The notes under the pieces were generated by a model. That model saw nothing but the letters and a program-made list of their open reading frames with translations. It made no database searches and was not told where the DNA came from. DNA of 61,383 nucleotides from Chloroflexota bacterium (GTDB lineage: Bacteria; Chloroflexota; Dehalococcoidia; Lucifugimonadales; Lucifugimonadaceae): assembly GCA_018649665.1 (NCBI GenBank), contig JABIHL010000089.1, forward strand, positions 1-61,383, in the 5' to 3' direction. The number at the start of each line of letters is the position of its first letter. Within the stretch, counting starts at the first letter, position 1. The translations under genes and the position numbers were made by a program. Of this stretch, positions 1 through 61,383 are shown piece by piece.

Positions 1-1
1 C

Positions 2-289
2 GAAGTCATCGACTCAGATATCCCAGTACTTGTTGATTTTTGGGCAGAATGGTGTGGTCCCTGCAAAATGATCGCTCCAGTAGTTGAAGAACTAGCCGGT
101 GAATACGACGGCAAGGCGAAATTCGTCAAACTGAACGTCGACTTCAACCCGCAGACATCGGCTAAGTACGGTGTTCGCAGTATCCCAACTCTATTGATCT
201 TCAAGGGCGGAGCCCCGGTTGGTCAGGTAGTTGGAGCAGTACCGAAGAGCGTGTTGCAGGCACGACTTGAAGACGCAATGTCTGTCTAA
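2..289 (+). CDS. trxA: thioredoxin, 5' end outside window
   Basis: Small disulfide reductase of the cytoplasm that reduces target protein disulfides and is recharged by thioredoxin reductase. The reading frame is open from base 2, so the start lies upstream of the window. The active-site WCGPCK is at 55-72 (two cysteines flanking Gly-Pro), preceded by the typical strand VLVDFWAEW. The cis-proline loop is seen as SIPTLLIF, and the C-terminal strand [14 protein letters not shown] is also typical. The visible 95 residues lack only the first 10 or so of the usual 105-110. A strong intrinsic terminator follows 23 bases after the stop, so this is the last gene of its transcript. The assignment is firm; whether it is the main thioredoxin of the cell cannot be told. 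Confidence 0.95.
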
Positions 290-312
290 GAGATTTTAGA
301 ATCTTATAAATC

Positions 313-349
313 GGCCCTGCCAGAATTACGCTGGTGGGGTCTTTTTTTT
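313..349 (+). terminator. intrinsic terminator after thioredoxin
   Basis: An 11-pair stem (313-323 with 331-341, including three G-T pairs) with a 7-base loop is followed directly by eight T residues at 342-349. It lies 23 bases past the thioredoxin stop. Confidence 0.9.
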
Positions 350-546
350 GCCCTTAGTTAAAGGGTGCGAAATTGCAATTGTCATTCTGAACTAGATTCA
401 GAATCTCGTGCGAAGTCACAACTGAAGATTCAGTCGCAACAAAATAATTGAATAATCTTTGCCCGATGAAGGCTGAAACATCAGCCAGCAGGTGAAACTC
501 GCGGTAATCTTGCTGAGTTCCCAATCTAACGGGTACGAAACAGTGG

Positions 547-644
547 GGGAGTGGATGGGTCCCGGTGGGCCTCACGGACTTCAACTCCGCTGGCGTGCGT
601 CCTTCGGCGTGCGCGGAGGGTTCGACTCCCTTGCACTCCCGCCA
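547..644 (+). tRNA. selC: tRNA-Sec (anticodon TCA)
   Basis: Selenocysteine tRNA, which reads UGA at SECIS-marked codons after SelA-dependent conversion of seryl-tRNA. The fold matches the bacterial tRNA-Sec plan. The acceptor strand is 547-554 with 633-640 (seven pairs plus a G-G at the eighth). The D stem has six pairs, 557-562 with 567-572, closed by the four-base loop CGGT as in E. coli. The anticodon loop CTTCAAC has TCA at 581-583. The long variable arm has nine pairs, 593-601 with 606-614, and the T arm is 616-632 with TTCGACT. Discriminator G641 and the CCA end are encoded. At 98 bases it is far longer than ordinary tRNAs. It stands alone between trxA and a histidine kinase; selA, selB and selD are not in the window. 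A serine tRNA is excluded by the anticodon and the six-pair D stem. Confidence 0.95.
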
Positions 645-815
645 ATTGTTGGACGAATCCCGCTCCAGCGTTTTGACCGCGTTAAATTCGAATATTTAGC
701 CCGGCCTGATCCGTTGATGAGCCAATAGTTTCGCTTACAACTACGGTGAAGCACTCACAGCGCTTTCGTACTCACTCGCGAGTCTGAAACAGTGTTCACG
801 ACGTAATGTTGAAAT

Positions 816-2354
816 GTGGAACTAGAAAATACGAGTAGTGCGCAACATAGCTCGAGTCATCCGCTCGATGCAACAGAAAACTTTCTTGAGGCAGGTTCGC
901 CTGTCAAACAGTACGCGCTCGCTAGCATATTGATTGTTCTTGCGGCCCTTATCGCCGTGAACTTCGTTTCGAGTCGTGTGGAGCGCGAGAGCGTGATTTC
1001 GCGACTGGAAACGGAAGCATTGGGACCTGCCAAGGTTTCTACGTTCCGAATCGTTGAAGCTCTGAGTCAGATAACCCATCCCGGCGCGGGGATGCTGCTT
1101 ACGCTGCCTAACGAAATCAGCGTGATCGACCGAATCGTGCTCGATGCCCTAGCAGGTCAGCAGGTAGCAAGAGTCGACATATTAGATTCATACGGCGAAA
1201 TCATCTATTCGACCGATCCCTATTACATTGGTGACGATTCCGAATACGCACTTGGACCAAACACTGCGACCGGTGACTATGTCGGTGCAGCTGCTGTCAG
1301 TGGCTTAGACGGTCACACAGCGCTTATCGAGGCGGTCATAACCCGAGTTCCAGTATTTACAGAGGGACAGGTTCCTGGGCCTAATTCGCACGAAACAACC
1401 CTGATTATGTATCGAGATGTCTCAACAGCCATCGATGCTGCAACTGCGGCGGGGGCGAAATTCCGGTTCTGGATGGTCATCGGAGTAATGGCCGTTGTCT
1501 TTGTCAGCCTGATGATCGTTGTAGTGAGGGGGCATCGAGTACAGACCGAAGCTCGGCTCAAACTTGAAGAGCTGCTCATTCACGAGCACTTGTTGGTTTC
1601 TGAACTGGATCAACGTAATGTGGATTTGAAATCGGCCGACGAAGCTCGTCTGCGTATGTTGTCTGTAGTCACTCATGAACTGGGTAACCCGTTGACGAGT
1701 ATTTCTGCGTTTGCGAGCATGCTTTCGAAAAACAAAGAAGGCAGATTATCGGATCGCGACATGAGAATGGTCGATGCGATTACTCGCGGCGAGACCCAGA
1801 TGCGAACTCTGGTCAAGGATCTTCTTGATTTGTCGCGAGTTGAAGCAAATGAGATGGAATTAGACATGCTGCCCGTGGAAGTAAAGGGCGTTGTCGACGG
1901 TGTACTTGAATCGATGAAACCTATATTCGAGAATAAGAGTCAACAGATCGTCTCGGATCTATCTGATGTGAATGTTGAAATAGTTGGTGATCATTCACGC
2001 CTAGTCCAAGTTGTTACGAATCTCCTGTCGAACGCCTCGAAGTACTCACCAGAAGATTCGACGATTCGTGTCTCTACTCGCTCGACCGAAACTTGTTCGA
2101 TAATCGAGATTTCTGACGCCGGTATCGGTATTTCTGACGAGGACCAACGGAAACTGTTTACACCGTTCTTTCGTGCAGGAAATAGCGAAACACGCCAAGT
2201 GCCTGGCACTGGACTCGGCCTGGTCATCTGTAAGCAAATCGTTGAACTACACGGTGGCGTGCTGAAAATCCGCTCAGCTAGAGGACGTGGAACGACAGTC
2301 AGGATCGAAGTACCGATTAGCGAGAGAGCAGCAAGGTCGTTCGACGCAGCATAG
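816..2354 (+). CDS. membrane-bound sensor histidine kinase
   Basis: Two-component sensor kinase of 512 residues. A membrane segment at about 33-52 and another at 218-237 enclose a periplasmic sensor domain of about 165 residues that I do not recognise. A short linker with coiled-coil character (240-280) leads to the HisKA dimerisation domain with phospho-accepting His287 (motif VVTHELGNPLT). The ATP-binding domain shows the N box (TNLLSNASKY, about 401-410), G1 (DAGIGI, 434-439), the F box (FTPFFRA) and G2 (GTGLGL, 464-469). All key residues are present, so it should be active. The start is GTG at 816; no strong ribosome site is visible. No response regulator is adjacent, so it is an orphan here. 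The nearest receiver gene is the single-domain protein at 48102. The next gene is on the opposite strand. Confidence 0.92.
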   Translation: MELENTSSAQHSSSHPLDATENFLEAGSPVKQYALASILIVLAALIAVNFVSSRVERESVISRLETEALGPAKVSTFRIVEALSQITHPGAGMLLTLPNEISVIDRIVLDALAGQQVARVDILDSYGEIIYSTDPYYIGDDSEYALGPNTATGDYVGAAAVSGLDGHTALIEAVITRVPVFTEGQVPGPNSHETTLIMYRDVSTAIDAATAAGAKFRFWMVIGVMAVVFVSLMIVVVRGHRVQTEARLKLEELLIHEHLLVSELDQRNVDLKSADEARLRMLSVVTHELGNPLTSISAFASMLSKNKEGRLSDRDMRMVDAITRGETQMRTLVKDLLDLSRVEANEMELDMLPVEVKGVVDGVLESMKPIFENKSQQIVSDLSDVNVEIVGDHSRLVQVVTNLLSNASKYSPEDSTIRVSTRSTETCSIIEISDAGIGISDEDQRKLFTPFFRAGNSETRQVPGTGLGLVICKQIVELHGGVLKIRSARGRGTTVRIEVPISERAARSFDAA

Positions 2355-2382
2355 GCGGATGAATGCTATTAGTCGCTAGCGA

Positions 2383-2844
2383 CTAGCTCATCGGGAAGTT
2401 GCCCACACGCTGTGTAATTCGATGCATCGGCATACGCGCATGAACATTCACAAGGGCCCCGTGTGTAATGATCTCCGTAAGCGCAGAGTCAATAAGCGTT
2501 ATCGAGGAACCTTTCACGACGTTCTGTAACGAATGCAAAACAGGGCCTACATCGGTGCAAACACCTGAGTGAATATGAATTGGCTGTGCTGCGTCGGATG
2601 ATGGTGATACCGAAATCTCTATCGTCGTGGTATTTGCATCTGAAACGAATGTGGCTGTGCCGAACTGACCTTCGCCATCAGTCGGAGAGAGGTTGACGAC
2701 AACTCTAGTGATTCCGTTCTCATTCGTAATCACCGGGGTCGGTGTCGGGTCTCGTTCAACATTGCCCACAGTCCCGGTATCTGGGGTCTCTTCCGCTGCA
2801 CACGAGATTACAAGCACAAATAATAAAGTCATTACCGCGATCAT
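2383..2844 (-). CDS. secreted lipoprotein with CHRD/SOD-like beta domain
   Basis: A predicted lipoprotein of 153 residues. The N-terminus is a short hydrophobic signal ending in a lipobox (VISC, Cys about residue 15), followed by a Thr/Pro-rich linker and then a beta-rich domain. That domain carries the pattern HIHSGVC...GPVLHSLQNV...LVNVHAR, which resembles CHRD domains and the beta barrel of Cu/Zn superoxide dismutase. CHRD-like proteins in bacteria have no settled role. The three histidines of IHIH and NVH could bind metal, but this is a guess. It faces the kinase gene tail to tail and is followed on its own strand by a DUF362 gene, not obviously as an operon. The domain call is moderate; a function is not assigned. 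Confidence 0.6.
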   Translation of the reverse strand: MIAVMTLLFVLVISCAAEETPDTGTVGNVERDPTPTPVITNENGITRVVVNLSPTDGEGQFGTATFVSDANTTTIEISVSPSSDAAQPIHIHSGVCTDVGPVLHSLQNVVKGSSITLIDSALTEIITHGALVNVHARMPMHRITQRVGNFPMS

Positions 2845-2991
2845 AAATGCTCGCTTCGATGACGTGTAAATCGCTATTTTGTACGTTCCTTATAAGACAT
2901 CAGCAGTGCACCGTCGAGAGGGAGTTAACCGGTTGTAACCAAATACGATGGTTTCTTGGAATCGGATCATTTCTTGGTTGAAAACTGCTCG

Positions 2992-3885
2992 CTAGCTTCG
3001 GTCGAACACGCCGTGCCAGTCGTCTTTGATTGGCCAAGTTAGCTGATCTTCGATGTCATCGTGGTCGGCATATGTGACCTTGACGTCTTCAATACTCTTT
3101 CCGACAACTTCGATGTCGTCTAGACCAAGATTACGAAGTTCCATCGCGTACCTGAGATAACCGACTTGTTCCAGTTGGTATCCCATCACCTGAAGTCCTA
3201 CGACATCGGCGGCAATTCCATGGTGAGATGCGACGACAACGTTAGATGGCATCTCGAAACCATCGATCGGACCGTTTCCTTGCATGCCGACTGTTCCGTC
3301 GATAATTGTGAGATCAGGAACCACATGTTGCGCCATCTTTGCGAGAGTGAGGTTTATCGCCTTGCTCCCCTTATGGATCTTCTTCTTCTGCTCAACACCA
3401 GAAAGCGTGCCGACAAGAATATTCTTCAAACCTAACGTGACTACCACGTTGTTGTGAGTTTTCATCGGGCAAACAGAAACCACATACGATTCTGAGAGCC
3501 GTTTGGACATATACAGAGTCTGTGGATTCAAATGATCGTCGAACGCCGGGACAGGAATGCTGTCATCGGTGTTGAGATCCATGAACTCGATCTTGTAGTC
3601 GTTTGCCAGATCACGATAGCCGTAGTTGTCGAAGCCAGAATCAGGCGTTCCAATGGCAGGTCCAACAGCAATTACAAATTCGTTGACACCTTTGCTGGAG
3701 AGATATTCGAGAGTAGCTCGTGTTGCATCGACGTGAGTGGCAGCAAGTTGGTTCGTTGTCGTAACGAAGTTCGGCTTGACCATTACTGGGCGGTCAGGAA
3801 TGACTACATCGGAATCGATCAACTCGAGAGCCTGTGCGACTCCCCGTAGACGGTTTTCTGTGCTGGCGATGCTGACTCTAATCAA
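2992..3885 (-). CDS. DUF362 family protein
   Basis: 297 residues matching the DUF362 pattern: an opening strand with MVKPNFV (about residues 35-41), then ATHVDATRATLEYL, a central block VSVCPMKTHNNVVVTLGLKNILVG, and IIDGTVGMQGNGP near residue 200. Members are often found with iron-sulfur or corrinoid systems, but their activity is not established. This copy has no 4Fe-4S ferredoxin extension and no cysteine cluster, so it is the short single-domain form. The TTG start at 3885 gives MIRVSIAST, a natural N-terminus for the family. It is divergent from the aldo/keto reductase at 4043 across a 157-base spacer that contains an inverted repeat. Family membership is fairly sure; substrate unknown. 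Confidence 0.75.
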   Translation of the reverse strand: MIRVSIASTENRLRGVAQALELIDSDVVIPDRPVMVKPNFVTTTNQLAATHVDATRATLEYLSSKGVNEFVIAVGPAIGTPDSGFDNYGYRDLANDYKIEFMDLNTDDSIPVPAFDDHLNPQTLYMSKRLSESYVVSVCPMKTHNNVVVTLGLKNILVGTLSGVEQKKKIHKGSKAINLTLAKMAQHVVPDLTIIDGTVGMQGNGPIDGFEMPSNVVVASHHGIAADVVGLQVMGYQLEQVGYLRYAMELRNLGLDDIEVVGKSIEDVKVTYADHDDIEDQLTWPIKDDWHGVFDRS

Positions 3886-3939
3886 AACTAGACTCCGTTA
3901 CTTGAACCTGAACTCACGTGAACTCCACTGGCAATGCGG

Positions 3940-3959
3940 TGATGATATCTGAATCATCA
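3940..3959. promoter_or_regulatory. inverted repeat in divergent spacer
   Basis: A 7-base inverted repeat (TGATGAT at 3940-3946 and ATCATCA at 3953-3959, spacer of six) lies between the divergently read DUF362 gene and aldo/keto reductase gene. The size and position fit an operator for a dimeric regulator. No regulator gene is adjacent, so this is only a candidate. Confidence 0.3.
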
Positions 3960-4042
3960 TATGTTTTTCAGGTTACGAATTGGAACAATCTGGTGCTAAA
4001 GTGCGCATCGGCTCAGATTCACTACAGTTCAGGAGATCAAGC

Positions 4043-5035
4043 GTGCAGTACAAGTCGCTCGGAACGACCGATATCAAGGTTTCGGAATTCGCTTTAGGCT
4101 GCTGGCCGTTTGCTGGCGGAAAAGTTTGGGGTCCTCAGGACGACGACGTATCAATCGCCACTGTGCATGCTGCCTTGGACAAGGGAATCACGTTCTTCGA
4201 CACTGCCGAGGGCTACGATGATGATTCGCATTCTGAAGAGGTGCTAGGGCGAGCTTTGATAGGTCGCCGCGACGAAGCTGTAATCGCTACGAAGATAAGC
4301 CCTCCTCATCTAGTTCCTAATCTTGTCGAACAGACCTGTGATGCTAGTTTGCAGAAATTGCAGACTGACCATATCGACTTGTACCAGATTCACTGGCCAA
4401 ACCATGACGTAGCCGCTGAGGATTCGATAGCGGCTCTGTTGAAACTCCGAGACGCGGGGAAAATACGGGCGATAGGTGTCTGTAACTTCGGTGTTCAAGA
4501 TCTAACTACAGCGCTGCAATCTGCCGAGATAGTTACTAACCAGCTTCCCTACAACTTACTATGGCGTCCTATTGAAGTTGAAATTCAGCCGACGTGCCTT
4601 GAAAACAACATCGGACTTATTTGCTACAGCCCTCTTGCGCAGGGACTGCTCACCGGCCGATATGCCTCACCAGATGAAGTTCCCGATGGTCTGTCACGAT
4701 CTCGATTGTTCAATAACGACCGACCGCTAGCGAATCACGGTGAAGACGGTTGTGAGGCTGAAGCGTTCGATGCGATCGCACAGGTTATCGAAATTGCTGC
4801 TGAACTTGGAGAGCACCCAGCAAAAATCGCTCTTTCGTGGGTTCGTTCCCGTCCCGGTATTACTTCGTTGCTCGTTGGGGCACGATCTCCAGAAGAACTC
4901 GATCTAAATATCCCGGCGTTCGAATACGAGCTCCCTGAGGGAATAGCCGACCGATTGTCGGCTGCTACCGAACCGGTCAAGGCGAAGCTTGGATCGAACG
5001 CTGATATGTGGAATGGCGACAATCGAATGCGGTAG
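4043..5035 (+). CDS. aldo/keto reductase
   Basis: NADPH-dependent oxidoreductase with an (alpha/beta)8 barrel, 330 residues. The family signatures are clear: LGTTDIKVSEFALGCW at the start, the catalytic Asp-Tyr segment FFDTAEGY, the lysine strand AVIATKIS, DHIDLYQIHWPN, and IRAIGVCNFGV. The C-terminal NADP-binding stretch reads ARSPEELDLN. I place the start at GTG 4043 because AGGAG at 4031-4035 sits at ideal distance. An open frame extends upstream to a TTG at 3980, but it has no ribosome site and no family similarity. Close relatives act on varied aldehydes, ketones and sugars; the substrate cannot be read from the sequence. It is convergent with the flavoprotein at 5062. A second, distant aldo/keto reductase lies at 43454. 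Confidence 0.9.
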   Translation: MQYKSLGTTDIKVSEFALGCWPFAGGKVWGPQDDDVSIATVHAALDKGITFFDTAEGYDDDSHSEEVLGRALIGRRDEAVIATKISPPHLVPNLVEQTCDASLQKLQTDHIDLYQIHWPNHDVAAEDSIAALLKLRDAGKIRAIGVCNFGVQDLTTALQSAEIVTNQLPYNLLWRPIEVEIQPTCLENNIGLICYSPLAQGLLTGRYASPDEVPDGLSRSRLFNNDRPLANHGEDGCEAEAFDAIAQVIEIAAELGEHPAKIALSWVRSRPGITSLLVGARSPEELDLNIPAFEYELPEGIADRLSAATEPVKAKLGSNADMWNGDNRMR

Positions 5036-5061
5036 TAGTCGGTTCGATTAGCGTTTTTAAA

Positions 5062-6309
5062 CTAGCTGACTGCTACCTGCGGGGCGGCGGTAAGACCGAA
5101 GTTCTTCACGGCAAGATCGGCGATGTAGTCGCCAATCACAAGCGATGAAGTAGCGCCCGGAGATGGAGCATTGAGCACGTGGATAGCTCCGCGCGACTCT
5201 TCAATGCGGAAGTCATCGACAAGTTTGCCGGATCGATCTACTGCTTGAGCACGCACACCTGAACCTGTGCCAGCCAAATCTTTCGACGTGAGTTCGGGTA
5301 CGAGTTGCTGGAGACCATCAAGAAATACCGATTTTCTGAGGGACCTATTGATCTCCCAAACACCGGTTTTCCACTCACGAATTCCCATCTTCCAGAATCC
5401 CGGGAACGTGATCGTACGCAGGAAATCGCTCATAGAAAAATCGCGCTTGCGGTAGCCTTCGCGTTTTGTTGCGAGCACAGCGTTAGGCCCTGCCTCTACC
5501 CAACCTTTCATGGTCTGGGTGAGGTGAACGCCCAAAAAGGGGAATGCAGGGTCGGGCACAGGGTAAATAAGCCCTTTGACCATGAACTCGCTCTCTTTGC
5601 GGAGTTTGTAGTACTCGCCGCGGAACGGAATGATTCGCAATCCGGTTTCAACGCCCATGGTTTCTGCGACAAGATCAGAATGTAATCCAGCGCAATTAAT
5701 GACGTTCGAAGTTTCGAAATCGCCGGAAGTCGTATTGAGAATAGTGACACCTCCAACGACCTTCGAACCATTGAGTTCAGTGTTGAAATGAATTTCGCCA
5801 CCAGCCGCACGAACGCGGTCGGCGTAGACAGCAGTCACGTTTCGATAATCGACGATACCGGTGCCGGGTGCATAAAGCGCTTTGAGAGCCACGACATGCG
5901 GTTCGATCTCCGCCATTTCGTCGTTGTCGACCATTCGCAGACCTTCAACTTGATTGGCGGTACCTCGTTCTTCGAGAGCATTTAGTCGTTCTACACCAGC
6001 GGCATCGCTAGCTACGACCAACTTACCGCACGTCCACACAGGGATGTCGTTCTCTTCGCAGAACTGTGTCATCGACGCACGGCCGGCTACGCAAAAGTCA
6101 GCTTTAAAAGAGCCGGGACGATAGTAAATACCCGAGTGTATGACCCCTGAGTTGTGTCCACTCTGTTGTGTTCCCTCCTTGACGTCCTTTTCGACAATTG
6201 CCAGCTTTATCTGCGGAAATCGTTCTAGCAATTTCATCGCCGTTGACAGGCCGATTATTCCGGCACCAATGACGACAACATCGTATTTAGTAGAACCCAA
6301 GTGACACAT
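5062..6309 (-). CDS. lhgO: L-2-hydroxyglutarate oxidase family FAD protein
   Basis: FAD-dependent dehydrogenase of the DAO superfamily, about 415 residues. The dinucleotide-binding motif VVVIGAGIIGLSTAM opens the protein. The LhgO signatures SGHNSGVIHSGIYY, DFCVAGRASMTQFCEENDIP and the C-terminal TGSGVRAQAVDRSGKLVDDF, plus SPGATSSLVIGDYI, are all present. In E. coli LhgO oxidises L-2-hydroxyglutarate to 2-oxoglutarate and passes electrons to quinone. I place the start at ATG 6309 (MCHLGSTKYDVVV). TTG at 6300 is also possible, as GGAG is better spaced for it. An upstream in-frame start at 6387 adds 26 Arg/Cys-rich residues unlike the family. It is divergent from lutA, and the neighbourhood is rich in 2-hydroxyacid enzymes, which supports a role in hydroxyacid oxidation. 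Confidence 0.88.
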   Translation of the reverse strand: MCHLGSTKYDVVVIGAGIIGLSTAMKLLERFPQIKLAIVEKDVKEGTQQSGHNSGVIHSGIYYRPGSFKADFCVAGRASMTQFCEENDIPVWTCGKLVVASDAAGVERLNALEERGTANQVEGLRMVDNDEMAEIEPHVVALKALYAPGTGIVDYRNVTAVYADRVRAAGGEIHFNTELNGSKVVGGVTILNTTSGDFETSNVINCAGLHSDLVAETMGVETGLRIIPFRGEYYKLRKESEFMVKGLIYPVPDPAFPFLGVHLTQTMKGWVEAGPNAVLATKREGYRKRDFSMSDFLRTITFPGFWKMGIREWKTGVWEINRSLRKSVFLDGLQQLVPELTSKDLAGTGSGVRAQAVDRSGKLVDDFRIEESRGAIHVLNAPSPGATSSLVIGDYIADLAVKNFGLTAAPQVAVS

Positions 6310-6414
6310 TCTCCAGCTTTTCACGAAACTATGAAAAAAAATACCACAGCACCGGAGCCTTCGTAACGTCGAAATTGAGCTTAACAAGCCACGGGAATCT
6401 GGTAATTTCTAACG

Positions 6415-7203
6415 ATGCCTGAAAACACTACCGCCACACTACGCCCAGATCGTGTCACGTTGTTCGCTTCGTGCATGGTCGATCAACTCGCTCCAAACGT
6501 AGGAGAAAGCACCGTCGAAGTGCTTGAGTATCTCGGAGTATCTGTTGATTTTCTCAACGACCAAACATGTTGCGGGCAACCCGCGTTTAACAGCGGATTT
6601 AGGTCAGAGGCATATCCGGTAGCCGAACGCTTCATCGACCTATTTGAAAAAGTGAAGGGTCCGATTGTCGTTCCCTCAGGATCATGCGCAGCGATGGTTC
6701 GGAACTACTACGGTGACCTGTTTAGAGACAACAAAGAACTTGCTGATCGAGCAAAGCGGGTGGGGGAGAGATTGTTCGAGCTTACCGAGTTCGTCAGCCG
6801 GTTCTTTGGTACAGATGCGATTTCAGGCAAGAGAGTCGGCGCAGCGACCTACCACAAATGTTGCCATCTCCTTCGTGAAATCGGAGTTGATGAACAGCCA
6901 GTAGAAATGCTGACAAATATCGAGGGGCTCGAATATTCACCTCTTGAACGGGCGGACGTGTGTTGCGGATTTGGGGGAGCATTCTCTGTGAAAATGCCTG
7001 ATATATCTTCGGCAATTCTCGATGAAAAGTTAGATTTCATCGAGGCAAACGGTTCAAGTACGGTTGTCGCTGCGGATACCGGGTGCGTTTACCAAATGCA
7101 GGGTGGTCTTCGCAGGCGTGGATCGGATGTTCAAGTCGTACACATCGCTCAGGTGCTCGCCGAATCGATCAGAAACAGCAGCACATCGGAGGCAAAACGA
7201 TGA
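6415..7203 (+). CDS. lutA: lactate utilization protein LutA
   Basis: Cysteine-rich iron-sulfur subunit of the LutABC L-lactate oxidation complex, 262 residues (B. subtilis LutA is 238). It has the two CCG-type domains of the GlpC/HdrB class: Cys20 with Cys52-Cys53 and Cys91 in the first, and His147, Cys149-Cys150, Cys183-Cys184 and Cys224 in the second. These are expected to bind an iron-sulfur cluster that relays electrons. The lutB start overlaps its stop (ATGA), and lutC overlaps lutB in turn, so the three form one tightly coupled operon. Replacement of the flavin lactate dehydrogenase by LutABC is typical of bacteria that grow on lactate or related acids. The divergent neighbour is the L-2-hydroxyglutarate oxidase type gene. 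Confidence 0.93.
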   Translation: MPENTTATLRPDRVTLFASCMVDQLAPNVGESTVEVLEYLGVSVDFLNDQTCCGQPAFNSGFRSEAYPVAERFIDLFEKVKGPIVVPSGSCAAMVRNYYGDLFRDNKELADRAKRVGERLFELTEFVSRFFGTDAISGKRVGAATYHKCCHLLREIGVDEQPVEMLTNIEGLEYSPLERADVCCGFGGAFSVKMPDISSAILDEKLDFIEANGSSTVVAADTGCVYQMQGGLRRRGSDVQVVHIAQVLAESIRNSSTSEAKR

Positions 7204-8636
7204 AGCCGTTGACAGTTAACTTCCGATCAAAGGCGGCTCTGACCCTCGCAGATGCACAGATTCAGCAGTCGATAGAACATGTCTACACAGGTTTCTTCAA
7301 GGGCCGCCTGACTGCTGCCGGCGATACTCCTGATTGGGAAGATCTACGAACCAAGGGCAAGGCGATAAAAGATCACACAATCGCTCATCTCGATTATTAC
7401 CTTGGATTGCTCACTGACAATGTTGAGAAGAACGGCGGAAGCGTGTTCTTTGCCGATGATGCGGAAGAGGCGCGCCAGCACATCATTGATCTTGCGCACA
7501 AACGGAAGATAAAGACCGTCATCAAATCGAAATCGATGGTTTCAGAGGAGATGGGACTCGCCGAGGCGATGACCGACGAGGGGTTCGAGACGGTTGAGAC
7601 TGATCTCGGTGAATACATTATTCAACTTGCCAACGAAACTCCGTATCACCTGATCGCACCGGCTGTTCACAAATCGAGAGCAGATGTGGCAAAGCTTCTT
7701 GATGACGACTACAAAGATGGCGACCGAGTACCGGATGCTACTGAACTGACGATGATGGCGCGCAAGAAGCTGCGCTGCGTATTTGAGCGTGCCGACATGT
7801 CGGTAACCGGAGTGAACTTCGCCGTTGCTGAATCGGGTTCTATCGCTCTTGTGACAAACGAGGGCAATGGCCGAATGTCGACTACTGTGCCCCGTGTCCA
7901 TGTCGCGGTTATGGGCATGGAGAAAATCGTTCCTTCGATTCAGGATCTGAGCACGATGCTGCGAATTCTCATTCGTTCAGCAACTGGGCAGAGAATTTCT
8001 ACATACGTGACGATGGTCAATGGCAAGCGTAAGCCCGACGAGGAAGAAGGACCTGAAGAGTTCCACCTCGTGATTATGAACAACGGCCGACAAAAGCTTC
8101 TCGAAGACGCCCAGATGCGAGAGTCATTGAACTGTATTCGATGTGGTGCATGCTTGAACGCCTGTCCTGTCTACCGAAAAGTCGGAGGACACGCTTACGG
8201 CTGGGTATACCCGGGTCCTATCGGAGCAATCGTTACGCCTGTGCTTACCGGACTAAAGGACGCCGGCAACCTGCCGAGCGCTTCGTCGCTATGTGGCGCG
8301 TGTCATGACGCTTGTCCAGTGAAAATCAACATTCCAAAGATGCTGCTCGAACTGCGATACCGTACGGCGGAGGGTTCGACTGCTAAGGAAGAACGTACTT
8401 CGTCTGCCAAAGAGCGAGGCATTTGGAAAGCTTGGCGAATGGGAATGATGGGTCGTAAGCGATTCGATATCGGATCTCGTATAGCGAGCATCGCTCTAAA
8501 ACCACTTTCTCGAAACGGTTGGTTGAAAAAAGCTCCACCACCTTTGTCAGGTTGGACCTCAACGCGAGACTTCCCGGCGATTTCTGCGAGTTCGTTGAAA
8601 TCGATATTAAAGAAACGAAGCGGAGGCTCGAAATAA
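7200..8636 (+). CDS. lutB: lactate utilization protein LutB
   Basis: Large iron-sulfur subunit of LutABC, 478 residues, the normal length. Residues about 60-290 form the LUD domain (KTVIKSKSMVSEEMGL, NFAVAESGSIALVTNEGNGR). This is followed by two ferredoxin-like cluster motifs, CxxCxxCxxxCP at 312-322 and CxxCxxxCP at 365-372, and a basic C-terminal tail. The start is ATG at 7200, with GGAGG eight bases before it and overlapping the lutA stop by four bases. An open frame extends upstream to 7083 inside lutA, but that part has no family similarity. The stop overlaps the lutC start by one base (TAATG). All expected cluster ligands are present. Confidence 0.95.
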   Translation: MKPLTVNFRSKAALTLADAQIQQSIEHVYTGFFKGRLTAAGDTPDWEDLRTKGKAIKDHTIAHLDYYLGLLTDNVEKNGGSVFFADDAEEARQHIIDLAHKRKIKTVIKSKSMVSEEMGLAEAMTDEGFETVETDLGEYIIQLANETPYHLIAPAVHKSRADVAKLLDDDYKDGDRVPDATELTMMARKKLRCVFERADMSVTGVNFAVAESGSIALVTNEGNGRMSTTVPRVHVAVMGMEKIVPSIQDLSTMLRILIRSATGQRISTYVTMVNGKRKPDEEEGPEEFHLVIMNNGRQKLLEDAQMRESLNCIRCGACLNACPVYRKVGGHAYGWVYPGPIGAIVTPVLTGLKDAGNLPSASSLCGACHDACPVKINIPKMLLELRYRTAEGSTAKEERTSSAKERGIWKAWRMGMMGRKRFDIGSRIASIALKPLSRNGWLKKAPPPLSGWTSTRDFPAISASSLKSILKKRSGGSK

Positions 8637-9376
8637 TGGCAGATCGAGCAAAATTTATTGCCGGAGTCACGGCGGGTCTGGGAAGAACTGAAGTGCTGTC
8701 ACCGATCAGCATTACAGAAACCGCCGGGTTCGAAGATGCGGCTACAGCGAAAGCCAACGCCGACAAGGCATCGACCGATGCGTCAGAGCGTTCAATAGAG
8801 CTAGCCGATCAGATGGCAGAGGAAGCGGCGAAGGCTGGCTGGAAAGTACATCGTGCATCTAACGCGGAAGACGCTGCGAGCTACATAGCTCGCATTTGTG
8901 TGGAGAAGAAAGCAACGTCGGTGCTGCGGTCGAACCATGATGCGCTAGATCAGATTGGCGTTGATGCCGCGATTACGAACACTGGGGCGACTCTAGATAC
9001 GACCGAGCACTCTGGTGACTACTCTCAAGATCAAATCGAAAAATCGAAGAGCAAGGCGTTTTCAGCCGAGATTGGTATTACTGGTGTCGACTACGCAATA
9101 GCCGAGACCGGCACGGTAGTTCTCCACCCACGAAGCGGGCTTTCTCGTCTCGTATCGCTGGCGCCCCCGACTCACATCGCGGTGCTGCGACCTGGCGAAG
9201 TTCTTGATTCACTCGACGAATTGTTCGCCATGGAACGTAACGACTTTATGTCGGGTGAATTGGCAGGATCGATGAACCTGATTTCGGGTCCAAGCAAGAC
9301 GGCCGACATCGAAGGGACGACCGTAACGGGAATTCACGGACCTCTCGAAGTCCACTTGGTCATTCTCGCAGGCTGA
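8636..9376 (+). CDS. lutC: lactate utilization protein LutC
   Basis: LUD-domain protein, 246 residues, third member of the LutABC complex. The core pattern VDYAIAETGTVVL...LAPPTHIAVL and the closing ISGPSKTADIE...GIHGP are diagnostic of LutC. The first 80 residues are variable, as in other members. The start ATG overlaps the lutB TAA by one base, with GGAGG ten bases upstream. It ends the operon: the next gene, glycerate kinase, is convergent only 11 bases away, so transcription termination between the two is not obvious from a hairpin. Members of this family are sometimes named LldG or YkgG. Confidence 0.93.
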   Translation: MADRAKFIAGVTAGLGRTEVLSPISITETAGFEDAATAKANADKASTDASERSIELADQMAEEAAKAGWKVHRASNAEDAASYIARICVEKKATSVLRSNHDALDQIGVDAAITNTGATLDTTEHSGDYSQDQIEKSKSKAFSAEIGITGVDYAIAETGTVVLHPRSGLSRLVSLAPPTHIAVLRPGEVLDSLDELFAMERNDFMSGELAGSMNLISGPSKTADIEGTTVTGIHGPLEVHLVILAG

Positions 9377-9387
9377 TAGCCCACAAG

Positions 9388-10524
9388 TTAAAATTTGATT
9401 GCGAGTGCCCGACAGGCTTCCTCGGTTGCAATGGCAACCAGCCGCTTCGTATCTTCCATTGCCGCCTTGAGCGACATGGGTCGGTTTACGAGACTAAAAA
9501 CGGCATCAATTCCATGCTCGTGCACTTCACGAAAACCTGCGCCTAGCGATCCGGCAATACCGATCACTGGAGTGCCACGACGCTTAGCTCGTTGTGCGAC
9601 AGCGACGGGAGATTTGTTGAAAACGGTTGAACGATCGAACTGACCTTCACCAACAATGACTAAGTCGGCGTCTTCAAGGTGTTTGTCGAGACTAACGGCT
9701 TCTAGCACGATGTCAGCTCCAAGGCGCAGACGAGCATCAAAGAAGCCCATAAGCCCAGCTCCGAGTCCTCCAGAAGCGCCTGCGCCCGGGATTTCGGCTA
9801 CGTCTGTGTGAAGATCCGTGGCTATTACTTCGGCGAATTTGCCTAAGGCCGCGTCGAGTTCTTTAATATCTTCGGTAGTTGCTCCTTTTTGCGGGCCGAA
9901 TATAGCTGATGCGCCTCTCGTTCCACACAGAGGGTTATTCACATCACAAGCAACAACTACGTTTGCTCCCGACATACGAGGGTCGAGGTCTGAAACATCG
10001 ATTTTGGCGAGGTCGGTCAATGCGATTCCTCCGCGAGCAATATCGTCGCCGTTGGAATCAGTGAGCTTGCCGCCCATAGCTTGAATCATTCCCGCACCAC
10101 CATCGTTCGTGGCACTTCCGCCGACACCGATGATGAAGTCGCTGAATCCGGCATCAAGAGCTTCAGTGAATAGTTGCCCGACACCGAACGTCGAAGCATT
10201 TCGAACATCTCGTTCGTCTTGACCGAGTCGAGCAAGACCAATTGCGCTCGCTACTTCGATAACCGCAGTTGTGCCATTGCCGAGCGCACCCCATTCCGCT
10301 TCGATTGTTCTGCCGATGGCATCTTCCACCATGGCGGTTCTAACTTCTCCACCTGAACTGTCGACTAATGCCTGTAAGGTCCCGTCACCACCATCGGCTA
10401 CAGGAATTAGTACGGTCTCGGCGTCAGGCCAAATGCTTTTGACACCGATAGACATCGCTTCGGCAATTTCCATGCCGGTGAGACTCTCTTTGAAACCTTG
10501 GGGAGCTAGTACTACTTTCTTCAT
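9388..10524 (-). CDS. glycerate 2-kinase (GarK/GlxK type)
   Basis: ATP-dependent kinase converting D-glycerate to 2-phosphoglycerate, 378 residues, the usual length of the type I glycerate kinase family. Signatures are APQGFKESLTGMEIAEAM at the N-terminus, VADGGDGTLQALV, the glycine-rich GVGGSATNDGGAGM, and GEGQFDRSTVFNKSPVAVAQRA near residue 290. The enzyme would finish breakdown of glycolate, tartronate semialdehyde or sugar acids, which fits the tartrate dehydrogenase, 3-hydroxyisobutyrate/tartronate-semialdehyde reductase type and pentonate dehydratase genes at 41-46 kb. It lies convergent with lutC and divergent from the amidohydrolase pair. Confidence 0.93.
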   Translation of the reverse strand: MKKVVLAPQGFKESLTGMEIAEAMSIGVKSIWPDAETVLIPVADGGDGTLQALVDSSGGEVRTAMVEDAIGRTIEAEWGALGNGTTAVIEVASAIGLARLGQDERDVRNASTFGVGQLFTEALDAGFSDFIIGVGGSATNDGGAGMIQAMGGKLTDSNGDDIARGGIALTDLAKIDVSDLDPRMSGANVVVACDVNNPLCGTRGASAIFGPQKGATTEDIKELDAALGKFAEVIATDLHTDVAEIPGAGASGGLGAGLMGFFDARLRLGADIVLEAVSLDKHLEDADLVIVGEGQFDRSTVFNKSPVAVAQRAKRRGTPVIGIAGSLGAGFREVHEHGIDAVFSLVNRPMSLKAAMEDTKRLVAIATEEACRALAIKF

Positions 10525-10646
10525 AAACGTGAGTATAAGGACTCATTCCGAAAATTCGAGTCTGTAAGCGCCACTAATTACACGGCTCAGCGTCGACCGA
10601 CTGCTACACTCGCCGCCGTACCAACCACTATCGTAGATTTTTTCTT

Positions 10647-11972
10647 ATGGCTGAACGTGCCAATTTAAAGAGTTCGCTTAGTTCGTCGATCAACAAACGT
10701 GCCGACGAACTAGAGCGCATCGCACGCGACATTCTCGACCACCCCGAGAGTGGCTACCGAGAGGCGCGTACTTCCAAATTGGTGGCTGATTGGTTCAGAT
10801 CCAACGGCATGGAAGTGCAGTCGGGAATTGCTCGAACCGGCGTTATTGGAACGTTTGACACAGGAAAACCTGGCCCGCATATTGCCGTAATGGGCGAACT
10901 GGATTCACTGATCGTTCCCGGTCACGCCCACGCCGATGCCGTAACTAGCGCGGCGCATGCATGCGGACATCACGCTCAAATCGGCTCGATGCTCACAGTT
11001 GCGGCTGGCATAGCGGAATCGTCGGTGCTGAACGGACTTTCGGGCAAGATAAGTTTTATGGCCACACCGGCCGAAGAGTACATCGAACTTGAGTACAGGG
11101 AATCGCTTCGAGAAAACGGTGAGATTGAATTTTTCGGCGGTAAGCAAGAATTCATCAAACTAGGTTTTCTTAACGACGTCGATATAGCGATGCTCACCCA
11201 CACGGGCGGCGAAACACCCGGTACGTTCGGTGTCGGCGGTTCAAACAACGGAATGATCGGTAAAACAATCCAATACACAGGTAAAGCTGCACATGCGGGC
11301 GGATCACCACATCTTGGAATTAACGCTCTAAACGCGGCCCATATTGGTCTGGCAGCGATTCATGCGCAGCGGGAGACGTTCCGAGACAGTGACACGGTGC
11401 GGGTTCACCCAATCATCACCAAGGGTGGGGCAGCGGTGAACTCTGTACCAGCGGATGTGAGGATTGAGACTTACGTGCGGGCGTCGAACGTTCCTGCAAT
11501 ATTGACTACATCTGAAAAAGTTGATCGAGCGATTCGCGCTGGAGCGCTGGCTACAGGAGCGTCAGTGAAGATCACTACGAATCCCGGTTACTTGCCAGCG
11601 AAGTACGATGATCGACTCACCGAGATTTATCGACACAACGCCGGTTCGTTGATAGGCGACGACAACATTATCGAGCTGAGTCATAGTAGTGGTTGTACTG
11701 ATATGGGCGACGTCAGTCAGATCATTCCAACTATTCAACCGACCGCAAATGCCACAAGCGGCAACGGTCATGGCATCGACTATTTGGTCGAAAATTATGA
11801 TCTTGCCGTCATCAAGGCCGGAAAAGCGATGGGAATGACCGTTGTCGACCTGCTTGCTGATGATGGGGCGAAGGGGCGAAAGGTCGCCGGGGCGTTCAAT
11901 GCACCAATGACGATCAGCGAGTACCTGAGCCGAATGCGCGGTTTTCGATCTGAAGCGACGTATACCGAATAA
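10647..11972 (+). CDS. M20 family amidohydrolase, first of tandem pair
   Basis: Zinc-type metallo-hydrolase of 441 residues in the M20 peptidase/AbgB group, which cleaves amide bonds of N-acyl amino acids or p-aminobenzoyl-glutamate. Metal-site motifs are GELDSL (83-88), HACGHHAQIGSM (104 onward) and TPAEEYIE (Glu143-Glu144). The dimerisation lid begins near GGSNNGMIGKTIQYTGKAAHAGG. The next gene is a clear paralogue starting three bases after this stop, so the two are one operon born of duplication. The pair diverges from glycerate kinase. A substrate cannot be read; the closest functional type by pattern is the aminobenzoyl-glutamate utilization hydrolase. Confidence 0.9.
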   Translation: MAERANLKSSLSSSINKRADELERIARDILDHPESGYREARTSKLVADWFRSNGMEVQSGIARTGVIGTFDTGKPGPHIAVMGELDSLIVPGHAHADAVTSAAHACGHHAQIGSMLTVAAGIAESSVLNGLSGKISFMATPAEEYIELEYRESLRENGEIEFFGGKQEFIKLGFLNDVDIAMLTHTGGETPGTFGVGGSNNGMIGKTIQYTGKAAHAGGSPHLGINALNAAHIGLAAIHAQRETFRDSDTVRVHPIITKGGAAVNSVPADVRIETYVRASNVPAILTTSEKVDRAIRAGALATGASVKITTNPGYLPAKYDDRLTEIYRHNAGSLIGDDNIIELSHSSGCTDMGDVSQIIPTIQPTANATSGNGHGIDYLVENYDLAVIKAGKAMGMTVVDLLADDGAKGRKVAGAFNAPMTISEYLSRMRGFRSEATYTE

Positions 11973-11975
11973 TCT

Positions 11976-13322
11976 ATGACATCAGCCGACACATCCCCAA
12001 TGCGGGCAGCAGCTTTACTTGCGATCGACAGTGCCACACGTGATCTCATTGCCGATGCGAAGACCGTCTACAGCACGCCTGAGACGGGATTCAATGAGCA
12101 TAAAACCGCAGCCTACGTTCAACAGCGACTGCAATCTCTAGGATTTGTAGTTGAAACGGGAATTGCCAGAACTGGCATGAAAGCCGTTCTGCGAGGTACG
12201 AATCCGGGGCCAACTGTTGCGGTTATCGCAGAACCGGACGCGCTTCGGGTTCCGACTCATCCCGGGGCAGACGCTGAATCTGGCGCTGCTCACGCTTGTG
12301 GACATCACTCCCAGATCGGTTCGATGCTTGGAGTGGCGACTGCGCTTAGCGCACCTGAGCTTAGAAACGCCCTCTCTGGCAACGTCGCGTTCATCGTGAC
12401 ACCGGCAGAAGAATTCATAGATATTCAAGATCGTCTAGCCCTGAGAGCTTCAGGTGAACTAGAATTCCTGTCTGGCAAGCAAGAGATGATCCGATTAGGG
12501 ACGTTCGACGATGTCGACATGGCGATGATGGTTCACACGTCGGCAGGAAACGGTTCTGCGGCACTTAGCATTGGCGGCACCTCGAACGCTCACGTTTCTC
12601 ACCAAGTCAGATACATCGGAAGATCGGCACACGCTGGCGGTGCGCCTGACTACGGCATCAACGCTCTTCAGGCAGCCATGCTTGCTAACACGGCGATCAA
12701 TACACAGCGTGAAACGTTCAGGGAGTCTGATGTTGTTCGGGTTCATGGAATAATTTCAAATGGTGGAGCATCGGTGAACGCCATACCAGGTGAAGTTATC
12801 TACGATGGTCGAGTTCGCGCTAAATCGATAGAAACTCTTGAACCGATCGCCGAAAAAGTCATACGCTGCTATCGAGCAGGAGCGTTGGCGATGGGAGCAT
12901 CCGTTGAAGTCCAGTCAATCGCCGGATATCACGGTCTTGTACAAGACCCAACGATGCAAAAACTGTTTGTGGATAACGCTGAACTCGTTTTAGGACGTGA
13001 TTCAATCAGCGTTGTTGGTACTTCCCAGACGCATGGTGGGTCGACGGATATGGGGGATCTAAGCACGATCATGCCTGTTATCCACCCGTACGCTAACTCC
13101 GCGTCTGGAGTTGGTCATGGAAATGACTATTTGATTGAGGATTACGACCGTGCTGTTGTCGCTCCAGCAAAGGTCATGACGGCGACCGTGCTCGACCTAC
13201 TGGGCAATGACGCTCAGGCCGCCAGAGAGGCGTTAGCCAAGAGCAAACCCGCAATGACTGCTGAACAATACGTATCGGTGCAACGAGGTCGATTCAAGAC
13301 CGAATTATTCGAACAGTCTTAG
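11976..13322 (+). CDS. M20 family amidohydrolase, second of tandem pair
   Basis: Paralogue of the preceding gene, 448 residues, collinear over its full length with the same landmarks. These are IAEPDALRVPTHPGADA in the position of GELDSLIVPGHAHADA, HACGHHSQIGSM at 106 onward, TPAEEFID, GGTSNAHVSHQVRYIGRSAHAGG, and a C-terminal HGNDYLIEDYDRAVV. In the first metal motif the earlier GELDSL reads AEPDAL here, keeping the Asp. All metal ligands I can place are retained, so both copies should be active, perhaps on different acyl groups or as a heteromer like AbgA/AbgB. It is convergent with the cupin gene at 13369. Confidence 0.9.
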   Translation: MTSADTSPMRAAALLAIDSATRDLIADAKTVYSTPETGFNEHKTAAYVQQRLQSLGFVVETGIARTGMKAVLRGTNPGPTVAVIAEPDALRVPTHPGADAESGAAHACGHHSQIGSMLGVATALSAPELRNALSGNVAFIVTPAEEFIDIQDRLALRASGELEFLSGKQEMIRLGTFDDVDMAMMVHTSAGNGSAALSIGGTSNAHVSHQVRYIGRSAHAGGAPDYGINALQAAMLANTAINTQRETFRESDVVRVHGIISNGGASVNAIPGEVIYDGRVRAKSIETLEPIAEKVIRCYRAGALAMGASVEVQSIAGYHGLVQDPTMQKLFVDNAELVLGRDSISVVGTSQTHGGSTDMGDLSTIMPVIHPYANSASGVGHGNDYLIEDYDRAVVAPAKVMTATVLDLLGNDAQAAREALAKSKPAMTAEQYVSVQRGRFKTELFEQS

Positions 13323-13368
13323 GGCTGCTTGAATTGCTGGTCGTGTGACAACGATGTTTCGTCTTGAT

Positions 13369-14079
13369 CTACGCTGAAGGCGGTCGGGATTCGAGGCCGT
13401 CTAGCCGAGTTGTCGTTCGTTTCCATTTGCCGTCAAACTGTTCCTCGTAGAACGTGTGACTCGGAGTTACGTTTGGCGTTACTGTTAGCCATACCTCAAG
13501 TCGGTCGTTGCCAACGTTCGCTAGTTCGTGCTTCTTTTCAGCAGGAACATAGAGCACTTCACCAGCAGTGAATCTCTCGGTGTGCCCATCTACTTTGGCA
13601 TCACAGACACCCTTCAGAAACACAAATACTTCAGCTGCGGCATCGTGCGAGTGATAGGTCGCTACTTTTCCTTCTTCGAGATAGAACATGCCGCCTCGCA
13701 CTAAACCAGAGTCGGGGAAGCGATCGTAGCGGTCGGTTCTGAGAATGGTGATACCGCCGGTTACGACCTTCGGATCGTGTTCAATCGAATCTTTGAGTTC
13801 GTTTGCCGGGCAACTAGCCAGCAAATAAGAAGCCGATGATTCACCGGCGATTATTGCGAAGCTAACACCGGCGTTGATATACGCCTGTGCCGATCCTGTG
13901 ACCGAATGTACTCGATCACCGGTTTTGACCTGATAATCGCCTTCGATAAATAGAAGGACGATGTCGGAATCGCTCGATACGATTCCGGTCGAACTGTGCG
14001 CATCAAGTGTCTTCGATTCAAGTGAGAAGGTTTCATCACTCGCCAGTAGGCCGACATCATGAATCGAAGAACGGTGCAT
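13369..14079 (-). CDS. double cupin-domain protein
   Basis: 236 residues with two beta-barrel halves. The first (about 1-110) lacks metal ligands. The second (about 125-215) has a good cupin core: GGMFYLEEGKVATYHSHDAAAEVFVFLKG, then GEVLYVPAEKKHELANVGNDRLEVWLTV. The two motifs supply the His-x-His, Glu and His usually used to hold a metal. Cupins of this build include oxygenases, isomerases and small-molecule binding proteins, so no reaction is assigned. It starts one base downstream of the guanylate kinase stop and so is read at the end of the aroA-gmk transcript, although its function need not be related. Confidence 0.75.
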   Translation of the reverse strand: MHRSSIHDVGLLASDETFSLESKTLDAHSSTGIVSSDSDIVLLFIEGDYQVKTGDRVHSVTGSAQAYINAGVSFAIIAGESSASYLLASCPANELKDSIEHDPKVVTGGITILRTDRYDRFPDSGLVRGGMFYLEEGKVATYHSHDAAAEVFVFLKGVCDAKVDGHTERFTAGEVLYVPAEKKHELANVGNDRLEVWLTVTPNVTPSHTFYEEQFDGKWKRTTTRLDGLESRPPSA

Positions 14080-14080
14080 C

Positions 14081-14674
14081 TTAGATGCTCACTCTGCGTG
14101 GTGGAATTCGTTGGGATTCAGATTCGATAATTTCAACAACCTGATTCACCGTGTCGTCCAAGCGACCTTCTTCGTTGGTAACTGTGAAATCGAAGAGGCT
14201 TGCCTGTGAAATTTCTTCGGTGGCAGCTGCGAGACGTTTAGTCATCTCGACTTCCGTATCGACACCGCGTTTTTCCAGATGGCTCTTTAGGACGTCTAGC
14301 GATGGCGGAATGATAAATATCAACAACGCCTCTGGAATGATTTCACTGAGGCGTTTTGCTCCCTGAACATCAACTCTCAGAATGACGTGATTACCTGCTG
14401 CAAGTGCGTCACGTACCTGTTTCTTGGGCACGCCGTAGTAGTTGCCATAGACCTGTGCCCACTCAAGTAAATCATCGGCAGCAATGAGATTTACAAAATC
14501 GTCGACTGTAACGAAGTGGTGATTTATGCCGTCAGTTTCACCGGGTCGAGGATCACGCGTGGTCGCGGTAACAGTGAAATGGAATCCAATTCGATCTGAT
14601 TCGATCATACGATCGATCATTACGTCTTTTCCTACTCCTGAAGGACCGGAAATGACTACGACAATTGGGTTCAT
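14081..14674 (-). CDS. gmk: guanylate kinase
   Basis: Phosphorylates GMP to GDP using ATP; essential nucleotide enzyme. P-loop ISGPSGVGKDVMI lies near the N-terminus. The GMP-binding domain shows TATTRDPRPGETDGINHHFV with GNYYGVPKKQVRDAL, and the lid/base region has VILRVDVQGAKRLSEI and FIIPPS. Length 197 from the ATG at 14674 is typical. A TTG at 14698, overlapping the aroA stop, would add eight residues (MSNESAKT) and couple translation; I cannot decide firmly. In most bacteria gmk sits with rpoZ and priA, so a place directly after aroA is unusual. Confidence 0.95.
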   Translation of the reverse strand: MNPIVVVISGPSGVGKDVMIDRMIESDRIGFHFTVTATTRDPRPGETDGINHHFVTVDDFVNLIAADDLLEWAQVYGNYYGVPKKQVRDALAAGNHVILRVDVQGAKRLSEIIPEALLIFIIPPSLDVLKSHLEKRGVDTEVEMTKRLAAATEEISQASLFDFTVTNEEGRLDDTVNQVVEIIESESQRIPPRRVSI

Positions 14675-14690
14675 GGTTTTTGCAGACTCG

Positions 14691-16001
14691 TTACTCAATC
14701 AACCCGCCGATATTTTGAATGATCTTCCAGAAATCTGGATAAGAACTGCCAGCTTCGTCAGGATCGACGATCGTAATCGGATCGGTTGAAATAAGCCCCG
14801 CGATGCCAAGACTCATCGCAAGCCGATGATCGTTAGAGCTCTGGAACTGACCACCGCCAATTGATCCTCCACCGGGAAGAATCATGCCGTCATCGGTTCC
14901 AACGGCATCGATACCGGCACCGTTAAGCCAAGTGATGCTCGTGTGAATCCGATCAGATTCTTTTACACGAAGCTCTTCAGCATCACGAATTACGGTCTCA
15001 CCTTCAGCAATAGCGGCAGCCACAGCTATCACCGGAATCTCGTCGATGAGGAGCGGGACGATGTCGCCAGAAAGCTCGATACCTTTTAGTTGACTGGTTT
15101 TGACCAGAACATCGGCAACCGGTTCACCGGCCACTACTCGTTCGTCAATCAATGTGAGATTGGCTCCCATCATCTGGAGTGCTGTGATTATTCCGGCTCG
15201 CGTAGGGTTAATTCCTACGTTGCGAATCATCAATTCTGCGTCGGGGTGACAAATTCCTGCGACCATCCAGAAGGCTGCGCTACTGATGTCGCCCGGGATC
15301 TCTACATCGACCGTGTTGAGTTCAGATGGTTCAAGTACAAGATCGAGTCCAAAGGTTTTGAGATTGATTCCCATCGCCGAGAACATTCGTTCAGTGTGAT
15401 CACGTGATTCAGCGGGTTGAGTCAACGTTGTAATACCGTCGGCACGGAGCCCTGCCAAGAGAAGGCATGATTTCAGCTGAGCCGAGGCGACTGGCATCTC
15501 GTAGCTCGAACCGTGGAGCGACCCACCATGAAATACAAGAGGTGCGAGAGTGTTGCCAGCGCGACCCGAGATTACAGCGCCCATTTCAGTGAGAGGATTT
15601 ACCACTCTTCCCATTGGGCGAGACTTGAGCGAATCGTCTCCAGTGAGAATTGTGAGAATATCTCGACCCGCAAGGATTCCCGACATCAGGCGAGTTGTGG
15701 TCCCACTGTTCCCAGCGTTAAGGATTTCCGAAGGCTCTTGCAGGCCGTCTAAACCCACACCTTTTACTGTGAGGCTATCGCCCATTCCGTTTGGCCCAGC
15801 TTCTCGAGTTATCTCGACGCCGAGTTCACGCATGATCTCAACCGTTGCCGTGCAATCGGCCCCTGGAGAAAAGTTTGTGACGCTCGCTGTGCCTGTGTTC
15901 GATAAGGCGTTGAACATTATCGCCCTGTGTGAAACAGATTTATCTCCGGGGGCAATGATTTCTCCGCGCAGAGACAACGGCCGTGCAATAGTTACTGACA
16001 T
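14691..16001 (-). CDS. aroA: 3-phosphoshikimate 1-carboxyvinyltransferase (EPSP synthase)
   Basis: Sixth step of the shikimate pathway: joins phosphoenolpyruvate to shikimate 3-phosphate. 436 residues, normal length. Diagnostic stretches are IIAPGDKSVSHRAIMFNALS, LNAGNSGTTTRLMSGILAG, SAQLKSCLLLAGLRADG, and the C-terminal SNDHRLAMSLGIAGL. Residue pattern NAGNSGTTTRLMSG contains Gly at the position whose change gives glyphosate tolerance; this looks like the class II type, but that call is weak. It lies between tyrA (10 bases upstream) and gmk in one minus-strand run, and aroE starts at the right edge of the window on the other strand. Confidence 0.96.
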   Translation of the reverse strand: MSVTIARPLSLRGEIIAPGDKSVSHRAIMFNALSNTGTASVTNFSPGADCTATVEIMRELGVEITREAGPNGMGDSLTVKGVGLDGLQEPSEILNAGNSGTTTRLMSGILAGRDILTILTGDDSLKSRPMGRVVNPLTEMGAVISGRAGNTLAPLVFHGGSLHGSSYEMPVASAQLKSCLLLAGLRADGITTLTQPAESRDHTERMFSAMGINLKTFGLDLVLEPSELNTVDVEIPGDISSAAFWMVAGICHPDAELMIRNVGINPTRAGIITALQMMGANLTLIDERVVAGEPVADVLVKTSQLKGIELSGDIVPLLIDEIPVIAVAAAIAEGETVIRDAEELRVKESDRIHTSITWLNGAGIDAVGTDDGMILPGGGSIGGGQFQSSNDHRLAMSLGIAGLISTDPITIVDPDEAGSSYPDFWKIIQNIGGLIE

Positions 16002-16011
16002 CAGAGTCCTG

Positions 16012-17037
16012 TTAGTTCATCCTGCGACGATCGTATTTCGTCGAGTCTTTTTTCTTGTCTGGTCCGCGCCCCATTACTTTCGCAACCCGGCTGCCAAAGA
16101 ATAGTCCCATCATGCTTTCACTTGATGAAGGAATTTCAGATCGCTCATCTGTATTAGGTCGACGATCAGCAACGCCGGCTTCGAGCCGAGCACGTTGTTC
16201 CCAAGCCTGAATAAACGAATCTGCAAGCGGTCCATCTGAAGCGAAACGTGCTTCTTCATCTTCGAGTCCAGCTTTGATGACTTGAAATCGTTCGATCAAT
16301 TGATCGATCCAGTGGACAAGCATGTCGGCGTTGGTGGCAGCTGCACTCTGGGAAGATGCGGGATCGCCTGAAGCGGGTGAAGTAATGTTGTCGAAATCGC
16401 CGCCGACGAATCGGCTGATCTCTGCCCAAGATGGCGATGTACTGACAGCGTTCATAACCGCGGCAGAAACAACGGCGGGCAACCCGCTAGTGGCCGCAGA
16501 GAACGAATCGTGTTCGTGTGCGTCCATAAACACCGGATTAGCACCGACGCTTTCGATCAGATCGGTAACTGCCTTGATCGAACGAGAATCGGCAGTCGGT
16601 GGAGTGACAACGGCCCACTTTGCGTTGTGGAATATGCATCCAGATGCCTCTTTTTGCTCCCGAATCGATGCACCAGTGAGCGGGTTCCCGCCCACGTAGC
16701 CGACGTTCGAAGGAAGTAGGTCTTTCGCCCATTCCATTACCGCCCGTTTTGCGGGAGAAGTGTCTGTTACAACAGCCCCGTCTTTCAGATGGCGAGCAAT
16801 ACCGTCAAACACGTCATAAAGCGATCCGGCTGGTGTGGCGACGATTACCACATCGGCGTTTTCAACAGCTTTGTCGAGATTCCACTCCACAGAGTCGACC
16901 GCGCCCATACGTTGAGCCAGAGTCTGTGCGCTGTTTTCGGCGTCATAACCGACGACTTTTGAATCGCCGTTGCTTCGGATGGCCATTCCGAGTGATGTAC
17001 CGATTCGTCCGAGCCCTATGATCGTATAGTTCGTCAT
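16012..17037 (-). CDS. tyrA: prephenate/arogenate dehydrogenase
   Basis: NAD(P)-dependent oxidative decarboxylase on the way to tyrosine, 341 residues. The Rossmann motif is YTIIGLGRIGTSLGMAI. The domain continues with ADVVIVATPAGSLYDVF, VVTDTSPAKRAVMEWA and GGNPLTGASIREQKEASG, the last holding the region of the substrate-binding loop, and VFMDAHEHDSFSAATSGLP with the helix-dimer histidine. The C-terminal 50 residues are polar and likely disordered (NTDERSEIPSSSES) and end in a basic stretch; this tail is not part of the usual fold. It precedes aroA by 10 bases in one transcript, so the two aromatic amino acid genes are co-expressed. Cofactor preference cannot be told. Confidence 0.88.
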   Translation of the reverse strand: MTNYTIIGLGRIGTSLGMAIRSNGDSKVVGYDAENSAQTLAQRMGAVDSVEWNLDKAVENADVVIVATPAGSLYDVFDGIARHLKDGAVVTDTSPAKRAVMEWAKDLLPSNVGYVGGNPLTGASIREQKEASGCIFHNAKWAVVTPPTADSRSIKAVTDLIESVGANPVFMDAHEHDSFSAATSGLPAVVSAAVMNAVSTSPSWAEISRFVGGDFDNITSPASGDPASSQSAAATNADMLVHWIDQLIERFQVIKAGLEDEEARFASDGPLADSFIQAWEQRARLEAGVADRRPNTDERSEIPSSSESMMGLFFGSRVAKVMGRGPDKKKDSTKYDRRRMN

Positions 17038-17108
17038 GTTGGTTTCCTATTAGTCGCTTTCCGTTTCAAACAATTACGCTCAAAACGAACGTCCGGTCTC
17101 AAATACCG

Positions 17109-17879
17109 TTATTCCCAGTCGTCGTCGTCCAAGTCGTGGTCATGATCTTGATCGTCGTCGTCATCCTGCGCCGAAGATTCGCCAGCGCGTGGAATCGTTG
17201 CTCCGGCAGAACTTTTCTGCTTCTTGGGTTCGAGCAGGTCGATTGTCTTCCGTAGTGTGGCAAGATCTTCACTCGATATTGATCCACCGTCGTAGATCAA
17301 TGCCGATATTCCGATATCACGGAGTAGTTCAAGATTAATTTGATCGGGAACTTCAGTCACGTTCAGGAATATGTGGCAGGAATAGCGTGCAAGTTGTTCT
17401 TGTATATCAAGAACAGTTCCAACGTTAAATGGAAGCTTAAGGCCTGTTCCATCGAGGACCAGAAATTCAAAGGGGCCAGCTTCGATCGCCTTTGCGCGGT
17501 CTTCTGTTACGTCTGCAGATACAACGAAACCTTTGGCGGTGTCGTCATCCCGTAGTGCCGCTCCAGTAGCCGATTCGCCCTCAGCTATAACAAAGTCGGC
17601 ACCAGCCTCGACAGCGGCGTCGATCTCTTTCGCCGATCCACCCGAAATCGAAACACCCCAAATTTCAGCGTCTTTCACTGCAGTTGCTTGGGGAGCACCT
17701 TTCGAATCTGCGGCAAGGATGAAGAGATCGGCGTCTACATTCGCAGCATCGCTCGCCTTTTTAATAGAAATTCCAATCAGGATCACTGGAACTTTCGTGC
17801 TGGTAGCACGAGCACCAAACCCGAAGCCAGAACGTTCGGTTTGGCCGAGTTTAGTGAGTCGTTCGGTAATTTTGCTCAA
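17109..17879 (-). CDS. unknown barrel-like protein with Asp/His-rich tail
   Basis: 256 residues, not recognised with confidence. Repeating strand-helix units (PVILIGISI, DLFILAA, IWGVSIS, DFVIAEG, GFVVSADV, FEFLVLDG, HIFLNVTE, ALIYDGG) suggest a TIM barrel, which would place a phosphate-binding or carboxylase-like fold here. No catalytic motif stands out. The last 25 or so residues are a strongly acidic tail containing DDDDDQDHDHDLDDDDWE, with interspersed histidines that could bind divalent metal. The ATG start overlaps the PAC2 gene stop by four bases, so the two are co-translated. Being neighbours in one message, they may act together. Alternative: an inactive barrel serving as a scaffold. 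Confidence 0.7.
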   Translation of the reverse strand: MSKITERLTKLGQTERSGFGFGARATSTKVPVILIGISIKKASDAANVDADLFILAADSKGAPQATAVKDAEIWGVSISGGSAKEIDAAVEAGADFVIAEGESATGAALRDDDTAKGFVVSADVTEDRAKAIEAGPFEFLVLDGTGLKLPFNVGTVLDIQEQLARYSCHIFLNVTEVPDQINLELLRDIGISALIYDGGSISSEDLATLRKTIDLLEPKKQKSSAGATIPRAGESSAQDDDDDQDHDHDLDDDDWE

Positions 17880-18775
17880 TCTTCGTTGTCCCCATTGCCA
17901 GCCGATTCGTCAGAACCGCGCTGCTGGCGTAAAAAGTCTTCAAGTTCTTGTACTAAAGCGGCCGGTTCCGGGCTCTGTCGGAATTCCTCTTCCGAGTCGT
18001 AACGTTCTTCGAGCCGTTTTACATAGCCTTCGATCTCTTGCTGATCGGAGAGCGCCCTAACAAGATTTTCGTCAAATTCTCCAGCTTCCTTCGCCAGTTT
18101 ATCTAGGTCGATGGGTGCTGCTACAAATTGCTGTAATTCGTAGAGTATCGCGTGGGTGAGGGTCGGGTTCTGCGCTACCTGAAGGTAGTGAGGTGAGTGT
18201 CCCCAAATGCTCGCTGAAGGTATTTTGTCTTGGCTAAGACGATCCATCAGAACCGACGTTAGACCAGACGGTCCTTCGTAATTCGGCACAGCGTATTTGA
18301 TGTGCTCGAAGCCAATTCCCAAATCTGTGTTGATCGAAGATCCGGTTACACGAGGTGAGCGAGTATGAGGGACAGAGTCCAATAGGGCGCCGACTGTTAC
18401 AAGGAGCCTTGTATCGCTCTCGCTGGCGACCTTGTGGATAAGATCGCTATAGGTGCGCCATTTCAAGTTCGGTTCAACACCAATGAAGATCAGAAGGTCG
18501 CGACCACCGTCGTCAGACTTCCAGTAGTAAAACTCGTTCTTAGGCCACGTGAGCTTGCGAGATCCATCAGATTCGTTGGAAATTTCGGGACGTTGCTCGG
18601 CGAAATCAAAAAAGTCTTCAGGGTCGATCGACGCGAAACGAGTTGCGGAAAGCTGGCGAACGATCTCTCGGAGTGATCGTGTTGCCGATTCAGCGGCATC
18701 CGGCCAGCCGCCCCATGCTGCGAGGAAAACCGTATTACTAAGGATTGGGTGTTCGGTGTACTGAAGTGCCGACAA
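17876..18775 (-). CDS. PAC2 family protein
   Basis: 299 residues of the PAC2 (proteasome assembly chaperone 2-like) family. The characteristic order is FLAAWGGWPDAAESATRSLREIV, DPEDFFDFAEQRP, LLIFIGVEPNLKWRTYSDLI, VTVGALLDSVPHTRSP, IWGHSPHYLQVAQNP and a helical C-terminus. In actinobacteria and archaea relatives occur with or without proteasomes; a bacterial role is not settled. The C-terminal 60 residues are rich in Glu and likely coiled or disordered. Start TTG at 18775. Its stop overlaps the start of the barrel-like gene at 17879. Proteasome genes are not in the window. Confidence 0.85.
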   Translation of the reverse strand: MSALQYTEHPILSNTVFLAAWGGWPDAAESATRSLREIVRQLSATRFASIDPEDFFDFAEQRPEISNESDGSRKLTWPKNEFYYWKSDDGGRDLLIFIGVEPNLKWRTYSDLIHKVASESDTRLLVTVGALLDSVPHTRSPRVTGSSINTDLGIGFEHIKYAVPNYEGPSGLTSVLMDRLSQDKIPSASIWGHSPHYLQVAQNPTLTHAILYELQQFVAAPIDLDKLAKEAGEFDENLVRALSDQQEIEGYVKRLEERYDSEEEFRQSPEPAALVQELEDFLRQQRGSDESAGNGDNED

Positions 18776-18840
18776 TACTCTCGCCAGTTTTGCCCTTGAA
18801 CTAATTTGAGTTAGTCAGGGGGTTGATGTAATCGCCGACT

Positions 18841-18852
18841 CGCACGCGTGCG
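18841..18852. promoter_or_regulatory. 12-base perfect palindrome upstream of PAC2 gene
   Basis: CGCACGCGTGCG reads the same on both strands. It lies 66 bases upstream of the PAC2 start, in the 129-base spacer after the exonuclease gene. A regulator site is possible, but it is GC-rich and may be chance. Confidence 0.25.
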
Positions 18853-18904
18853 TGAGCGCCCGAGCCCGAGAATGAAGCAGCAAGTCTAGCACCCATTTAC
18901 GTCA

Positions 18905-19711
18905 TCATCTGCATAAGTATTGAACTAGTGCTGGGTCATAAGGAAGGGATGAAGTGTCAAAACGAACTGGGGAGAAGAATCCGGGAACTGCCATCGGGGT
19001 TCCCGCCGAGTTCTGTCCATAAGCGTATTCAGCTAAACGAGGGAGTGAAGTGACGTCTTCGGCGTTGTAGCGAATAAGCGTTTCTAGTGCGTTGGGCTCG
19101 CCATCCTGCGCCATGTTCCACAGGTTGACGGCATCGCGACCGGTGAGCTGTGAAAGGTCGTCACCACGATCAAGGCCTATCGCCTTTTCAATCTTCTTCA
19201 GGCCGCCACGTAGCCCGACAGTTCTCAAAACATGCATCAGATCTACGTGAGCGGCGTTTTCGAGTAGCGGACCTAGTTCACGCCTTAGCCACGGCACATC
19301 AAAGGAGATTCCATTGAAAGTAACTACCAGTTTGTACTGATGGAGATCCTCGACCAATTGATCGAGATTGTCACCTCGAACATATGCCTTGAATCCAGAA
19401 GAGTCGAGAATTCCGCACATGGTGAGATACGAATCACCGCCGAGACCGGTGGTTTCGATATCGAGAAACGCGGTTTCGTTCTCAAAATTGGGCAATAAAC
19501 GCCAGCGCTCGCCCGCTCGGTACATATCGCCGAAGTAGACGGCGTCGCGGTCGGTCAGGGCAGCAGAACACCGCAACAGTTCATCGCGTTGCTTACTGCT
19601 AAGTCCGTCGGAAGCTAGAGCATCATCCCAATTTCGTACGCCACTCGCCCACAGGTCTTCCTCGTCGTCGACGGTGAAACCTTGAAGATGTAAGAACGAG
19701 TTGTTGAGCAC
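18905..19711 (-). CDS. ribonuclease H-like exonuclease (YprB type)
   Basis: 268 residues of the predicted DEDD exonuclease group (PF13482, YprB-like). Exo I is in FLDIETTGLGGDSYLTMCGIL (Asp-x-Glu), Exo II in VVTFNGISFDVPWLRREL, and Exo III in ALETLIRYNAEDVTSLPRLAEYAY. All acidic residues needed for two metal ions are present. A leading 70-residue region (DEEDLWASGVRNWDDALAS...LSSKQRDELLRCS) looks like the helix-hairpin type region seen before such domains. GTG at 19711 starts the gene. It stands alone with spacers of about 70 bases at both ends; substrate could be DNA or RNA. Confidence 0.82.
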   Translation of the reverse strand: MLNNSFLHLQGFTVDDEEDLWASGVRNWDDALASDGLSSKQRDELLRCSAALTDRDAVYFGDMYRAGERWRLLPNFENETAFLDIETTGLGGDSYLTMCGILDSSGFKAYVRGDNLDQLVEDLHQYKLVVTFNGISFDVPWLRRELGPLLENAAHVDLMHVLRTVGLRGGLKKIEKAIGLDRGDDLSQLTGRDAVNLWNMAQDGEPNALETLIRYNAEDVTSLPRLAEYAYGQNSAGTPMAVPGFFSPVRFDTSSLPYDPALVQYLCR

Positions 19712-19781
19712 GTGAGTCGGGTTGAGGTTGCTAGTCGTTATATCGCTAAGGCAAGACTAACCCGTTAGCAGCCCGACCGGA

Positions 19782-20225
19782 CTATGCGCCTGGCTCTTCG
19801 CCGGCGAATCGTTCACCCATAGCGGTAGTCAATGTGTCGATAACTAGCATCTGCGAGCCATCGTATACAACGATCATTTTTCCGTTGTGGAAGAACTGGG
19901 GGCCTTCTGACCAGTTGACGTACTTCAGTCCGATTCCGTAGCCATCGGGTGATACCAATGCTGCTTGTTCAGCGGCTTCTTCTAAAGTTGAGAACTCGAA
20001 AGCGAGAATATTTTGACCGCTGGCGGTCATTTCGATTCCGGGAACCGAGAACAAACCTGCAAATAGGAAATTGTTCTCAACTTGTTCTCCAACTTTCATG
20101 CCGGCTGATTCTAAAGCGGATGAAAGAGAGACGTAAGAATCGGCTGGCTCAATATCGGCATTACCTGAACAGGCGACTGCAATTATTGAGAACGCGGCTA
20201 CCGCGATTATTAGGAAACGACGCAA
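19782..20225 (-). CDS. small lipoprotein, function unknown
   Basis: 147 residues. A clear type II signal peptide (MRRFLIIAVAAFSIIAVAC) ends in a lipobox with Cys19. The rest is a small mixed domain with no motif I can name (LESAGMKVGEQVENNFLFAGLF; FEFSTLEEAAEQAALVS; NGKMIVVYDGSQ). It would be anchored on the outside of the membrane. The neighbour upstream is another lipoprotein gene, 97 bases away, but there is no overlap, so a shared message is not proven. Confidence 0.7.
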   Translation of the reverse strand: MRRFLIIAVAAFSIIAVACSGNADIEPADSYVSLSSALESAGMKVGEQVENNFLFAGLFSVPGIEMTASGQNILAFEFSTLEEAAEQAALVSPDGYGIGLKYVNWSEGPQFFHNGKMIVVYDGSQMLVIDTLTTAMGERFAGEEPGA

Positions 20226-20322
20226 TATATTTAGCTCCGTATTGGAATACGTGACCGGTTTTAGCTAAATAAATATTAGTGTGCCCAAGGTGTGCTGAAG
20301 GTGGGGTTAACCCTCAAAAGCA

Positions 20323-20919
20323 CTAACGGCGTGCGTACATACCTGAGAACGACCCCGTGCCAACGACCTTGCCTCGGAGTGCCGCTGATACGTCCAGTGC
20401 GGTTGCATCGTCGTCGAGATCGAGTGGCTCAGATAACGCATAAATGAAGAAGACATATTCATGCTCTTCGTCTTCGGGCGGGCAAGGTCCGCTGTAACCG
20501 ACGTCGTCAAAGTCGTTGATTGCTTGGCGGGTTGAGTCCTTTAGCTTGACTGTATTCGCCTGTGCGGCTGGCAGTGAACGGGTTCCAGAAGGAATGTTGT
20601 ACACCGACCAATGGCGGAAAATTCCTGCCGGAGCGTCAGGGTCATCAACCAATATTGCGATTGAACGAGTTCCGCCTGGAACGTCTGACCACCGTAGAGG
20701 TATTGATGTGTTTTTGCCATCGCATGTGTATTCGACCGGAATTGAGGCCCCATCTTCGAAAGCCGCTGAGGAAATATTGAGCGTGGCGATCAGAGAACTC
20801 TCAGGGTCGAATTCAGTGTCGTTGTCGTCGCTGGAACCACATGCTGTGAGGAAGATCGCAGTTGCTAGTGCAATAGAGATGACCGAAAAGAATCGAAGTT
20901 GAGAGAGTGATTTTGACAA
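20323..20919 (-). CDS. YbhB/YbcL-type PEBP family lipoprotein
   Basis: 198 residues. A hydrophobic signal with lipobox (FLTAC, Cys27) precedes a domain of the phosphatidylethanolamine-binding/Raf kinase inhibitor-like family. Ligand-site patterns are PVEYTCDGKNTSIPLRW, SIAILVDDPDAPAGIFRHWSVYNIP, and the late GYSGPCPPEDEEHEYVFFIYALSEPL, including the conserved DPDAP, HW and GPCPP segments. These proteins bind small phosphorylated or lipid head groups. Here it is exported and lipid-anchored, whereas the E. coli members are soluble. Start ATG at 20919. Confidence 0.9.
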   Translation of the reverse strand: MSKSLSQLRFFSVISIALATAIFLTACGSSDDNDTEFDPESSLIATLNISSAAFEDGASIPVEYTCDGKNTSIPLRWSDVPGGTRSIAILVDDPDAPAGIFRHWSVYNIPSGTRSLPAAQANTVKLKDSTRQAINDFDDVGYSGPCPPEDEEHEYVFFIYALSEPLDLDDDATALDVSAALRGKVVGTGSFSGMYARR

Positions 20920-21314
20920 TTAGGAGATCTGAGATAGGGCTTTGAACGAGAGTGCTAGGCGTTTCTAGCGAACATTGAGATTCGCTGTGCGAATGATCGC
21001 ACTTTGAGAAACTTGGACAATATCCGAAGCGAACTCAGGAAATTGTTTCACAGCTCGATATCTCCCAGCCAGACAATCGTGATGATTTCGTCACCGATTC
21101 GCCCATTTATGTCGAAGTTGGCTGTATCGTAGATAGAGTCAGCCACTGGGGACTCAATGGCTGACATAGGCTTCGTCGGCTATCCAAAGCTGACGGGGCC
21201 GCTTTTGTTTAAGCTGCTTGAGAAATATAAACAATCGGACCAACAGTCTAGAATGTCGCTAATTAGTGTCGTCTATCACCACCAGTCGATATTCATCGGA
21301 AGTGATCAGTATTC
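20920..21314. other. 395-base spacer with weak small reading frames and inverted repeats
   Basis: No gene is convincing in this stretch. It holds ATTCGC/GCGAAT (6-base inverted repeat near 20981-20995), an 8-base inverted repeat at 21138-21165 (GTCAGCCA with TGGCTGAC, 12-base loop), and a minus-strand frame at 21048-21167. That frame has a protein-like end (NFDINGRIGDEIITIVWLG), so it may be the remnant of a lost gene. A plus-strand microframe is listed separately. Confidence 0.4.
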
Positions 21315-21318
21315 ATGA
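21157..21318 (+). CDS. possible 53-residue leader gene coupled to the nitroreductase gene
   Basis: A short frame (MADIGFVGYPKLTGPLLFKL... to residue 53) starts at ATG 21157 with GGGGA six bases upstream. It stops at TGA 21316-21318, overlapping the next start (ATG 21315) as ATGA. Such overlap is typical of coupled genes, and the downstream gene's own ribosome site (GGAAG) is too far away. No homology is recognised, and a minus-strand frame overlaps its start, so it may be chance. Confidence 0.25.
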   Translation: MADIGFVGYPKLTGPLLFKLLEKYKQSDQQSRMSLISVVYHHQSIFIGSDQYS

Positions 21319-21752
21319 GCGAGTACATTCCCAGCACCGCAAAATGGGTTAGAGAGCAAGTAGAACTGTACGAAGGCAGCGGCGGAACCCAAGGCACCAC
21401 CTTGAAAGAAAGCGGACTGCCCGTAATCATCGTCACTCATCGGGGTCGTAAGTCGGGGGCAATTCGCAAAACTCCGTTGATGCGAGCCGTTGATGACGGA
21501 AAGTACATCCTCGTAGCGTCAATGGGCGGCGCTCCGAAGAACCCTGTTTGGTACTACAACTTGAAGGCTGATCCGAATGTGGAAATCCGCGACGAAACGA
21601 ACGTTTTCGATATGCGGGTACGCGAGATATCGGATTCAAATGAGAAACAACGACTCTGGGACATTGCAGTCGCCGCTTATCCGCCATATCAGGAATACCA
21701 AGACAAAACGGATCGTGCGATCCCGGTGTTTATCGCCGAAAAATCCAGCTAG
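21315..21752 (+). CDS. deazaflavin (F420)-dependent nitroreductase family protein
   Basis: 145 residues of the Ddn/FGD-related split-barrel family that binds coenzyme F420 and reduces quinones, nitro compounds or other substrates. Family stretches are VREQVELYEGSGGTQGTTL, PVIIVTHRGRKSGAIRKTPLM, YILVASMGGAPKNPVWYYNLKADPNVEI and DRAIPVFIAEK near the end, in the usual order and length. The family suggests the cell makes F420; no F420 biosynthesis gene lies in the window. A bidirectional terminator begins 14 bases after the stop and the tRNA-Thr gene faces it from the other side. Confidence 0.92.
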   Translation: MSEYIPSTAKWVREQVELYEGSGGTQGTTLKESGLPVIIVTHRGRKSGAIRKTPLMRAVDDGKYILVASMGGAPKNPVWYYNLKADPNVEIRDETNVFDMRVREISDSNEKQRLWDIAVAAYPPYQEYQDKTDRAIPVFIAEKSS

Positions 21753-21765
21753 ATCGTATTAATGG

Positions 21766-21801
21766 AAAAAGCCCCTCCGAAATTATTCGAGGGGCTTTTT
21801 T
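21766..21801. terminator. bidirectional terminator between nitroreductase gene and tRNA-Thr
   Basis: A seven-pair GC-rich stem (21771-21777 with 21789-21795) is flanked by AAAAA on the left (21766-21770) and TTTTTT on the right (21796-21801). It can end transcription from either strand and serves both convergent genes. Confidence 0.92.
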
Positions 21802-21812
21802 ATTGGTTCTTC

Positions 21813-21887
21813 TGGAGCCAACGGTGAGGATTGAACTCACGGCCTGCTCATTACGAATGAGCTGCTCTACCACTGAGCTACGTTGGC
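21813..21887 (-). tRNA. tRNA-Thr (anticodon CGT)
   Basis: Reading the minus strand, the cloverleaf is complete. The seven-pair acceptor is GCCAACG with CGTTGGC. The D arm shows AGCTCAGTGGTAGAGC. The five-pair anticodon stem GCTCA/TGAGC holds the loop TTCGTAA, giving CGT, which reads ACG threonine codons. The T arm contains GTTCAATCC. Discriminator T and CCA are encoded (CCA complement at 21813-21815). It is a single-gene transcript ended by the terminator at 21766-21801. Confidence 0.97.
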
Positions 21888-22037
21888 GCAGTGCGTTCGA
21901 ATACGCCATGTGTGGAACATTTCGCAATCGAGCACGGCTTAAGATTACGACGCGCCCGTCGGTTCAGCAACGTATATAGAGACATCTAACGGGCGAGCAG
22001 GAACAAATCGAGATAATTCGACCCACGGTCGGTCGAA

Positions 22038-22463
22038 TTATTCCTCGCCGTCGCTGCTGTAACCCATCTCGTCAACCACTCGGTTTGATGGCTTGATGCC
22101 CGACTTCGTTGCAAACTCGAGTCGATTGCCTTCAGGGTCGTATACATAGAATGCACGTTGACCATCGGCACGTTCGATCGGGCCTTTGATGATTTCGTAG
22201 CCAGCGGTCGTCATTGCTTCTAACGCCTCGTCAAAATCATCCACTTCGAATGCCGTGTGGATGTTTGGCGTGTCGTCTGGCGGTCGCTGCACCAGGTGGA
22301 CCATCGTGCCGTCGGCAGCCTGCATCCAAATAAGACCGTCTCCAGATTCCTGAGCTGGAATAATCTCTAGGCCCAGTAAATCTCTCCAGAAGCCTAGCGC
22401 TCGGCCGCGGTCGCGCATTGGTATCGACTGATGGTGGATGGTGTTGATTTTGATTTTTGCCAT
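22038..22463 (-). CDS. VOC (glyoxalase/bleomycin-resistance) family protein
   Basis: 141 residues, vicinal-oxygen-chelate fold. Two beta-alpha-beta-beta modules are visible: INTIHHQSIPMRDRGRALGFWRDLLGLE and, second, IHTAFEVDDFDEALEAMTTAGYEI, ending RAFYVYDPEGNRLEFATK. His of TIHHQ, the His of PNIHTAFEV and Glu of NRLEF are the usual metal ligands. The family covers glyoxalases, dioxygenases and epimerases; no substrate is assigned. I prefer the ATG at 22463 because MAKIKINTIHH is the family N-terminus; an in-frame ATG at 22499 adds 12 residues. A separate minus-strand gene, the sugar isomerase, precedes it by 50 bases, so co-transcription is likely. Confidence 0.85.
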   Translation of the reverse strand: MAKIKINTIHHQSIPMRDRGRALGFWRDLLGLEIIPAQESGDGLIWMQAADGTMVHLVQRPPDDTPNIHTAFEVDDFDEALEAMTTAGYEIIKGPIERADGQRAFYVYDPEGNRLEFATKSGIKPSNRVVDEMGYSSDGEE

Positions 22464-22513
22464 TTGGTGTTTTTTTATTCTTGGAAACAGTGCCAACATT
22501 GGACGTGAAAGAG

Positions 22514-23350
22514 TTAGGAGATCGCTTTACGAGCGTTATCGAGGGCGTTGTAGCAGAATTCAGCTACTGCTCTAGGTTGGTAATCGGCTTCTCTCGACTG
22601 CATCTGACTCACTTCAGCGAACACGGGCAGATTCTCAAGTCCATTTGATCGCAATGCGGTCATGAATAGAGGGATATCGATTCCACCGTCACCGGGTAGG
22701 CAGAACTGAATCTGGCCATCGATCTTCTCGCCGTCTTTGATGTGAACCATCGCCGAATGTTCGGCTGTTAGATCGACACTGTGAACCAACTCGGCTCCTT
22801 CGACTACGAAGTGAGAAATATCCAGATCGAGTTTCAAGTTAGGATGCTGGGTTTGCTCCATCATCCAGACTGCTTTCTCGGGTGTTTCGAAATCGGTACC
22901 AGCGTGCGCTTCTATCGCAACGATGATGTCGTTTTCGGCTGCCATATCAGCGAGCGACATGAACGCATCACGAATCTGTTCTTTCCCCGATTCCCAAGGT
23001 GGCGCCGAGTGACCCGGCGTTGTGGTGATGAGAATAGGTGAATCGTCGTAGTGCAATCGCTGCACCATGTCGAACTTTTTCTTGGTTAGTTCGATCATGG
23101 GCATTCGATCGGAATGGGGCGCGCACACGTCAATTAGGGCAAACATGATTGGTGATTCGAATCCTAGACCCTGCGACAGCTTTGCGAGTTCACGTTGCTG
23201 GTTCTCGGAAAATTCGATTGGCGAAGATGGCCAGCCGTCGGCCGCACATATCTCCAACGCGTCGTAGCCAACGTCTTTGATCATGCGTACAGCTTCGAAC
23301 GGATCGAGCATCCGAAGTGCGTACGTTGAATAGCCAAGAGTGAATGTCAC
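22514..23350 (-). CDS. sugar phosphate isomerase/epimerase family protein
   Basis: 278 residues of the xylose-isomerase-like TIM barrel family (AP endonuclease family 2). Seen are YSTYALRMLDPFEAVRMIKDVGYDALEICAADGWP, LADMAAENDIIVAIEAHAGTDFETPE, LKLDLDISHFVVEGAELVH, MVHIKDGEK and GDGGIDIPLFMTALRSNGL near the end. The acidic and His residues in IEAHAG, DISHF and HIKDG form the expected metal site. It probably rearranges a sugar or sugar acid; the exact compound is unknown. GTG at 23350 is the start. The VOC gene follows 50 bases later on the same strand. Confidence 0.88.
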   Translation of the reverse strand: MTFTLGYSTYALRMLDPFEAVRMIKDVGYDALEICAADGWPSSPIEFSENQQRELAKLSQGLGFESPIMFALIDVCAPHSDRMPMIELTKKKFDMVQRLHYDDSPILITTTPGHSAPPWESGKEQIRDAFMSLADMAAENDIIVAIEAHAGTDFETPEKAVWMMEQTQHPNLKLDLDISHFVVEGAELVHSVDLTAEHSAMVHIKDGEKIDGQIQFCLPGDGGIDIPLFMTALRSNGLENLPVFAEVSQMQSREADYQPRAVAEFCYNALDNARKAIS

Positions 23351-23674
23351 GAGTGTATTTCTTTCTTATTTCCGGTTCATGGGCTTGTTAATTCGTCGTC
23401 AAAATGACTTGAAGTCTCGACTTATCTAAGTGTTCCAGAACTCAGACCGGATCATTCGATGTAACCCGGCGAAGGGCAGGGATTCTAGCAATGAAGAATC
23501 TCTATCGGACGATGAACATGCCGAAATCAAACGGAATATGTGGGTTTATACACAAATGCTCCGGGGCATATACGTTGCGTTAACTACGTACTCAGGCTGG
23601 GGAGTTATCCGTCATTGATCTGGTGTGTACACCGGGCGACAGATTATTAGGCACAGAGGATATTAGTAGTACTG

Positions 23675-23760
23675 CCCTGGCGGTGGATGTTCGTTCGGTG
23701 CCCTATGCGCTCTGGCCGGGAGTTGCGTTTGGGTTCTCGGGCGAGGTTCCACCGCCAGGG
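23675..23760 (+). ncRNA. candidate structured RNA: long hairpin with 13-pair stem
   Basis: A perfect 13-pair stem joins 23675-23687 (CCCTGGCGGTGGA) to 23748-23760 (TCCACCGCCAGGG). The 60-base loop contains a further six-pair arm (CCGGGA with TCTCGG). A long rod with an internal bulge recalls 6S RNA in outline, but I see no proof of that, and it also fits a riboswitch or leader for moxR. Strand is assumed from the downstream operon. Not a known class that I can recognise. Confidence 0.4.
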
Positions 23761-23853
23761 TTACTTATCCCGGTAGGTCTCGCGCACACACAAGCGCAGA
23801 GCTTAAGCGTTCAGCGGTTTCAGATACGACTGAAATGATCTGAACGGTTCTGA

Positions 23854-23884
23854 CCTACTGGCTCAGGAAGCTAGATTCAGTAGG
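23854..23884 (+). promoter_or_regulatory. hairpin overlapping the moxR ribosome site
   Basis: A seven-pair stem (CCTACTG at 23854-23860 with CAGTAGG at 23878-23884) ends inside the purine run AGGAAGG that precedes the TTG start at 23898. Formation of the stem would cover part of the ribosome site, so it could limit translation of the operon. Based on pairing only. Confidence 0.35.
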
Positions 23885-23897
23885 AAGGCTCCGAACG

Positions 23898-24887
23898 TTG
23901 GACACTATCGCAACCGATGATCACGCAGTTCTCGACTTCTCAGTCGGGGTGCCAGACAACACTATGGCACGGGCTTTCGCCGACGATGCCGTAACTATCG
24001 GAAACGAAATTCAACGGGTCGTAGTTACGTCTCCGAAGACTATTCAACTTTCTATTCTTGGTTTACTCGCCGAGGGACACATTCTTCTTGAAGATGTTCC
24101 GGGTGTTGGTAAAACGCTTCTTGGCAAAACTCTGTCTGGAGCCATCGACTGTGATTTCAAGCGAATCCAGTTCACTCCCGACCTCCTCCCGACAGACATC
24201 ACTGGCACCACCGTGTTCGATATGAAGAGTTCTACTTTCAATTTCGTTCCCGGACCTATCTTCTCGAACATCGTTCTTGCAGACGAAATCAACCGCACGG
24301 GTCCTCGTACGCAGGCTGCGTTGCTTGAAGCGATGGCAGAACATCAGGTTTCGATTGAGGGCGACGTGATGAAGTTGCCTTCACCTTTCATGGTGATTGC
24401 AACACAAAACCTTTCTGAAAGTCACGGAACGTTCCCGTTGCCAGACAGCCAGAAAGATCGGTTCATGATTTCGATGGGAATGGGTCTGCCCACTCCTGAA
24501 CAAGAAGTAGAGATACTTTCTCGGTCGCAGCATGGGATGCCAGAAGCCAGCCCAGTTATTTCAGCCGAACGCATCGTTGAGATGCGAGACATGGTCAAGC
24601 GAGTCGAAGTAGATGCCAAAATCAGGCAGTACATCGTGAAACTCGCTGGCCATACGCGGTCGAATTCGGCAGTTCGTCATGGTCTCAGCCCACGAGGCGG
24701 CGCCGCACTCCAGCGGGCTGCCCAAGCGTGGGCTGCCATGGACGGACGATCGTTCGTTGAGCCACAAGATGTATCCGAGATCGCTGTATATGTAATCGCC
24801 CATCGACTCATGATGCAGCCTGCAGCTAACGAGAGTGCAGATGAAGCCGTACGCACTGCAATCGACGAGACGCAGGTACCGGCGTAA
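23898..24887 (+). CDS. MoxR family AAA+ ATPase
   Basis: 329 residues of the MoxR/RavA-like ATPases that act as chaperones for metal or protein-complex maturation. Walker A is EDVPGVGKTLLGKTL, Walker B is IVLADEINRTGPRTQAALLEAM, and sensor 1 lies in MVIATQNLSESHGTFPLPDSQKDRF. Sensor 2 lies in GLSPRGGAALQRAAQAWAAMDGR. Start TTG at 23898, with AGGAAGG nine bases before it; an ATG at 23964 is less well placed. First gene of a moxR-DUF58-transglutaminase operon, a common arrangement. The DUF58 gene follows 55 bases later. Confidence 0.94.
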   Translation: MDTIATDDHAVLDFSVGVPDNTMARAFADDAVTIGNEIQRVVVTSPKTIQLSILGLLAEGHILLEDVPGVGKTLLGKTLSGAIDCDFKRIQFTPDLLPTDITGTTVFDMKSSTFNFVPGPIFSNIVLADEINRTGPRTQAALLEAMAEHQVSIEGDVMKLPSPFMVIATQNLSESHGTFPLPDSQKDRFMISMGMGLPTPEQEVEILSRSQHGMPEASPVISAERIVEMRDMVKRVEVDAKIRQYIVKLAGHTRSNSAVRHGLSPRGGAALQRAAQAWAAMDGRSFVEPQDVSEIAVYVIAHRLMMQPAANESADEAVRTAIDETQVPA

Positions 24888-24942
24888 GCATGCTTAGCTT
24901 TACCAATTTGCATACGACAGTTGCGGGAAGGTCAAAAGCCCT

Positions 24943-26214
24943 GTGATAACACGGAGAGGCATCGGATTTGTCCTCGCAGCGGTCGCAGCATTTTTCATTG
25001 CGAGCGCGACTCGTGTTGGCTGGGTACACATGGCAGACGCCGTTCTTTGGGGCGTCGTCATTCTTTCCGCCGTTACTCCGTGGCTTTCCGTCTACGGGCT
25101 TAGCGTTTCTAGGGAAAAGAGCATCAGCTCTCGCGGTAATCTCGGTGGTCCAGTCGAGGGCGATTCCGTTGATATTGATCTGAAAATTCAGAACAAGTGG
25201 TGGATTCCACGCTTTCTACTTAGCGTGCAGTATTCGATAGAGTCACAACGTGGAAAAGCCGACGAATCGTTAGTACTTGTTGGGGTTGGACCACATTCTC
25301 TTACCGAAGGTTCAACCGCCCCCAAGGTTTCGACTCGAGGAATACACGAGCTATCAGAAGTAACCATCGAATCGATGGGATTGTTTGGACTGTTCAAACG
25401 CCGTCGTAAGTTCACAAGCACCGATTCCGTTCTTGTATTCCCTTCTTGGACTCATATTTCCCAGGTAGGACTACTGGAATCGTCACGCGGTGTTGCAGAA
25501 GGCGCTTCTAAGTCACGGTCGGGTATCGAAGTCGCTGGAACACGTCGCTACGTAGCTGGAGACGCTTACCGAAACATTCACTGGCGCAACTCAGCTCGAA
25601 CGGGTCGGCTAGCCGTGAAAGAGTTCGATTCTTGGTCAGAGCGTTCCGTTGCCATTCTGGTTGACGCCGACGATATACCCGCAAAGTCTGACGCCGGATC
25701 CGAAAAAGATCGACCTTCAGATTACGCAGTTCGTATGGCGGCTTCGGCTGCTGCTCCGCTGGTTGAAGCAGGCGGAACGGTTCGAATTGTCACCGCTGAA
25801 GGTGGTCAAATGCGCACTACGTGGTCCGATGTAATGGTCGATCTCGCGCAGATCAAGGATCAACCAACTGGCACATCTTCTCGATGGGCTGACGAGATCA
25901 GCGTCGGTGAACGGGTTTTGGCTTTCGTTCACTCATCTAACTCGCAATTACTTACTTCACTGACCGCGATGGCTCGTTCAGGATCGGAGATCGCAGCGGT
26001 TGTATTTGAAGGATTCATGCCCGGCGACGATGCTGGATTCGCAGTGAACTCGCTTACGGCTGTCGGAATCAACGCTATTTCTTGCCGATCGGGTGAAATG
26101 TCGAAGGCAATCCAAATTATGGAATTTGGAGTTGGTGCTGGTGGCGTGACTACGGCTGCTCCTGTTCCGAGCGTCGAACCTGCTACCACCGAGTCAGAGG
26201 AGATGGCAGCATGA
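24943..26214 (+). CDS. DUF58 domain protein
   Basis: 423 residues. Two membrane helices occur near the N-terminus (about 7-25 and 30-48), followed by a long beta-rich cytosolic or external part. The DUF58 motif RRYVAGDAYRNIHWRNSARTGRLAVKEF sits near the centre, followed by a von Willebrand-like section (SERSVAILVDADD) with the metal-site Asp residues of VWA folds. The C-terminus is low complexity (AAPVPSVEPATTESEE). DUF58 proteins are thought to be substrates or partners of MoxR. Its stop overlaps the start of the transglutaminase gene by four bases (ATGA), so the two are coupled. Confidence 0.9.
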   Translation: MITRRGIGFVLAAVAAFFIASATRVGWVHMADAVLWGVVILSAVTPWLSVYGLSVSREKSISSRGNLGGPVEGDSVDIDLKIQNKWWIPRFLLSVQYSIESQRGKADESLVLVGVGPHSLTEGSTAPKVSTRGIHELSEVTIESMGLFGLFKRRRKFTSTDSVLVFPSWTHISQVGLLESSRGVAEGASKSRSGIEVAGTRRYVAGDAYRNIHWRNSARTGRLAVKEFDSWSERSVAILVDADDIPAKSDAGSEKDRPSDYAVRMAASAAAPLVEAGGTVRIVTAEGGQMRTTWSDVMVDLAQIKDQPTGTSSRWADEISVGERVLAFVHSSNSQLLTSLTAMARSGSEIAAVVFEGFMPGDDAGFAVNSLTAVGINAISCRSGEMSKAIQIMEFGVGAGGVTTAAPVPSVEPATTESEEMAA

Positions 26215-28466
26215 CGATTGCCCAACCTTCATCTCGTTCGCAGGATTCAGTCGCCCTTCAGCGCTACGAATCGACGTTCGGTAAGGCTTATCGAAAGATC
26301 TTTAACGATCATCCCGAAATGTCAGTACGGGTACGAGTACTGGTTGCCGCCGCAACCGTATGGGCTGCCCTAACACTGTGGGTAATAGGAGTTTCTTCGA
26401 CTATTCCGCTGCTTGCGATTCCTGTAACTCTCATTGGTCACTGGGTTGCAGTGAAGGCGATTCGCAAGCGTATGCCGTGGATTTCGATGATGATCGCTGG
26501 AACTATCATCACTGCCGGTGTGACGATGCGATTCGAACTGGTGGAAGCACTTCAGGGAAATCGAATCCCGGTCGCAAACTTCTTGCTGATCGCGGGAGCC
26601 GCTTCGGTGTTTGATGCCCGAACTAGGGCAGGGCTGTACACACAGCTTGTCTTTAGCGGACTCGTAATGTTCTTCGCCGCCGAGAAGGCTTTCGGGAATG
26701 AATTTGTTGGTCTGCTCAGCGGATACATGGCGATCGTCGTCATTCTTTTGGCGACAGCACAGTACGTCGACCTGACAAATGGTGCGTCTGTGAAAGGCAT
26801 CAGCAATCGATTCGGGTCAACGGTTTACTGGTCAGCGGCAGGAATTGCGGTTGTGCTAGCAACGTTTATTTCATTCATGATCTTGCCTTGGGATACGTCG
26901 CAAACCCCACAAGCTGCACGAGCAGCGTTCCTGCCAGTCAACGGACAGGATTCGCCGCTGCCGAACATCGATCCAGAGACTGCTCAGTCGATGCTCGATG
27001 ATCAGGACGGGCAACGGATGGGTCAACCTGAGATCAATCCTGATCTATTCGGACAGTCTGGCAACGGCGATGCAGTACAGAGCGATATATTTGGCGAAGT
27101 CGGCGATGCAACAGGCAATATTCACGGTATGCCGCTGATTGGTGAAATCGGTGGTGGTGATCGCATCGCATATGTTCGTAGTTCAGTAGCAAGTTACTGG
27201 CGAGGTAGAACGTACGATACGTTCGATCCTGAGGCCAATGACGATCTCGGTATGTGGTACTCAACTTTGGATGATGATCGGAAGTTCCAATCATTGTTCG
27301 GTCAGTCGAGCGATGCCGCAGCGCACGATCGTTATCTCCAAACATTTTTCCTACAGGACGACCTCGGCACGAATCTTTTGACGGGTTACGAACCGTTGGC
27401 GATTGCAGTGCCTCGTGACAATCGAGGGCGCATGTCACTGACACCAGGTTCGACTTATCAGGTTGTTTCTAAGCAGCCTGAGACCGACCCAGACATCCTG
27501 CGTCGAGACCGAGGTGAATGGATCAGCCGTGAATACGGCGTGATTCCGCAGGGTTCAGGCGAACTTCAGTCGTTGACGGCTGCATTGACCAAAGGTGCGG
27601 AAAATGATTTCGACAAGGCTTCGGCGATAACTTCTTACTTGCAGAATTTGGAGTACGACGAACGGGCAGAGTCGGCACTCCAACCTTCGACCGATCTAAA
27701 CCGATTCATAATTGGTGCGCTGCCAGGGACTGCGATCGACTTTGCATCGGCACTGACGCTCATGGCACGTTCGGCTGGTTTGCAGTCGAGAGTTGCAACA
27801 GGTTATTTGCCGGGTGAGTACAACTCGTACTCGGGTGCGAGCAAGATCACGCCACAAGATGCACACGCATGGGCGGAAATTTACTTCAGAGGCGCCGGGT
27901 GGATTCCATTCGATGCATCGACTCGATCCGACTTGCCAACCCCTGCGGAACTCGTTGAAGCTCCGCCATCTGGTCTTAGCTCACTGTTAGATCGTCGTCT
28001 TGGCGACAGCCTTGCTGCAGCCGCTGGTCAAACTCCGGGTGCTGTAATGAAAGGCATCGAGTTTGCTGTGAAGAACGGTGTCAACTGGGGGCTACTCGCC
28101 TTAGTTTTTGTTGGGTTCACAGCTATGGCGGTCGGGTACTTGTTGTTCTACCGCAAAGGCGGATCGAGCAAGCTGGCCAGGTTCGACTACCGTGAGATCG
28201 ATGGCAACGACCGAAAGGCTGTCATATCGGCATTCGGAACTGCTGAAAAGCATTTGGCAGAGAACGGGTTTAGGCAACGGTTAGATAACGAGTCGTATCG
28301 TGAATACGCTTTCGCTGCACAGCTATTCGCCGGCGATGACGCCGAGGGTCTGAATTGGCTGGCAGATGCTGCTTCGAAGGCTGCATTTTCGTCCGCATCG
28401 ATTGACAGTTCGCAGGCTCATGCTGCGACTGTTCATGCCGATGATCTTCGAACAAAAATTAGCTAG
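26211..28466 (+). CDS. TgpA-like membrane protein, transglutaminase fold without catalytic Cys
   Basis: 751 residues. Several membrane helices in the first 230 residues (VLVAAATVWAALTLWVIGV, LLAIPVTLIGHWVAVKAI, and others, with FVGLLSGYMAIVVILLATA) are followed by a large external region. The transglutaminase core spans about 480-575, with one more helix at about 622-644 (WGLLALVFVGFTAMAVGYLLFY) and a cytosolic tail. In place of the nucleophile Cys in the usual C-E-H-F-A segment the sequence reads GTAIDFASAL with Ala508 (codon GCG at 27732). His552 (HAW) and Asp568 (FDAST) are kept. The fold is therefore intact but should not form a thioester, so a binding or scaffold role is likely. Third gene of the moxR operon. 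Confidence 0.9.
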   Translation: MTIAQPSSRSQDSVALQRYESTFGKAYRKIFNDHPEMSVRVRVLVAAATVWAALTLWVIGVSSTIPLLAIPVTLIGHWVAVKAIRKRMPWISMMIAGTIITAGVTMRFELVEALQGNRIPVANFLLIAGAASVFDARTRAGLYTQLVFSGLVMFFAAEKAFGNEFVGLLSGYMAIVVILLATAQYVDLTNGASVKGISNRFGSTVYWSAAGIAVVLATFISFMILPWDTSQTPQAARAAFLPVNGQDSPLPNIDPETAQSMLDDQDGQRMGQPEINPDLFGQSGNGDAVQSDIFGEVGDATGNIHGMPLIGEIGGGDRIAYVRSSVASYWRGRTYDTFDPEANDDLGMWYSTLDDDRKFQSLFGQSSDAAAHDRYLQTFFLQDDLGTNLLTGYEPLAIAVPRDNRGRMSLTPGSTYQVVSKQPETDPDILRRDRGEWISREYGVIPQGSGELQSLTAALTKGAENDFDKASAITSYLQNLEYDERAESALQPSTDLNRFIIGALPGTAIDFASALTLMARSAGLQSRVATGYLPGEYNSYSGASKITPQDAHAWAEIYFRGAGWIPFDASTRSDLPTPAELVEAPPSGLSSLLDRRLGDSLAAAAGQTPGAVMKGIEFAVKNGVNWGLLALVFVGFTAMAVGYLLFYRKGGSSKLARFDYREIDGNDRKAVISAFGTAEKHLAENGFRQRLDNESYREYAFAAQLFAGDDAEGLNWLADAASKAAFSSASIDSSQAHAATVHADDLRTKIS

Positions 28467-28472
28467 TTATAA

Positions 28473-29459
28473 CTAAATACCCGTGCGGGCTTTCCCAAGT
28501 ACGTCGGGGTTAATTAGGTTTTCAGGTTTCTCGCCTTTGAGTACACGAACAACTTCTTGTGCCGTTCTTTGTTCGAGCTCAAGAGTCGAAGCCTGAGAGA
28601 AAAATGCCGTGTGCGGCGTGATGATTACGTTCTCTTGCTGAAGCAATGCGCTGGCAGGATCTGGCGGGGTCGGCTCGACAACATCGAGTCCAGCACCAGC
28701 GGCGTGACCGGAGGCAAGCGACTCAGCGAGCGCATCTTCGTCGATGAGACCACCTCGTGCGCAGTTGACGATTATTGACCCAGGTTTCATTTTTGCCAGT
28801 TCGGGAGCAGAGATCATGTTCTGGGTTGATGGAATCAATGGAACATGAAGAGAAACGAAGTCGGACTTTGCCAGCAATTCGTCGAGCGAAACGACTGATG
28901 CTCCATCGATTTCAGAACCAATTTCGATCAACGGATCGTAGGCGAGAATGTTCATCCCGAATCCGACAGCCTTGGCAGCGAGTGAGCGACCGATACGACC
29001 GTAACCAACAATGCCTAACGTTGCGCCACGAGTTCGGTGCATTGGCTGATTTAGAACAACATCATTCCAGCCACCGCCGACTACAGAATTGGTGTGCGGT
29101 ACGAGTCGTCGGTTGAGTGCGAGGATCATCCCGAGAGCGTGGTCGGTTACTTCGTCCATGCAGTAGTCGGGAACGTTGGTGACTACTATCCCAAGTTCGG
29201 TCGCTTTGGCGATATCAACGTTATCGACGCCGATGCCATAGCGAGCGGCAATCTTGCATTTTGTTGCCGATTCAAGCACTTTGGCAGTTACTTGAGCAAA
29301 GCAAAACATGATCGCATCGACGTCTTTGGCGAGTTCTGCCAAGGTCGCTTCCGATGTGTCGGGAGCGATCACAAGCTCGATGCCTGCTGCTTCCAGAACT
29401 TCACGTTCAGGATCGGTCGAAGGCCATACGTAGTCGGTAATAAGTACTTTTGTAGTCAT
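28473..29459 (-). CDS. D-isomer-specific 2-hydroxyacid dehydrogenase
   Basis: 328 residues, NAD(P)-dependent enzyme of the phosphoglycerate dehydrogenase/C-terminal-binding protein branch. The Rossmann motif is LGIVGYGRIGRSLAAKAVGFGM. Catalytic residues are Arg in VNCARGGLIDEDAL, Glu in GLDVVEPTPPDP and His in VIITPHTAFFS, all present. No ACT or extra C-terminal domain, so it is the short form and not the serine-pathway enzyme in full length. It is the last gene of the minus-strand corrinoid run, 96 bases after the activase gene. It may be co-transcribed but could be independent. Substrate unknown. Confidence 0.9.
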   Translation of the reverse strand: MTTKVLITDYVWPSTDPEREVLEAAGIELVIAPDTSEATLAELAKDVDAIMFCFAQVTAKVLESATKCKIAARYGIGVDNVDIAKATELGIVVTNVPDYCMDEVTDHALGMILALNRRLVPHTNSVVGGGWNDVVLNQPMHRTRGATLGIVGYGRIGRSLAAKAVGFGMNILAYDPLIEIGSEIDGASVVSLDELLAKSDFVSLHVPLIPSTQNMISAPELAKMKPGSIIVNCARGGLIDEDALAESLASGHAAGAGLDVVEPTPPDPASALLQQENVIITPHTAFFSQASTLELEQRTAQEVVRVLKGEKPENLINPDVLGKARTGI

Positions 29460-29555
29460 GGCGCAGAATGATACAGACCGTTTCGTTCCTGAATCGACCC
29501 AAAAGCAATGAATCGACCGAATGTCACCAACACTTGGGCATTAGAACAGCGTGCG

Positions 29556-31187
29556 CTAGATCGATTCCATGGGCTTGAACATGCAGCCCTCGACGAAGAA
29601 TTCGAAGAAGTCAGGAGCGGTCTCAAGTTCGACGTGTTCGACGGTTGAAGTCAGTTTTTCGATTTCTTCCCTTTTGAGGGTCGACAACAGCATGATTACA
29701 GCGCCTTCAAGCGAAGCATTGCCAACCTTTTCCACTTTGTCGAGCGGCATGTTCGCAATAAATCCGATATCGATAGCGTTCGCTTCATCGACGTAGTTGG
29801 CGAATCCGCCTGCAAGGTAAAGCTTCTCGAATTTTTCGATTGGAAGTCCGTACTCTCGCAAAACAATCGCCTGTCCGCAGTAGTTCGCAGCCTTCGCTTG
29901 GGCAAGAGCCGAAATGTCGGCTCGGGAGAGCGTTAGATTGTTCGTTGCGGAGAATTCGTATTCACCTGATCCGTCAGTGAATCTACCCAATTCGTCCATC
30001 ATGTTCGTTCGGCGTAGTTCGGCAATCAGATCGATTAGCCCTGAACCGCAAATCCCAATGGGATCGATTTCGCCTATTGCGCTCGAATCAGCAACCCCTC
30101 GGTCATCGATGACGACTTTCTCGACAGCGCCGTCATAACCGGGCATGCCGTAAGTAACTTCACCGCCCTCGAAGGCGGGTCCGGCAGGGCAGGAGGCGGC
30201 GAGAAGCCGATCACGATTGCCAATGACTACTTCTGTGTTGGTTCCGACATCAACAAGGATTATCGGTTCGATTTGATCTTCAATGCCTAGTGCCAACAGA
30301 TCGGCAGCGGTGTCGGCTCCGAGATGGGACGCGATCAGCGGACCGCCGTAAACAGTAGCTTTCGGGTGGATTCGGAGTTCGAGTTCTGCTGCAGTCGTTG
30401 TCAACGCGGTCGTGGTGCGCTTTGATTCTCGGAATTCGTCTTCAATCAACGACTTGTAGGGTCGAGTGCCGATGCTTTGTACATTGAGACCGAAAAACAG
30501 ATCACGCATGGTCGTATTACCAACCGCGACGATTTCGAAAATCTGACGCCTGCGAATCTTTAGTGCACGCACCATCTCGCCAATCTCAAAGTTGATCGAC
30601 GAAACCATGACGGCGAGTAACTCTCCCGAATCTTCGCCGCCGTCGTATGAAATCCGGTTCATAACGTCGCTGCCACCGAATCGCTGTGGATTCTCGAACG
30701 ATGCCGTGTATTCGATTTCGCCTGATTCGAGGTTTACGAGATTGAGAACGACAGTGGTTGTCCCGAGGTCGGCAGCGATGCCGTAGATGGCGCCACGGTA
30801 TGAATCGACTACGACTGGGCCATCTGTGTCGTTAAACACAACTTCGTCGTCTACTCGAACGTATGCCGGCTGTAGTTTGGTCTTCCGCTTCGTTCCGGCC
30901 GTGAGAATTCTGGGTTGCCTTCGAAGAACTGAAAAATCGATATCGACTTCGGTGTCGACCACACATGCCTGACACGCTAGTCGGTAATTTCCCCGGAGAA
31001 ACTTTTCCTCTTCGGTCGGAGGTGAGAGAGCGTCGGCCCCCTTGCGCACCTCGACGATGCACTCGTGACACTCGCCTGTGCGACCACAAGATGTGGGTAC
31101 TCGAATGGAAAGTGCATCAGCGAAGTCGAATAGCGAATCGTCTTTCTTCGCATCGAGTTCTTTTGAGTTTAGGAATACAGGACTCAA
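29556..31187 (-). CDS. RACo-type corrinoid activation protein (ASKHA/DUF4445)
   Basis: 543 residues. Such proteins use ATP and electrons to return inactive Co(II) corrinoid to Co(I). The N-terminus is a 2Fe-2S ferredoxin domain with Cys34, Cys40, Cys43 and Cys75 (a further Cys72 nearby). A linker leads to the ASKHA region with GIAADLGTTTVVLNLV, VAVGNTTMRDLFFGL, LLAASCPAGPAFEGGEVTYGMPG, GICGSGLIDLIAEL and LYLAGGFANYVDEANAIDIG. Length is a little shorter than some RACo proteins (about 630), mostly in the linker. It lies downstream of the corrinoid protein and methyltransferase genes, which is the expected company. TTG start at 31187; no strong ribosome site. Electron donor not identified in the window. 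Confidence 0.9.
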   Translation of the reverse strand: MSPVFLNSKELDAKKDDSLFDFADALSIRVPTSCGRTGECHECIVEVRKGADALSPPTEEEKFLRGNYRLACQACVVDTEVDIDFSVLRRQPRILTAGTKRKTKLQPAYVRVDDEVVFNDTDGPVVVDSYRGAIYGIAADLGTTTVVLNLVNLESGEIEYTASFENPQRFGGSDVMNRISYDGGEDSGELLAVMVSSINFEIGEMVRALKIRRRQIFEIVAVGNTTMRDLFFGLNVQSIGTRPYKSLIEDEFRESKRTTTALTTTAAELELRIHPKATVYGGPLIASHLGADTAADLLALGIEDQIEPIILVDVGTNTEVVIGNRDRLLAASCPAGPAFEGGEVTYGMPGYDGAVEKVVIDDRGVADSSAIGEIDPIGICGSGLIDLIAELRRTNMMDELGRFTDGSGEYEFSATNNLTLSRADISALAQAKAANYCGQAIVLREYGLPIEKFEKLYLAGGFANYVDEANAIDIGFIANMPLDKVEKVGNASLEGAVIMLLSTLKREEIEKLTSTVEHVELETAPDFFEFFVEGCMFKPMESI

Positions 31188-31288
31188 GAAAATTTGGTCT
31201 CAGAATCAGAAATGGTTAAGGACAAGTTCAAATCTGGACTATCCCAGACGTTTTAGTAACCGTGCTCAGCAAATAGCGTGAGATAGCG

Positions 31289-31555
31289 TTACTGATCCCA
31301 GGCTTCCCGGTAGTCGATCTGGTCGCTGCCAGCGCAGGCGGGTAGGGAAGTAGGATCATTAGTGAAGAATTGGTTTCGACAGCCGAATTTGGCGGTACAT
31401 CGACTTGCTGCGTCTTTGTACGGACATCGGGTTTGCATCACTTCATCGGCTGTCGAAGCTATGTCTTTGTAAATGTTGTAGAGCCGATCCAAGCTGGTGC
31501 GCGCTTTGTCGGAATCCACATTGGAATTGTCGTTACGGGCCTGTTCTTCAGCCAT
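31289..31555 (-). CDS. small four-cysteine protein, function unknown
   Basis: 88 residues, not recognised. A charged N-terminal half (EEQARNDNSNVDSDKARTSLDRLYNIYKDI) leads to four cysteines, Cys44, Cys53, Cys59 and Cys74 (spacing 8, 5 and 14 residues). They could hold a zinc ion or an iron-sulfur cluster. ATG at 31555 has GGGGG about six bases upstream. It lies 31 bases after the corrinoid gene and 101 bases before the activase gene, in the same direction, so it belongs to the methyl-transfer operon. Possible roles, all inference: electron donor or adaptor for the activase. No signal peptide or membrane segment. Confidence 0.65.
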   Translation of the reverse strand: MAEEQARNDNSNVDSDKARTSLDRLYNIYKDIASTADEVMQTRCPYKDAASRCTAKFGCRNQFFTNDPTSLPACAGSDQIDYREAWDQ

Positions 31556-31586
31556 GGAACACCCCCTTCACTTACCAGCGATTGGA

Positions 31587-32336
31587 CTAGCTGGACTTCA
31601 ATTCTGCAAGCAGAAGAACAAGTTCTTTTGCCTTATCGACAGCATCAACCGCATTGTCGCCGTAAGCATCAGCGCCCATCTCATCGGCGAAATCCTGCGT
31701 CACAGGTGCTCCACCTACCATGATTCGAACTTCGTCTCGAAGTCCCATATCTTCAAATGCAGCGATGGTTCGTCCCATGTTTGGCATCGTCGTTGTGAGT
31801 AGTGCTGACATTCCAACCACTTCAGCGTCGTGCTCTTCAGCTGCGTCGATGAAGTCATCTGGTGATGAATCAACCCCAATGTCATGAACGATAAACCCAG
31901 CACCACGAAGCATCATGATGCACAGATTCTTGCCGATGTCGTGAAGGTCGCCCTTCACCGTCCCCATGATGATAGTTCCGGCGGGCTTGGCGCCTGAAGC
32001 GGAGAGAATTGGTTCGATGTGAACCATTCCGGCTTTCATGGCACGAGCAGCTACCAATACTTCAGGAACAAATATTAGGTTGTCGCGGAACTTCACTCCG
32101 ACGATCGCCATGCCGTTGAGAAGCCCGTCGTCAAGCAACTGGTTGGCAGTGAAACCATCGGCGAGGGCTTCCTGAGTAAGCCGGTCAACTTCGGTGTTGT
32201 TGCCCACGATCAATTCGTAAGCCATCTCCTGCATGATCGGGGCAGTGTCGTCGATCGCTTCGGAAATATGTTTACGTTCGCCGGGGCTGGAAACGAATTC
32301 GAATTCTCGGGCTAGGCCTTCGTGCATGATCGGCAT
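31587..32336 (-). CDS. corrinoid (B12-binding) methyl carrier protein
   Basis: 249 residues, the MtbC/MtmC/MttC type. An N-terminal four-helix cap (ELIVGNNTEVDRLTQEALADG...LLDDGLLNGMAIVG) is followed by a B12-binding Rossmann domain. The signature GTVKGDLHDIGKN gives Asp130-x-His132-x-x-Gly135, with His as the lower cobalt ligand, then IGVDSSPDDFI, VVGMSALLTTTM and VRIMVGGAPVTQDFADEMGADAYG. Full-length and intact, except that the N-terminus is about 30 residues longer than in short members. It accepts a methyl group on cobalt and passes it to an acceptor. Neighbours on both sides supply methyltransferases and the activase. Confidence 0.93.
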   Translation of the reverse strand: MPIMHEGLAREFEFVSSPGERKHISEAIDDTAPIMQEMAYELIVGNNTEVDRLTQEALADGFTANQLLDDGLLNGMAIVGVKFRDNLIFVPEVLVAARAMKAGMVHIEPILSASGAKPAGTIIMGTVKGDLHDIGKNLCIMMLRGAGFIVHDIGVDSSPDDFIDAAEEHDAEVVGMSALLTTTMPNMGRTIAAFEDMGLRDEVRIMVGGAPVTQDFADEMGADAYGDNAVDAVDKAKELVLLLAELKSS

Positions 32337-32483
32337 TAATTATCTCGAAATTACTGACTACAGGGTCTTGAGGAGTCCGGATTGCTCTCAGAGTTTCTGA
32401 GACGAGAAACCGGCTCCAATCACTAATTGTCTCATCGGAACGATGGAAAATGAATTAAATATCTTTAAGCGGCAGATTCAACG

Positions 32484-33527
32484 TTAATTGAGACCACGTT
32501 CGGCAACCCAATCTTCGATTGCTGCTGGTATCTCCAAGAGATTTTCCAACTTGGTCTTGAGGGGGATCGCACATTCAGGGGCGATGAGCTGAACACCGGC
32601 GTCGAGAGCAGCACTCACTTCAGCTCGAACTTCTTCGGGACCTCTGGCGTACAGCGTTGTTGGGTTGTTGATGTTTCCCACAAGTCGAATTTTGCCGTTG
32701 ACTGCTGCCATCGCTTCAACTGGGTCGTTCTTGGAGTCAAAATGGAATGCCGCCATGCCGGTTTCGGCGATGTAAGGCATTCGATCGACTGTTGCCCCAC
32801 AAATGTGAAGTATCAGAGGAACAGAAAGTTCTTCTTCGATCTCCTGGTGCATCTCCATTAAGAAACGCTTGTAGTACTCACCACTGACGAGATCGCCGGT
32901 TGCGTGGTCTGGGATGGTCAGTACGTCGGCACCAGCATCGATTTGAGCTTGGCCGTACAAGATTGTGATCTCTTTGAGAGCTTCCAGTGACTTCATAGTC
33001 TCGGCTGGATCATCGACAGTCCCAAGCAAGAACGGTTCAACTCCGAATACGTGGTATGCGAGAGTCCATGGCCCCATCGTCTTACCGACGACAGCTACAT
33101 CATCACCAAACTCCTTCTTCAGGATGCTGATCGAGTCAGTAATCGCCTTCGCATCAGGATGTTCAAGAAAACCGGCAGGAATTTTTACGTCAGATGAACC
33201 CTTCCAGATCGGATTGGACATCCGAACGGTAGGCCAGTTGTCCTTCTGTTCCCACTGCATGTCGCAACCGAGAGCAGATGATTCTTGAATGATCGAGAAA
33301 TAAGGGGCGATCGTGTCGAAGCCCAGTTCGGTATATGCGGTTGCAGCCAAGCGAGCGTTCATCTCGCCATCGCGATTGGCATCGGGGAACGGCGCGTCTA
33401 CAAGGTCCATCAGTTCGACTGTGGCGACATTGGTCGGGGTACAGACGGGTGGGCGATCTACTGGTTCTCCAGCGAGAGCGGCCATTACACGCTCTCGGGA
33501 GGTCATTTTTTCAACTACGGGTGACAT
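32484..33527 (-). CDS. UroD-family methyltransferase (MtaA/MtbA-like)
   Basis: 347 residues, TIM barrel of the uroporphyrinogen decarboxylase superfamily. A zinc site like that of MtaA/MtbA is seen: His241-x-Cys243 (LILHICGATVDRM) and Cys319 (APECAIPLKTKLENL). That Cys-containing site is absent from true UroD, which makes porphyrin work unlikely. Family members move methyl groups between corrinoid proteins and thiols, or act as the first methyltransferase on methylated substrates. It lies 147 bases upstream of the corrinoid protein gene. Whether it is donor-side or acceptor-side cannot be settled: the nearby homocysteine methyltransferase could fill the acceptor role, which would leave this one as donor-side. 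Confidence 0.88.
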   Translation of the reverse strand: MSPVVEKMTSRERVMAALAGEPVDRPPVCTPTNVATVELMDLVDAPFPDANRDGEMNARLAATAYTELGFDTIAPYFSIIQESSALGCDMQWEQKDNWPTVRMSNPIWKGSSDVKIPAGFLEHPDAKAITDSISILKKEFGDDVAVVGKTMGPWTLAYHVFGVEPFLLGTVDDPAETMKSLEALKEITILYGQAQIDAGADVLTIPDHATGDLVSGEYYKRFLMEMHQEIEEELSVPLILHICGATVDRMPYIAETGMAAFHFDSKNDPVEAMAAVNGKIRLVGNINNPTTLYARGPEEVRAEVSAALDAGVQLIAPECAIPLKTKLENLLEIPAAIEDWVAERGLN

Positions 33528-33545
33528 GTGATCTTGTCCTGAAGA

Positions 33546-34238
33546 CTAACTCTGGGCGAATCCGAGTGTTTGCGTGTTCATCTGGCCAGCCATTTCGTCT
33601 TGCTCAAGTTGAGCTTCGACTGCGCTGACGTTCCGGGCTAGCGGCAGGATTAGCCGAGCGAAGTTGTCGTATTTCTTGCCGTCGGGGAATGAAAATTGGT
33701 GTTTGTCGACACGTGTGCAACCTGAATAGCGAATGAATCCACCAACAGCGGCCATAACGCGTCTCTCTGGGCGTTCTGCTTGGCCTTCAGTAGAAACGGT
33801 GTAAACGTACTGATCGCCAACTTGTTCGCCTTCGATTACGAAAGTTAGCTTGGTTTTGGTGTCGGGAGCAGTGATCCGACCGGACGGCAGTTCAATTGCC
33901 GGATCTTTCTCGACAGCTGCCGTGAACATGAACCGGAGTGCTCGGTCGAGTTGTAAGTCAGATATCAACCGAAGCTGATTGGATGTTCGCTCTACCGCAT
34001 CCACATCTCCGAGGAGAACACATCGGTCACGTATTTGCTCGATACGAGCGTCAATGCCATCGAAGGTGCTGTAGCTAAAGATGGTCATCAGTCCGTCTTT
34101 AATGAACAGACCAATAGTGACGTCGTGGAAGTGCGGATCGATTGAAACTAGTTCAATACATTGACCCAGACTTTTGACTTGCTCAACAATTCTCGATTTT
34201 TGTGCCGATGGGGGCATCGGTGACCTCTTCTTAGGCAA
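33546..34238 (-). CDS. unknown protein in corrinoid operon
   Basis: 230 residues, no family recognised. It has a basic N-terminus, a central alpha/beta region (VEQVKSLGQCIELVSIDPHFHDVTIGLFI; MTIFSYSTFDGIDARIEQIRDR), then LQLDRALRFMFTAAVEKDP and a beta-rich part (TKLTFVIEGEQVGDQYVYTVST), with KYDNFARLILPLARNV near the end. It has no signal peptide, no cysteine cluster and no membrane segment. It lies six bases from the homocysteine methyltransferase stop and 18 bases from the UroD-type gene, so it is firmly in the operon. The histidines in DPHFHD could bind metal, but this is speculative. It may be a substrate-specific component of the pathway. Confidence 0.7.
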   Translation of the reverse strand: MPKKRSPMPPSAQKSRIVEQVKSLGQCIELVSIDPHFHDVTIGLFIKDGLMTIFSYSTFDGIDARIEQIRDRCVLLGDVDAVERTSNQLRLISDLQLDRALRFMFTAAVEKDPAIELPSGRITAPDTKTKLTFVIEGEQVGDQYVYTVSTEGQAERPERRVMAAVGGFIRYSGCTRVDKHQFSFPDGKKYDNFARLILPLARNVSAVEAQLEQDEMAGQMNTQTLGFAQS

Positions 34239-34244
34239 TTTCGA

Positions 34245-35141
34245 TTACGCTCGGACAGATTGTACGAGTGCTCGGATGTGGTCGGCAGTGGTTCCGCAGC
34301 ATCCGCCGAGGATATTTATTGGCAATTCAGCCAACTCGCGATAGTGCTTCGCCATGAACTCTGGAGTTTCGAGGTAGCAGGTTTCGCCGTTTTTGATAAT
34401 CGGCAGACCAGCGTTCGATTGAACGACTAGGTATTTGTCGGTTGCAGCTCGCATTCGAGTGGCAATCTCAACCATTCGTTCGATTCCGTTCCCGCAGTTG
34501 GTTCCTACGATATCGGCACCGGCTTCTTCGAGACCTTCTACAGCCTGTTCGGGAGTTACACCCATCATTGTGAAATAGCCGCGTGGACCTTTGTCGAAAA
34601 CCATAGTCGCCATGACTGCGAGACCCGTTGTTTCTTTTGCCGCACGAACCGCGATCGCAGCTTCTTCGATAGCAAGCTGAGTTTCGATCATCACGGCATC
34701 GGCACCACCAGCCTCAAACGCCTTCGACATTTCAGAGAACGTTTCATAAAGCTCGTCTTCAGTAGCTGTCCCTAATGGCTCGATGAACTCGCCAGTAGGA
34801 CCGATCGAACCAGCCACGTATTTGCCTTCGGGAGCGACGGCTCGTGCGTGCTCGGCGGCTAACTTGTTTAGTTCGAACAGTCGGTCGCCAGCGCCGTAAC
34901 GTTCGAGCATGAACTTGTTGCCCCCAAACGAGTTGGTGAGAACGATGTCGGAGCCGGCATCGAAATATTGCTTAGACATTCCCTTAACAACTTCAGGGTT
35001 GTCGGCATTCATCAGTTCGGGGCTGCCACCAGGTTCCAGACCGTTGTTCTGAAGGTATGTTCCGGTCGCACCGTCAAAGATCAGCGTGTCGCCGGCTGCG
35101 AGTCGGTCAAGAATGCCCGGTTTTCCGTCAGAAGCTGCCAA
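34245..35141 (-). CDS. homocysteine S-methyltransferase family protein
   Basis: 298 residues, the size of the homocysteine-binding domain at the N-terminus of MetH. Signatures are IFDGATGTYLQNNGL, LTNSFGGNKFMLERYG, GSIGPTGEFIEPLG, DAVMIETQ, TMMGVTPEQAVEGL and the zinc ligands Cys216 (VGTNCGNG) and Cys281-Cys282 (ILGGCCGTTADH). Stand-alone, it lacks the folate, B12 and reactivation domains of MetH. Those may be replaced by the corrinoid protein and activase next door, giving methionine as product. Methylcobalamin on the carrier could donate the methyl group. The methyl source is unknown. Betaine-homocysteine or S-methylmethionine-type action is also possible. Confidence 0.92.
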   Translation of the reverse strand: MAASDGKPGILDRLAAGDTLIFDGATGTYLQNNGLEPGGSPELMNADNPEVVKGMSKQYFDAGSDIVLTNSFGGNKFMLERYGAGDRLFELNKLAAEHARAVAPEGKYVAGSIGPTGEFIEPLGTATEDELYETFSEMSKAFEAGGADAVMIETQLAIEEAAIAVRAAKETTGLAVMATMVFDKGPRGYFTMMGVTPEQAVEGLEEAGADIVGTNCGNGIERMVEIATRMRAATDKYLVVQSNAGLPIIKNGETCYLETPEFMAKHYRELAELPINILGGCCGTTADHIRALVQSVRA

Positions 35142-35211
35142 ATGTTCTCTCCAATTGATTTCGTTCGCTATTGAGTGTCGCTGAATTAGATTCGTTTAGG
35201 GGGATATAGAT

Positions 35212-35550
35212 TTAATCTAACGCCCAATGGTCGATCGCACCCGGTGCGGGGTCTCGCGTTCCATCTTCGTGCAGTTTAATGATTCGTTTGACGAAATTGG
35301 AGGGGATTTTTTCCAATTTGAGAGCGAGTTGCTCTGCGGCGTCTTTTGCGTTCGCATCTGAATCGACATATTCGCCAAATGCCCACGCATCGAGATACTC
35401 GTCGGTTCCTTCGCTTCCGTCTTTCATAGCAACAGCATCGGCTGCTTTCTGAAATCGATCTTCAAGCTGCCTCGAAATCCGTCCATCGGCATCTTCTGCT
35501 TGAACTTGAACGGGAATCTCTTTCCAATACATAACGCGCACGCGTGTCAT
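35212..35550 (-). CDS. PF13769-type small protein (virulence factor-like)
   Basis: 112 residues with the pattern VRVMYWKEIPVQVQAEDADGRISRQLEDRFQKAADAVAM and DEYLDAWAFGEY, as in the conserved virulence factor family of small proteins. The name comes from a conserved protein of unknown role; nothing here indicates virulence. Relatives often sit beside corrinoid, folate or homocysteine methyltransferase genes. It is the first gene of the minus-strand run, 70 bases before the homocysteine methyltransferase gene. ATG at 35550. A promoter should lie between 35551 and 35724, which is shared with a divergent dehydrogenase gene; I see no strong consensus. Confidence 0.78.
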   Translation of the reverse strand: MTRVRVMYWKEIPVQVQAEDADGRISRQLEDRFQKAADAVAMKDGSEGTDEYLDAWAFGEYVDSDANAKDAAEQLALKLEKIPSNFVKRIIKLHEDGTRDPAPGAIDHWALD

Positions 35551-35724
35551 TAAAATAATCCATCCAACTTTGATCGCTGCCGAGTTGTTCGTACCGACGT
35601 GGACGATAATCTTAGCATCGTGCTGACCTCTCGTTCATTGCGAACGGGCAATTTTTAGTGATCGCCTATATGCTCGCAGTAGTAGTTCGTTCGACATGGT
35701 ATTGAGCAGTAAGTAGTCGGTCCT

Positions 35725-36720
35725 TTGAAATCAGATGAAACAGATGGTGTATTTCGAGTTGTCGTGGCTGATGACGACCCTCCGGTTTTCACCGATTCGG
35801 CAGCGATGGGCAGATTGCGACGAATTCCAAACGTCGAAGTAAAGTCGTTTACGGAACGCCCTAGTAATCCGTATGCACTGATCGACAGGATTTCTGGTGC
35901 CCACACCTTGATAGTTGCTCGTACTACTACTCAGGTAACGAACACGATTCTTGAATCTGTCACTCCGGAACTCAAACACATTGCAATATGGGGAACAGCG
36001 GCTGATCACATTGCGTTAGAAGCAACACGGCGTCTCGGTGTTGTGGTTACGAATACACCGAATGCAGCGACCGTGGCGGTGGCCGAGCACGCGTTAGCGT
36101 TATTGATGTCGCTAGCTCGAAAGATCCCCCAGCTAGATCTCAGGGTAAGAGACGGCGAGTGGCCTGGCGGACAACTTACCCAACTAGCAGGGAAAACACT
36201 GGGAATTGTAGGAACCGGTGCGGTTGGTATTCGGTTAGCTCGAATCGCAGAAGGGATTGGAATGCGGATTCTGATGAGTTCCCTGAGTGAGTCGAGCGAA
36301 CCGTTGTCTGTTGACGAGCGATCTCACTGGACCGAGGTTAGTTTTTCAGAACTTTTAGCGAGCGCTGACGCCATTTCTGTACATGCCCGGCTAACCCCGC
36401 AAACGCGTAATATGTTCGGTTCGGCTGAATTCTCGCGGATGAAACCCACAGCTTTATTTGTGAATACGGCACGGGGTCAATTGGTGAATAGCAGGGCGCT
36501 TGCTGAGGCACTCGCCAATGAAACAATTGCGGGTGCCGCACTTGACGTTTTCAACAATGAGCCGCTTGATCGAAATTCAGTATTGGCCCGCCTTCCAAAC
36601 GTGATTCTTACCCCCCACATCGCTTCAAACACGAACGAGGCGCTGACTGTTTCACTGAACATGGTTGTCGATAATGTGGTGGATTTCCTGCAAGACCGGG
36701 TACGACATAAAGTGGGCTAA
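35725..36720 (+). CDS. D-isomer-specific 2-hydroxyacid dehydrogenase, second copy
   Basis: 331 residues, a paralogue of the enzyme at 28473 but only moderately alike. Rossmann motif LGIVGTGAVGIRLARIAEGIGM. Catalytic Arg is in FVNTARGQLVNSRAL, Glu in LDVFNNEPLDRN and His in VILTPHIASNTNE, all present. The start is TTG at 35725 with no clear ribosome site, so the true start may lie a few codons further in (the family core begins at RVVVADDDPPVF). It is divergent from the corrinoid operon and precedes the ABC uptake genes by 267 bases. Substrate unknown. Confidence 0.88.
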   Translation: MKSDETDGVFRVVVADDDPPVFTDSAAMGRLRRIPNVEVKSFTERPSNPYALIDRISGAHTLIVARTTTQVTNTILESVTPELKHIAIWGTAADHIALEATRRLGVVVTNTPNAATVAVAEHALALLMSLARKIPQLDLRVRDGEWPGGQLTQLAGKTLGIVGTGAVGIRLARIAEGIGMRILMSSLSESSEPLSVDERSHWTEVSFSELLASADAISVHARLTPQTRNMFGSAEFSRMKPTALFVNTARGQLVNSRALAEALANETIAGAALDVFNNEPLDRNSVLARLPNVILTPHIASNTNEALTVSLNMVVDNVVDFLQDRVRHKVG

Positions 36721-36768
36721 AAGGTCGATTAAGCGACGAATATATGACCCTTACGGCTTGCCTTAACG

Positions 36769-36798
36769 TTGACATTAGGAAAACTACCTTCATATAAT
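36769..36798 (+). promoter_or_regulatory. near-consensus sigma-70 promoter for the binding lipoprotein gene
   Basis: TTGACA at 36769-36774 and TATAAT at 36793-36798 are both perfect consensus hexamers, with an 18-base spacer. Transcription would begin near 36805, leaving a leader of about 180 bases before the TTG at 36988. It indicates high expression of this ABC binding protein. Confidence 0.85.
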
Positions 36799-36817
36799 TC
36801 CACAGCTAAGTTTTGGG

Positions 36818-36832
36818 GTGTTCAGTGAACAC
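36818..36832. promoter_or_regulatory. 15-base palindrome after the promoter, operator candidate
   Basis: GTGTTCA-G-TGAACAC is a perfect inverted repeat with a single central base, about 13 bases downstream of the expected transcription start. The place and symmetry are what a GntR- or LacI-like repressor site would have. No regulator gene is adjacent. Confidence 0.5.
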
Positions 36833-36946
36833 TTGTTGTTTCAGTGCGCTGTTTGCGTGCATGTGAACTAGCGAGCTGATCTCAACAATGACCTCAGAAC
36901 TGCGACATGACGTGGTGGCTGAACTTCGGTTCAGGTGCCTGACAAA

Positions 36947-36963
36947 GACCCGATCGTCGGGTC
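36947..36963 (+). promoter_or_regulatory. hairpin in the leader
   Basis: GACCCGA at 36947-36953 pairs with TCGGGTC at 36957-36963 around a three-base loop, thirteen bases before the ribosome site AGGAGG at 36976-36981. It may stabilise or control the message; no more is known. Confidence 0.3.
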
Positions 36964-36987
36964 ATTGCACGTCTGAGGAGGAAATTT

Positions 36988-38907
36988 TTGTTTAAGTTAG
37001 ACAAGATGAAGCTCGTAATGGGGCTTCTGATTGGTGCAACAATGACAGCCGTCATCGCTTGTGGTGGTACAGAAACCATCACAGTCGTTGAAACTGTTGT
37101 TGTTAAAGGTGACACGGTTGTTGAAACCGTTGTCGTAACGGAAAAAGGTGACGACGTCGTTGTCGTTGCTACCGCTACTTCAGTTCCGGCGGCTCAGCCC
37201 GACGAACCTGAAGACCTGATCACAGCACCAGACACATCCACGCCTGCCGGAACTGCAGTTATTGCAATAAACGGAAACACAATGGGTGCGGAAAACGGAT
37301 TGAACGAAGCTCAGTCACCAGATGGTCTTAAGAACATCGGTATCGCTGAGACTCTGTTCCGCCGAGCTGCCGACGACAGCACTTTGAACTGGCTCGCTAC
37401 TGACTTCACGATTTCGTCGGACTTGTCCCACGCAACCGTGAAAATTGCTCAGGGTGTTCCGTTCCAAGTTGTTGACGGCTACGACGCCGGTAATATGACA
37501 GCGCACGACGTTGCGTTCTCAATGAACAACGCCAACAGCGATACAAATCCTGAGTCCATTCATGGACAGGCTGGTGATTTCGCCGGTCTCTGGGGTGAGT
37601 GGACTGCAGTTGACGATGAGACGATTGAGTTCGACTTCACGTCTTACGACTCGACTTGGAAAGACGACTTCGTCAACCAGTCTGGTCAGGCCCTTTCGAT
37701 TCTTTCGAAGAAGGCTTACGACGAGAAGGGCAAGGACTGGGTCCGAGACCACATCGTTGCAACTGGCCCGTTCCAGGTTGAAGAATGGCTCCGAGATGAG
37801 TCATACACAATCGTGAACCGAGCTGGTACACACTGGTTGCCAGAACTTGAGCCTAAGACTGAACGTGTTCAGCTCGTACAGGTCACAGAAGCAACGACTC
37901 GATCGTCGCTACTGCGAACTGGACAGGTTGACATTGCTCACCTTGAGCCAAAAGACGCCGCTAAGTTCGACCTAACTCAATTCACTCAGGCTTCGGCTGG
38001 TGGTGCTGTTCAGCTTGGTGTGTTCTTTGCCGGTAACCTATGGGAAGACACCTACGCCAAGACTGGCGAGCCTCTCCCAACTAAGGCAACTTTCGTTCAC
38101 GACCTACCATGGATTGGTAAGCCTGACGGATCACACGGTGCAGACGACCTCGAACAGGCTGTGGCAATTCGCCGCGCTCTCGCAGTTGCGATTGACCGTG
38201 ACCTTGTAAATGACACGCTACTTGCTGGTCTTGGTGCGCCTGTTTACGTTGAGTACTTCAACGCAGCTTCGCCTAACTGGGACTCCAAGTACGAATACCC
38301 TTACGACCCAGACGAGGCTATTGCCTTGATCACGGCGCAAGACAATGACTACCAGCACGGTTCTGCTCCGAAAGACGGACCTCTTGGCGAACACGCCTTC
38401 GAGATCTCCATCTACGCCGGTCCTGAACTCGGTGGTGGTGCTTCGGTAACTGGTGAAATCGCTGATGCTGTTGCTGGCTTCTGGTCAGACATCGGACTAA
38501 CAACTTTCTCACTGAAGTTCTCATACCAGACCTTCCGACCTACTGTTGTTGGTCGTTCAAACACCCACCCATGGATCACTTCATGTGACAAGGGTAAGGC
38601 GTCTAACCCATGGCACTTCCCTAAGGGCCTTGTACAGACGACTTTGACACGTGGTGGCTTCTCATGTGGATTTGAGTCTCCAGTAATTCTGGACCTCTAC
38701 ACTCGCATGGCTCAGGCTCCTGACACCGCAACTGCAACTCAGGCTGCAAACGAATACCTCGAGTACGTTTACAACCAGAACCTGCAGCCAGGTGTTGTGG
38801 CCGTTCCTGACTCTTTCTTCTTCAACAACAAGAAGGTAAAGAGCTTTGAAATGGACCTCGCTGCTGCTGCTGCATTGAACTCAGTTTGGAACCTCGAACT
38901 CAAGTAG
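36988..38907 (+). CDS. ABC transporter substrate-binding lipoprotein (SBP family 5)
   Basis: 639 residues, periplasmic or surface-anchored binding protein of the dipeptide/oligopeptide/nickel family. Signal MFKLDKMKLVMGLLIGATM with lipobox (VIAC, Cys25) is followed by a Val/Glu/Thr-rich linker with repeated VVETVVV units, then the two-lobed domain (AETLFRRAADDST; FQVEEWLRDESYTIVNRAGTHWLP; VAIRRALAVAIDRDLVNDTLL). The start is TTG 36988 with AGGAGG six bases upstream, ideal. It has its own strong promoter and is followed by a terminator at 38960, so it is transcribed mainly alone, followed by the permease genes. The ligand is unknown; this family carries peptides, opines, sugars and metals. Confidence 0.93.
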   Translation: MFKLDKMKLVMGLLIGATMTAVIACGGTETITVVETVVVKGDTVVETVVVTEKGDDVVVVATATSVPAAQPDEPEDLITAPDTSTPAGTAVIAINGNTMGAENGLNEAQSPDGLKNIGIAETLFRRAADDSTLNWLATDFTISSDLSHATVKIAQGVPFQVVDGYDAGNMTAHDVAFSMNNANSDTNPESIHGQAGDFAGLWGEWTAVDDETIEFDFTSYDSTWKDDFVNQSGQALSILSKKAYDEKGKDWVRDHIVATGPFQVEEWLRDESYTIVNRAGTHWLPELEPKTERVQLVQVTEATTRSSLLRTGQVDIAHLEPKDAAKFDLTQFTQASAGGAVQLGVFFAGNLWEDTYAKTGEPLPTKATFVHDLPWIGKPDGSHGADDLEQAVAIRRALAVAIDRDLVNDTLLAGLGAPVYVEYFNAASPNWDSKYEYPYDPDEAIALITAQDNDYQHGSAPKDGPLGEHAFEISIYAGPELGGGASVTGEIADAVAGFWSDIGLTTFSLKFSYQTFRPTVVGRSNTHPWITSCDKGKASNPWHFPKGLVQTTLTRGGFSCGFESPVILDLYTRMAQAPDTATATQAANEYLEYVYNQNLQPGVVAVPDSFFFNNKKVKSFEMDLAAAAALNSVWNLELK

Positions 38908-38959
38908 TTTGATAATCCAAACCGTTCAGCTGTAGTAAACAGTTAACGTTTGTTTGTTG

Positions 38960-38987
38960 AAGGGGCTCACCGTTAGGTGGGCCCCTT
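38960..38987 (+). terminator. stem-loop after the binding protein gene
   Basis: Twelve pairs (38960-38971 with 38976-38987) around a GTTA loop, with a short T run only after four more bases. Typical partial terminator between a binding protein gene and its permeases, which keeps the first gene more abundant. Confidence 0.75.
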
Positions 38988-39132
38988 CGCATTTAAGCCG
39001 ATTCTTATGCCATATAAATGACATATATACGGTGTCCATTCGATCTCAAAAAGAGGCGTATTGTGTCCGATCTGTGGTACTCTCTTTTAGCTTTATTCAC
39101 TCGTAATTAACTCATGAGATTCAAGGGAATCA

Positions 39133-40068
39133 ATGCGGCGCTTTATTATTCGTAGATTTGTGTTTTCGCTTGTCAGCATTGTTGCTGCCACAATGGCGGT
39201 ATTTTTACTGTCGAGAGCTGCGGGTGACCCCCTCTTGCTTTACGCGACGTCTGGCTATGGGCTAACTCCTGAAAGTGAAGCAGCGCTCAGGAAACGATTG
39301 GCACTAGATCGCCCAATTCCTGTTCAGTACGCTCTGTGGCTTGGTCGTACGCTCAAAGGCGATATGGGTGAGACCATTCGCGACCGTAAGCCGGTGTCTC
39401 GAGTCGTAACACAGCGTCTTCCTTCGACATTACACTTGGGTGCAACTGCATTCATCTTGTCGTTTATAGTCGGAATACCGCTAGGGGTTCTATCCGCCGT
39501 GAAACGAGGTTCCATTTGGGACTATTTAGGTAGATTCATCGCCTTACTAGGTCAGGCGGTGCCGCAATTTTGGCTAGGCCTTGTTCTGATCATGTTGTTT
39601 GCGGTCAAATGGCAAATATTCCCTGCGGGGCTCAAGGGAGACGGGCTGTTAGATGTGAAGCATCTGGTCTTGCCGACGATCACTCTGGCTTCCGGTGGAT
39701 TTGCGTTCTATATGAGAATTACCAGAACAGCGATGCTTGAGGTACTCGACTCCGAATACGTGCGGTTGGCCCGAGCAAAAGGGGTTGGTAACAACAAAGT
39801 TATTTGGAAGCACGCTTTCAAAAATGCTTTGATACAACCGTTGACAGGCATGACGCTCGGGTTGACTTTCTTCCTAACTGGATCAGTTTTGGTTGAACAA
39901 ATATTTGCCTGGCCCGGAATGGGACTCATGGCGATCGATGCAGTAAACAGCAACGACTTCCCGGTTCTTCAGGGTGTTGTTTTCTTCTTCGTGATTCTGT
40001 TCGTGGGCATGACGTTTATTACTGACCTGCTCTACGCATACATCGATCCTCGAATTCGATACGAATAG
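39133..40068 (+). CDS. ABC transporter permease, DppB type
   Basis: 311 residues, six predicted membrane helices. The N-terminal MRRFIIRRFVFSLVSIVAATMAVFLLSRAAGDP is typical of DppB/OppB. The EAA loop reads EYVRLARAKGVGNNKVIWKHAFKNALIQPLT (the usual EAA-G contact with the ATPase), and the late segment is LTGSVLVEQIFAWPGMG. It is the first of two permease subunits, with the DppC type gene 43 bases later. No gene for an ATPase subunit (DppD/DppF) follows in the window. Start ATG at 39133, with AAGGGAAT before it. Confidence 0.94.
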   Translation: MRRFIIRRFVFSLVSIVAATMAVFLLSRAAGDPLLLYATSGYGLTPESEAALRKRLALDRPIPVQYALWLGRTLKGDMGETIRDRKPVSRVVTQRLPSTLHLGATAFILSFIVGIPLGVLSAVKRGSIWDYLGRFIALLGQAVPQFWLGLVLIMLFAVKWQIFPAGLKGDGLLDVKHLVLPTITLASGGFAFYMRITRTAMLEVLDSEYVRLARAKGVGNNKVIWKHAFKNALIQPLTGMTLGLTFFLTGSVLVEQIFAWPGMGLMAIDAVNSNDFPVLQGVVFFFVILFVGMTFITDLLYAYIDPRIRYE

Positions 40069-40111
40069 TCCACTCCGAACTTACTAGATTAATAGCAATT
40101 AGTGCAGGCAT

Positions 40112-41158
40112 ATGGCTCAACAGGCTGACATTCAATCAACAGATACTGAAGAACACATCGTTCTGGACGCGGATACACGCGCTTCAGTGAAACGTTCATG
40201 GGCTTCACAGGTTATTTACTTCCTTCGTCGATGGCCTTTGATCCCGCTGATCATCATGATCACCCTTCTCATCGCTGGAGTCTTTGCTCCACAGGTGTCA
40301 CCAGCCGATCCAATCGAGCAATCGTTGTCGTTCCGAAACTACCCGCCAACTTGGGGGGCTGCGCGACCTGAGTTCAACACAGTTCCAGATCCAGCGGACT
40401 ATGATCTAACGATCACAAAAGAGCGCTCTGCCTATAACCGTGCCAAGAAACAGGCGTTCCCTCGAACGAAATATGTTCTTGGTGCAGACAACCTAGGACG
40501 AGACGTGCTCTCGCGGGTCGTACATGGAGCTCGAATATCGCTGAAGGTTACTGCGTACGCTCTCACCTCAGGAATTATCGTCGGTTCGTTAATGGGAATC
40601 GCTGCCGGATACTTCGGCGGGTGGACTGACGAGCTATTGATGCGATTCGTCGACATCTTCTTGGCTTTGCCATTCATTCTGATAGCGTTGGTTATAGCTC
40701 AACTCTTCCTAACGTCAGGAGGTGCGGCCGAAGGGGTCGTTATCTTACTGATCGCACTAGTGGCGTGGACGCCATTTGTGCGGCAGGTACGGGCTGACGT
40801 ACTCACGATTCGTGGTCAGGAATATGTTCAAGCAGCGAAAATTGCAGGTGCATCTCCGATACGAATCGTGCTGAAGCACATACTTCCGGGTACGTACAGC
40901 ACCATCCTCGTAGTGGCATCACTTCGGGTTGGTCAGTTGATTCTTACTGAGTCGACTCTGTCGTTCTTGGGTGCTGGTATTCCAGACCCGATCCCAGCTT
41001 GGGGCAAGAGTGTTGCAGACGGACGACAGTTCATTGAAGAAGCCTGGTGGATTTCGTTCTGGCCTGGATTTGCGATCTTCTTGGTTGTGATGGCACTGAA
41101 CTTCTTCGGTGACTGGTTACGAGACCGACTCGACCCAAGGTTGCGCCAACTCGACTAG
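40112..41158 (+). CDS. ABC transporter permease, DppC type
   Basis: 348 residues, with a 30-residue hydrophilic start, a first helix (WPLIPLIIMITLLIAGVFA), an outer loop and the five further helices of the DppC fold. The segment KYVLGADNLGRDVLSRVVHGARISL is diagnostic, as is the EAA loop EYVQAAKIAGASPIRIVLKHILPGT. The outer loop (about 65-130) is longer than in E. coli. It pairs with the preceding DppB type gene and presumably the binding lipoprotein. A strong terminator ends the unit at 41212, so ATPase subunits must be encoded elsewhere. Confidence 0.94.
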   Translation: MAQQADIQSTDTEEHIVLDADTRASVKRSWASQVIYFLRRWPLIPLIIMITLLIAGVFAPQVSPADPIEQSLSFRNYPPTWGAARPEFNTVPDPADYDLTITKERSAYNRAKKQAFPRTKYVLGADNLGRDVLSRVVHGARISLKVTAYALTSGIIVGSLMGIAAGYFGGWTDELLMRFVDIFLALPFILIALVIAQLFLTSGGAAEGVVILLIALVAWTPFVRQVRADVLTIRGQEYVQAAKIAGASPIRIVLKHILPGTYSTILVVASLRVGQLILTESTLSFLGAGIPDPIPAWGKSVADGRQFIEEAWWISFWPGFAIFLVVMALNFFGDWLRDRLDPRLRQLD

Positions 41159-41180
41159 CTCTGAAGTGTAGAAACCTATG

Positions 41181-41212
41181 AAAAGGCGTCGGATGAATCC
41201 GACGCCTTTTTT
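41181..41212 (+). terminator. intrinsic terminator after permease genes
   Basis: A perfect 13-pair stem (41181-41193 with 41198-41210, loop TGAA) ends in a T run to 41212. It lies 22 bases after the DppC type stop. Confidence 0.95.
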
Positions 41213-41272
41213 GTTGAGTCAATATTGTTGCTGTTCAGTAGCGATTGCACGGAAGTGGAACGATGTTGGAGC

Positions 41273-41278
41273 TATAAT
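41273..41278 (+). promoter_or_regulatory. candidate -10 element for the dehydrogenase gene
   Basis: TATAAT lies 92 bases before the ATG at 41370. A TTGCAC occurs 22 bases upstream, too far for normal spacing, so the promoter assignment is tentative. Confidence 0.35.
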
Positions 41279-41369
41279 CGCTGCGCTACTTCAGCGGGGT
41301 TGATTCATAACCTTGCTAATTTTCGTCTCCACAGTTTGAATATATTTGTCATTTGAAGGAACTAAAGCA

Positions 41370-42242
41370 ATGTCAGTCGGGTTTGTTGGTCTTGGATACA
41401 TGGGACAAGGGATGGTGAACAACCTCCTCGAAAAAGGCGCAGATCTGACGGTCTTCACGCGGACTCAATCGAAGATCGAAGCAATGATCGATCGTGGTGC
41501 AAAAGGCGCTACTTCAGTTGCCGACCTCACGAGTAAAGTCGATGCCGTTTTGGTTTGCTTGCCAGACGTAAAAACCTCTCGTGACCTGCTACTCGGTGAA
41601 GATGGAGTTATCGCAAACGCCCGGCCCGGACAAGTGATCGTCGATCACGGCACAGTCGATATTGCTACATCGAGAGCCTGTGCGGAAGCCGCGGAGGCAA
41701 AAGGTGCTCACTTCCTAGACGCACCAATCTCAGGTGGACCCGGTGGAGCGGCAGCCGGAACGCTTGCGATCATGGTTGGCGGTACCGAAGAGGCATTCGA
41801 GCTTGCTCACGAATATTTTTTGAAAATGGGTGCCAACGTCAAGCTGATGGGGCCGACAGGGGCCGGTACAGCAATGAAGTTGATAAACCAGCTTCTGGTC
41901 GGCGTGCATACGGTTGCGGCCGCTGAGGCGTTCGCTCTGGCAAACTCTGCCGGGGTCGACATTCAGATTGCAGCCGACTTACTCGGTGTCAGTTGGGGTG
42001 GTAGCACGATGGTCGAGCGAAATGCTCCGATCACTGCGGCAAGAGACTTTCCCGACTCGGCAGCTCCGCTTCGCCTAATTTACAAAGATCTTGGAATTAT
42101 CGACCAACTTGCGCAGAGCGAAGGCATCTCATTGGAACTAGCAGCGAAGGCATTCGAAATGTTCCAGACCATGATGGATAAAGGTAAGAACGAACACGAC
42201 ATCTCTGGTGTACTCGAATTAGTCGAAGAACGATCTAAATAG
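41370..42242 (+). CDS. NAD-binding 3-hydroxyisobutyrate/tartronate-semialdehyde reductase family
   Basis: 290 residues of the beta-hydroxyacid dehydrogenase family. Rossmann motif VGFVGLGYMGQGMVNNL. Substrate-binding FLDAPISGGPGGAAAGTLAIMVGG and the catalytic Lys in GAGTAMKLINQLL are intact. The start is ATG 41370, with GAAGGA nine bases upstream; the upstream TTG at 41346 has no ribosome site. The family reduces or oxidises 3-hydroxyacids such as 3-hydroxyisobutyrate, tartronate semialdehyde or glyoxylate-derived acids. Position before a tartrate/malate dehydrogenase type gene favours sugar acid or tartronate metabolism. Glycerate kinase at 9388 would complete the route. Confidence 0.9.
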   Translation: MSVGFVGLGYMGQGMVNNLLEKGADLTVFTRTQSKIEAMIDRGAKGATSVADLTSKVDAVLVCLPDVKTSRDLLLGEDGVIANARPGQVIVDHGTVDIATSRACAEAAEAKGAHFLDAPISGGPGGAAAGTLAIMVGGTEEAFELAHEYFLKMGANVKLMGPTGAGTAMKLINQLLVGVHTVAAAEAFALANSAGVDIQIAADLLGVSWGGSTMVERNAPITAARDFPDSAAPLRLIYKDLGIIDQLAQSEGISLELAAKAFEMFQTMMDKGKNEHDISGVLELVEERSK

Positions 42243-42292
42243 AATACTTTCACTCATCTACTACTCAATTCTAACTTGAGAATTCATCTCTT

Positions 42293-42321
42293 TTTAGAAC
42301 TTTCAGACTCACACTTATAAT
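42293..42321 (+). promoter_or_regulatory. promoter before the tartrate dehydrogenase type gene
   Basis: TTTAGA at 42293-42298 (four of six to consensus) and TATAAT at 42316-42321 (perfect), with a 17-base spacer, give a start near 42328. The ATG at 42344 lies downstream with AGGAAA ten bases before it. Confidence 0.6.
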
Positions 42322-42343
42322 AGAAAAATAGGAAATCGTACGA

Positions 42344-43408
42344 ATGGCTACCCACAAGATCGCGATCGTCAAAGGTGATGGAATCGGTGTCGACGTTGTA
42401 AACGAAGGCATGAAGGTTCTCGATGCTTTGGCACCGAAGTACGGAATTACATGGGACTACACAGAGTTCGACTGGGGTTCTGACTACTACTTCAAGCACG
42501 GCGAGATGATGCCGTCGAACTCACTCGAAACACTTGAGAGCTATAAGGCAGTGTTTCTTGGAGCGGTTGGACACCCTGACATTCAGGACAACATCACTCT
42601 CGACGGATTACTGCTGCCTATCCGCCGAAAATTCGACCAATACATCTGCTTACGACCTTCAGTGCTGTACCCCGGCGTAGAGTCGCCTCTCTCGGGCAAA
42701 AAGCCATATGACATTGATCTCACCGTAATTCGAGAGAACACAGAGGGTGAATACCTGAATATCGGTGGTTTCGCATATCACGGGACACCGAGCGAAGTTG
42801 CCGTTCAGACAGCGGTCTACACTCGCCGAGGTTGTGAACGAGCTATTCGGTACGCATTTGATCTTGCTCGGGAACGTGGGAAGAAAAACCACGTCACATC
42901 GATCACAAAGTCGAACGCTCTTGGCTACATGACCATTTGGGACCGTACGTTCGCCGAGGTTGCTGAAGAGTACACAGACATAGATTCCGCCTCGCTTTTG
43001 ATCGATGCTGCTTGCATGGATCTTGTTCGCCGACCTGAGATGTTCGATGTGATTGTCGCCCCAAACCTTTTTGGGGACATCGTTACCGACATCGGAGCGA
43101 TCATTACTGGCAGTATGGGTCTTGCTTCGAGCGCAAACATCAACCCTGACACCTCAGTTCCTTCGATGTTCGAGCCAACCCACGGATCAGCACCAGATAT
43201 TGCAGGACAGGGAATTGCTAACCCAATGGCGCAAATCCTGACTGCAGCAATGATGCTCCGACACCTTGGCGAAAATGCAGCAGCGACTGACGTCGATGCA
43301 GCAGTTCTTCAGCTGCTGGAACAGGGTGAAACACTGACGCCAGACCTTGGTGGCTCTTCAACGACTGAGCTTGTTGGTGATGCAATCGCGGAACTGGTGT
43401 CGAAATAG
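42344..43408 (+). CDS. tartrate/D-malate/isopropylmalate dehydrogenase family
   Basis: 354 residues, NAD-dependent decarboxylating dehydrogenase of the isocitrate/isopropylmalate group. Seen are IAIVKGDGIGVDVVNEGM, GAVGHPDIQDNITLDGLLLPIRRKFDQYICLRPS, VIRENTEGEYLNIGG, and the metal-site region DVIVAPNLFGDIVTDIGAIITG, with PTHGSAPDIAGQGIANP. The pattern HPDIQDN and the absence of leucine-pathway neighbours favour the tartrate dehydrogenase/D-malate dehydrogenase branch (YeaU/TtuC). I infer oxidation of tartrate, D-malate or a similar acid. Its own promoter is seen at 42293. It is followed 45 bases later by the aldo/keto reductase gene. leuB function cannot be ruled out. Confidence 0.85.
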   Translation: MATHKIAIVKGDGIGVDVVNEGMKVLDALAPKYGITWDYTEFDWGSDYYFKHGEMMPSNSLETLESYKAVFLGAVGHPDIQDNITLDGLLLPIRRKFDQYICLRPSVLYPGVESPLSGKKPYDIDLTVIRENTEGEYLNIGGFAYHGTPSEVAVQTAVYTRRGCERAIRYAFDLARERGKKNHVTSITKSNALGYMTIWDRTFAEVAEEYTDIDSASLLIDAACMDLVRRPEMFDVIVAPNLFGDIVTDIGAIITGSMGLASSANINPDTSVPSMFEPTHGSAPDIAGQGIANPMAQILTAAMMLRHLGENAAATDVDAAVLQLLEQGETLTPDLGGSSTTELVGDAIAELVSK

Positions 43409-43453
43409 CCGCATGCACCCTCTCATCACACCGTCGGTAGGACAAACCAAACC

Positions 43454-44479
43454 ATGGGTATGGATCCATTCGAGAAAATACAAATTGGCAACACAGGGGT
43501 TTCGGTTCCGAGGCTTGGCCTCGGCACTGCGCCTCTGAGCGGAGGGGTGCTAGGTGACGGCCTGATCGGTGTCACAGCCCACGACGAGGCGGTCAGGATA
43601 ATCAACCGTGCACAAGAACTCGGCATCTCGTATGTCGATACAGCGCCTTTGTATGGCGCTGGCCGAGCGGAAGCTCGAGTCGGGAAGTCTGCCTACGCAT
43701 CGGCTGATAGAGATTCTTTTGTTATCTCGACGAAGATAGGTCGAGTGCTTGATCCGATCTCGGGTGGCATGACGGCTGCAGACGATCCTGACGGAATTGG
43801 CGATCTAAATGCAGTCAATTCGTGGACACGCGATGACGTGCATCGTTCGATCGAGGAGAGCCTAAAACGTCTCAACATGGATAGCGTTGAGATTATCTAT
43901 GTTCACGATCCAGATGTTGAAGCTTACGGAGAAGAACAGGCACTGAACGAAGCTTTCCCAGCTCTGATCGAATTGCGAGAGCAAGGCGTAATCAAGGCGA
44001 TTGGTTGCGGGATGAACATTTGGGACATGCCTCTCAAGTTCATTCAACGATTCGATCTAGACATCATTTTGCTCGCCGGCAGGTACACGCTGCTAGATCA
44101 TTCTGGTCTCGACGAATTCTTACCCGCCTGCGTGGAACGCGATGTGAAAATCACGATTGGCGGACCTTACAACTCGGGAATTATGGCTCGTGATCTATCG
44201 AAGCCAGTTACGTTCAACTACGAGCAAGCTCCCGACCACTTGGTCGAACAAGCCCGTGAGTTGACTGAGATCTGCGTTGCTCACGGCGTCGATCTAAAAG
44301 CCGCCGCGCTTCAGTTCGTTCTTGCTCACCCAGCGGTCGCCACTGCAGTACCCGGTGCGCAGTCGACCGATGAACTTGAGCAAAACATCGCGATGGTTCA
44401 GCAGGACATCCCATCTGCTGTTTGGAGCGACATGCGTTCTGCCGGGTTAATTCCTGACAACGCACCGACTCCTGAATAA
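43454..44479 (+). CDS. aldo/keto reductase, sugar dehydrogenase type
   Basis: 341 residues of the aldo/keto reductase superfamily in the D-threo-aldose 1-dehydrogenase branch: GNTGVSVPRLGLGTAPLSG, GISYVDTAPLYGAGRAEARVG, FVISTKIGRV, VEIIYVHDPD, and IKAIGCGMNIWD. Catalytic Asp and Tyr are in VDTAPLYG and Lys in STKIG. Unlike the copy at 4043 it has an insert (GGMTAADDPDGIGDLNAVNSWT) between strands three and four, typical of the aldose 1-dehydrogenase group. It could oxidise an aldose to the lactone that feeds the pentonate dehydratase type enzyme encoded convergently at 44496. Start ATG 43454. Confidence 0.9.
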   Translation: MGMDPFEKIQIGNTGVSVPRLGLGTAPLSGGVLGDGLIGVTAHDEAVRIINRAQELGISYVDTAPLYGAGRAEARVGKSAYASADRDSFVISTKIGRVLDPISGGMTAADDPDGIGDLNAVNSWTRDDVHRSIEESLKRLNMDSVEIIYVHDPDVEAYGEEQALNEAFPALIELREQGVIKAIGCGMNIWDMPLKFIQRFDLDIILLAGRYTLLDHSGLDEFLPACVERDVKITIGGPYNSGIMARDLSKPVTFNYEQAPDHLVEQARELTEICVAHGVDLKAAALQFVLAHPAVATAVPGAQSTDELEQNIAMVQQDIPSAVWSDMRSAGLIPDNAPTPE

Positions 44480-44495
44480 GACACGCTGAAATCGA

Positions 44496-46262
44496 TCAGC
44501 CGGTGTGGAAACCGGCGTTGTGTGCTGCAGTCTCGACGTGAGTTTCAACTGGCGTATTGCCGATTAGGAAGTCGAAGTCACAGCCATCCTGAGCTTGCGT
44601 GATGTGCTGTGAGTACATCTTGCCGTAACCACGTGTGAATCCACCGTCGACTGCCGGTTCGGGCAGATTCGCACGCCGATGCTCAAGCTCGGCAGCATCG
44701 ACGTTCAGATCGAGCACTTTTGCTTCGACATCTAGCGTAATCATGTCGCCAGACTGAACGAGAGCTAGCGGGCCACCGACAGTCGATTCAGGGGATACGT
44801 GCAGTACGATCGTCCCGAACGCAGTTCCGCTCATTCGTGCATCGGAAATTCGCACCATGTCACGCACACCCTCGGCGAGCAGCTTCTTCGGTAGAGGGAG
44901 GAAACCTGCCTCTGGCATTCCGGGTCCGCCAACCGGACCAGCACCCTTCATAACGAGAATGTCGTCCTTGGTCACATCTAGATCTGGGTCGTCGATCCGG
45001 TTTTTCAAATCAAGCGGGTTCTCAAACACAATCGCTCTGCCGGTGTGCTTCAAAAGCTCGGGAGATGCTGCGATGTGCTTGATTACGGCTCCATCGGGAG
45101 CGAGCGAGCCCTTTAGTACCGTGAGTCCGCCTTCTTTGGCGAGTGGGTTTTCTGGTGAAAGAACGACATCATCGTTGTGACATTCGGCGTCGGCGATATT
45201 TTCACCCAGAGAATCGCCTGTGACCGTAAGGCAGTCGAGATTGAGTAGACTCGACATCTTCTTCAAAACTGCCTCAACACCGCCCGCGTAGTATAAGTCT
45301 TCCATCAGGTATTTTCCGCCCGGTTTCAGATTGACGATTACGGGAGTTGTTTCTGACAGTTCGTTAAATCGTTCGAGAGGCAGTTTTATGCCTGCTCGAC
45401 CCGCAATAGCTGTGAGATGGATGATCGCGTTCGTCGAGCCACCGGCTGCCAGAAGCATGCGGATTGCGTTATCGAAGGCATCTTGGGTGAGGATGTCTGA
45501 CGGTCGTATGCCTTTACGAACGAGATCGACAGCAGCACGGCCAGAATCTTCGGCGAGGACTTTCCTGCGAGAGTCGGCACCCGGAATAGCGGCTCCGCCC
45601 GGCAATGACATTCCGATAGTTTCGACGATGGCGCCCATGGTTGATGCGGTGCCCATCACCATGCAGTGGCCCGGTGAGCGATAGATAGCCGCTTCCATCG
45701 AATCATAATCGGCTTGGGGAATGGTTCCAGCTCGAAGCTCCGACCAGTAACGTCGGCAGTCGGTGCAAGAGCCGAGATCTTCCCCCTTCCAATTTCCTTT
45801 TAATTGAGGGCCGCCGGTGAGAACAATGGCGGGAAGGTCTGCCGAAGCCGCCCCCATAAGCATTGCGGGAGTGGTTTTATCACAACCCGAAAGAAGAACA
45901 ACTCCGTCGATAGGAAGACCGCGGATCATTTCCTCGACGTCCATCGACATCAGGTTTCGACAGAACATAGAAGTGGGCGATAGGAAGAATTCCCCAAGTG
46001 AAATCGTCGGGAATTCGATTGGGAATCCGCCAGCAGCAAGAACTCCACGCTTCACGTGTTCAGCCAGACCTCGAAGGTGAGCATTGCAATGCGTTGCTTC
46101 CGACCATGAGTTGGCGATTCCAATAATTGGACGACCAGCAAATGATTCTTCCGACCAGCCCTGGTTTTTCAAGCCTGCTCGATGTAAAAACCCTTCAAGA
46201 TCTTTGGTGCCAAACCACTCAGCCGAGCGAAGAATTTTGCCGTTTGTTTGGTCGGTACCCAT
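44496..46262 (-). CDS. IlvD/EDD family dehydratase, pentonate dehydratase type
   Basis: 588 residues. Iron-sulfur ligand cysteines fall at 59 (THCNAHL), 127 (LSGCDKTTPAML) and 200 (GHCMVMGTASTM), spaced as I recall for L-arabinonate dehydratase, which carries a 2Fe-2S cluster. The active Ser is about residue 478 (DARMSGTAFGTIVLHVSPE). SEWFGTKDLEGFLHR-like start RSAEWFGTKDLEGFLHRAG is typical of sugar acid dehydratases rather than dihydroxy-acid dehydratase of the isoleucine-valine route. The likely reaction is dehydration of a pentonate or hexonate to a 2-keto-3-deoxy acid. Start ATG 46262; a TTG at 46280 adds six residues. It faces the aldo/keto reductase convergently. Confidence 0.88.
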   Translation of the reverse strand: MGTDQTNGKILRSAEWFGTKDLEGFLHRAGLKNQGWSEESFAGRPIIGIANSWSEATHCNAHLRGLAEHVKRGVLAAGGFPIEFPTISLGEFFLSPTSMFCRNLMSMDVEEMIRGLPIDGVVLLSGCDKTTPAMLMGAASADLPAIVLTGGPQLKGNWKGEDLGSCTDCRRYWSELRAGTIPQADYDSMEAAIYRSPGHCMVMGTASTMGAIVETIGMSLPGGAAIPGADSRRKVLAEDSGRAAVDLVRKGIRPSDILTQDAFDNAIRMLLAAGGSTNAIIHLTAIAGRAGIKLPLERFNELSETTPVIVNLKPGGKYLMEDLYYAGGVEAVLKKMSSLLNLDCLTVTGDSLGENIADAECHNDDVVLSPENPLAKEGGLTVLKGSLAPDGAVIKHIAASPELLKHTGRAIVFENPLDLKNRIDDPDLDVTKDDILVMKGAGPVGGPGMPEAGFLPLPKKLLAEGVRDMVRISDARMSGTAFGTIVLHVSPESTVGGPLALVQSGDMITLDVEAKVLDLNVDAAELEHRRANLPEPAVDGGFTRGYGKMYSQHITQAQDGCDFDFLIGNTPVETHVETAAHNAGFHTG

Positions 46263-46419
46263 CGATTGGAGTCCTATCAACTTGCTAAAGAATTTCCGAG
46301 AGGCGGCGAGTTTAGCAAACCGCGAAGTGATAATTTGATGTCAGCCGAGGCCGCGGCTCGCATTTCGTTGTGATCCCTAGAGCTTTGGTTAGTCGCAACG
46401 TTGAATAGAAAAGAAAAAT

Positions 46420-47505
46420 ATGTCATCAGGTACAAACACACGATTCCCCGAGCTTACTGTTGCCGGTTCGCCAATCGATATGGGGCGCCAGATCGGCGAG
46501 CATTTTCGGTCGCAGATCGGCGAACTGTCGGAATTGGTTCTAGATCGTTTCAACAAAGGGACAACTCGACCTATTTCATGGGAGCGCGCTGAAGGAGTGG
46601 CTCGACGAAGCTTTGGTCGAGTCGAGGAGACATTTCCTGGGCCTCTTGCTGAACTCATAGGTACCGCCGAGTCATCAGGCGTCTCTTTGGAGCGGTTGAT
46701 GGTTCTGAATGCCCGCAACATGCTTGGCGACACCTCGGAAGGCTGTACGTCGATCATGGTTTCATCGGAGGTTTCTGGATCTGGAAAAGGGTTTGCTGGA
46801 CAGAACTGGGATAACGACCCCGCGATGGGTCCTTTGTCAGCGGTTGTTACTCGTAAAGGCGAAGGGGTTAGTTCGTTCACATCTTGGATGCAACCCGGGT
46901 TGGTCGCTTATATGGGATTCAACTCGGCGGGTATTGGAATATGTATGAACGCGTTGAATGGTCCGAGCGATCCGGCAGGGTTGCCTTGGTACTTTTTCGT
47001 TCGTTCGATTCTCGAATCATCTTCGAGTGAAGCTGCTGTCAGCGCTGTCGAATCGTCCCCAAGAGCACTCACTGCGAATGCAGCAATGATTACCGCTGAA
47101 GGTCCGTTGAATCTAGAAATCACCCCGGATTCTGTTAAATCGCTTCGGGCTGAATCTGACGGTGTACTGGTTCACACTAATCACTGTGTTCACCCGACGC
47201 TCGAATCGAACAATTCGGAATATGGCGATCGAATCTATGGTCAGTCTTTTGATCGACGAGATCGTGGAAAGGCGATCCTCGCCGAGAATATGACTACTAG
47301 CAAGCTCACACTGGATCACGCCAAGGCATTGCTATCTGACCACGATGGGTTTCCAACCTCGATTTGTCGACACCCGAATGACGAGCCAACTACCGGCTGG
47401 CAACGTAGTGTTGTATCGATCATCCTCGAACCGGGTGATAATCGTATGCACGTCTCAAACGGTAATCCGTGTGAGAACGATTACGAAACTTACTACGCGG
47501 GCTAA
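46420..47505 (+). CDS. C45-family N-terminal nucleophile hydrolase
   Basis: 361 residues of the peptidase C45/acyl-CoA:6-aminopenicillanate acyltransferase family. Members cleave themselves before a Cys that becomes the nucleophile. Here that is Cys109, seen as EGCTSIMVSSE, followed by GKGFAGQNWDNDPAMGPL. FNSAGIGICMNAL also follows, and LVHTNHCVHP lies near residue 245, as usual. The part before Cys109 would be the small chain. The family takes a wide range of amide or acyl substrates, so the compound is unknown; penicillin work is not implied. It stands alone, divergent from the dehydratase. Start ATG 46420. Confidence 0.9.
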   Translation: MSSGTNTRFPELTVAGSPIDMGRQIGEHFRSQIGELSELVLDRFNKGTTRPISWERAEGVARRSFGRVEETFPGPLAELIGTAESSGVSLERLMVLNARNMLGDTSEGCTSIMVSSEVSGSGKGFAGQNWDNDPAMGPLSAVVTRKGEGVSSFTSWMQPGLVAYMGFNSAGIGICMNALNGPSDPAGLPWYFFVRSILESSSSEAAVSAVESSPRALTANAAMITAEGPLNLEITPDSVKSLRAESDGVLVHTNHCVHPTLESNNSEYGDRIYGQSFDRRDRGKAILAENMTTSKLTLDHAKALLSDHDGFPTSICRHPNDEPTTGWQRSVVSIILEPGDNRMHVSNGNPCENDYETYYAG

Positions 47506-47538
47506 TATGGCTCGCGATTAGGCAGGAGAACGACTCAG

Positions 47539-47754
47539 TTGAGATTTGGTAAACCGGCACTAATGGGCGCGGGTCTGGGATTCTTGATGGGAATCGCGTT
47601 TCTCGTAATTTCTTTAGTCCAGTTCGATGAGACGGTAACGAACGCAAAAGATGTCGCACTGGTTAGTCTTCTCTTCGGTATCCCGTTTTCAGTGCTGATC
47701 GGACTAGGGATCGGCTGGGCCTGGGGTAAGTTCTTTGGGCAAAACAGCCTGTAG
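47539..47754 (+). CDS. small membrane protein
   Basis: 71 residues with two predicted membrane helices (ALMGAGLGFLMGIAFLVISLV, and LVSLLFGIPFSVLIGLGIGWAW) joined by a polar loop FDETVTNAKD. Basic residues at the N-terminus place it inside. Start TTG 47539 with AGGAG ten bases before. Follows the C45 gene by 33 bases on the same strand, so it may be co-transcribed. No family recognised. A short sequence without homology evidence, so moderate confidence. Confidence 0.55.
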   Translation: MRFGKPALMGAGLGFLMGIAFLVISLVQFDETVTNAKDVALVSLLFGIPFSVLIGLGIGWAWGKFFGQNSL

Positions 47755-48101
47755 CCGCTAACGCTTAAGGCGCAGCAATCTCAAGATTCGAGTGAAAAGA
47801 TTGCCCGTGTTCGCAGTGTTGTGTTTGTTCAACCGTTCTGCCGTACAAGTCGCACACGTGCAGTAAGGTGGATGCTTCTTGCCTCGGTAAGCTTGTTCGT
47901 CCAATGCGGATCGCTTTCGCTCAAAGTGAAAATCTGGGATTACAGTTTAGATGTATTCGAAGGTAATGCGATTCGGTACCACAATGTAAATGCTGGCGGA
48001 CGCGAAAAATCCTCCTGATCGATTTCTCGATCCAACGGAGGATGTTTAGCTGGTGCGACGTGTAGTCGAACTAGGCAGGACGAGCCAGAGTGGTGGGATA
48101 T
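47755..48101. other. 347-base spacer, no gene seen
   Basis: Between the small membrane protein and the convergent receiver gene. A 65-residue frame at 47821-48018 has no ribosome site or recognised similarity. The only supported element is the minus-strand terminator at 48004-48043. Confidence 0.5.
48004..48043 (-). terminator. intrinsic terminator of the receiver gene
   Basis: On the minus strand ATCCTCC and GGAGGAT form a seven-pair base stem, with GATCGA/TCGATC pairing inside (48009-48043). A T run (complement of 48005-48009) follows directly. It lies about 60 bases past the stop of the gene at 48102. Confidence 0.8.
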
Positions 48102-48485
48102 CTACGCAGCGGCTACGTTTGCAGCCTTCAGCGCCCAGTTCACACACATCTCAACTTCGCCAGGTTCCCACGGCTTGGTTACGTAATCACGTACGCCGAG
48201 TTGAACAGCTTTGACCATATTTTGTCGGTCGCCCTGTGCAGTAACCATGATTACTGGCAAAGAGGAGCTTTCAGGTTGATCTTTCAACCGTCGGAGGGTC
48301 TCAAGACCGTCCATACCTGGCATAGCAATGTCTAATAGAACGACATCAGGTTTTGAGGAGGCGATAACTTCAAGAGCTAGCAAGCCATCTGCGGCCTGAA
48401 GGATCTCGTGACCTTCTTCTTCGAGAATTTCAGCTAGTGCTTCTCGTATCTCTTCATGGTCATCAACGACAAGAATCGTCGGCAT
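48102..48485 (-). CDS. single-domain response regulator
   Basis: CheY-like receiver, 127 residues from the ATG at 48485. Acid pocket at Asp8-Asp9 (VVDDH), phospho-accepting Asp52 (DVVLLDIAMPGMDG), Thr in VIMVTAQGD and Lys in DYVTKPWEPGEV are all present, so it is expected to be phosphorylated. It has no output domain and must act by protein contact. An upstream in-frame ATG at 48611 would add 42 residues of unknown type; AGGAA seven bases before the inner ATG favours the short form. The histidine kinase at 816 is a possible partner in name only. A terminator follows at 48043. Confidence 0.88.
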   Translation of the reverse strand: MPTILVVDDHEEIREALAEILEEEGHEILQAADGLLALEVIASSKPDVVLLDIAMPGMDGLETLRRLKDQPESSSLPVIMVTAQGDRQNMVKAVQLGVRDYVTKPWEPGEVEMCVNWALKAANVAAA

Positions 48486-48741
48486 ATCTTGTTCCTGTAC
48501 TTTCGTATTCCATCCACGTTCATGTTCGGGGCACGAACGATTAGCGGACACTTCTTCGTATCCATACTCTGGCAATCTCTCAGGTTTAGGCGCGATATAC
48601 GGTTTAGCCATGGTGTGAATATGGTTTGCTGCCTACGAGTGACATTCGCGTTTTGAATTGAACTCACCACCTTCTAGCATGCTGATCGGATATGTGTTCA
48701 TTCTTACCATATTCGGCGATCTACCTTTAGGAAATCATCCG

Positions 48742-50265
48742 ATGCTTGCAAAAACCCGAACGTGCGCTTTAGTCGGTCTCGACGGTGTTCTTGTCGAAAC
48801 CGAGGTTGATATAGCGCCAGGATTGCCTGCGTTTCACATAGTCGGTTTGGCCGACACTGCGGTTCAGGAATCAAAAGAACGGGTACGTGCAGCGATCAGG
48901 AATTCTGGTGTTGAGTTTCCGATGCGCCGGATCGCTGTGAGTTTGGCACCTGCGGATGTTCGGAAATCAGGACCTGCTTACGATCTTCCAATCGCTGTAG
49001 GGATACTGACAAGTACCGGACAAGTGCCTGAGATTGACGCCACATCGTTGTTGCTGGGAGAACTTGCGCTGGATGGCACATTACGGACGACTCAAGGAAT
49101 TCTCCCGATGGTTGCAGTTGGAAAGCAGCAGGGTTTCAAAAGAGCTTTCGTACCAAGTGTGAATGCCGATGAGGCTGCGTTAGTTCATGGAATAGACGTT
49201 TACCCAATAGCGAATCTTACCGAGATGATCGCATTTCTTCGGTCTGAGAAGAAAATAAATGCAGTCGCCGAGCCTGAGGATTTGGAGAATCGTCGTATTG
49301 TTCGGCAAGTGGGTCCGGATATATCGGATGTACGCGGACAAGAACATGCGAAGCGGGCAATTGAAGTGGCTGCGGCTGGTGGACACAATTTGCTCATGGC
49401 GGGACCTCCAGGGTCAGGGAAAACTTTACTTGCCAGAAGTCTGCCGTCGATACTGCCGTCCATGTCACCGGACGAAGCTCTTGATGTCACAACGATCTAC
49501 TCGGTTGCGGGGCATCTGCCTTCAGATCAGCCAATGATTAGCGAACGACCGTTTCGGGCTCCTCACTACACCATTTCCAATGCGGGTCTGGTCGGTGGTG
49601 GTGCGAATCCACGACCCGGCGAGATTACGTTGAGCCATCGCGGCGTGTTATTCCTCGATGAGCTACCTGAATTCGGACATTCTTCTCTGGAAGTTCTAAG
49701 ACAACCAATTGAAGACAAAGTTGTGACTATTAGCCGAGCGCAAGGTTCGACGACCTATCCAGCGAATTTCATGCTTGTAGGCGCCATGAATCCGTGTCCT
49801 TGCGGATACAGCGGCGATACGGAACAGCAGTGCACGTGTTCGCCAAGTTCGGTGAGTAGGTACCAGAGGCGAATTTCGGGCCCGTTATTAGATCGATTCG
49901 ATATTTTTGTCGATGTTCCGAGAGTCGCTTACGAAAAGCTGCTCACACCGCCTTCGTCAGAGAATTCAGATATTGTGCGTGAGCGGATATCTCGGGCGAT
50001 TGCAATTCAGCGACGTCGATTCGATGAATCTGGATTGGCTTCGAATTCCGATATGGGACCTGTCGAAGTTTGGGATCACTGTAAAGTCGAAGAATCTGCC
50101 CAATCATTGATGAAGATGGCGATGAAACAGCTAAGCCTTTCAGCAAGAGGGCTGCACCGAGTGTCTAAGGTAGCTAGAACCATTGCCGACCTCGCTGATT
50201 CTCCAGACATCTTGACGGCTCATGTGGCAGAGGCGTTGCAGTACCGGCCAAGACTGACTGCCTAA
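48742..50265 (+). CDS. YifB family Mg chelatase-like AAA ATPase
   Basis: 507 residues, usual length. N-terminal ChlI-like/Lon-protease-like fold region (LVGLDGVLVETEVDIAPGLPAFHIVGLAD), then AAA+ Walker A NLLMAGPPGSGKTLL, Walker B GVLFLDELPEFG, and a cysteine pair in AMNPCPCGYSGDTEQQCTCSP. The C-terminal helical domain carries LSARGLHRVSKVARTIADL. YifB (ComM in Haemophilus) is a DNA helicase for branch migration in recombination and transformation. Start ATG 48742 with AGGAAA before it; a longer frame from 48658 adds 28 hydrophobic residues and is unlikely. Fourteen bases separate it from the RNase D gene. Confidence 0.95.
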   Translation: MLAKTRTCALVGLDGVLVETEVDIAPGLPAFHIVGLADTAVQESKERVRAAIRNSGVEFPMRRIAVSLAPADVRKSGPAYDLPIAVGILTSTGQVPEIDATSLLLGELALDGTLRTTQGILPMVAVGKQQGFKRAFVPSVNADEAALVHGIDVYPIANLTEMIAFLRSEKKINAVAEPEDLENRRIVRQVGPDISDVRGQEHAKRAIEVAAAGGHNLLMAGPPGSGKTLLARSLPSILPSMSPDEALDVTTIYSVAGHLPSDQPMISERPFRAPHYTISNAGLVGGGANPRPGEITLSHRGVLFLDELPEFGHSSLEVLRQPIEDKVVTISRAQGSTTYPANFMLVGAMNPCPCGYSGDTEQQCTCSPSSVSRYQRRISGPLLDRFDIFVDVPRVAYEKLLTPPSSENSDIVRERISRAIAIQRRRFDESGLASNSDMGPVEVWDHCKVEESAQSLMKMAMKQLSLSARGLHRVSKVARTIADLADSPDILTAHVAEALQYRPRLTA

Positions 50266-50278
50266 AACGTGATTCATC

Positions 50279-51460
50279 GTGGCGAGAACCAATGGACTGG
50301 TGTATACCCATTGGGTGCTTATTACTAACTCCGCCGATGTCGCCGATTTCTGCGCACAGGCCGCCAAATCTGAATTCGTTACTGTCGATACTGAGTTCGT
50401 CCGTGAGAAAACTTACTGGCCAATTCTCTGCCTAATACAGATAGCGACACGCGACGAAGCGGTGGCGATCGATCCGCTTGCTAAAGGCATCGATCTCGAA
50501 CCTATGTACGAACTGATGCGGAATACTTCCGTATTGAAGGTGTTCCACTCGGCAAGTCAAGACATGCAGATCATGTTCAACGCCAGCGGTTCAATGGTCG
50601 AACCAGTATTCGACACGCAGATCGCAGCAATGGTCAGTGGCTACGGAGATCAGCCGGCTTACGCCACTCTCGTACAACGTATTGTCGGTGAGACGATCGA
50701 CAAACGATCGCAGATGACAGATTGGGCACGCCGTCCGCTTACCGACAATCAGGTCGATTACGCAATTGGCGATGTGACTTATCTCATCGATATTTACGAT
50801 AAGTTAGTTGAAGAGCTTACCGATTCAAATCGAACATCATGGGCTCACGAAGAGATGAGACATCTTCGTGACCAAGATTTGTACGATGTTGATCCTCGTG
50901 ATCTGTGGCGCAAGGTCCGACTTCGACGTCCAACACGTCGAGCCCTTGCAGTTCTTAGAGAAATTACGGAATGGCGGGAAGTCAGCGCACAGAACCGTGA
51001 TATTCCAAAGGGTTGGGTCTGTCGAGACGAAGCACTCGCCGAGATAGCTTTGAACCAACCTCAAACTCCTGCTGACCTCGAACGGGTCAGAGGAGTTAAT
51101 GAGCGTTTCGCTCATGGCCGTGATGGAAAGGCGCTTCTGGACGCTGTCCAAGTTGGCTTAGAAATTCCTGACGACGACTGTCCTGATCCAGAAAAGGGCG
51201 GCCCGCCATTGCGCGGTCATGAAACACTCGTCGCTCTTTTACAGGCATTGCTTAAATTGCGAAGTGACGAAAACGGAGTCGCAGCCCAGATGATCGCCAA
51301 CAGAAAAGAGCTCGATCGCATCGCCACTGAAGATGAACCCGATGTACGGGCTTTGAGTGGTTGGCGACGGGATATCTACGGTGATGATGCGCTTGCCTTG
51401 AAACAAGGAAAGATAGCGCTCACGGCAGACGGCCTAACCGTTCGAGTCGTTTCTGCCTAA
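50279..51460 (+). CDS. rnd: RNase D-type 3'-5' exoribonuclease with HRDC
   Basis: 393 residues. The DEDDy exonuclease core begins with VTVDTEFVREKTYWP (Asp, Glu), then VLKVFHSASQDMQIMFNASG, and QVDYAIGDVTYLIDIYDKLV with the Tyr-Asp motif near residue 170. An HRDC domain follows at about 215-290 (RRALAVLREITEWREVSAQNRDIPKGWVCRDEALAEIALNQP). Length fits RNase D (375 in E. coli). It trims the 3' ends of tRNA and other small RNAs. GTG start at 50281-50283 area by frame (annotated 50279). It follows yifB closely and is followed by the thiolase gene after 73 bases. Confidence 0.93.
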   Translation: MARTNGLVYTHWVLITNSADVADFCAQAAKSEFVTVDTEFVREKTYWPILCLIQIATRDEAVAIDPLAKGIDLEPMYELMRNTSVLKVFHSASQDMQIMFNASGSMVEPVFDTQIAAMVSGYGDQPAYATLVQRIVGETIDKRSQMTDWARRPLTDNQVDYAIGDVTYLIDIYDKLVEELTDSNRTSWAHEEMRHLRDQDLYDVDPRDLWRKVRLRRPTRRALAVLREITEWREVSAQNRDIPKGWVCRDEALAEIALNQPQTPADLERVRGVNERFAHGRDGKALLDAVQVGLEIPDDDCPDPEKGGPPLRGHETLVALLQALLKLRSDENGVAAQMIANRKELDRIATEDEPDVRALSGWRRDIYGDDALALKQGKIALTADGLTVRVVSA

Positions 51461-51533
51461 GACGGCAAAAGTATCTCAGCCGATTTATACTCGGCGAATC
51501 ACCTATTCGGTTTAGTCATCAGAAAGACTCTTA

Positions 51534-52730
51534 ATGGTCAACGCACTCAAGAGTGATGTGTTTATTACAGGTGCGGCGAGAACCCCTCTCGGAAAATTCC
51601 AAGGCGGGCTTGCTAGCACACCAGCAACCGAACTTGGCGCAATAGCCATTCGAGCCGCTGTCGAGCGATCTGGATTAACCGGTGACGACATTGAATACTC
51701 CGTCATCGGAAATATGCTTTCCGCTGGCTTAGGACAAACTCCTGCACGGCAGGCAGCGATCAGCGCTGATATACCGAATTCGGTTTCAGCTTTAACGATC
51801 AACAAAGCTTGTGCATCGGGCATGCAGGCCGTGATTTTGGCGGCTCAGTCGATTCAATTGGGCGAAGCTTCCGCGGTCGTAGCTGGCGGCATGGAAAACA
51901 TGAGCGCAGCTCCTCACTTGCTGGTCAACAGTCGGACAGGACAGCGATTAGGCGACACGAATCTTATCGATTCCATGATTCACGATGGGCTTTGGTGCCC
52001 ATTCGAAAATCGTCATATGGGTGGATCGGCTGAAGCGATTAGCGAGAAGTACGGCGTTACGCGAGAACAGCAAGATGAATTCTCCGAACGCAGCCACCGA
52101 CTCGCCTCAACGGCGAGTGCAGAAGGTTCGTTCAACGACGAAATCACGCCAGTTGAGGTGACAGGCAGGCGTGGCAACGTTGTCATAATCGACACAGACG
52201 AAGGCCCACGTGCCGACACGGATCTGGCTGGACTTTCAGCACTTCCAACGGTATTCCCACCGGGTTTGACGGTTACACCTGGGAACGCTTCTTCGATCAG
52301 CGACGGCGCCGCCGCCGTGGTTGTGACGAACGCAGAGATGGCAGGAGGGTCGTCAAGTGGTCCGGTCGCACGTATCACGGGATATGCCCACGCAGCAAAC
52401 GAACCCGGCATGCTGTTTGACGCACCTCGAATAGCAGTACATAACCTTCTAAAGAAAACTGGACAGTCGTTGGACGAATTCGATCTGATAGAAGTCAACG
52501 AAGCATTTGCTGCGCAGGTTCTTGCGAATGGACAGGCGTTGAATTGGGATTGGGATCGCGTTAATCTGCGAGGCGGAGCAATCGCGTTGGGACATCCGAT
52601 AGGCGCCAGTGGTTCAAGGATCCTCGTTACTCTGATGCACGGTCTTGAGTCCTCTCGGGGCAAAGAAGGACTCGCCGTGATTTGTCACGCTGGCGGCGGT
52701 GCTGTCGCCATGAGCATCTCGCTTCAATAG
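51534..52730 (+). CDS. acetyl-CoA C-acetyltransferase (thiolase)
   Basis: 398 residues, full-length thiolase II. Nucleophilic Cys93 in INKACASGMQAVILAAQSI, the glycine/His region GGAIALGHPIGASGSRI, and the second active Cys in VICHAGGGAVAMSI near the C-terminus. Loop regions GLWCPFENRHMGGSAEAISEKYG match the acetoacetyl-CoA thiolases. It condenses two acetyl-CoA or splits acetoacetyl-CoA; no companion beta-oxidation gene is adjacent, so direction is not fixed. The next gene is an ATC-hydrolase-family protein 43 bases later, likely the same transcript. Confidence 0.94.
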   Translation: MVNALKSDVFITGAARTPLGKFQGGLASTPATELGAIAIRAAVERSGLTGDDIEYSVIGNMLSAGLGQTPARQAAISADIPNSVSALTINKACASGMQAVILAAQSIQLGEASAVVAGGMENMSAAPHLLVNSRTGQRLGDTNLIDSMIHDGLWCPFENRHMGGSAEAISEKYGVTREQQDEFSERSHRLASTASAEGSFNDEITPVEVTGRRGNVVIIDTDEGPRADTDLAGLSALPTVFPPGLTVTPGNASSISDGAAAVVVTNAEMAGGSSSGPVARITGYAHAANEPGMLFDAPRIAVHNLLKKTGQSLDEFDLIEVNEAFAAQVLANGQALNWDWDRVNLRGGAIALGHPIGASGSRILVTLMHGLESSRGKEGLAVICHAGGGAVAMSISLQ

Positions 52731-52773
52731 TCGATGTTTCGTAACTCAACCAAGCAACACTAAGGAATCAGAC

Positions 52774-53277
52774 ATGGCATTCGATCCAAGCCAAATGGAC
52801 GTGATCGACCGACGACAGGTCGAAGCGATGATATTAGGCCCATTGCTTCGTGCTTTCCAAGAAGAAATCGGTGTCGAGAGAACAAACGAAATCGCTCGCG
52901 CTGCGATCACGAAATTGGCTCGCGAGCAAGGTGCCCAGTTTGCCGAGGGAATCGGTGCGAACGGCCTGGAAGATTATGCATCGAACAAAGATGCGTGGCG
53001 TCGACATGGGGCACTGGAAGTCGACATCATCGAGAGTAGCCCTACTAGATATTCATTTGACGTGACTCGATGCAAGTACGCCGAAATGTACAAATCACTC
53101 GGTTACGGCGACCTTGGAGACATCTTCTCTTGCACTCGGGATTTTGAGTTTTGCAATGGGTTTAATTCAGAAGTGAAGTTGCAGCGAACGCAGACCATAA
53201 TGCATGGAGCTTCACATTGTGACTTCAGGTATTCACTGGACGAACCACAAACTCAGACAGAACCAGAGATCGAGTAG
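52774..53277 (+). CDS. L-2-amino-thiazoline-4-carboxylate hydrolase family protein
   Basis: 167 residues of PF14196. The pattern is CKYAEMYKSLGYGDLGDIFSCTRDFEFCNGFN, followed by LQRTQTIMHGASHCDFRYSL, with conserved cysteines and a His-x-x-x-His/Cys type late motif (HGASHCDF). The founding enzyme opens 2-amino-thiazoline-4-carboxylate to S-carbamyl-cysteine, but many members have unknown roles in other cells. Here it follows a thiolase gene and precedes a zinc-ribbon gene. Start ATG at 52774 after AGGAATCAGAC. The residues for catalysis are not settled in the family, so the call is family-level only. Confidence 0.8.
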   Translation: MAFDPSQMDVIDRRQVEAMILGPLLRAFQEEIGVERTNEIARAAITKLAREQGAQFAEGIGANGLEDYASNKDAWRRHGALEVDIIESSPTRYSFDVTRCKYAEMYKSLGYGDLGDIFSCTRDFEFCNGFNSEVKLQRTQTIMHGASHCDFRYSLDEPQTQTEPEIE

Positions 53278-53381
53278 CCTCTCTGGGCTAATAGTTTTGA
53301 TCTGTAATGTTCGATAGAACAGATTTGCCCGAAAGTTCGTACAATCAACTACCTCTTCATACTTTCGAAGGACCGCTCAAT

Positions 53382-53828
53382 ATGACTCAACTTACCTGCC
53401 CAGTAGATCAGACAGCCTTAGAAGATTCAAAATCTTCAGGTGAAGAGTCGTCGCAATGTCCTGAATGCGACGGTATTTGGCTGACAACGCCAGCTATCGA
53501 GTCGCTCGAAGACAATGCCGCAAGCGACGACATGGTCAAAGGTCAGCGTCAGTACGGCAAGCATGAAGTCGATCACCTGTGTCCCCATTGCGGCGGTGCG
53601 ATGGTGCGTTTCCGCTACCGAGGCTTCAATCTAGAAATTGAGGCATGCCCGAGCGACGCTGGATTCTGGCTCGATAAGAGCGAGGATCGTGAAATTCGCG
53701 ACGTCATGAAACAGCGAGGTTCAAATCTGAATAGGGCGGTCTCGGCAGAGAAAAGCTGGCATCAGGCTCGTCGGGGCGAGAAGTTAGGTGTTTTCCAGCG
53801 TATGAAACAGTTATTGGGTTTCGACTAA
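53382..53828 (+). CDS. TFIIB-type zinc-ribbon protein
   Basis: 148 residues. Two zinc-ribbon units of the zf-TFIIB kind: the first has Cys-x2 pattern LTCPVDQTAL then QCPECDGIWL, the second DHLCPHCGGAMV and EACPSDAGFWLD. The linker and C-terminus are polar and helical. Such proteins are common and small, with no fixed role. Start ATG 53382 with AGGA about ten bases before; a longer frame from 53307 gives 25 more residues and no ribosome site. The gene lies 15 bases from the next one, so they are likely co-transcribed. Confidence 0.8.
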   Translation: MTQLTCPVDQTALEDSKSSGEESSQCPECDGIWLTTPAIESLEDNAASDDMVKGQRQYGKHEVDHLCPHCGGAMVRFRYRGFNLEIEACPSDAGFWLDKSEDREIRDVMKQRGSNLNRAVSAEKSWHQARRGEKLGVFQRMKQLLGFD

Positions 53829-53843
53829 GGCTAGAATCGAATT

Positions 53844-54416
53844 ATGTTTGATTCAGATCGCAAAAGCGCCGACATAACCCTTTGCATATTTCCTCACTTG
53901 CGTGAGTTCATTGCCATTGATACTCGACAAGATCGACCGGGTGGTCCGGCGGTACTCAATCTCTCGATTTCAAACATCTTGGGTGAAGACTTTTACTCAA
54001 AGATGGAACAAGACTTCTCTAAGCTGATCCGCCGCCATGACGTCGGATTCCTTGAATTGATGGGTATTCCACAGCAAGTTGAGGCAGTCGTTCGTGCGAA
54101 TTCTTTAAAGCGAATTATCGCCGAACTCGGTATCAACACTGAACCGGCCTCGAATGACCCCGGAGGCAGCGTTGGTGTGCTTTTCTTTTCTGGTTCATTA
54201 CTCGCTTTTGAGAAACCTCAACTGCACGAGGCTACCCGAGAGTTGTTCGGCGGTAGGCTGACGCAACATGTGCTCGAACAACTAAACGATCAGCTTTTTA
54301 CATTGATGGAAAAAGAGCGAGAATCGATCAAAGACACTACTCAACAGGATCTCGCCGGACTCATCTCAGGCAAAAGTGGTCCGTACGTAACTCTCTGGGA
54401 AAGTAGCGGGAAGTAA
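53844..54416 (+). CDS. protein of unknown function
   Basis: 190 residues, not recognised. Visible are a beta-rich first half (DITLCIFPHLREFIAIDTRQDRPGGPAVLNLSI), a helical middle (FYSKMEQDFSKLIRRHDVGFLELMGIPQQVEAVVRANSLKRIIAELG) and a second mixed half (GSVGVLFFSGSLLAFEKP; LFGGRLTQHVLEQLNDQLFTLMEKER). It has no signal peptide, membrane segment or Cys cluster. The gene starts 15 bases after the zinc-ribbon gene and ends 74 bases before the MscS gene, so it is in the same strand run. Function unknown; I would not guess further. Confidence 0.6.
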   Translation: MFDSDRKSADITLCIFPHLREFIAIDTRQDRPGGPAVLNLSISNILGEDFYSKMEQDFSKLIRRHDVGFLELMGIPQQVEAVVRANSLKRIIAELGINTEPASNDPGGSVGVLFFSGSLLAFEKPQLHEATRELFGGRLTQHVLEQLNDQLFTLMEKERESIKDTTQQDLAGLISGKSGPYVTLWESSGK

Positions 54417-54490
54417 CCGCTGTTCAGTTTGAGCCAGACCCATAGCTGTATCGTCTGTAGTCACTGATTCAACAAATAGCGGAGCCCTTC

Positions 54491-55981
54491 GTGGGTTTTC
54501 GCACCAAGTACCGTTCGACGAACCAAACTATGGATGACTCCTTCCTCGATGTTTTTCTAGGTCACCCAGCCGATGGCACCTTCATGGCATGGCTTGCTGA
54601 GGGCGGTCTATGGGCTTTTCTGATTGCAATTGCAGCCGTTGTTGGCTGGTTCGTAGTCCGGATCATCTTACGACGCGGACTGAAACAAGCAATTCGTGGA
54701 TTGGATCAACACGAAGCGACCGCCGACGTCGGGCTGGCGGTCCAAGCTGCAGATTCATGGATTTCAAACATCTTGGTAGCGGCGGTGTTCGGTGTGGCAG
54801 CGATTCTTGGGATTCTGCACGTGCTTGGTAACAACGTCGACCCAGCCATCGACTATCTAAAGAATGCTGGGTCATCGACAGGAAACTGGCTTGCCACAGA
54901 TGGATTGAGAATCGTTTTAATCCTGTTCATGAGTTGGGTTGCGACACGGATTGCTCGGCGAGTTATTCCTAGATTGCTTTCATCGGTAATGCTTGGGCAG
55001 GCTTCGACCGCAGATCATGATGAAGTTCTCAAACGATCAGAAACACTTTCCAGCGTATTTGTTGGTGCAGCGGTCGCATTTATCTATGTTTCTGCGCTGT
55101 TCATGGTGCTTACCGAACTTTCAGTTCCGATCGGCCCCGTGCTTGGTGGATTCGGTATCGCGGGCATAGCGGTTGGATTCGGTGCTCAGTACTTGGTGCG
55201 AGATTTGATAGCTGGAATATTCATCATTGCTGAGAACCAGTATCGAACTGGCGACGTGGTGACGATCGCGGGAATTTCGGGCTTGGTCGAATCGATCAAC
55301 CTCAGGCGCACAGTATTGCGGGATCTCGACGGGCAAGTGCACGTTATTCCAAACGGAGAAATTACGGTTGCATCGAACAAGACCAAGTACTGGTCGCGAG
55401 TGAACCTTGATGTTGGTGTTGCCTACAAAGAAGACGTTGATCGGGTGATCGAAGTCCTTAACGAAATCGGTGAAGATATTGCAGCCGATCCTTACTACGG
55501 TCTGATGTTGATCACTCCTCCACAGGTTCTTCGTCTGAACTCACTGGACGATTCGGCGGTAACGTTCAAGATGCTCGGTGACTGTAAGCCGATGAAGCAA
55601 TGGGAAATCATGGGAGAGATGCGAAAACGCATCAAAATCAGACTCGACGCCGAAGGTATCGAAATCCCATTTCCACACCAGACAGTCTACTGGGGAGAAG
55701 CCCAGCCGCCGTTCAGAGCTGAAGTCGTTGCCGATGCCGTTCGTGACGTTAGTACGCCTAATCAATCGGATAGCACCCCAACTTCCCAGCCAGCACCATC
55801 GCAACGTAAGCCCGCGGCTACGCCATCTGCCACTGGTAGCCGTGATGACGAAAAACTCACTCCTGAACGTCGAGAAGAATTGCTTGCTGCAACAGCGATC
55901 GCTACCGCCTCACGCGTCTCTGACGCACTGATGGACACCAAGTCGCGTACGTTACTCGTAGACACTGCTGACAACGAATAG
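54491..55981 (+). CDS. MscS-type mechanosensitive channel
   Basis: 496 residues. Five or six membrane helices, first at about 34-56, and the pore region with the MscS signature (GPVLGGFGIAGIAVGFGAQYLVRDLIAGIFIIAENQYRTGD). The beta domain follows (VVTIAGISGLVESINLRRTVLRDLDGQVHVIPNGEI), then the alpha/beta domain and a long polar tail rich in Ser, Pro and Thr (420-496). The channel opens under membrane tension to release osmolytes. GTG 54491, with GGAG eight bases upstream, gives MGFRTKYRS; ATG at 54530 is an alternative. It is followed eight bases later by the convergent GT20 gene, whose product makes an osmolyte, so both may serve osmotic balance. Confidence 0.93.
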   Translation: MGFRTKYRSTNQTMDDSFLDVFLGHPADGTFMAWLAEGGLWAFLIAIAAVVGWFVVRIILRRGLKQAIRGLDQHEATADVGLAVQAADSWISNILVAAVFGVAAILGILHVLGNNVDPAIDYLKNAGSSTGNWLATDGLRIVLILFMSWVATRIARRVIPRLLSSVMLGQASTADHDEVLKRSETLSSVFVGAAVAFIYVSALFMVLTELSVPIGPVLGGFGIAGIAVGFGAQYLVRDLIAGIFIIAENQYRTGDVVTIAGISGLVESINLRRTVLRDLDGQVHVIPNGEITVASNKTKYWSRVNLDVGVAYKEDVDRVIEVLNEIGEDIAADPYYGLMLITPPQVLRLNSLDDSAVTFKMLGDCKPMKQWEIMGEMRKRIKIRLDAEGIEIPFPHQTVYWGEAQPPFRAEVVADAVRDVSTPNQSDSTPTSQPAPSQRKPAATPSATGSRDDEKLTPERREELLAATAIATASRVSDALMDTKSRTLLVDTADNE

Positions 55982-55988
55982 CTAGGCT

Positions 55989-57548
55989 CTACCGAGTGTT
56001 GGAGGCTTCGTGTAGTTCACTGATAATTTGGTGAACTGTCGCTGCCGGATCAAGCAAACCAACGATGTCTTGAATAGCAGCTGATTTGGCAGATCTACTC
56101 TCCGATGATTCGTCTACTGCTTCTTCCATCGCATTTGTAATACCGGCAACATCGGTGAAACTGACTATCGACGCTTTGTCGCTAAATAGATCGCTTGTGG
56201 CGTCATTTTCACTGAGGATCATTCCACCGTTTTTCGTGTTCACAACTGGGCCGTCAAGTGGACTTCGCCCGACACCGTCGGCCACAGGGATCGACACTAA
56301 TGTGTCGTAGACGCTAAGGGCTGCGATTGCTCGATAGAAATTATTCTCCTCATACACTCGAATCGGATTAGAGTTTTTCACCGCATCATTAACCTTTCGT
56401 ACGGCACGACGAACTTCCTCTGACACTCGTCTGTATGCAGATATATGAGTCGGCCCAGGCGTGAGCATCAGCAAATATCGGGTGGTCTCGGCTAGATCAG
56501 GTCGTCGCTTCAACAGTTCACCGTAAGCATTGATGGACCGTACGATGTTCTTGTGCGGATCGGAGCGATCGACCGTTACAAACGTGTGCTTCGAATCATG
56601 TTCCGACAGGTCCATGATAAATCGCTGAGTTGGGGAGAAATTGAGGACTGTATTAAATTGCGGCGATCGCACCGACGGTGCCAGCACACTGAGGCGAACG
56701 TCGTGTGAATCTATCGTGAGCAAGTCGGCTCCAAATCTGACCGAAGCCGGTTGCTTGTCTAATTTCGAACTGAAATGGGAACGTACACAGGCAATGAAAG
56801 CGTTTTTATCAGCGTCGATAGGAAATGAAACTACATCTGCAGATAGAAGGCTATTCAATAGTTCTGAACGCCATGCAATTGGAAGAAGTTCGAGCTCGGA
56901 AGGCCACGGCCACGGGGTTTCGAACGAGAAGTGAATCATCGAATCGGGATGACGCTCTCGAACCATCCCGGGAACAAGCATCAGCTGATAATCACGGCAA
57001 ATCAGGGCAATTCGATTACCATCTGCGATGTCGGATATGCGATCTGCAAATGATTGGTTGACCACCCTGTAGCCTCGTTCCCAAGCGTCGTGTTCTTGTG
57101 TTCCGATGTTCGGTGTGAACGTTGGGCTCCATGATCGGTGGAGCAGAAACCACAAAAGGGGATTGCAAATGACGTTGTAGAACTTGTGGTGAACACGGCG
57201 TGGTGGTGAAACGAGCCTCACGTTCCAGCCTTCGGGAAGCACGTCATTTCGAATTAATCCAAGATCGTCTGCTTGGGTCTCAGCAGCGTTACGATCCGCT
57301 GCGCCCACTGCACCAGTTACCCAGGAAATTGGAAGGTCAGAAAGTGGTTCAAACATCTCTGAAGATCGAGATGTGTCGCGTCTAGCAACGAGTTTCCCCG
57401 AATGATCTTCAGAGAAATTGAGCGGGCCCCGGTTCGACGCCACGATTAGCTGCCTGTCAGGGATTGGCTTGATCGCCAATTCAGACAGGTTTGCAGCTTC
57501 GTTGGTTGACGAACCGTTATTTGATAAATCACCGCTCTTATGAGCCAT
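55989..57548 (-). CDS. GT20 family, trehalose-6-phosphate synthase-like, active site divergent
   Basis: 519 residues of the OtsA family. Donor and substrate landmarks are RQLIVASNRGPLNF at the start, VICNPLLWFLLHRSW, RDYQLMLVPGMVRERHPDSMIHFSFETPWPWPSE, and TVDRSDPHKNIVRSINAY, the last holding the Arg and Lys that grip the nucleotide. As I align it, the canonical HDYH reads RDYQ and the following catalytic-loop His (L-H-x-P-F-P) reads Glu (FETPWP). The enzyme may therefore use another acceptor, or be inactive. Its start is ATG 57548; an in-frame TTG at 57581 adds 11 residues. No phosphatase domain (OtsB) is present here. It lies convergent with the MscS gene, eight bases away. Confidence 0.8.
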   Translation of the reverse strand: MAHKSGDLSNNGSSTNEAANLSELAIKPIPDRQLIVASNRGPLNFSEDHSGKLVARRDTSRSSEMFEPLSDLPISWVTGAVGAADRNAAETQADDLGLIRNDVLPEGWNVRLVSPPRRVHHKFYNVICNPLLWFLLHRSWSPTFTPNIGTQEHDAWERGYRVVNQSFADRISDIADGNRIALICRDYQLMLVPGMVRERHPDSMIHFSFETPWPWPSELELLPIAWRSELLNSLLSADVVSFPIDADKNAFIACVRSHFSSKLDKQPASVRFGADLLTIDSHDVRLSVLAPSVRSPQFNTVLNFSPTQRFIMDLSEHDSKHTFVTVDRSDPHKNIVRSINAYGELLKRRPDLAETTRYLLMLTPGPTHISAYRRVSEEVRRAVRKVNDAVKNSNPIRVYEENNFYRAIAALSVYDTLVSIPVADGVGRSPLDGPVVNTKNGGMILSENDATSDLFSDKASIVSFTDVAGITNAMEEAVDESSESRSAKSAAIQDIVGLLDPAATVHQIISELHEASNTR

Positions 57549-57679
57549 GGAATTTGCCCTACCGCGCCCGTAAAAGCTCAAGATCGAACTCGTAGTGCAC
57601 GCGGCGGTCGTTTACATTTAGTTCCGAATTCAATCACGCGAACTGCTAATCGTCAAAATTCGCATGTCATAAATCATCT

Positions 57680-57709
57680 TTGACACGCAAATTGTCCGCT
57701 AACTAAAAT
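57680..57709 (+). promoter_or_regulatory. sigma-70 promoter of alaS
   Basis: TTGACA at 57680-57685 and TAAAAT at 57704-57709 with an 18-base spacer. Expected start near 57716, leaving a leader of about 44 bases before ATG 57760; there is no room for a T-box. Confidence 0.75.
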
Positions 57710-57759
57710 CAGTAGTTCGACATTGTTCTGATTCATTTACGCGCGCAGTTCGGAGAACT

Positions 57760-60603
57760 ATGACCTCCCGCCCTCCAAAGACAGCAGATGAACTACGAGA
57801 GGCATTCCTTTCGTATTTCGAAGGAAATGACCACCTTCGAATGCCCTCAGCATCGCTGATCCCTGCCGCTGACCCGACATTGCTTCTCACAAACTCGGGA
57901 ATGGCTCAGTTCAAGCCGTACTTCTCCGGAGAAAAAGAGCCGCCTCATCCGCGTGTCACTACTTCGCAGAAGTGCTTCCGAACTACCGATATCGAAGAGG
58001 TTGGAGATGATACGCATCTAACGATGTTCGAAATGCTGGGTAATTTCAGCTTCGGCGACTATTTCAAAAAAGAGGCGTGTGCTTGGGCGCTCGACCTGCT
58101 AACCAATCGATTTGGACTTGACCCTGAACGCCTCTACTACACCGTCTACACCACTGACGATGAAGCGGAAAACATCTGGAAAGAGTTGGGAATACCCGCC
58201 GATCGAATCTACCGATTCGGTGATGAAGACAACTGGTGGGGTCCGGCTGGCGACGAAGGCGTATGTGGTCCTAGCTCAGAGATCAACTACTACCAAGGAT
58301 CGCTTGATGATGTTCCTGCGGTAGACGACCCTGTTCGTAAAGGCGTGTGGGGGCCTAATTATCACGATGATTTCGTTGAGCTGTATAACCTCGTGTTCAC
58401 CCAGTTTTACCGCGACCTAGACGGTAACGACACGGTTCTACCAGCAAAAAATATCGATACTGGCATGGGGTTCGAACGCATGCTTGCGGTACTTCAGGGC
58501 GCGTCGAACGTGTACGAAACCGATGCGTTTCGACCAATCATCGCCCACGTCGAGCGACTTTCTGGAAAAGAGTGGGGACAGGACAAAGAAATCGACAGGT
58601 CAATTCGGGTTGTTGCTGAACACGCAAGGTCAGCTTCTTTTCTAATCGGCGATGGCGTGATTCCAGGCAATTCAGGTAGAGGTTACGTTCTTCGGCGTTT
58701 GATTCGACGTGGAATGTTGTTTGGACGCGAACTTGGCATGGACACGCTGATGCTGTCCGATATCTCAAAAACTGTTTCCGACCACATGGGGCACGCATAT
58801 CCAGAATTGGTCGGCAATTACGAGTTCATCAAGGATGTCCTTGAGCAGGAAGAAAACAGCTTCTCGCGTACTTTAGAGTTTGGTGCTCGAGTGCTTTCCG
58901 GGATGGTCAACTACCGCAGCGAAAACCCTGATGCTGCTGAACAACTGAAAGATGGCAAGAAGCTGAATTCACCCGCCGGTGATGATGGCAAGTCAGTCGG
59001 AACTCGTTTGGCAATCGCCGAACTTGAACGACTGGTCGAGTCCGGTGACGTCGATGCCATCGATGGCTGGCGAGCCAACGTTTCTGGCACAGAGGCTTTT
59101 GTTCTATATGACACATACGGTTATCCCGTTGAAGTGACCGAAGAAGTCGCCGGAGAAGAAGATCTAGTAGTCGACCGAGCCGGATTCGAAACAGAAATGG
59201 AAACTCAACGAGAGCGAAGTCGTGCAGCTGGAGGGTTCGGAGGAAATGCCGAGTCGAACCGGGTATATGAAGCGCTCGGTGTTGAAGACACACCGTTCAC
59301 CGGTTACGAGACTCTTATTTCGGAAACGAGCGTCTCAGCTATCGTTAACAACGGTGAAGCTGTCGATTCGGCTAGTGAAGGCGACGATGTTGAAATCATT
59401 CTCGGTGAAACGCCGTTCTACGCTGCCCGCGGTGGTCAGGTCGGCGATACCGGCGTAATTTCGGGCGATGGCGTCGAGGTAACGATCACCGACACTTTGG
59501 CTCCGTACGGTCATGTAAATGTTCACCACGGGACGATAGCGTCCGGTTCGCTAAACAAAGGTGATGGTGTCACCGCCTCTGTCGACGGAGAGCGTCGAGA
59601 GCGCATTCGTCGCAATCACACAGCTACCCACCTGGTCCACGCCGCTCTGCGTGAGATAGTTGGCAGCCACGTTAGGCAAGCAGGTTCTGTCGTTGATCCA
59701 GATCGGTTGCGCTTCGACTTCACCAATATGCAGGCTCTCACCCGCGACCAGATCAAAGCGGTCCAAGATCGGGTTAACGAGAAAATTCGGCTCAATCGAA
59801 ATGTTGAGGTTCACTGGACAACATACGGCGAGGCGGTCGAAGAGGGCGCATTGGCATTCTTCGGTGATACCTACGACAACGAAGTCCGCACGATCAAGAT
59901 CGATGCACCGTGGAGTTACGAACTTTGCGGCGGAACGCACATGGATCACACCGGTGGCATTGGGATGTTCGTCATCACTTCAGAAACTGGCATCGGGTCG
60001 GGAATGCGTCGAATGGAAGCGATCACTGGTGTTGCTTCGGAAGAGGCGATATTCGAGCGATTCGGTGCTCTCGATGAGATCGCTTTGAAATTCCGTGTAC
60101 CAGTGGCTGATGCCGGTGATCGAGTCAATTCATTGGCAAACGATCTTGCTCAGAGTCGAAAGAAAGTTGCACAGCTTGAGGAGCAACTTCTACAGGCGAG
60201 TGTCGGCGGGAGTAGTTCGAACGGTTCCGCCAACAGTTTCGATATCGAAGCAGACGATGTTTCGATTCACGTTGAGGTAAGCGAAGTACCGGCGTCGAAC
60301 TTTGGTGCGCTTCGTAAAACCGGCGACCATCTGAAGAACCAGATCGGCAAAGGTGTTGTGGTGTTAGGCAGCGTGATCGACGGAAAACCGATGGTCGTGG
60401 TTATGGCGACTGATGACGTGGTAGAAGCGGGAATTCATTCGGGCAATATTGCAAAAGCCATTGCGGGCATGATGGGCGGCGGCGGTGGCGGTAATCCGAC
60501 AGTCGCTCAGGCAGGCGGAAAGAACGCCGAGCAACTACCTGAGGCTCTCGCCGCGACTGAGGGAATCATTCGTGAATCGTTAAGCGGTCGGGCAGGGGAC
60601 TAG
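57760..60603 (+). CDS. alaS: alanine--tRNA ligase
   Basis: 947 residues, longer than the E. coli enzyme (876). The class II core is seen in the N-terminal segment (LTNSGMAQFKPYFSGEKEPPHPRVTTSQKCFR, motif 2 region TTDIEEVGDDTHLTMFEMLGNFSFGDYFKKE). Motif 3 is GRGYVLRRLIRRG. The editing domain has HTATHLVHAALR and CGGTHMDHTGGIGMF with the zinc-site His and Cys. The coiled linker and the C-Ala domain end the protein (GMMGGGGGGNPTVAQAGGKN). It joins alanine to tRNA-Ala and clears misjoined serine. Promoter at 57680. The stop precedes the ruvX frame by two bases. A middle insert near residue 400 (LKDGKKLNSPAGDDGKSV) is one source of the extra length. Confidence 0.97.
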   Translation: MTSRPPKTADELREAFLSYFEGNDHLRMPSASLIPAADPTLLLTNSGMAQFKPYFSGEKEPPHPRVTTSQKCFRTTDIEEVGDDTHLTMFEMLGNFSFGDYFKKEACAWALDLLTNRFGLDPERLYYTVYTTDDEAENIWKELGIPADRIYRFGDEDNWWGPAGDEGVCGPSSEINYYQGSLDDVPAVDDPVRKGVWGPNYHDDFVELYNLVFTQFYRDLDGNDTVLPAKNIDTGMGFERMLAVLQGASNVYETDAFRPIIAHVERLSGKEWGQDKEIDRSIRVVAEHARSASFLIGDGVIPGNSGRGYVLRRLIRRGMLFGRELGMDTLMLSDISKTVSDHMGHAYPELVGNYEFIKDVLEQEENSFSRTLEFGARVLSGMVNYRSENPDAAEQLKDGKKLNSPAGDDGKSVGTRLAIAELERLVESGDVDAIDGWRANVSGTEAFVLYDTYGYPVEVTEEVAGEEDLVVDRAGFETEMETQRERSRAAGGFGGNAESNRVYEALGVEDTPFTGYETLISETSVSAIVNNGEAVDSASEGDDVEIILGETPFYAARGGQVGDTGVISGDGVEVTITDTLAPYGHVNVHHGTIASGSLNKGDGVTASVDGERRERIRRNHTATHLVHAALREIVGSHVRQAGSVVDPDRLRFDFTNMQALTRDQIKAVQDRVNEKIRLNRNVEVHWTTYGEAVEEGALAFFGDTYDNEVRTIKIDAPWSYELCGGTHMDHTGGIGMFVITSETGIGSGMRRMEAITGVASEEAIFERFGALDEIALKFRVPVADAGDRVNSLANDLAQSRKKVAQLEEQLLQASVGGSSSNGSANSFDIEADDVSIHVEVSEVPASNFGALRKTGDHLKNQIGKGVVVLGSVIDGKPMVVVMATDDVVEAGIHSGNIAKAIAGMMGGGGGGNPTVAQAGGKNAEQLPEALAATEGIIRESLSGRAGD

Positions 60604-60605
60604 TC

Positions 60606-61034
60606 ATCAAAGACCACGGCAGACTACTCGGTGTCGATTATGGTGAGGCTCGTATCGGGCTCGCCATAAGCGATCCTACTGGCACGATTGCAACGCCACT
60701 GGAAGCGATAAAAGCTGCAGGGCAACAGGACGCAGAGAATATTTCAGCGGTAGCGATCGAACGCGAGGCTCGTGGAATCGTGGTTGGTCTTCCGCTTTCT
60801 TTGGACGGTTCACAGGGTCCTGCTGCTCGCAAAGTGAATGCTTTTTGCGCTCGGCTTCGCAAGGCGACCGATTTGCCGGTGATGGCGTGGGACGAACGGA
60901 TGACAACGGTCGAAGCACATTCACTATTGAGAGAGACCGGAAAGTCTCCTTCGAAAGCACGTGGAGCGGCCAGAGGCAAGATAGACTCAGCATCGGCCGC
61001 AATTATTCTCAACTCTTATATGCAGTCGAACTAA
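60606..61034 (+). CDS. ruvX: RuvX/YqgF family putative Holliday junction resolvase, apparent ATC start
   Basis: Predicted 142 residues. The frame gives RLLGVDYGEARIGLAISDPTG, matching the family start, then VVGLPLSLDGSQGPAA, and WDERMTTVEAHSLLRETG, with the catalytic Asp in VDYG, Glu near the centre and Asp near the end (KIDSASAAIIL). In frame there is no ATG, GTG or TTG between the upstream stop (60573-60575) and the first conserved strand. The best-placed codon is ATC at 60606 with AGGGGA at 60594-60599 six bases before. The first ordinary start, GTG at 60780, would remove the active Asp. It lies two bases after the alaS stop, a common alaS-ruvX pairing. Confidence 0.85.
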   Translation: MKDHGRLLGVDYGEARIGLAISDPTGTIATPLEAIKAAGQQDAENISAVAIEREARGIVVGLPLSLDGSQGPAARKVNAFCARLRKATDLPVMAWDERMTTVEAHSLLRETGKSPSKARGAARGKIDSASAAIILNSYMQSN

Positions 61035-61062
61035 ATTTGTCCGTATGCGGACATGGAGAAGT

Positions 61063-61383
61063 ATGAGCAGCAATATCGGCGTCATGGGGCATCCCATTGG
61101 ACACACTAAGTCACCCATATTCCAGCAGGCTGGATTGGACGAACTCGGCATCGACGAGACGTTCGAGGCGTGGGACGTTTTGCCTGAAGATTTGGAAGCT
61201 AAGGTAGCTACTTTCCGTGAAAGTGGTTTCATCGCTTCGTGCGTGACTCTTCCGTACAAGCAAGATGTGATTCCTTTGGTGGATGAACTGACCGAAGCAG
61301 CTGAAGCGGTTGGCGCAGTGAACTGGATATTCAATCGCGACGGTAAGCTCGTTGGGCACAATACCGACGGTTCCGGATTTCTA
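61063..61383 (+). CDS. aroE: shikimate dehydrogenase, 3' end outside window
   Basis: First 107 residues of the NADP-dependent enzyme that reduces 3-dehydroshikimate. The start is ATG 61063 with GGAGAAG just upstream. Substrate motif VMGHPIGHTKSPIFQQ holds the Ser/Thr-x-x-Ser type contacts. SCVTLPYKQDVI has the catalytic Lys, and GAVNWIFNRDGKLVGHNTDGSGF has the Asn and Asp residues, all intact. The frame is open to the last base, so the NADP-binding half lies beyond the window. It follows ruvX by 28 bases on the same strand, and its pathway partner aroA is at 14691 on the other strand. Confidence 0.93.
   Translation, partial: MSSNIGVMGHPIGHTKSPIFQQAGLDELGIDETFEAWDVLPEDLEAKVATFRESGFIASCVTLPYKQDVIPLVDELTEAAEAVGAVNWIFNRDGKLVGHNTDGSGFL

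Follow-up and report, generated by a model that had tools for sequence, protein, structure and literature searches.

A selenocysteine tRNA gene of a SAR202-clade marine bacterium, its insertion machinery and its conserved thioredoxin neighbour

Introduction

A gene for selenocysteine (Sec) tRNA, selC, that stands apart from selA, selB and selD raises the question of whether it serves a working Sec insertion system or is left over from one, and which enzymes would use the tRNA. This question is posed by a 61,383-nucleotide stretch of DNA from a Chloroflexota bacterium (the whole of which is called the window below), since a first-pass annotation made from the sequence reported a full tRNA-Sec at positions 547-644 and proposed that selenoprotein synthesis in the organism is very likely. 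The steps of bacterial Sec insertion, which involve SerRS, SelA, SelD and SelB, form a known pathway, so the genome can be searched for each of its parts.

The window corresponds to contig C144 in a 2.65 Mb genome bin (180 contigs, 86% complete, with 3.65% contamination). Sequence comparison places the source organism in the same genus as Candidatus Lucifugimonas marina (SAR202 cluster, Dehalococcoidia, Chloroflexota). SAR202 bacteria occur throughout the ocean (PMC10444878). The cultured relative JH1073 falls in the same genus, because its SelB is 81% identical to that of the bin and a same-genus genome (G014) matches CP046147.1 exactly over 11.8 kb. Selenium goes unmentioned in the main text of the paper that reports the cultivation (PMC10444878), and full-text literature searches returned no paper that treats selenoproteins of SAR202; SelA and SelB have been noted in sponge-symbiont bins of various phyla (PMC5649159).

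Results

Identity of the tRNA

The gene at 547-644 on the plus strand is a genuine tRNA-Sec. It is called as such by ARAGORN, with anticodon tca (UCA), G73 and an encoded CCA, and it scores 66.4 bits with the Rfam model RF01852 (cut-off 47) with the whole model covered, so both methods agree with the first-pass annotation. The bases also bear out each structural feature named there, namely the TCA anticodon, a D stem of six pairs (11-16/21-26 in tRNA numbering) closed by a CGGT loop, and a variable arm of nine pairs (47-55/60-68), three of them G-U, with a CTTC loop. Compared with the 8-bp acceptor stem and 5-bp T stem expected of a bacterial tRNA-Sec, the acceptor stem here consists of seven pairs plus a G8-G87 mismatch and the T stem has five pairs; the anticodon stem carries a mismatch of A28 with C44. 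Of 19 distinct relatives, 8 likewise leave column 8-87 without a pair, which makes the G8-G87 mismatch a trait of the clade.

The folding energy of this tRNA is ordinary (z -1.1), so the evidence for it comes from the covariance model and from its relatives. When 21 relatives are aligned, 95% of the cells in the cloverleaf are paired, and 21 pairs show double-sided changes versus 13 in shuffles, with none of 500 shuffles as good. Relative to bacterial selC genes as modelled by RF01852, the shared features are the length, the long acceptor plus T helix, the six-pair D stem with its CGGU loop, the long variable arm, the UCA anticodon, G73 and CCA, whereas this gene differs in having G8-G87 at the base of the acceptor stem, as do several relatives, and in coming after trxA. 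Some other lineages have a selC that is contained in selB or overlaps it (PMC13188914). A second RF01852 match in the genome (contig C20, 53.7 bits) is a tRNA-Ser(GCU).

Partner genes elsewhere in the genome

A profile search of the 61,383-nucleotide window found no sel gene besides selC, as the first-pass annotation had stated. All three partners were located on other contigs, each above its curated cut-off: selA at C22:15762-17102 (529 bits), selB at C159:4250-5353 (320 bits), whose product has the C-terminal winged-helix domains PF09106 and PF09107, and selD at C168:19179-20105 (366 bits), which contains one in-frame TGA. Therefore, selA, selB, selC and selD, the genes by which the Sec-decoding trait is recognized, are all found in one genome. 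According to the first-pass annotation, the tRNA would have to be seen as a relic if selA, selB and selD were absent from the genome; a genome-wide check finds the reverse, and the presence of the three genes argues that the tRNA is no relic.

The bin thus has all parts of the bacterial SelA/SelB/SelD system and shares with it SECIS-type hairpins in the coding region directly past the UGA, but here the four genes are spread across four contigs and SelD is itself a selenoprotein, which is a known variant. Since none of the partner genes or Sec genes shares a contig with the tRNA-Sec, binning errors are possible in principle; the closed genome of JH1073 presents the same picture, with selA, selB, an identical tRNA-Sec and four of the same Sec genes (FdhA, SelW and two UGSC proteins).

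Selenoprotein genes

Searches that read through stops revealed nine genes with an in-frame UGA at a known catalytic position, a number that is a lower bound for targeted searches and chosen stretches of the genome. These genes encode SelD (C168), the formate dehydrogenase FdhA (C33, one TGA), a UGSC protein of 184 amino acids (C175), a UGSC fusion of 546 amino acids (C65; locus L079, G000:C65), a Sec-containing SelW (C29; locus L080, G000:C29) and four AhpC-TSA-type, peroxiredoxin/thioredoxin-like proteins (C180, C136, C167 and C9). The motifs read through are all known ones (CAGUAGK, SRTUHAP, UGSC, UGTC, CVTU, FTGGU, YWUTFC, SWUAC and GWUPYC). The UGA is kept in all 12 relative sequences read for FdhA, across 20 genomes for UGSC (the exceptions being two marginal partial matches) and in most relatives for SelW. 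Together with selA, selB and selD, these nine genes support the earlier proposal that the organism makes selenoproteins.

The two UGSC proteins differ in how well they fit the family. The 184-residue protein scores 134 bits with NF041046, above the NCBIfam cut-off of 125, while the 546-residue fusion falls below it (99.7 bits) but reaches 105.3 bits with the Pfam UGSC family PF24696 (cut-off 25), so the latter is best called a divergent, fused UGSC-like protein with a UGTC motif. Its C-terminal ~350 amino acids match no Pfam family, and its UGA is kept across the genus. The Sec SelW gene lies beside a gene for a Cys SelW, and this tandem recurs across the genus, providing a ready pair for Sec/Cys comparison.

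In-frame UGA scans of the window, by frame and then by a codon-usage score that recovers all nine known Sec genes, gave no credible selenoprotein gene; the first-pass annotation had likewise found none that it could support there, and all nine lie elsewhere. The hits of the codon-usage score in the window were rejected as antisense frames or as frames that run on past where ordinary genes end. Blind scanning of a further 199 kb of the genome (7.5%) yielded no additional credible Sec gene, and GRDB/PrdB (PF07355) and AhpD/CMD (PF02627) have no match in the genome. Among other contents of the window is a minus-strand corrinoid methyltransferase cluster (29556-35141) that comprises a RACo-type activator, a B12-binding corrinoid protein, a URO-D-type methyltransferase and a homocysteine S-methyltransferase, plus a protein (33546-34238) with no Pfam family.

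In the GOS marine survey, SelW-like proteins, SelD, UGSC, Prx and Prx/Trx-like proteins were among the most abundant selenoprotein families (PMC2398784). The same families are present in this genome, which has FdhA as well; the survey could not place them in SAR202, and its text does not mention Chloroflexi by name (PMC2398784).

SECIS-type hairpins and the relic explanation

Hairpins of SECIS-type geometry are found downstream of all nine UGAs; for example, the GGUAU loop of the FdhA hairpin begins 19 bases past the UGA. With all sites scored in the same way, the mean best hairpin energy at the nine UGAs is -6.5 kcal/mol, versus -1.5 at 2000 random control codons (p about 1e-6) and -1.7 at 120 Cys codons (p about 6e-6). 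Two of the nine are weak (SelD, -3.7; Prx3, -3.4 kcal/mol). A published model of the bacterial SECIS places a G in the first two loop positions and the loop 16-37 nt past the UGA, with an MFE <= -7.5 kcal/mol (PMC13188914); three of the nine hairpins (FdhA, the UGSC fusion and Prx1) reach that value, in a comparison that is not like-for-like because ours are stem-only energies.

These data bear on whether the tRNA is a relic of a lost Sec system, with the UGA-interrupted genes being pseudogenes or sequencing errors. Bacteria often lose Sec use, bins contain errors and the stems of this tRNA have two mismatches, all of which would fit such a history. It is nevertheless highly improbable, given that selA, selB and selD are intact and that the nine genes have their UGA at the catalytic residue, kept in relatives and followed by SECIS-type hairpins. 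In addition, the tRNA-Sec of JH1073 is identical to 547-644 at 98 of 98 positions, although the flanks have diverged (identity of 90% in trx, 31% and 52% with gaps in the intergenic regions, and 66% in the histidine kinase gene).

Use of UGA as a stop

Among 240 genes sampled from the window and from 313 kb on further contigs of the genome, most stop codons are TAG (121 genes). TGA is under-used (33 genes), even though neither of the other two triplets is as common. This scarcity is what one would expect if UGA were an ordinary sense codon throughout the genome, read everywhere by the tRNA. With the internal TGA of FdhA set aside, however, TGA terminates 32 of the 239 remaining genes, which indicates recoding, not reassignment. 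The in-frame TGAs within genes are found at redox-active residues only, the tRNA is a Sec tRNA, and SelB and SECIS-type hairpins are present as well, so that genome-wide reassignment has almost no likelihood.

Spread of the Sec trait among relatives

A tRNA-Sec (>= 58 bits) was found in 109 of 149 relatives and selA in 114 of 147. Across 147 genomes (taken as G000-G146), the two genes co-occur, with both in 101, neither in 27 and one only in 19 (p = 3e-14), and the small-genome genera g5 and g6 have neither. In three of four members of the window's genus that have selA but appear to miss the tRNA, the contig breaks inside the gene (at base 53 in G001 and base 60 in G015) or terminates within the upstream nuoG-like gene (G008). 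The breaks in the gene are probably due to the tRNA being identical among co-occurring species while its flanks are not. Contigs that end in or at the edge of the tRNA-Sec are seen at three loci (L192, G001:C35; L193, G015:C18; L260, G013:C3), and such breakage implies that counts of tRNA-Sec in bins are underestimates. One locus (L240, G069:C329) has two tRNA-Sec copies ~1.6 kb apart on the same contig.

A conserved trxA-selC pair

The first-pass annotation, correct on the tRNA itself, made no mention of the thioredoxin gene that adjoins it upstream and is its conserved neighbour. This trxA gene (1-289, plus strand; active site WCGPCK) is cut at its 5' end by the contig edge and is the genome's only strong match to the thioredoxin family (PF00085, 102.6 bits); in JH1073 an intact orthologue that passes the NCBIfam thioredoxin model TIGR01068 lies directly upstream of the tRNA-Sec. 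A thioredoxin gene occupies this place, on the same strand, in all 20 of the first relatives read, and trxA is immediately 5' of the tRNA-Sec at 71 of 83 loci, which gives 31 of 36 families in the order (the loci covered are window positions 1-644 and L013-L032, L191, L195, L196 and L201-L260). The real exceptions are families f16, f23, f29 and f30 and some genomes of f1 (G038, G064 and G069); the fifth family that does not show the pair, f36, is represented by only 80 bases of upstream sequence. In many relatives the thioredoxin next to the tRNA-Sec has a non-standard WCxPC active site, such as WCAPC, WCQPC, WCVPC, WCMPC, WCYPC or WCHPC (L013-L016, L020, L021, L026, L030-L032, L201, L204, L206, L207 and others).

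No other neighbour of the tRNA-Sec is as conserved as trxA. Counting one locus per family, trx is present in 31 of 35 families and a NifS/IscS-type cysteine desulfurase gene further upstream in 14 of 35, and no gene downstream is widely kept in the 35 families. Among the loci checked, the nuoG-like gene upstream of trx is confined to family f1, and the histidine kinase gene that neighbours the tRNA in the window recurs in JH1073 only. Large minus-strand neighbour clusters overlap trx and were set aside, as they look like antisense shadows. The pair was probably already present in the ancestor of the order's families, and no description of a trxA-selC link was found in the literature searched.

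Between trxA and the tRNA-Sec of the window lies a terminator-like hairpin with a T8 tail (313-341, plus strand). The consensus scan that identified it found one hairpin versus 1.1 expected by chance, and this one is credible because it is right behind the trxA stop and has an 8-T tail; its presence suggests that trxA and selC may be transcribed separately in the window's genus. Across the order, the trxA-selC spacers are 8-350 bases long (median 56); 14 of 31 families have a spacer of <=50 bases, and 3 of 31 have one that contains a terminator-like hairpin.

Discussion

The gene at 547-644 is, with near certainty, the selC of a complete bacterial Sec insertion system in a SAR202-clade marine bacterium. 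The tRNA-Sec and its partners are machinery of a known kind that would carry out standard bacterial Sec insertion. As the pathway would run in this organism, SerRS would load the selC tRNA with serine, SelA would turn the serine into Sec using selenophosphate from SelD, and SelB would bring the Sec-tRNA to a UGA marked by a hairpin with its loop ~16-23 bases downstream; elsewhere UGA acts as an ordinary stop. The predicted users of Sec are SelD, FdhA, the two UGSC proteins, SelW and the four peroxiredoxin/thioredoxin-like proteins. The selC gene itself sits in a trxA-selC pair that is common to most families of the order, with a terminator between the two genes in this genus.

What is new is this order-wide trxA-selC pair, a conserved arrangement that is out of the ordinary. 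Selenium can be set free by cysteine desulfurases, and the substrates that thioredoxin reduces include selenite and peroxiredoxins, which makes a selenium-supply module plausible. It is possible, though we regard it as doubtful, that the pair is a functional unit in which thioredoxin, together in some families with a NifS-type desulfurase, provides selenium or electrons to Sec synthesis and to Sec enzymes, and selC is co-transcribed with trxA. More specifically, (nifS)-trxA-selC could tentatively be seen as a conserved selenium/thiol module in which a thioredoxin, often of the CxPC type, and a desulfurase feed selenium or electrons to both Sec synthesis and Sec peroxidases, with the selC tRNA being cut out of the trxA transcript. 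The position of trxA directly 5' of selC in most families, the short spacers with few terminator-like hairpins, the nifS-type gene that 14 of 35 families have further upstream and the status of the window's trxA as the sole strong thioredoxin gene of its genome are consistent with such a unit, while the terminator in the window's genus and the families without the pair argue against it. Moreover, given the housekeeping role of trxA, the link may reflect no more than a convenient promoter or an ancestral gene order. If the module exists, the supply of Sec-tRNA would follow thioredoxin expression, and thioredoxin may couple selenium or electron supply to Sec-tRNA.

For specialists, the interest may lie in a rich set of Sec enzymes in a SAR202 genus with cultured members, plus the trxA-selC pair. 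Because a genus with a cultured member has a complete Sec system and no fewer than nine Sec enzymes, selenium dependence of the group is directly testable; among these enzymes are the UGSC proteins, which are poorly understood and occur commonly in marine metagenomes. The trxA-selC pair found across the order hints that thioredoxin and the supply of Sec may be connected.
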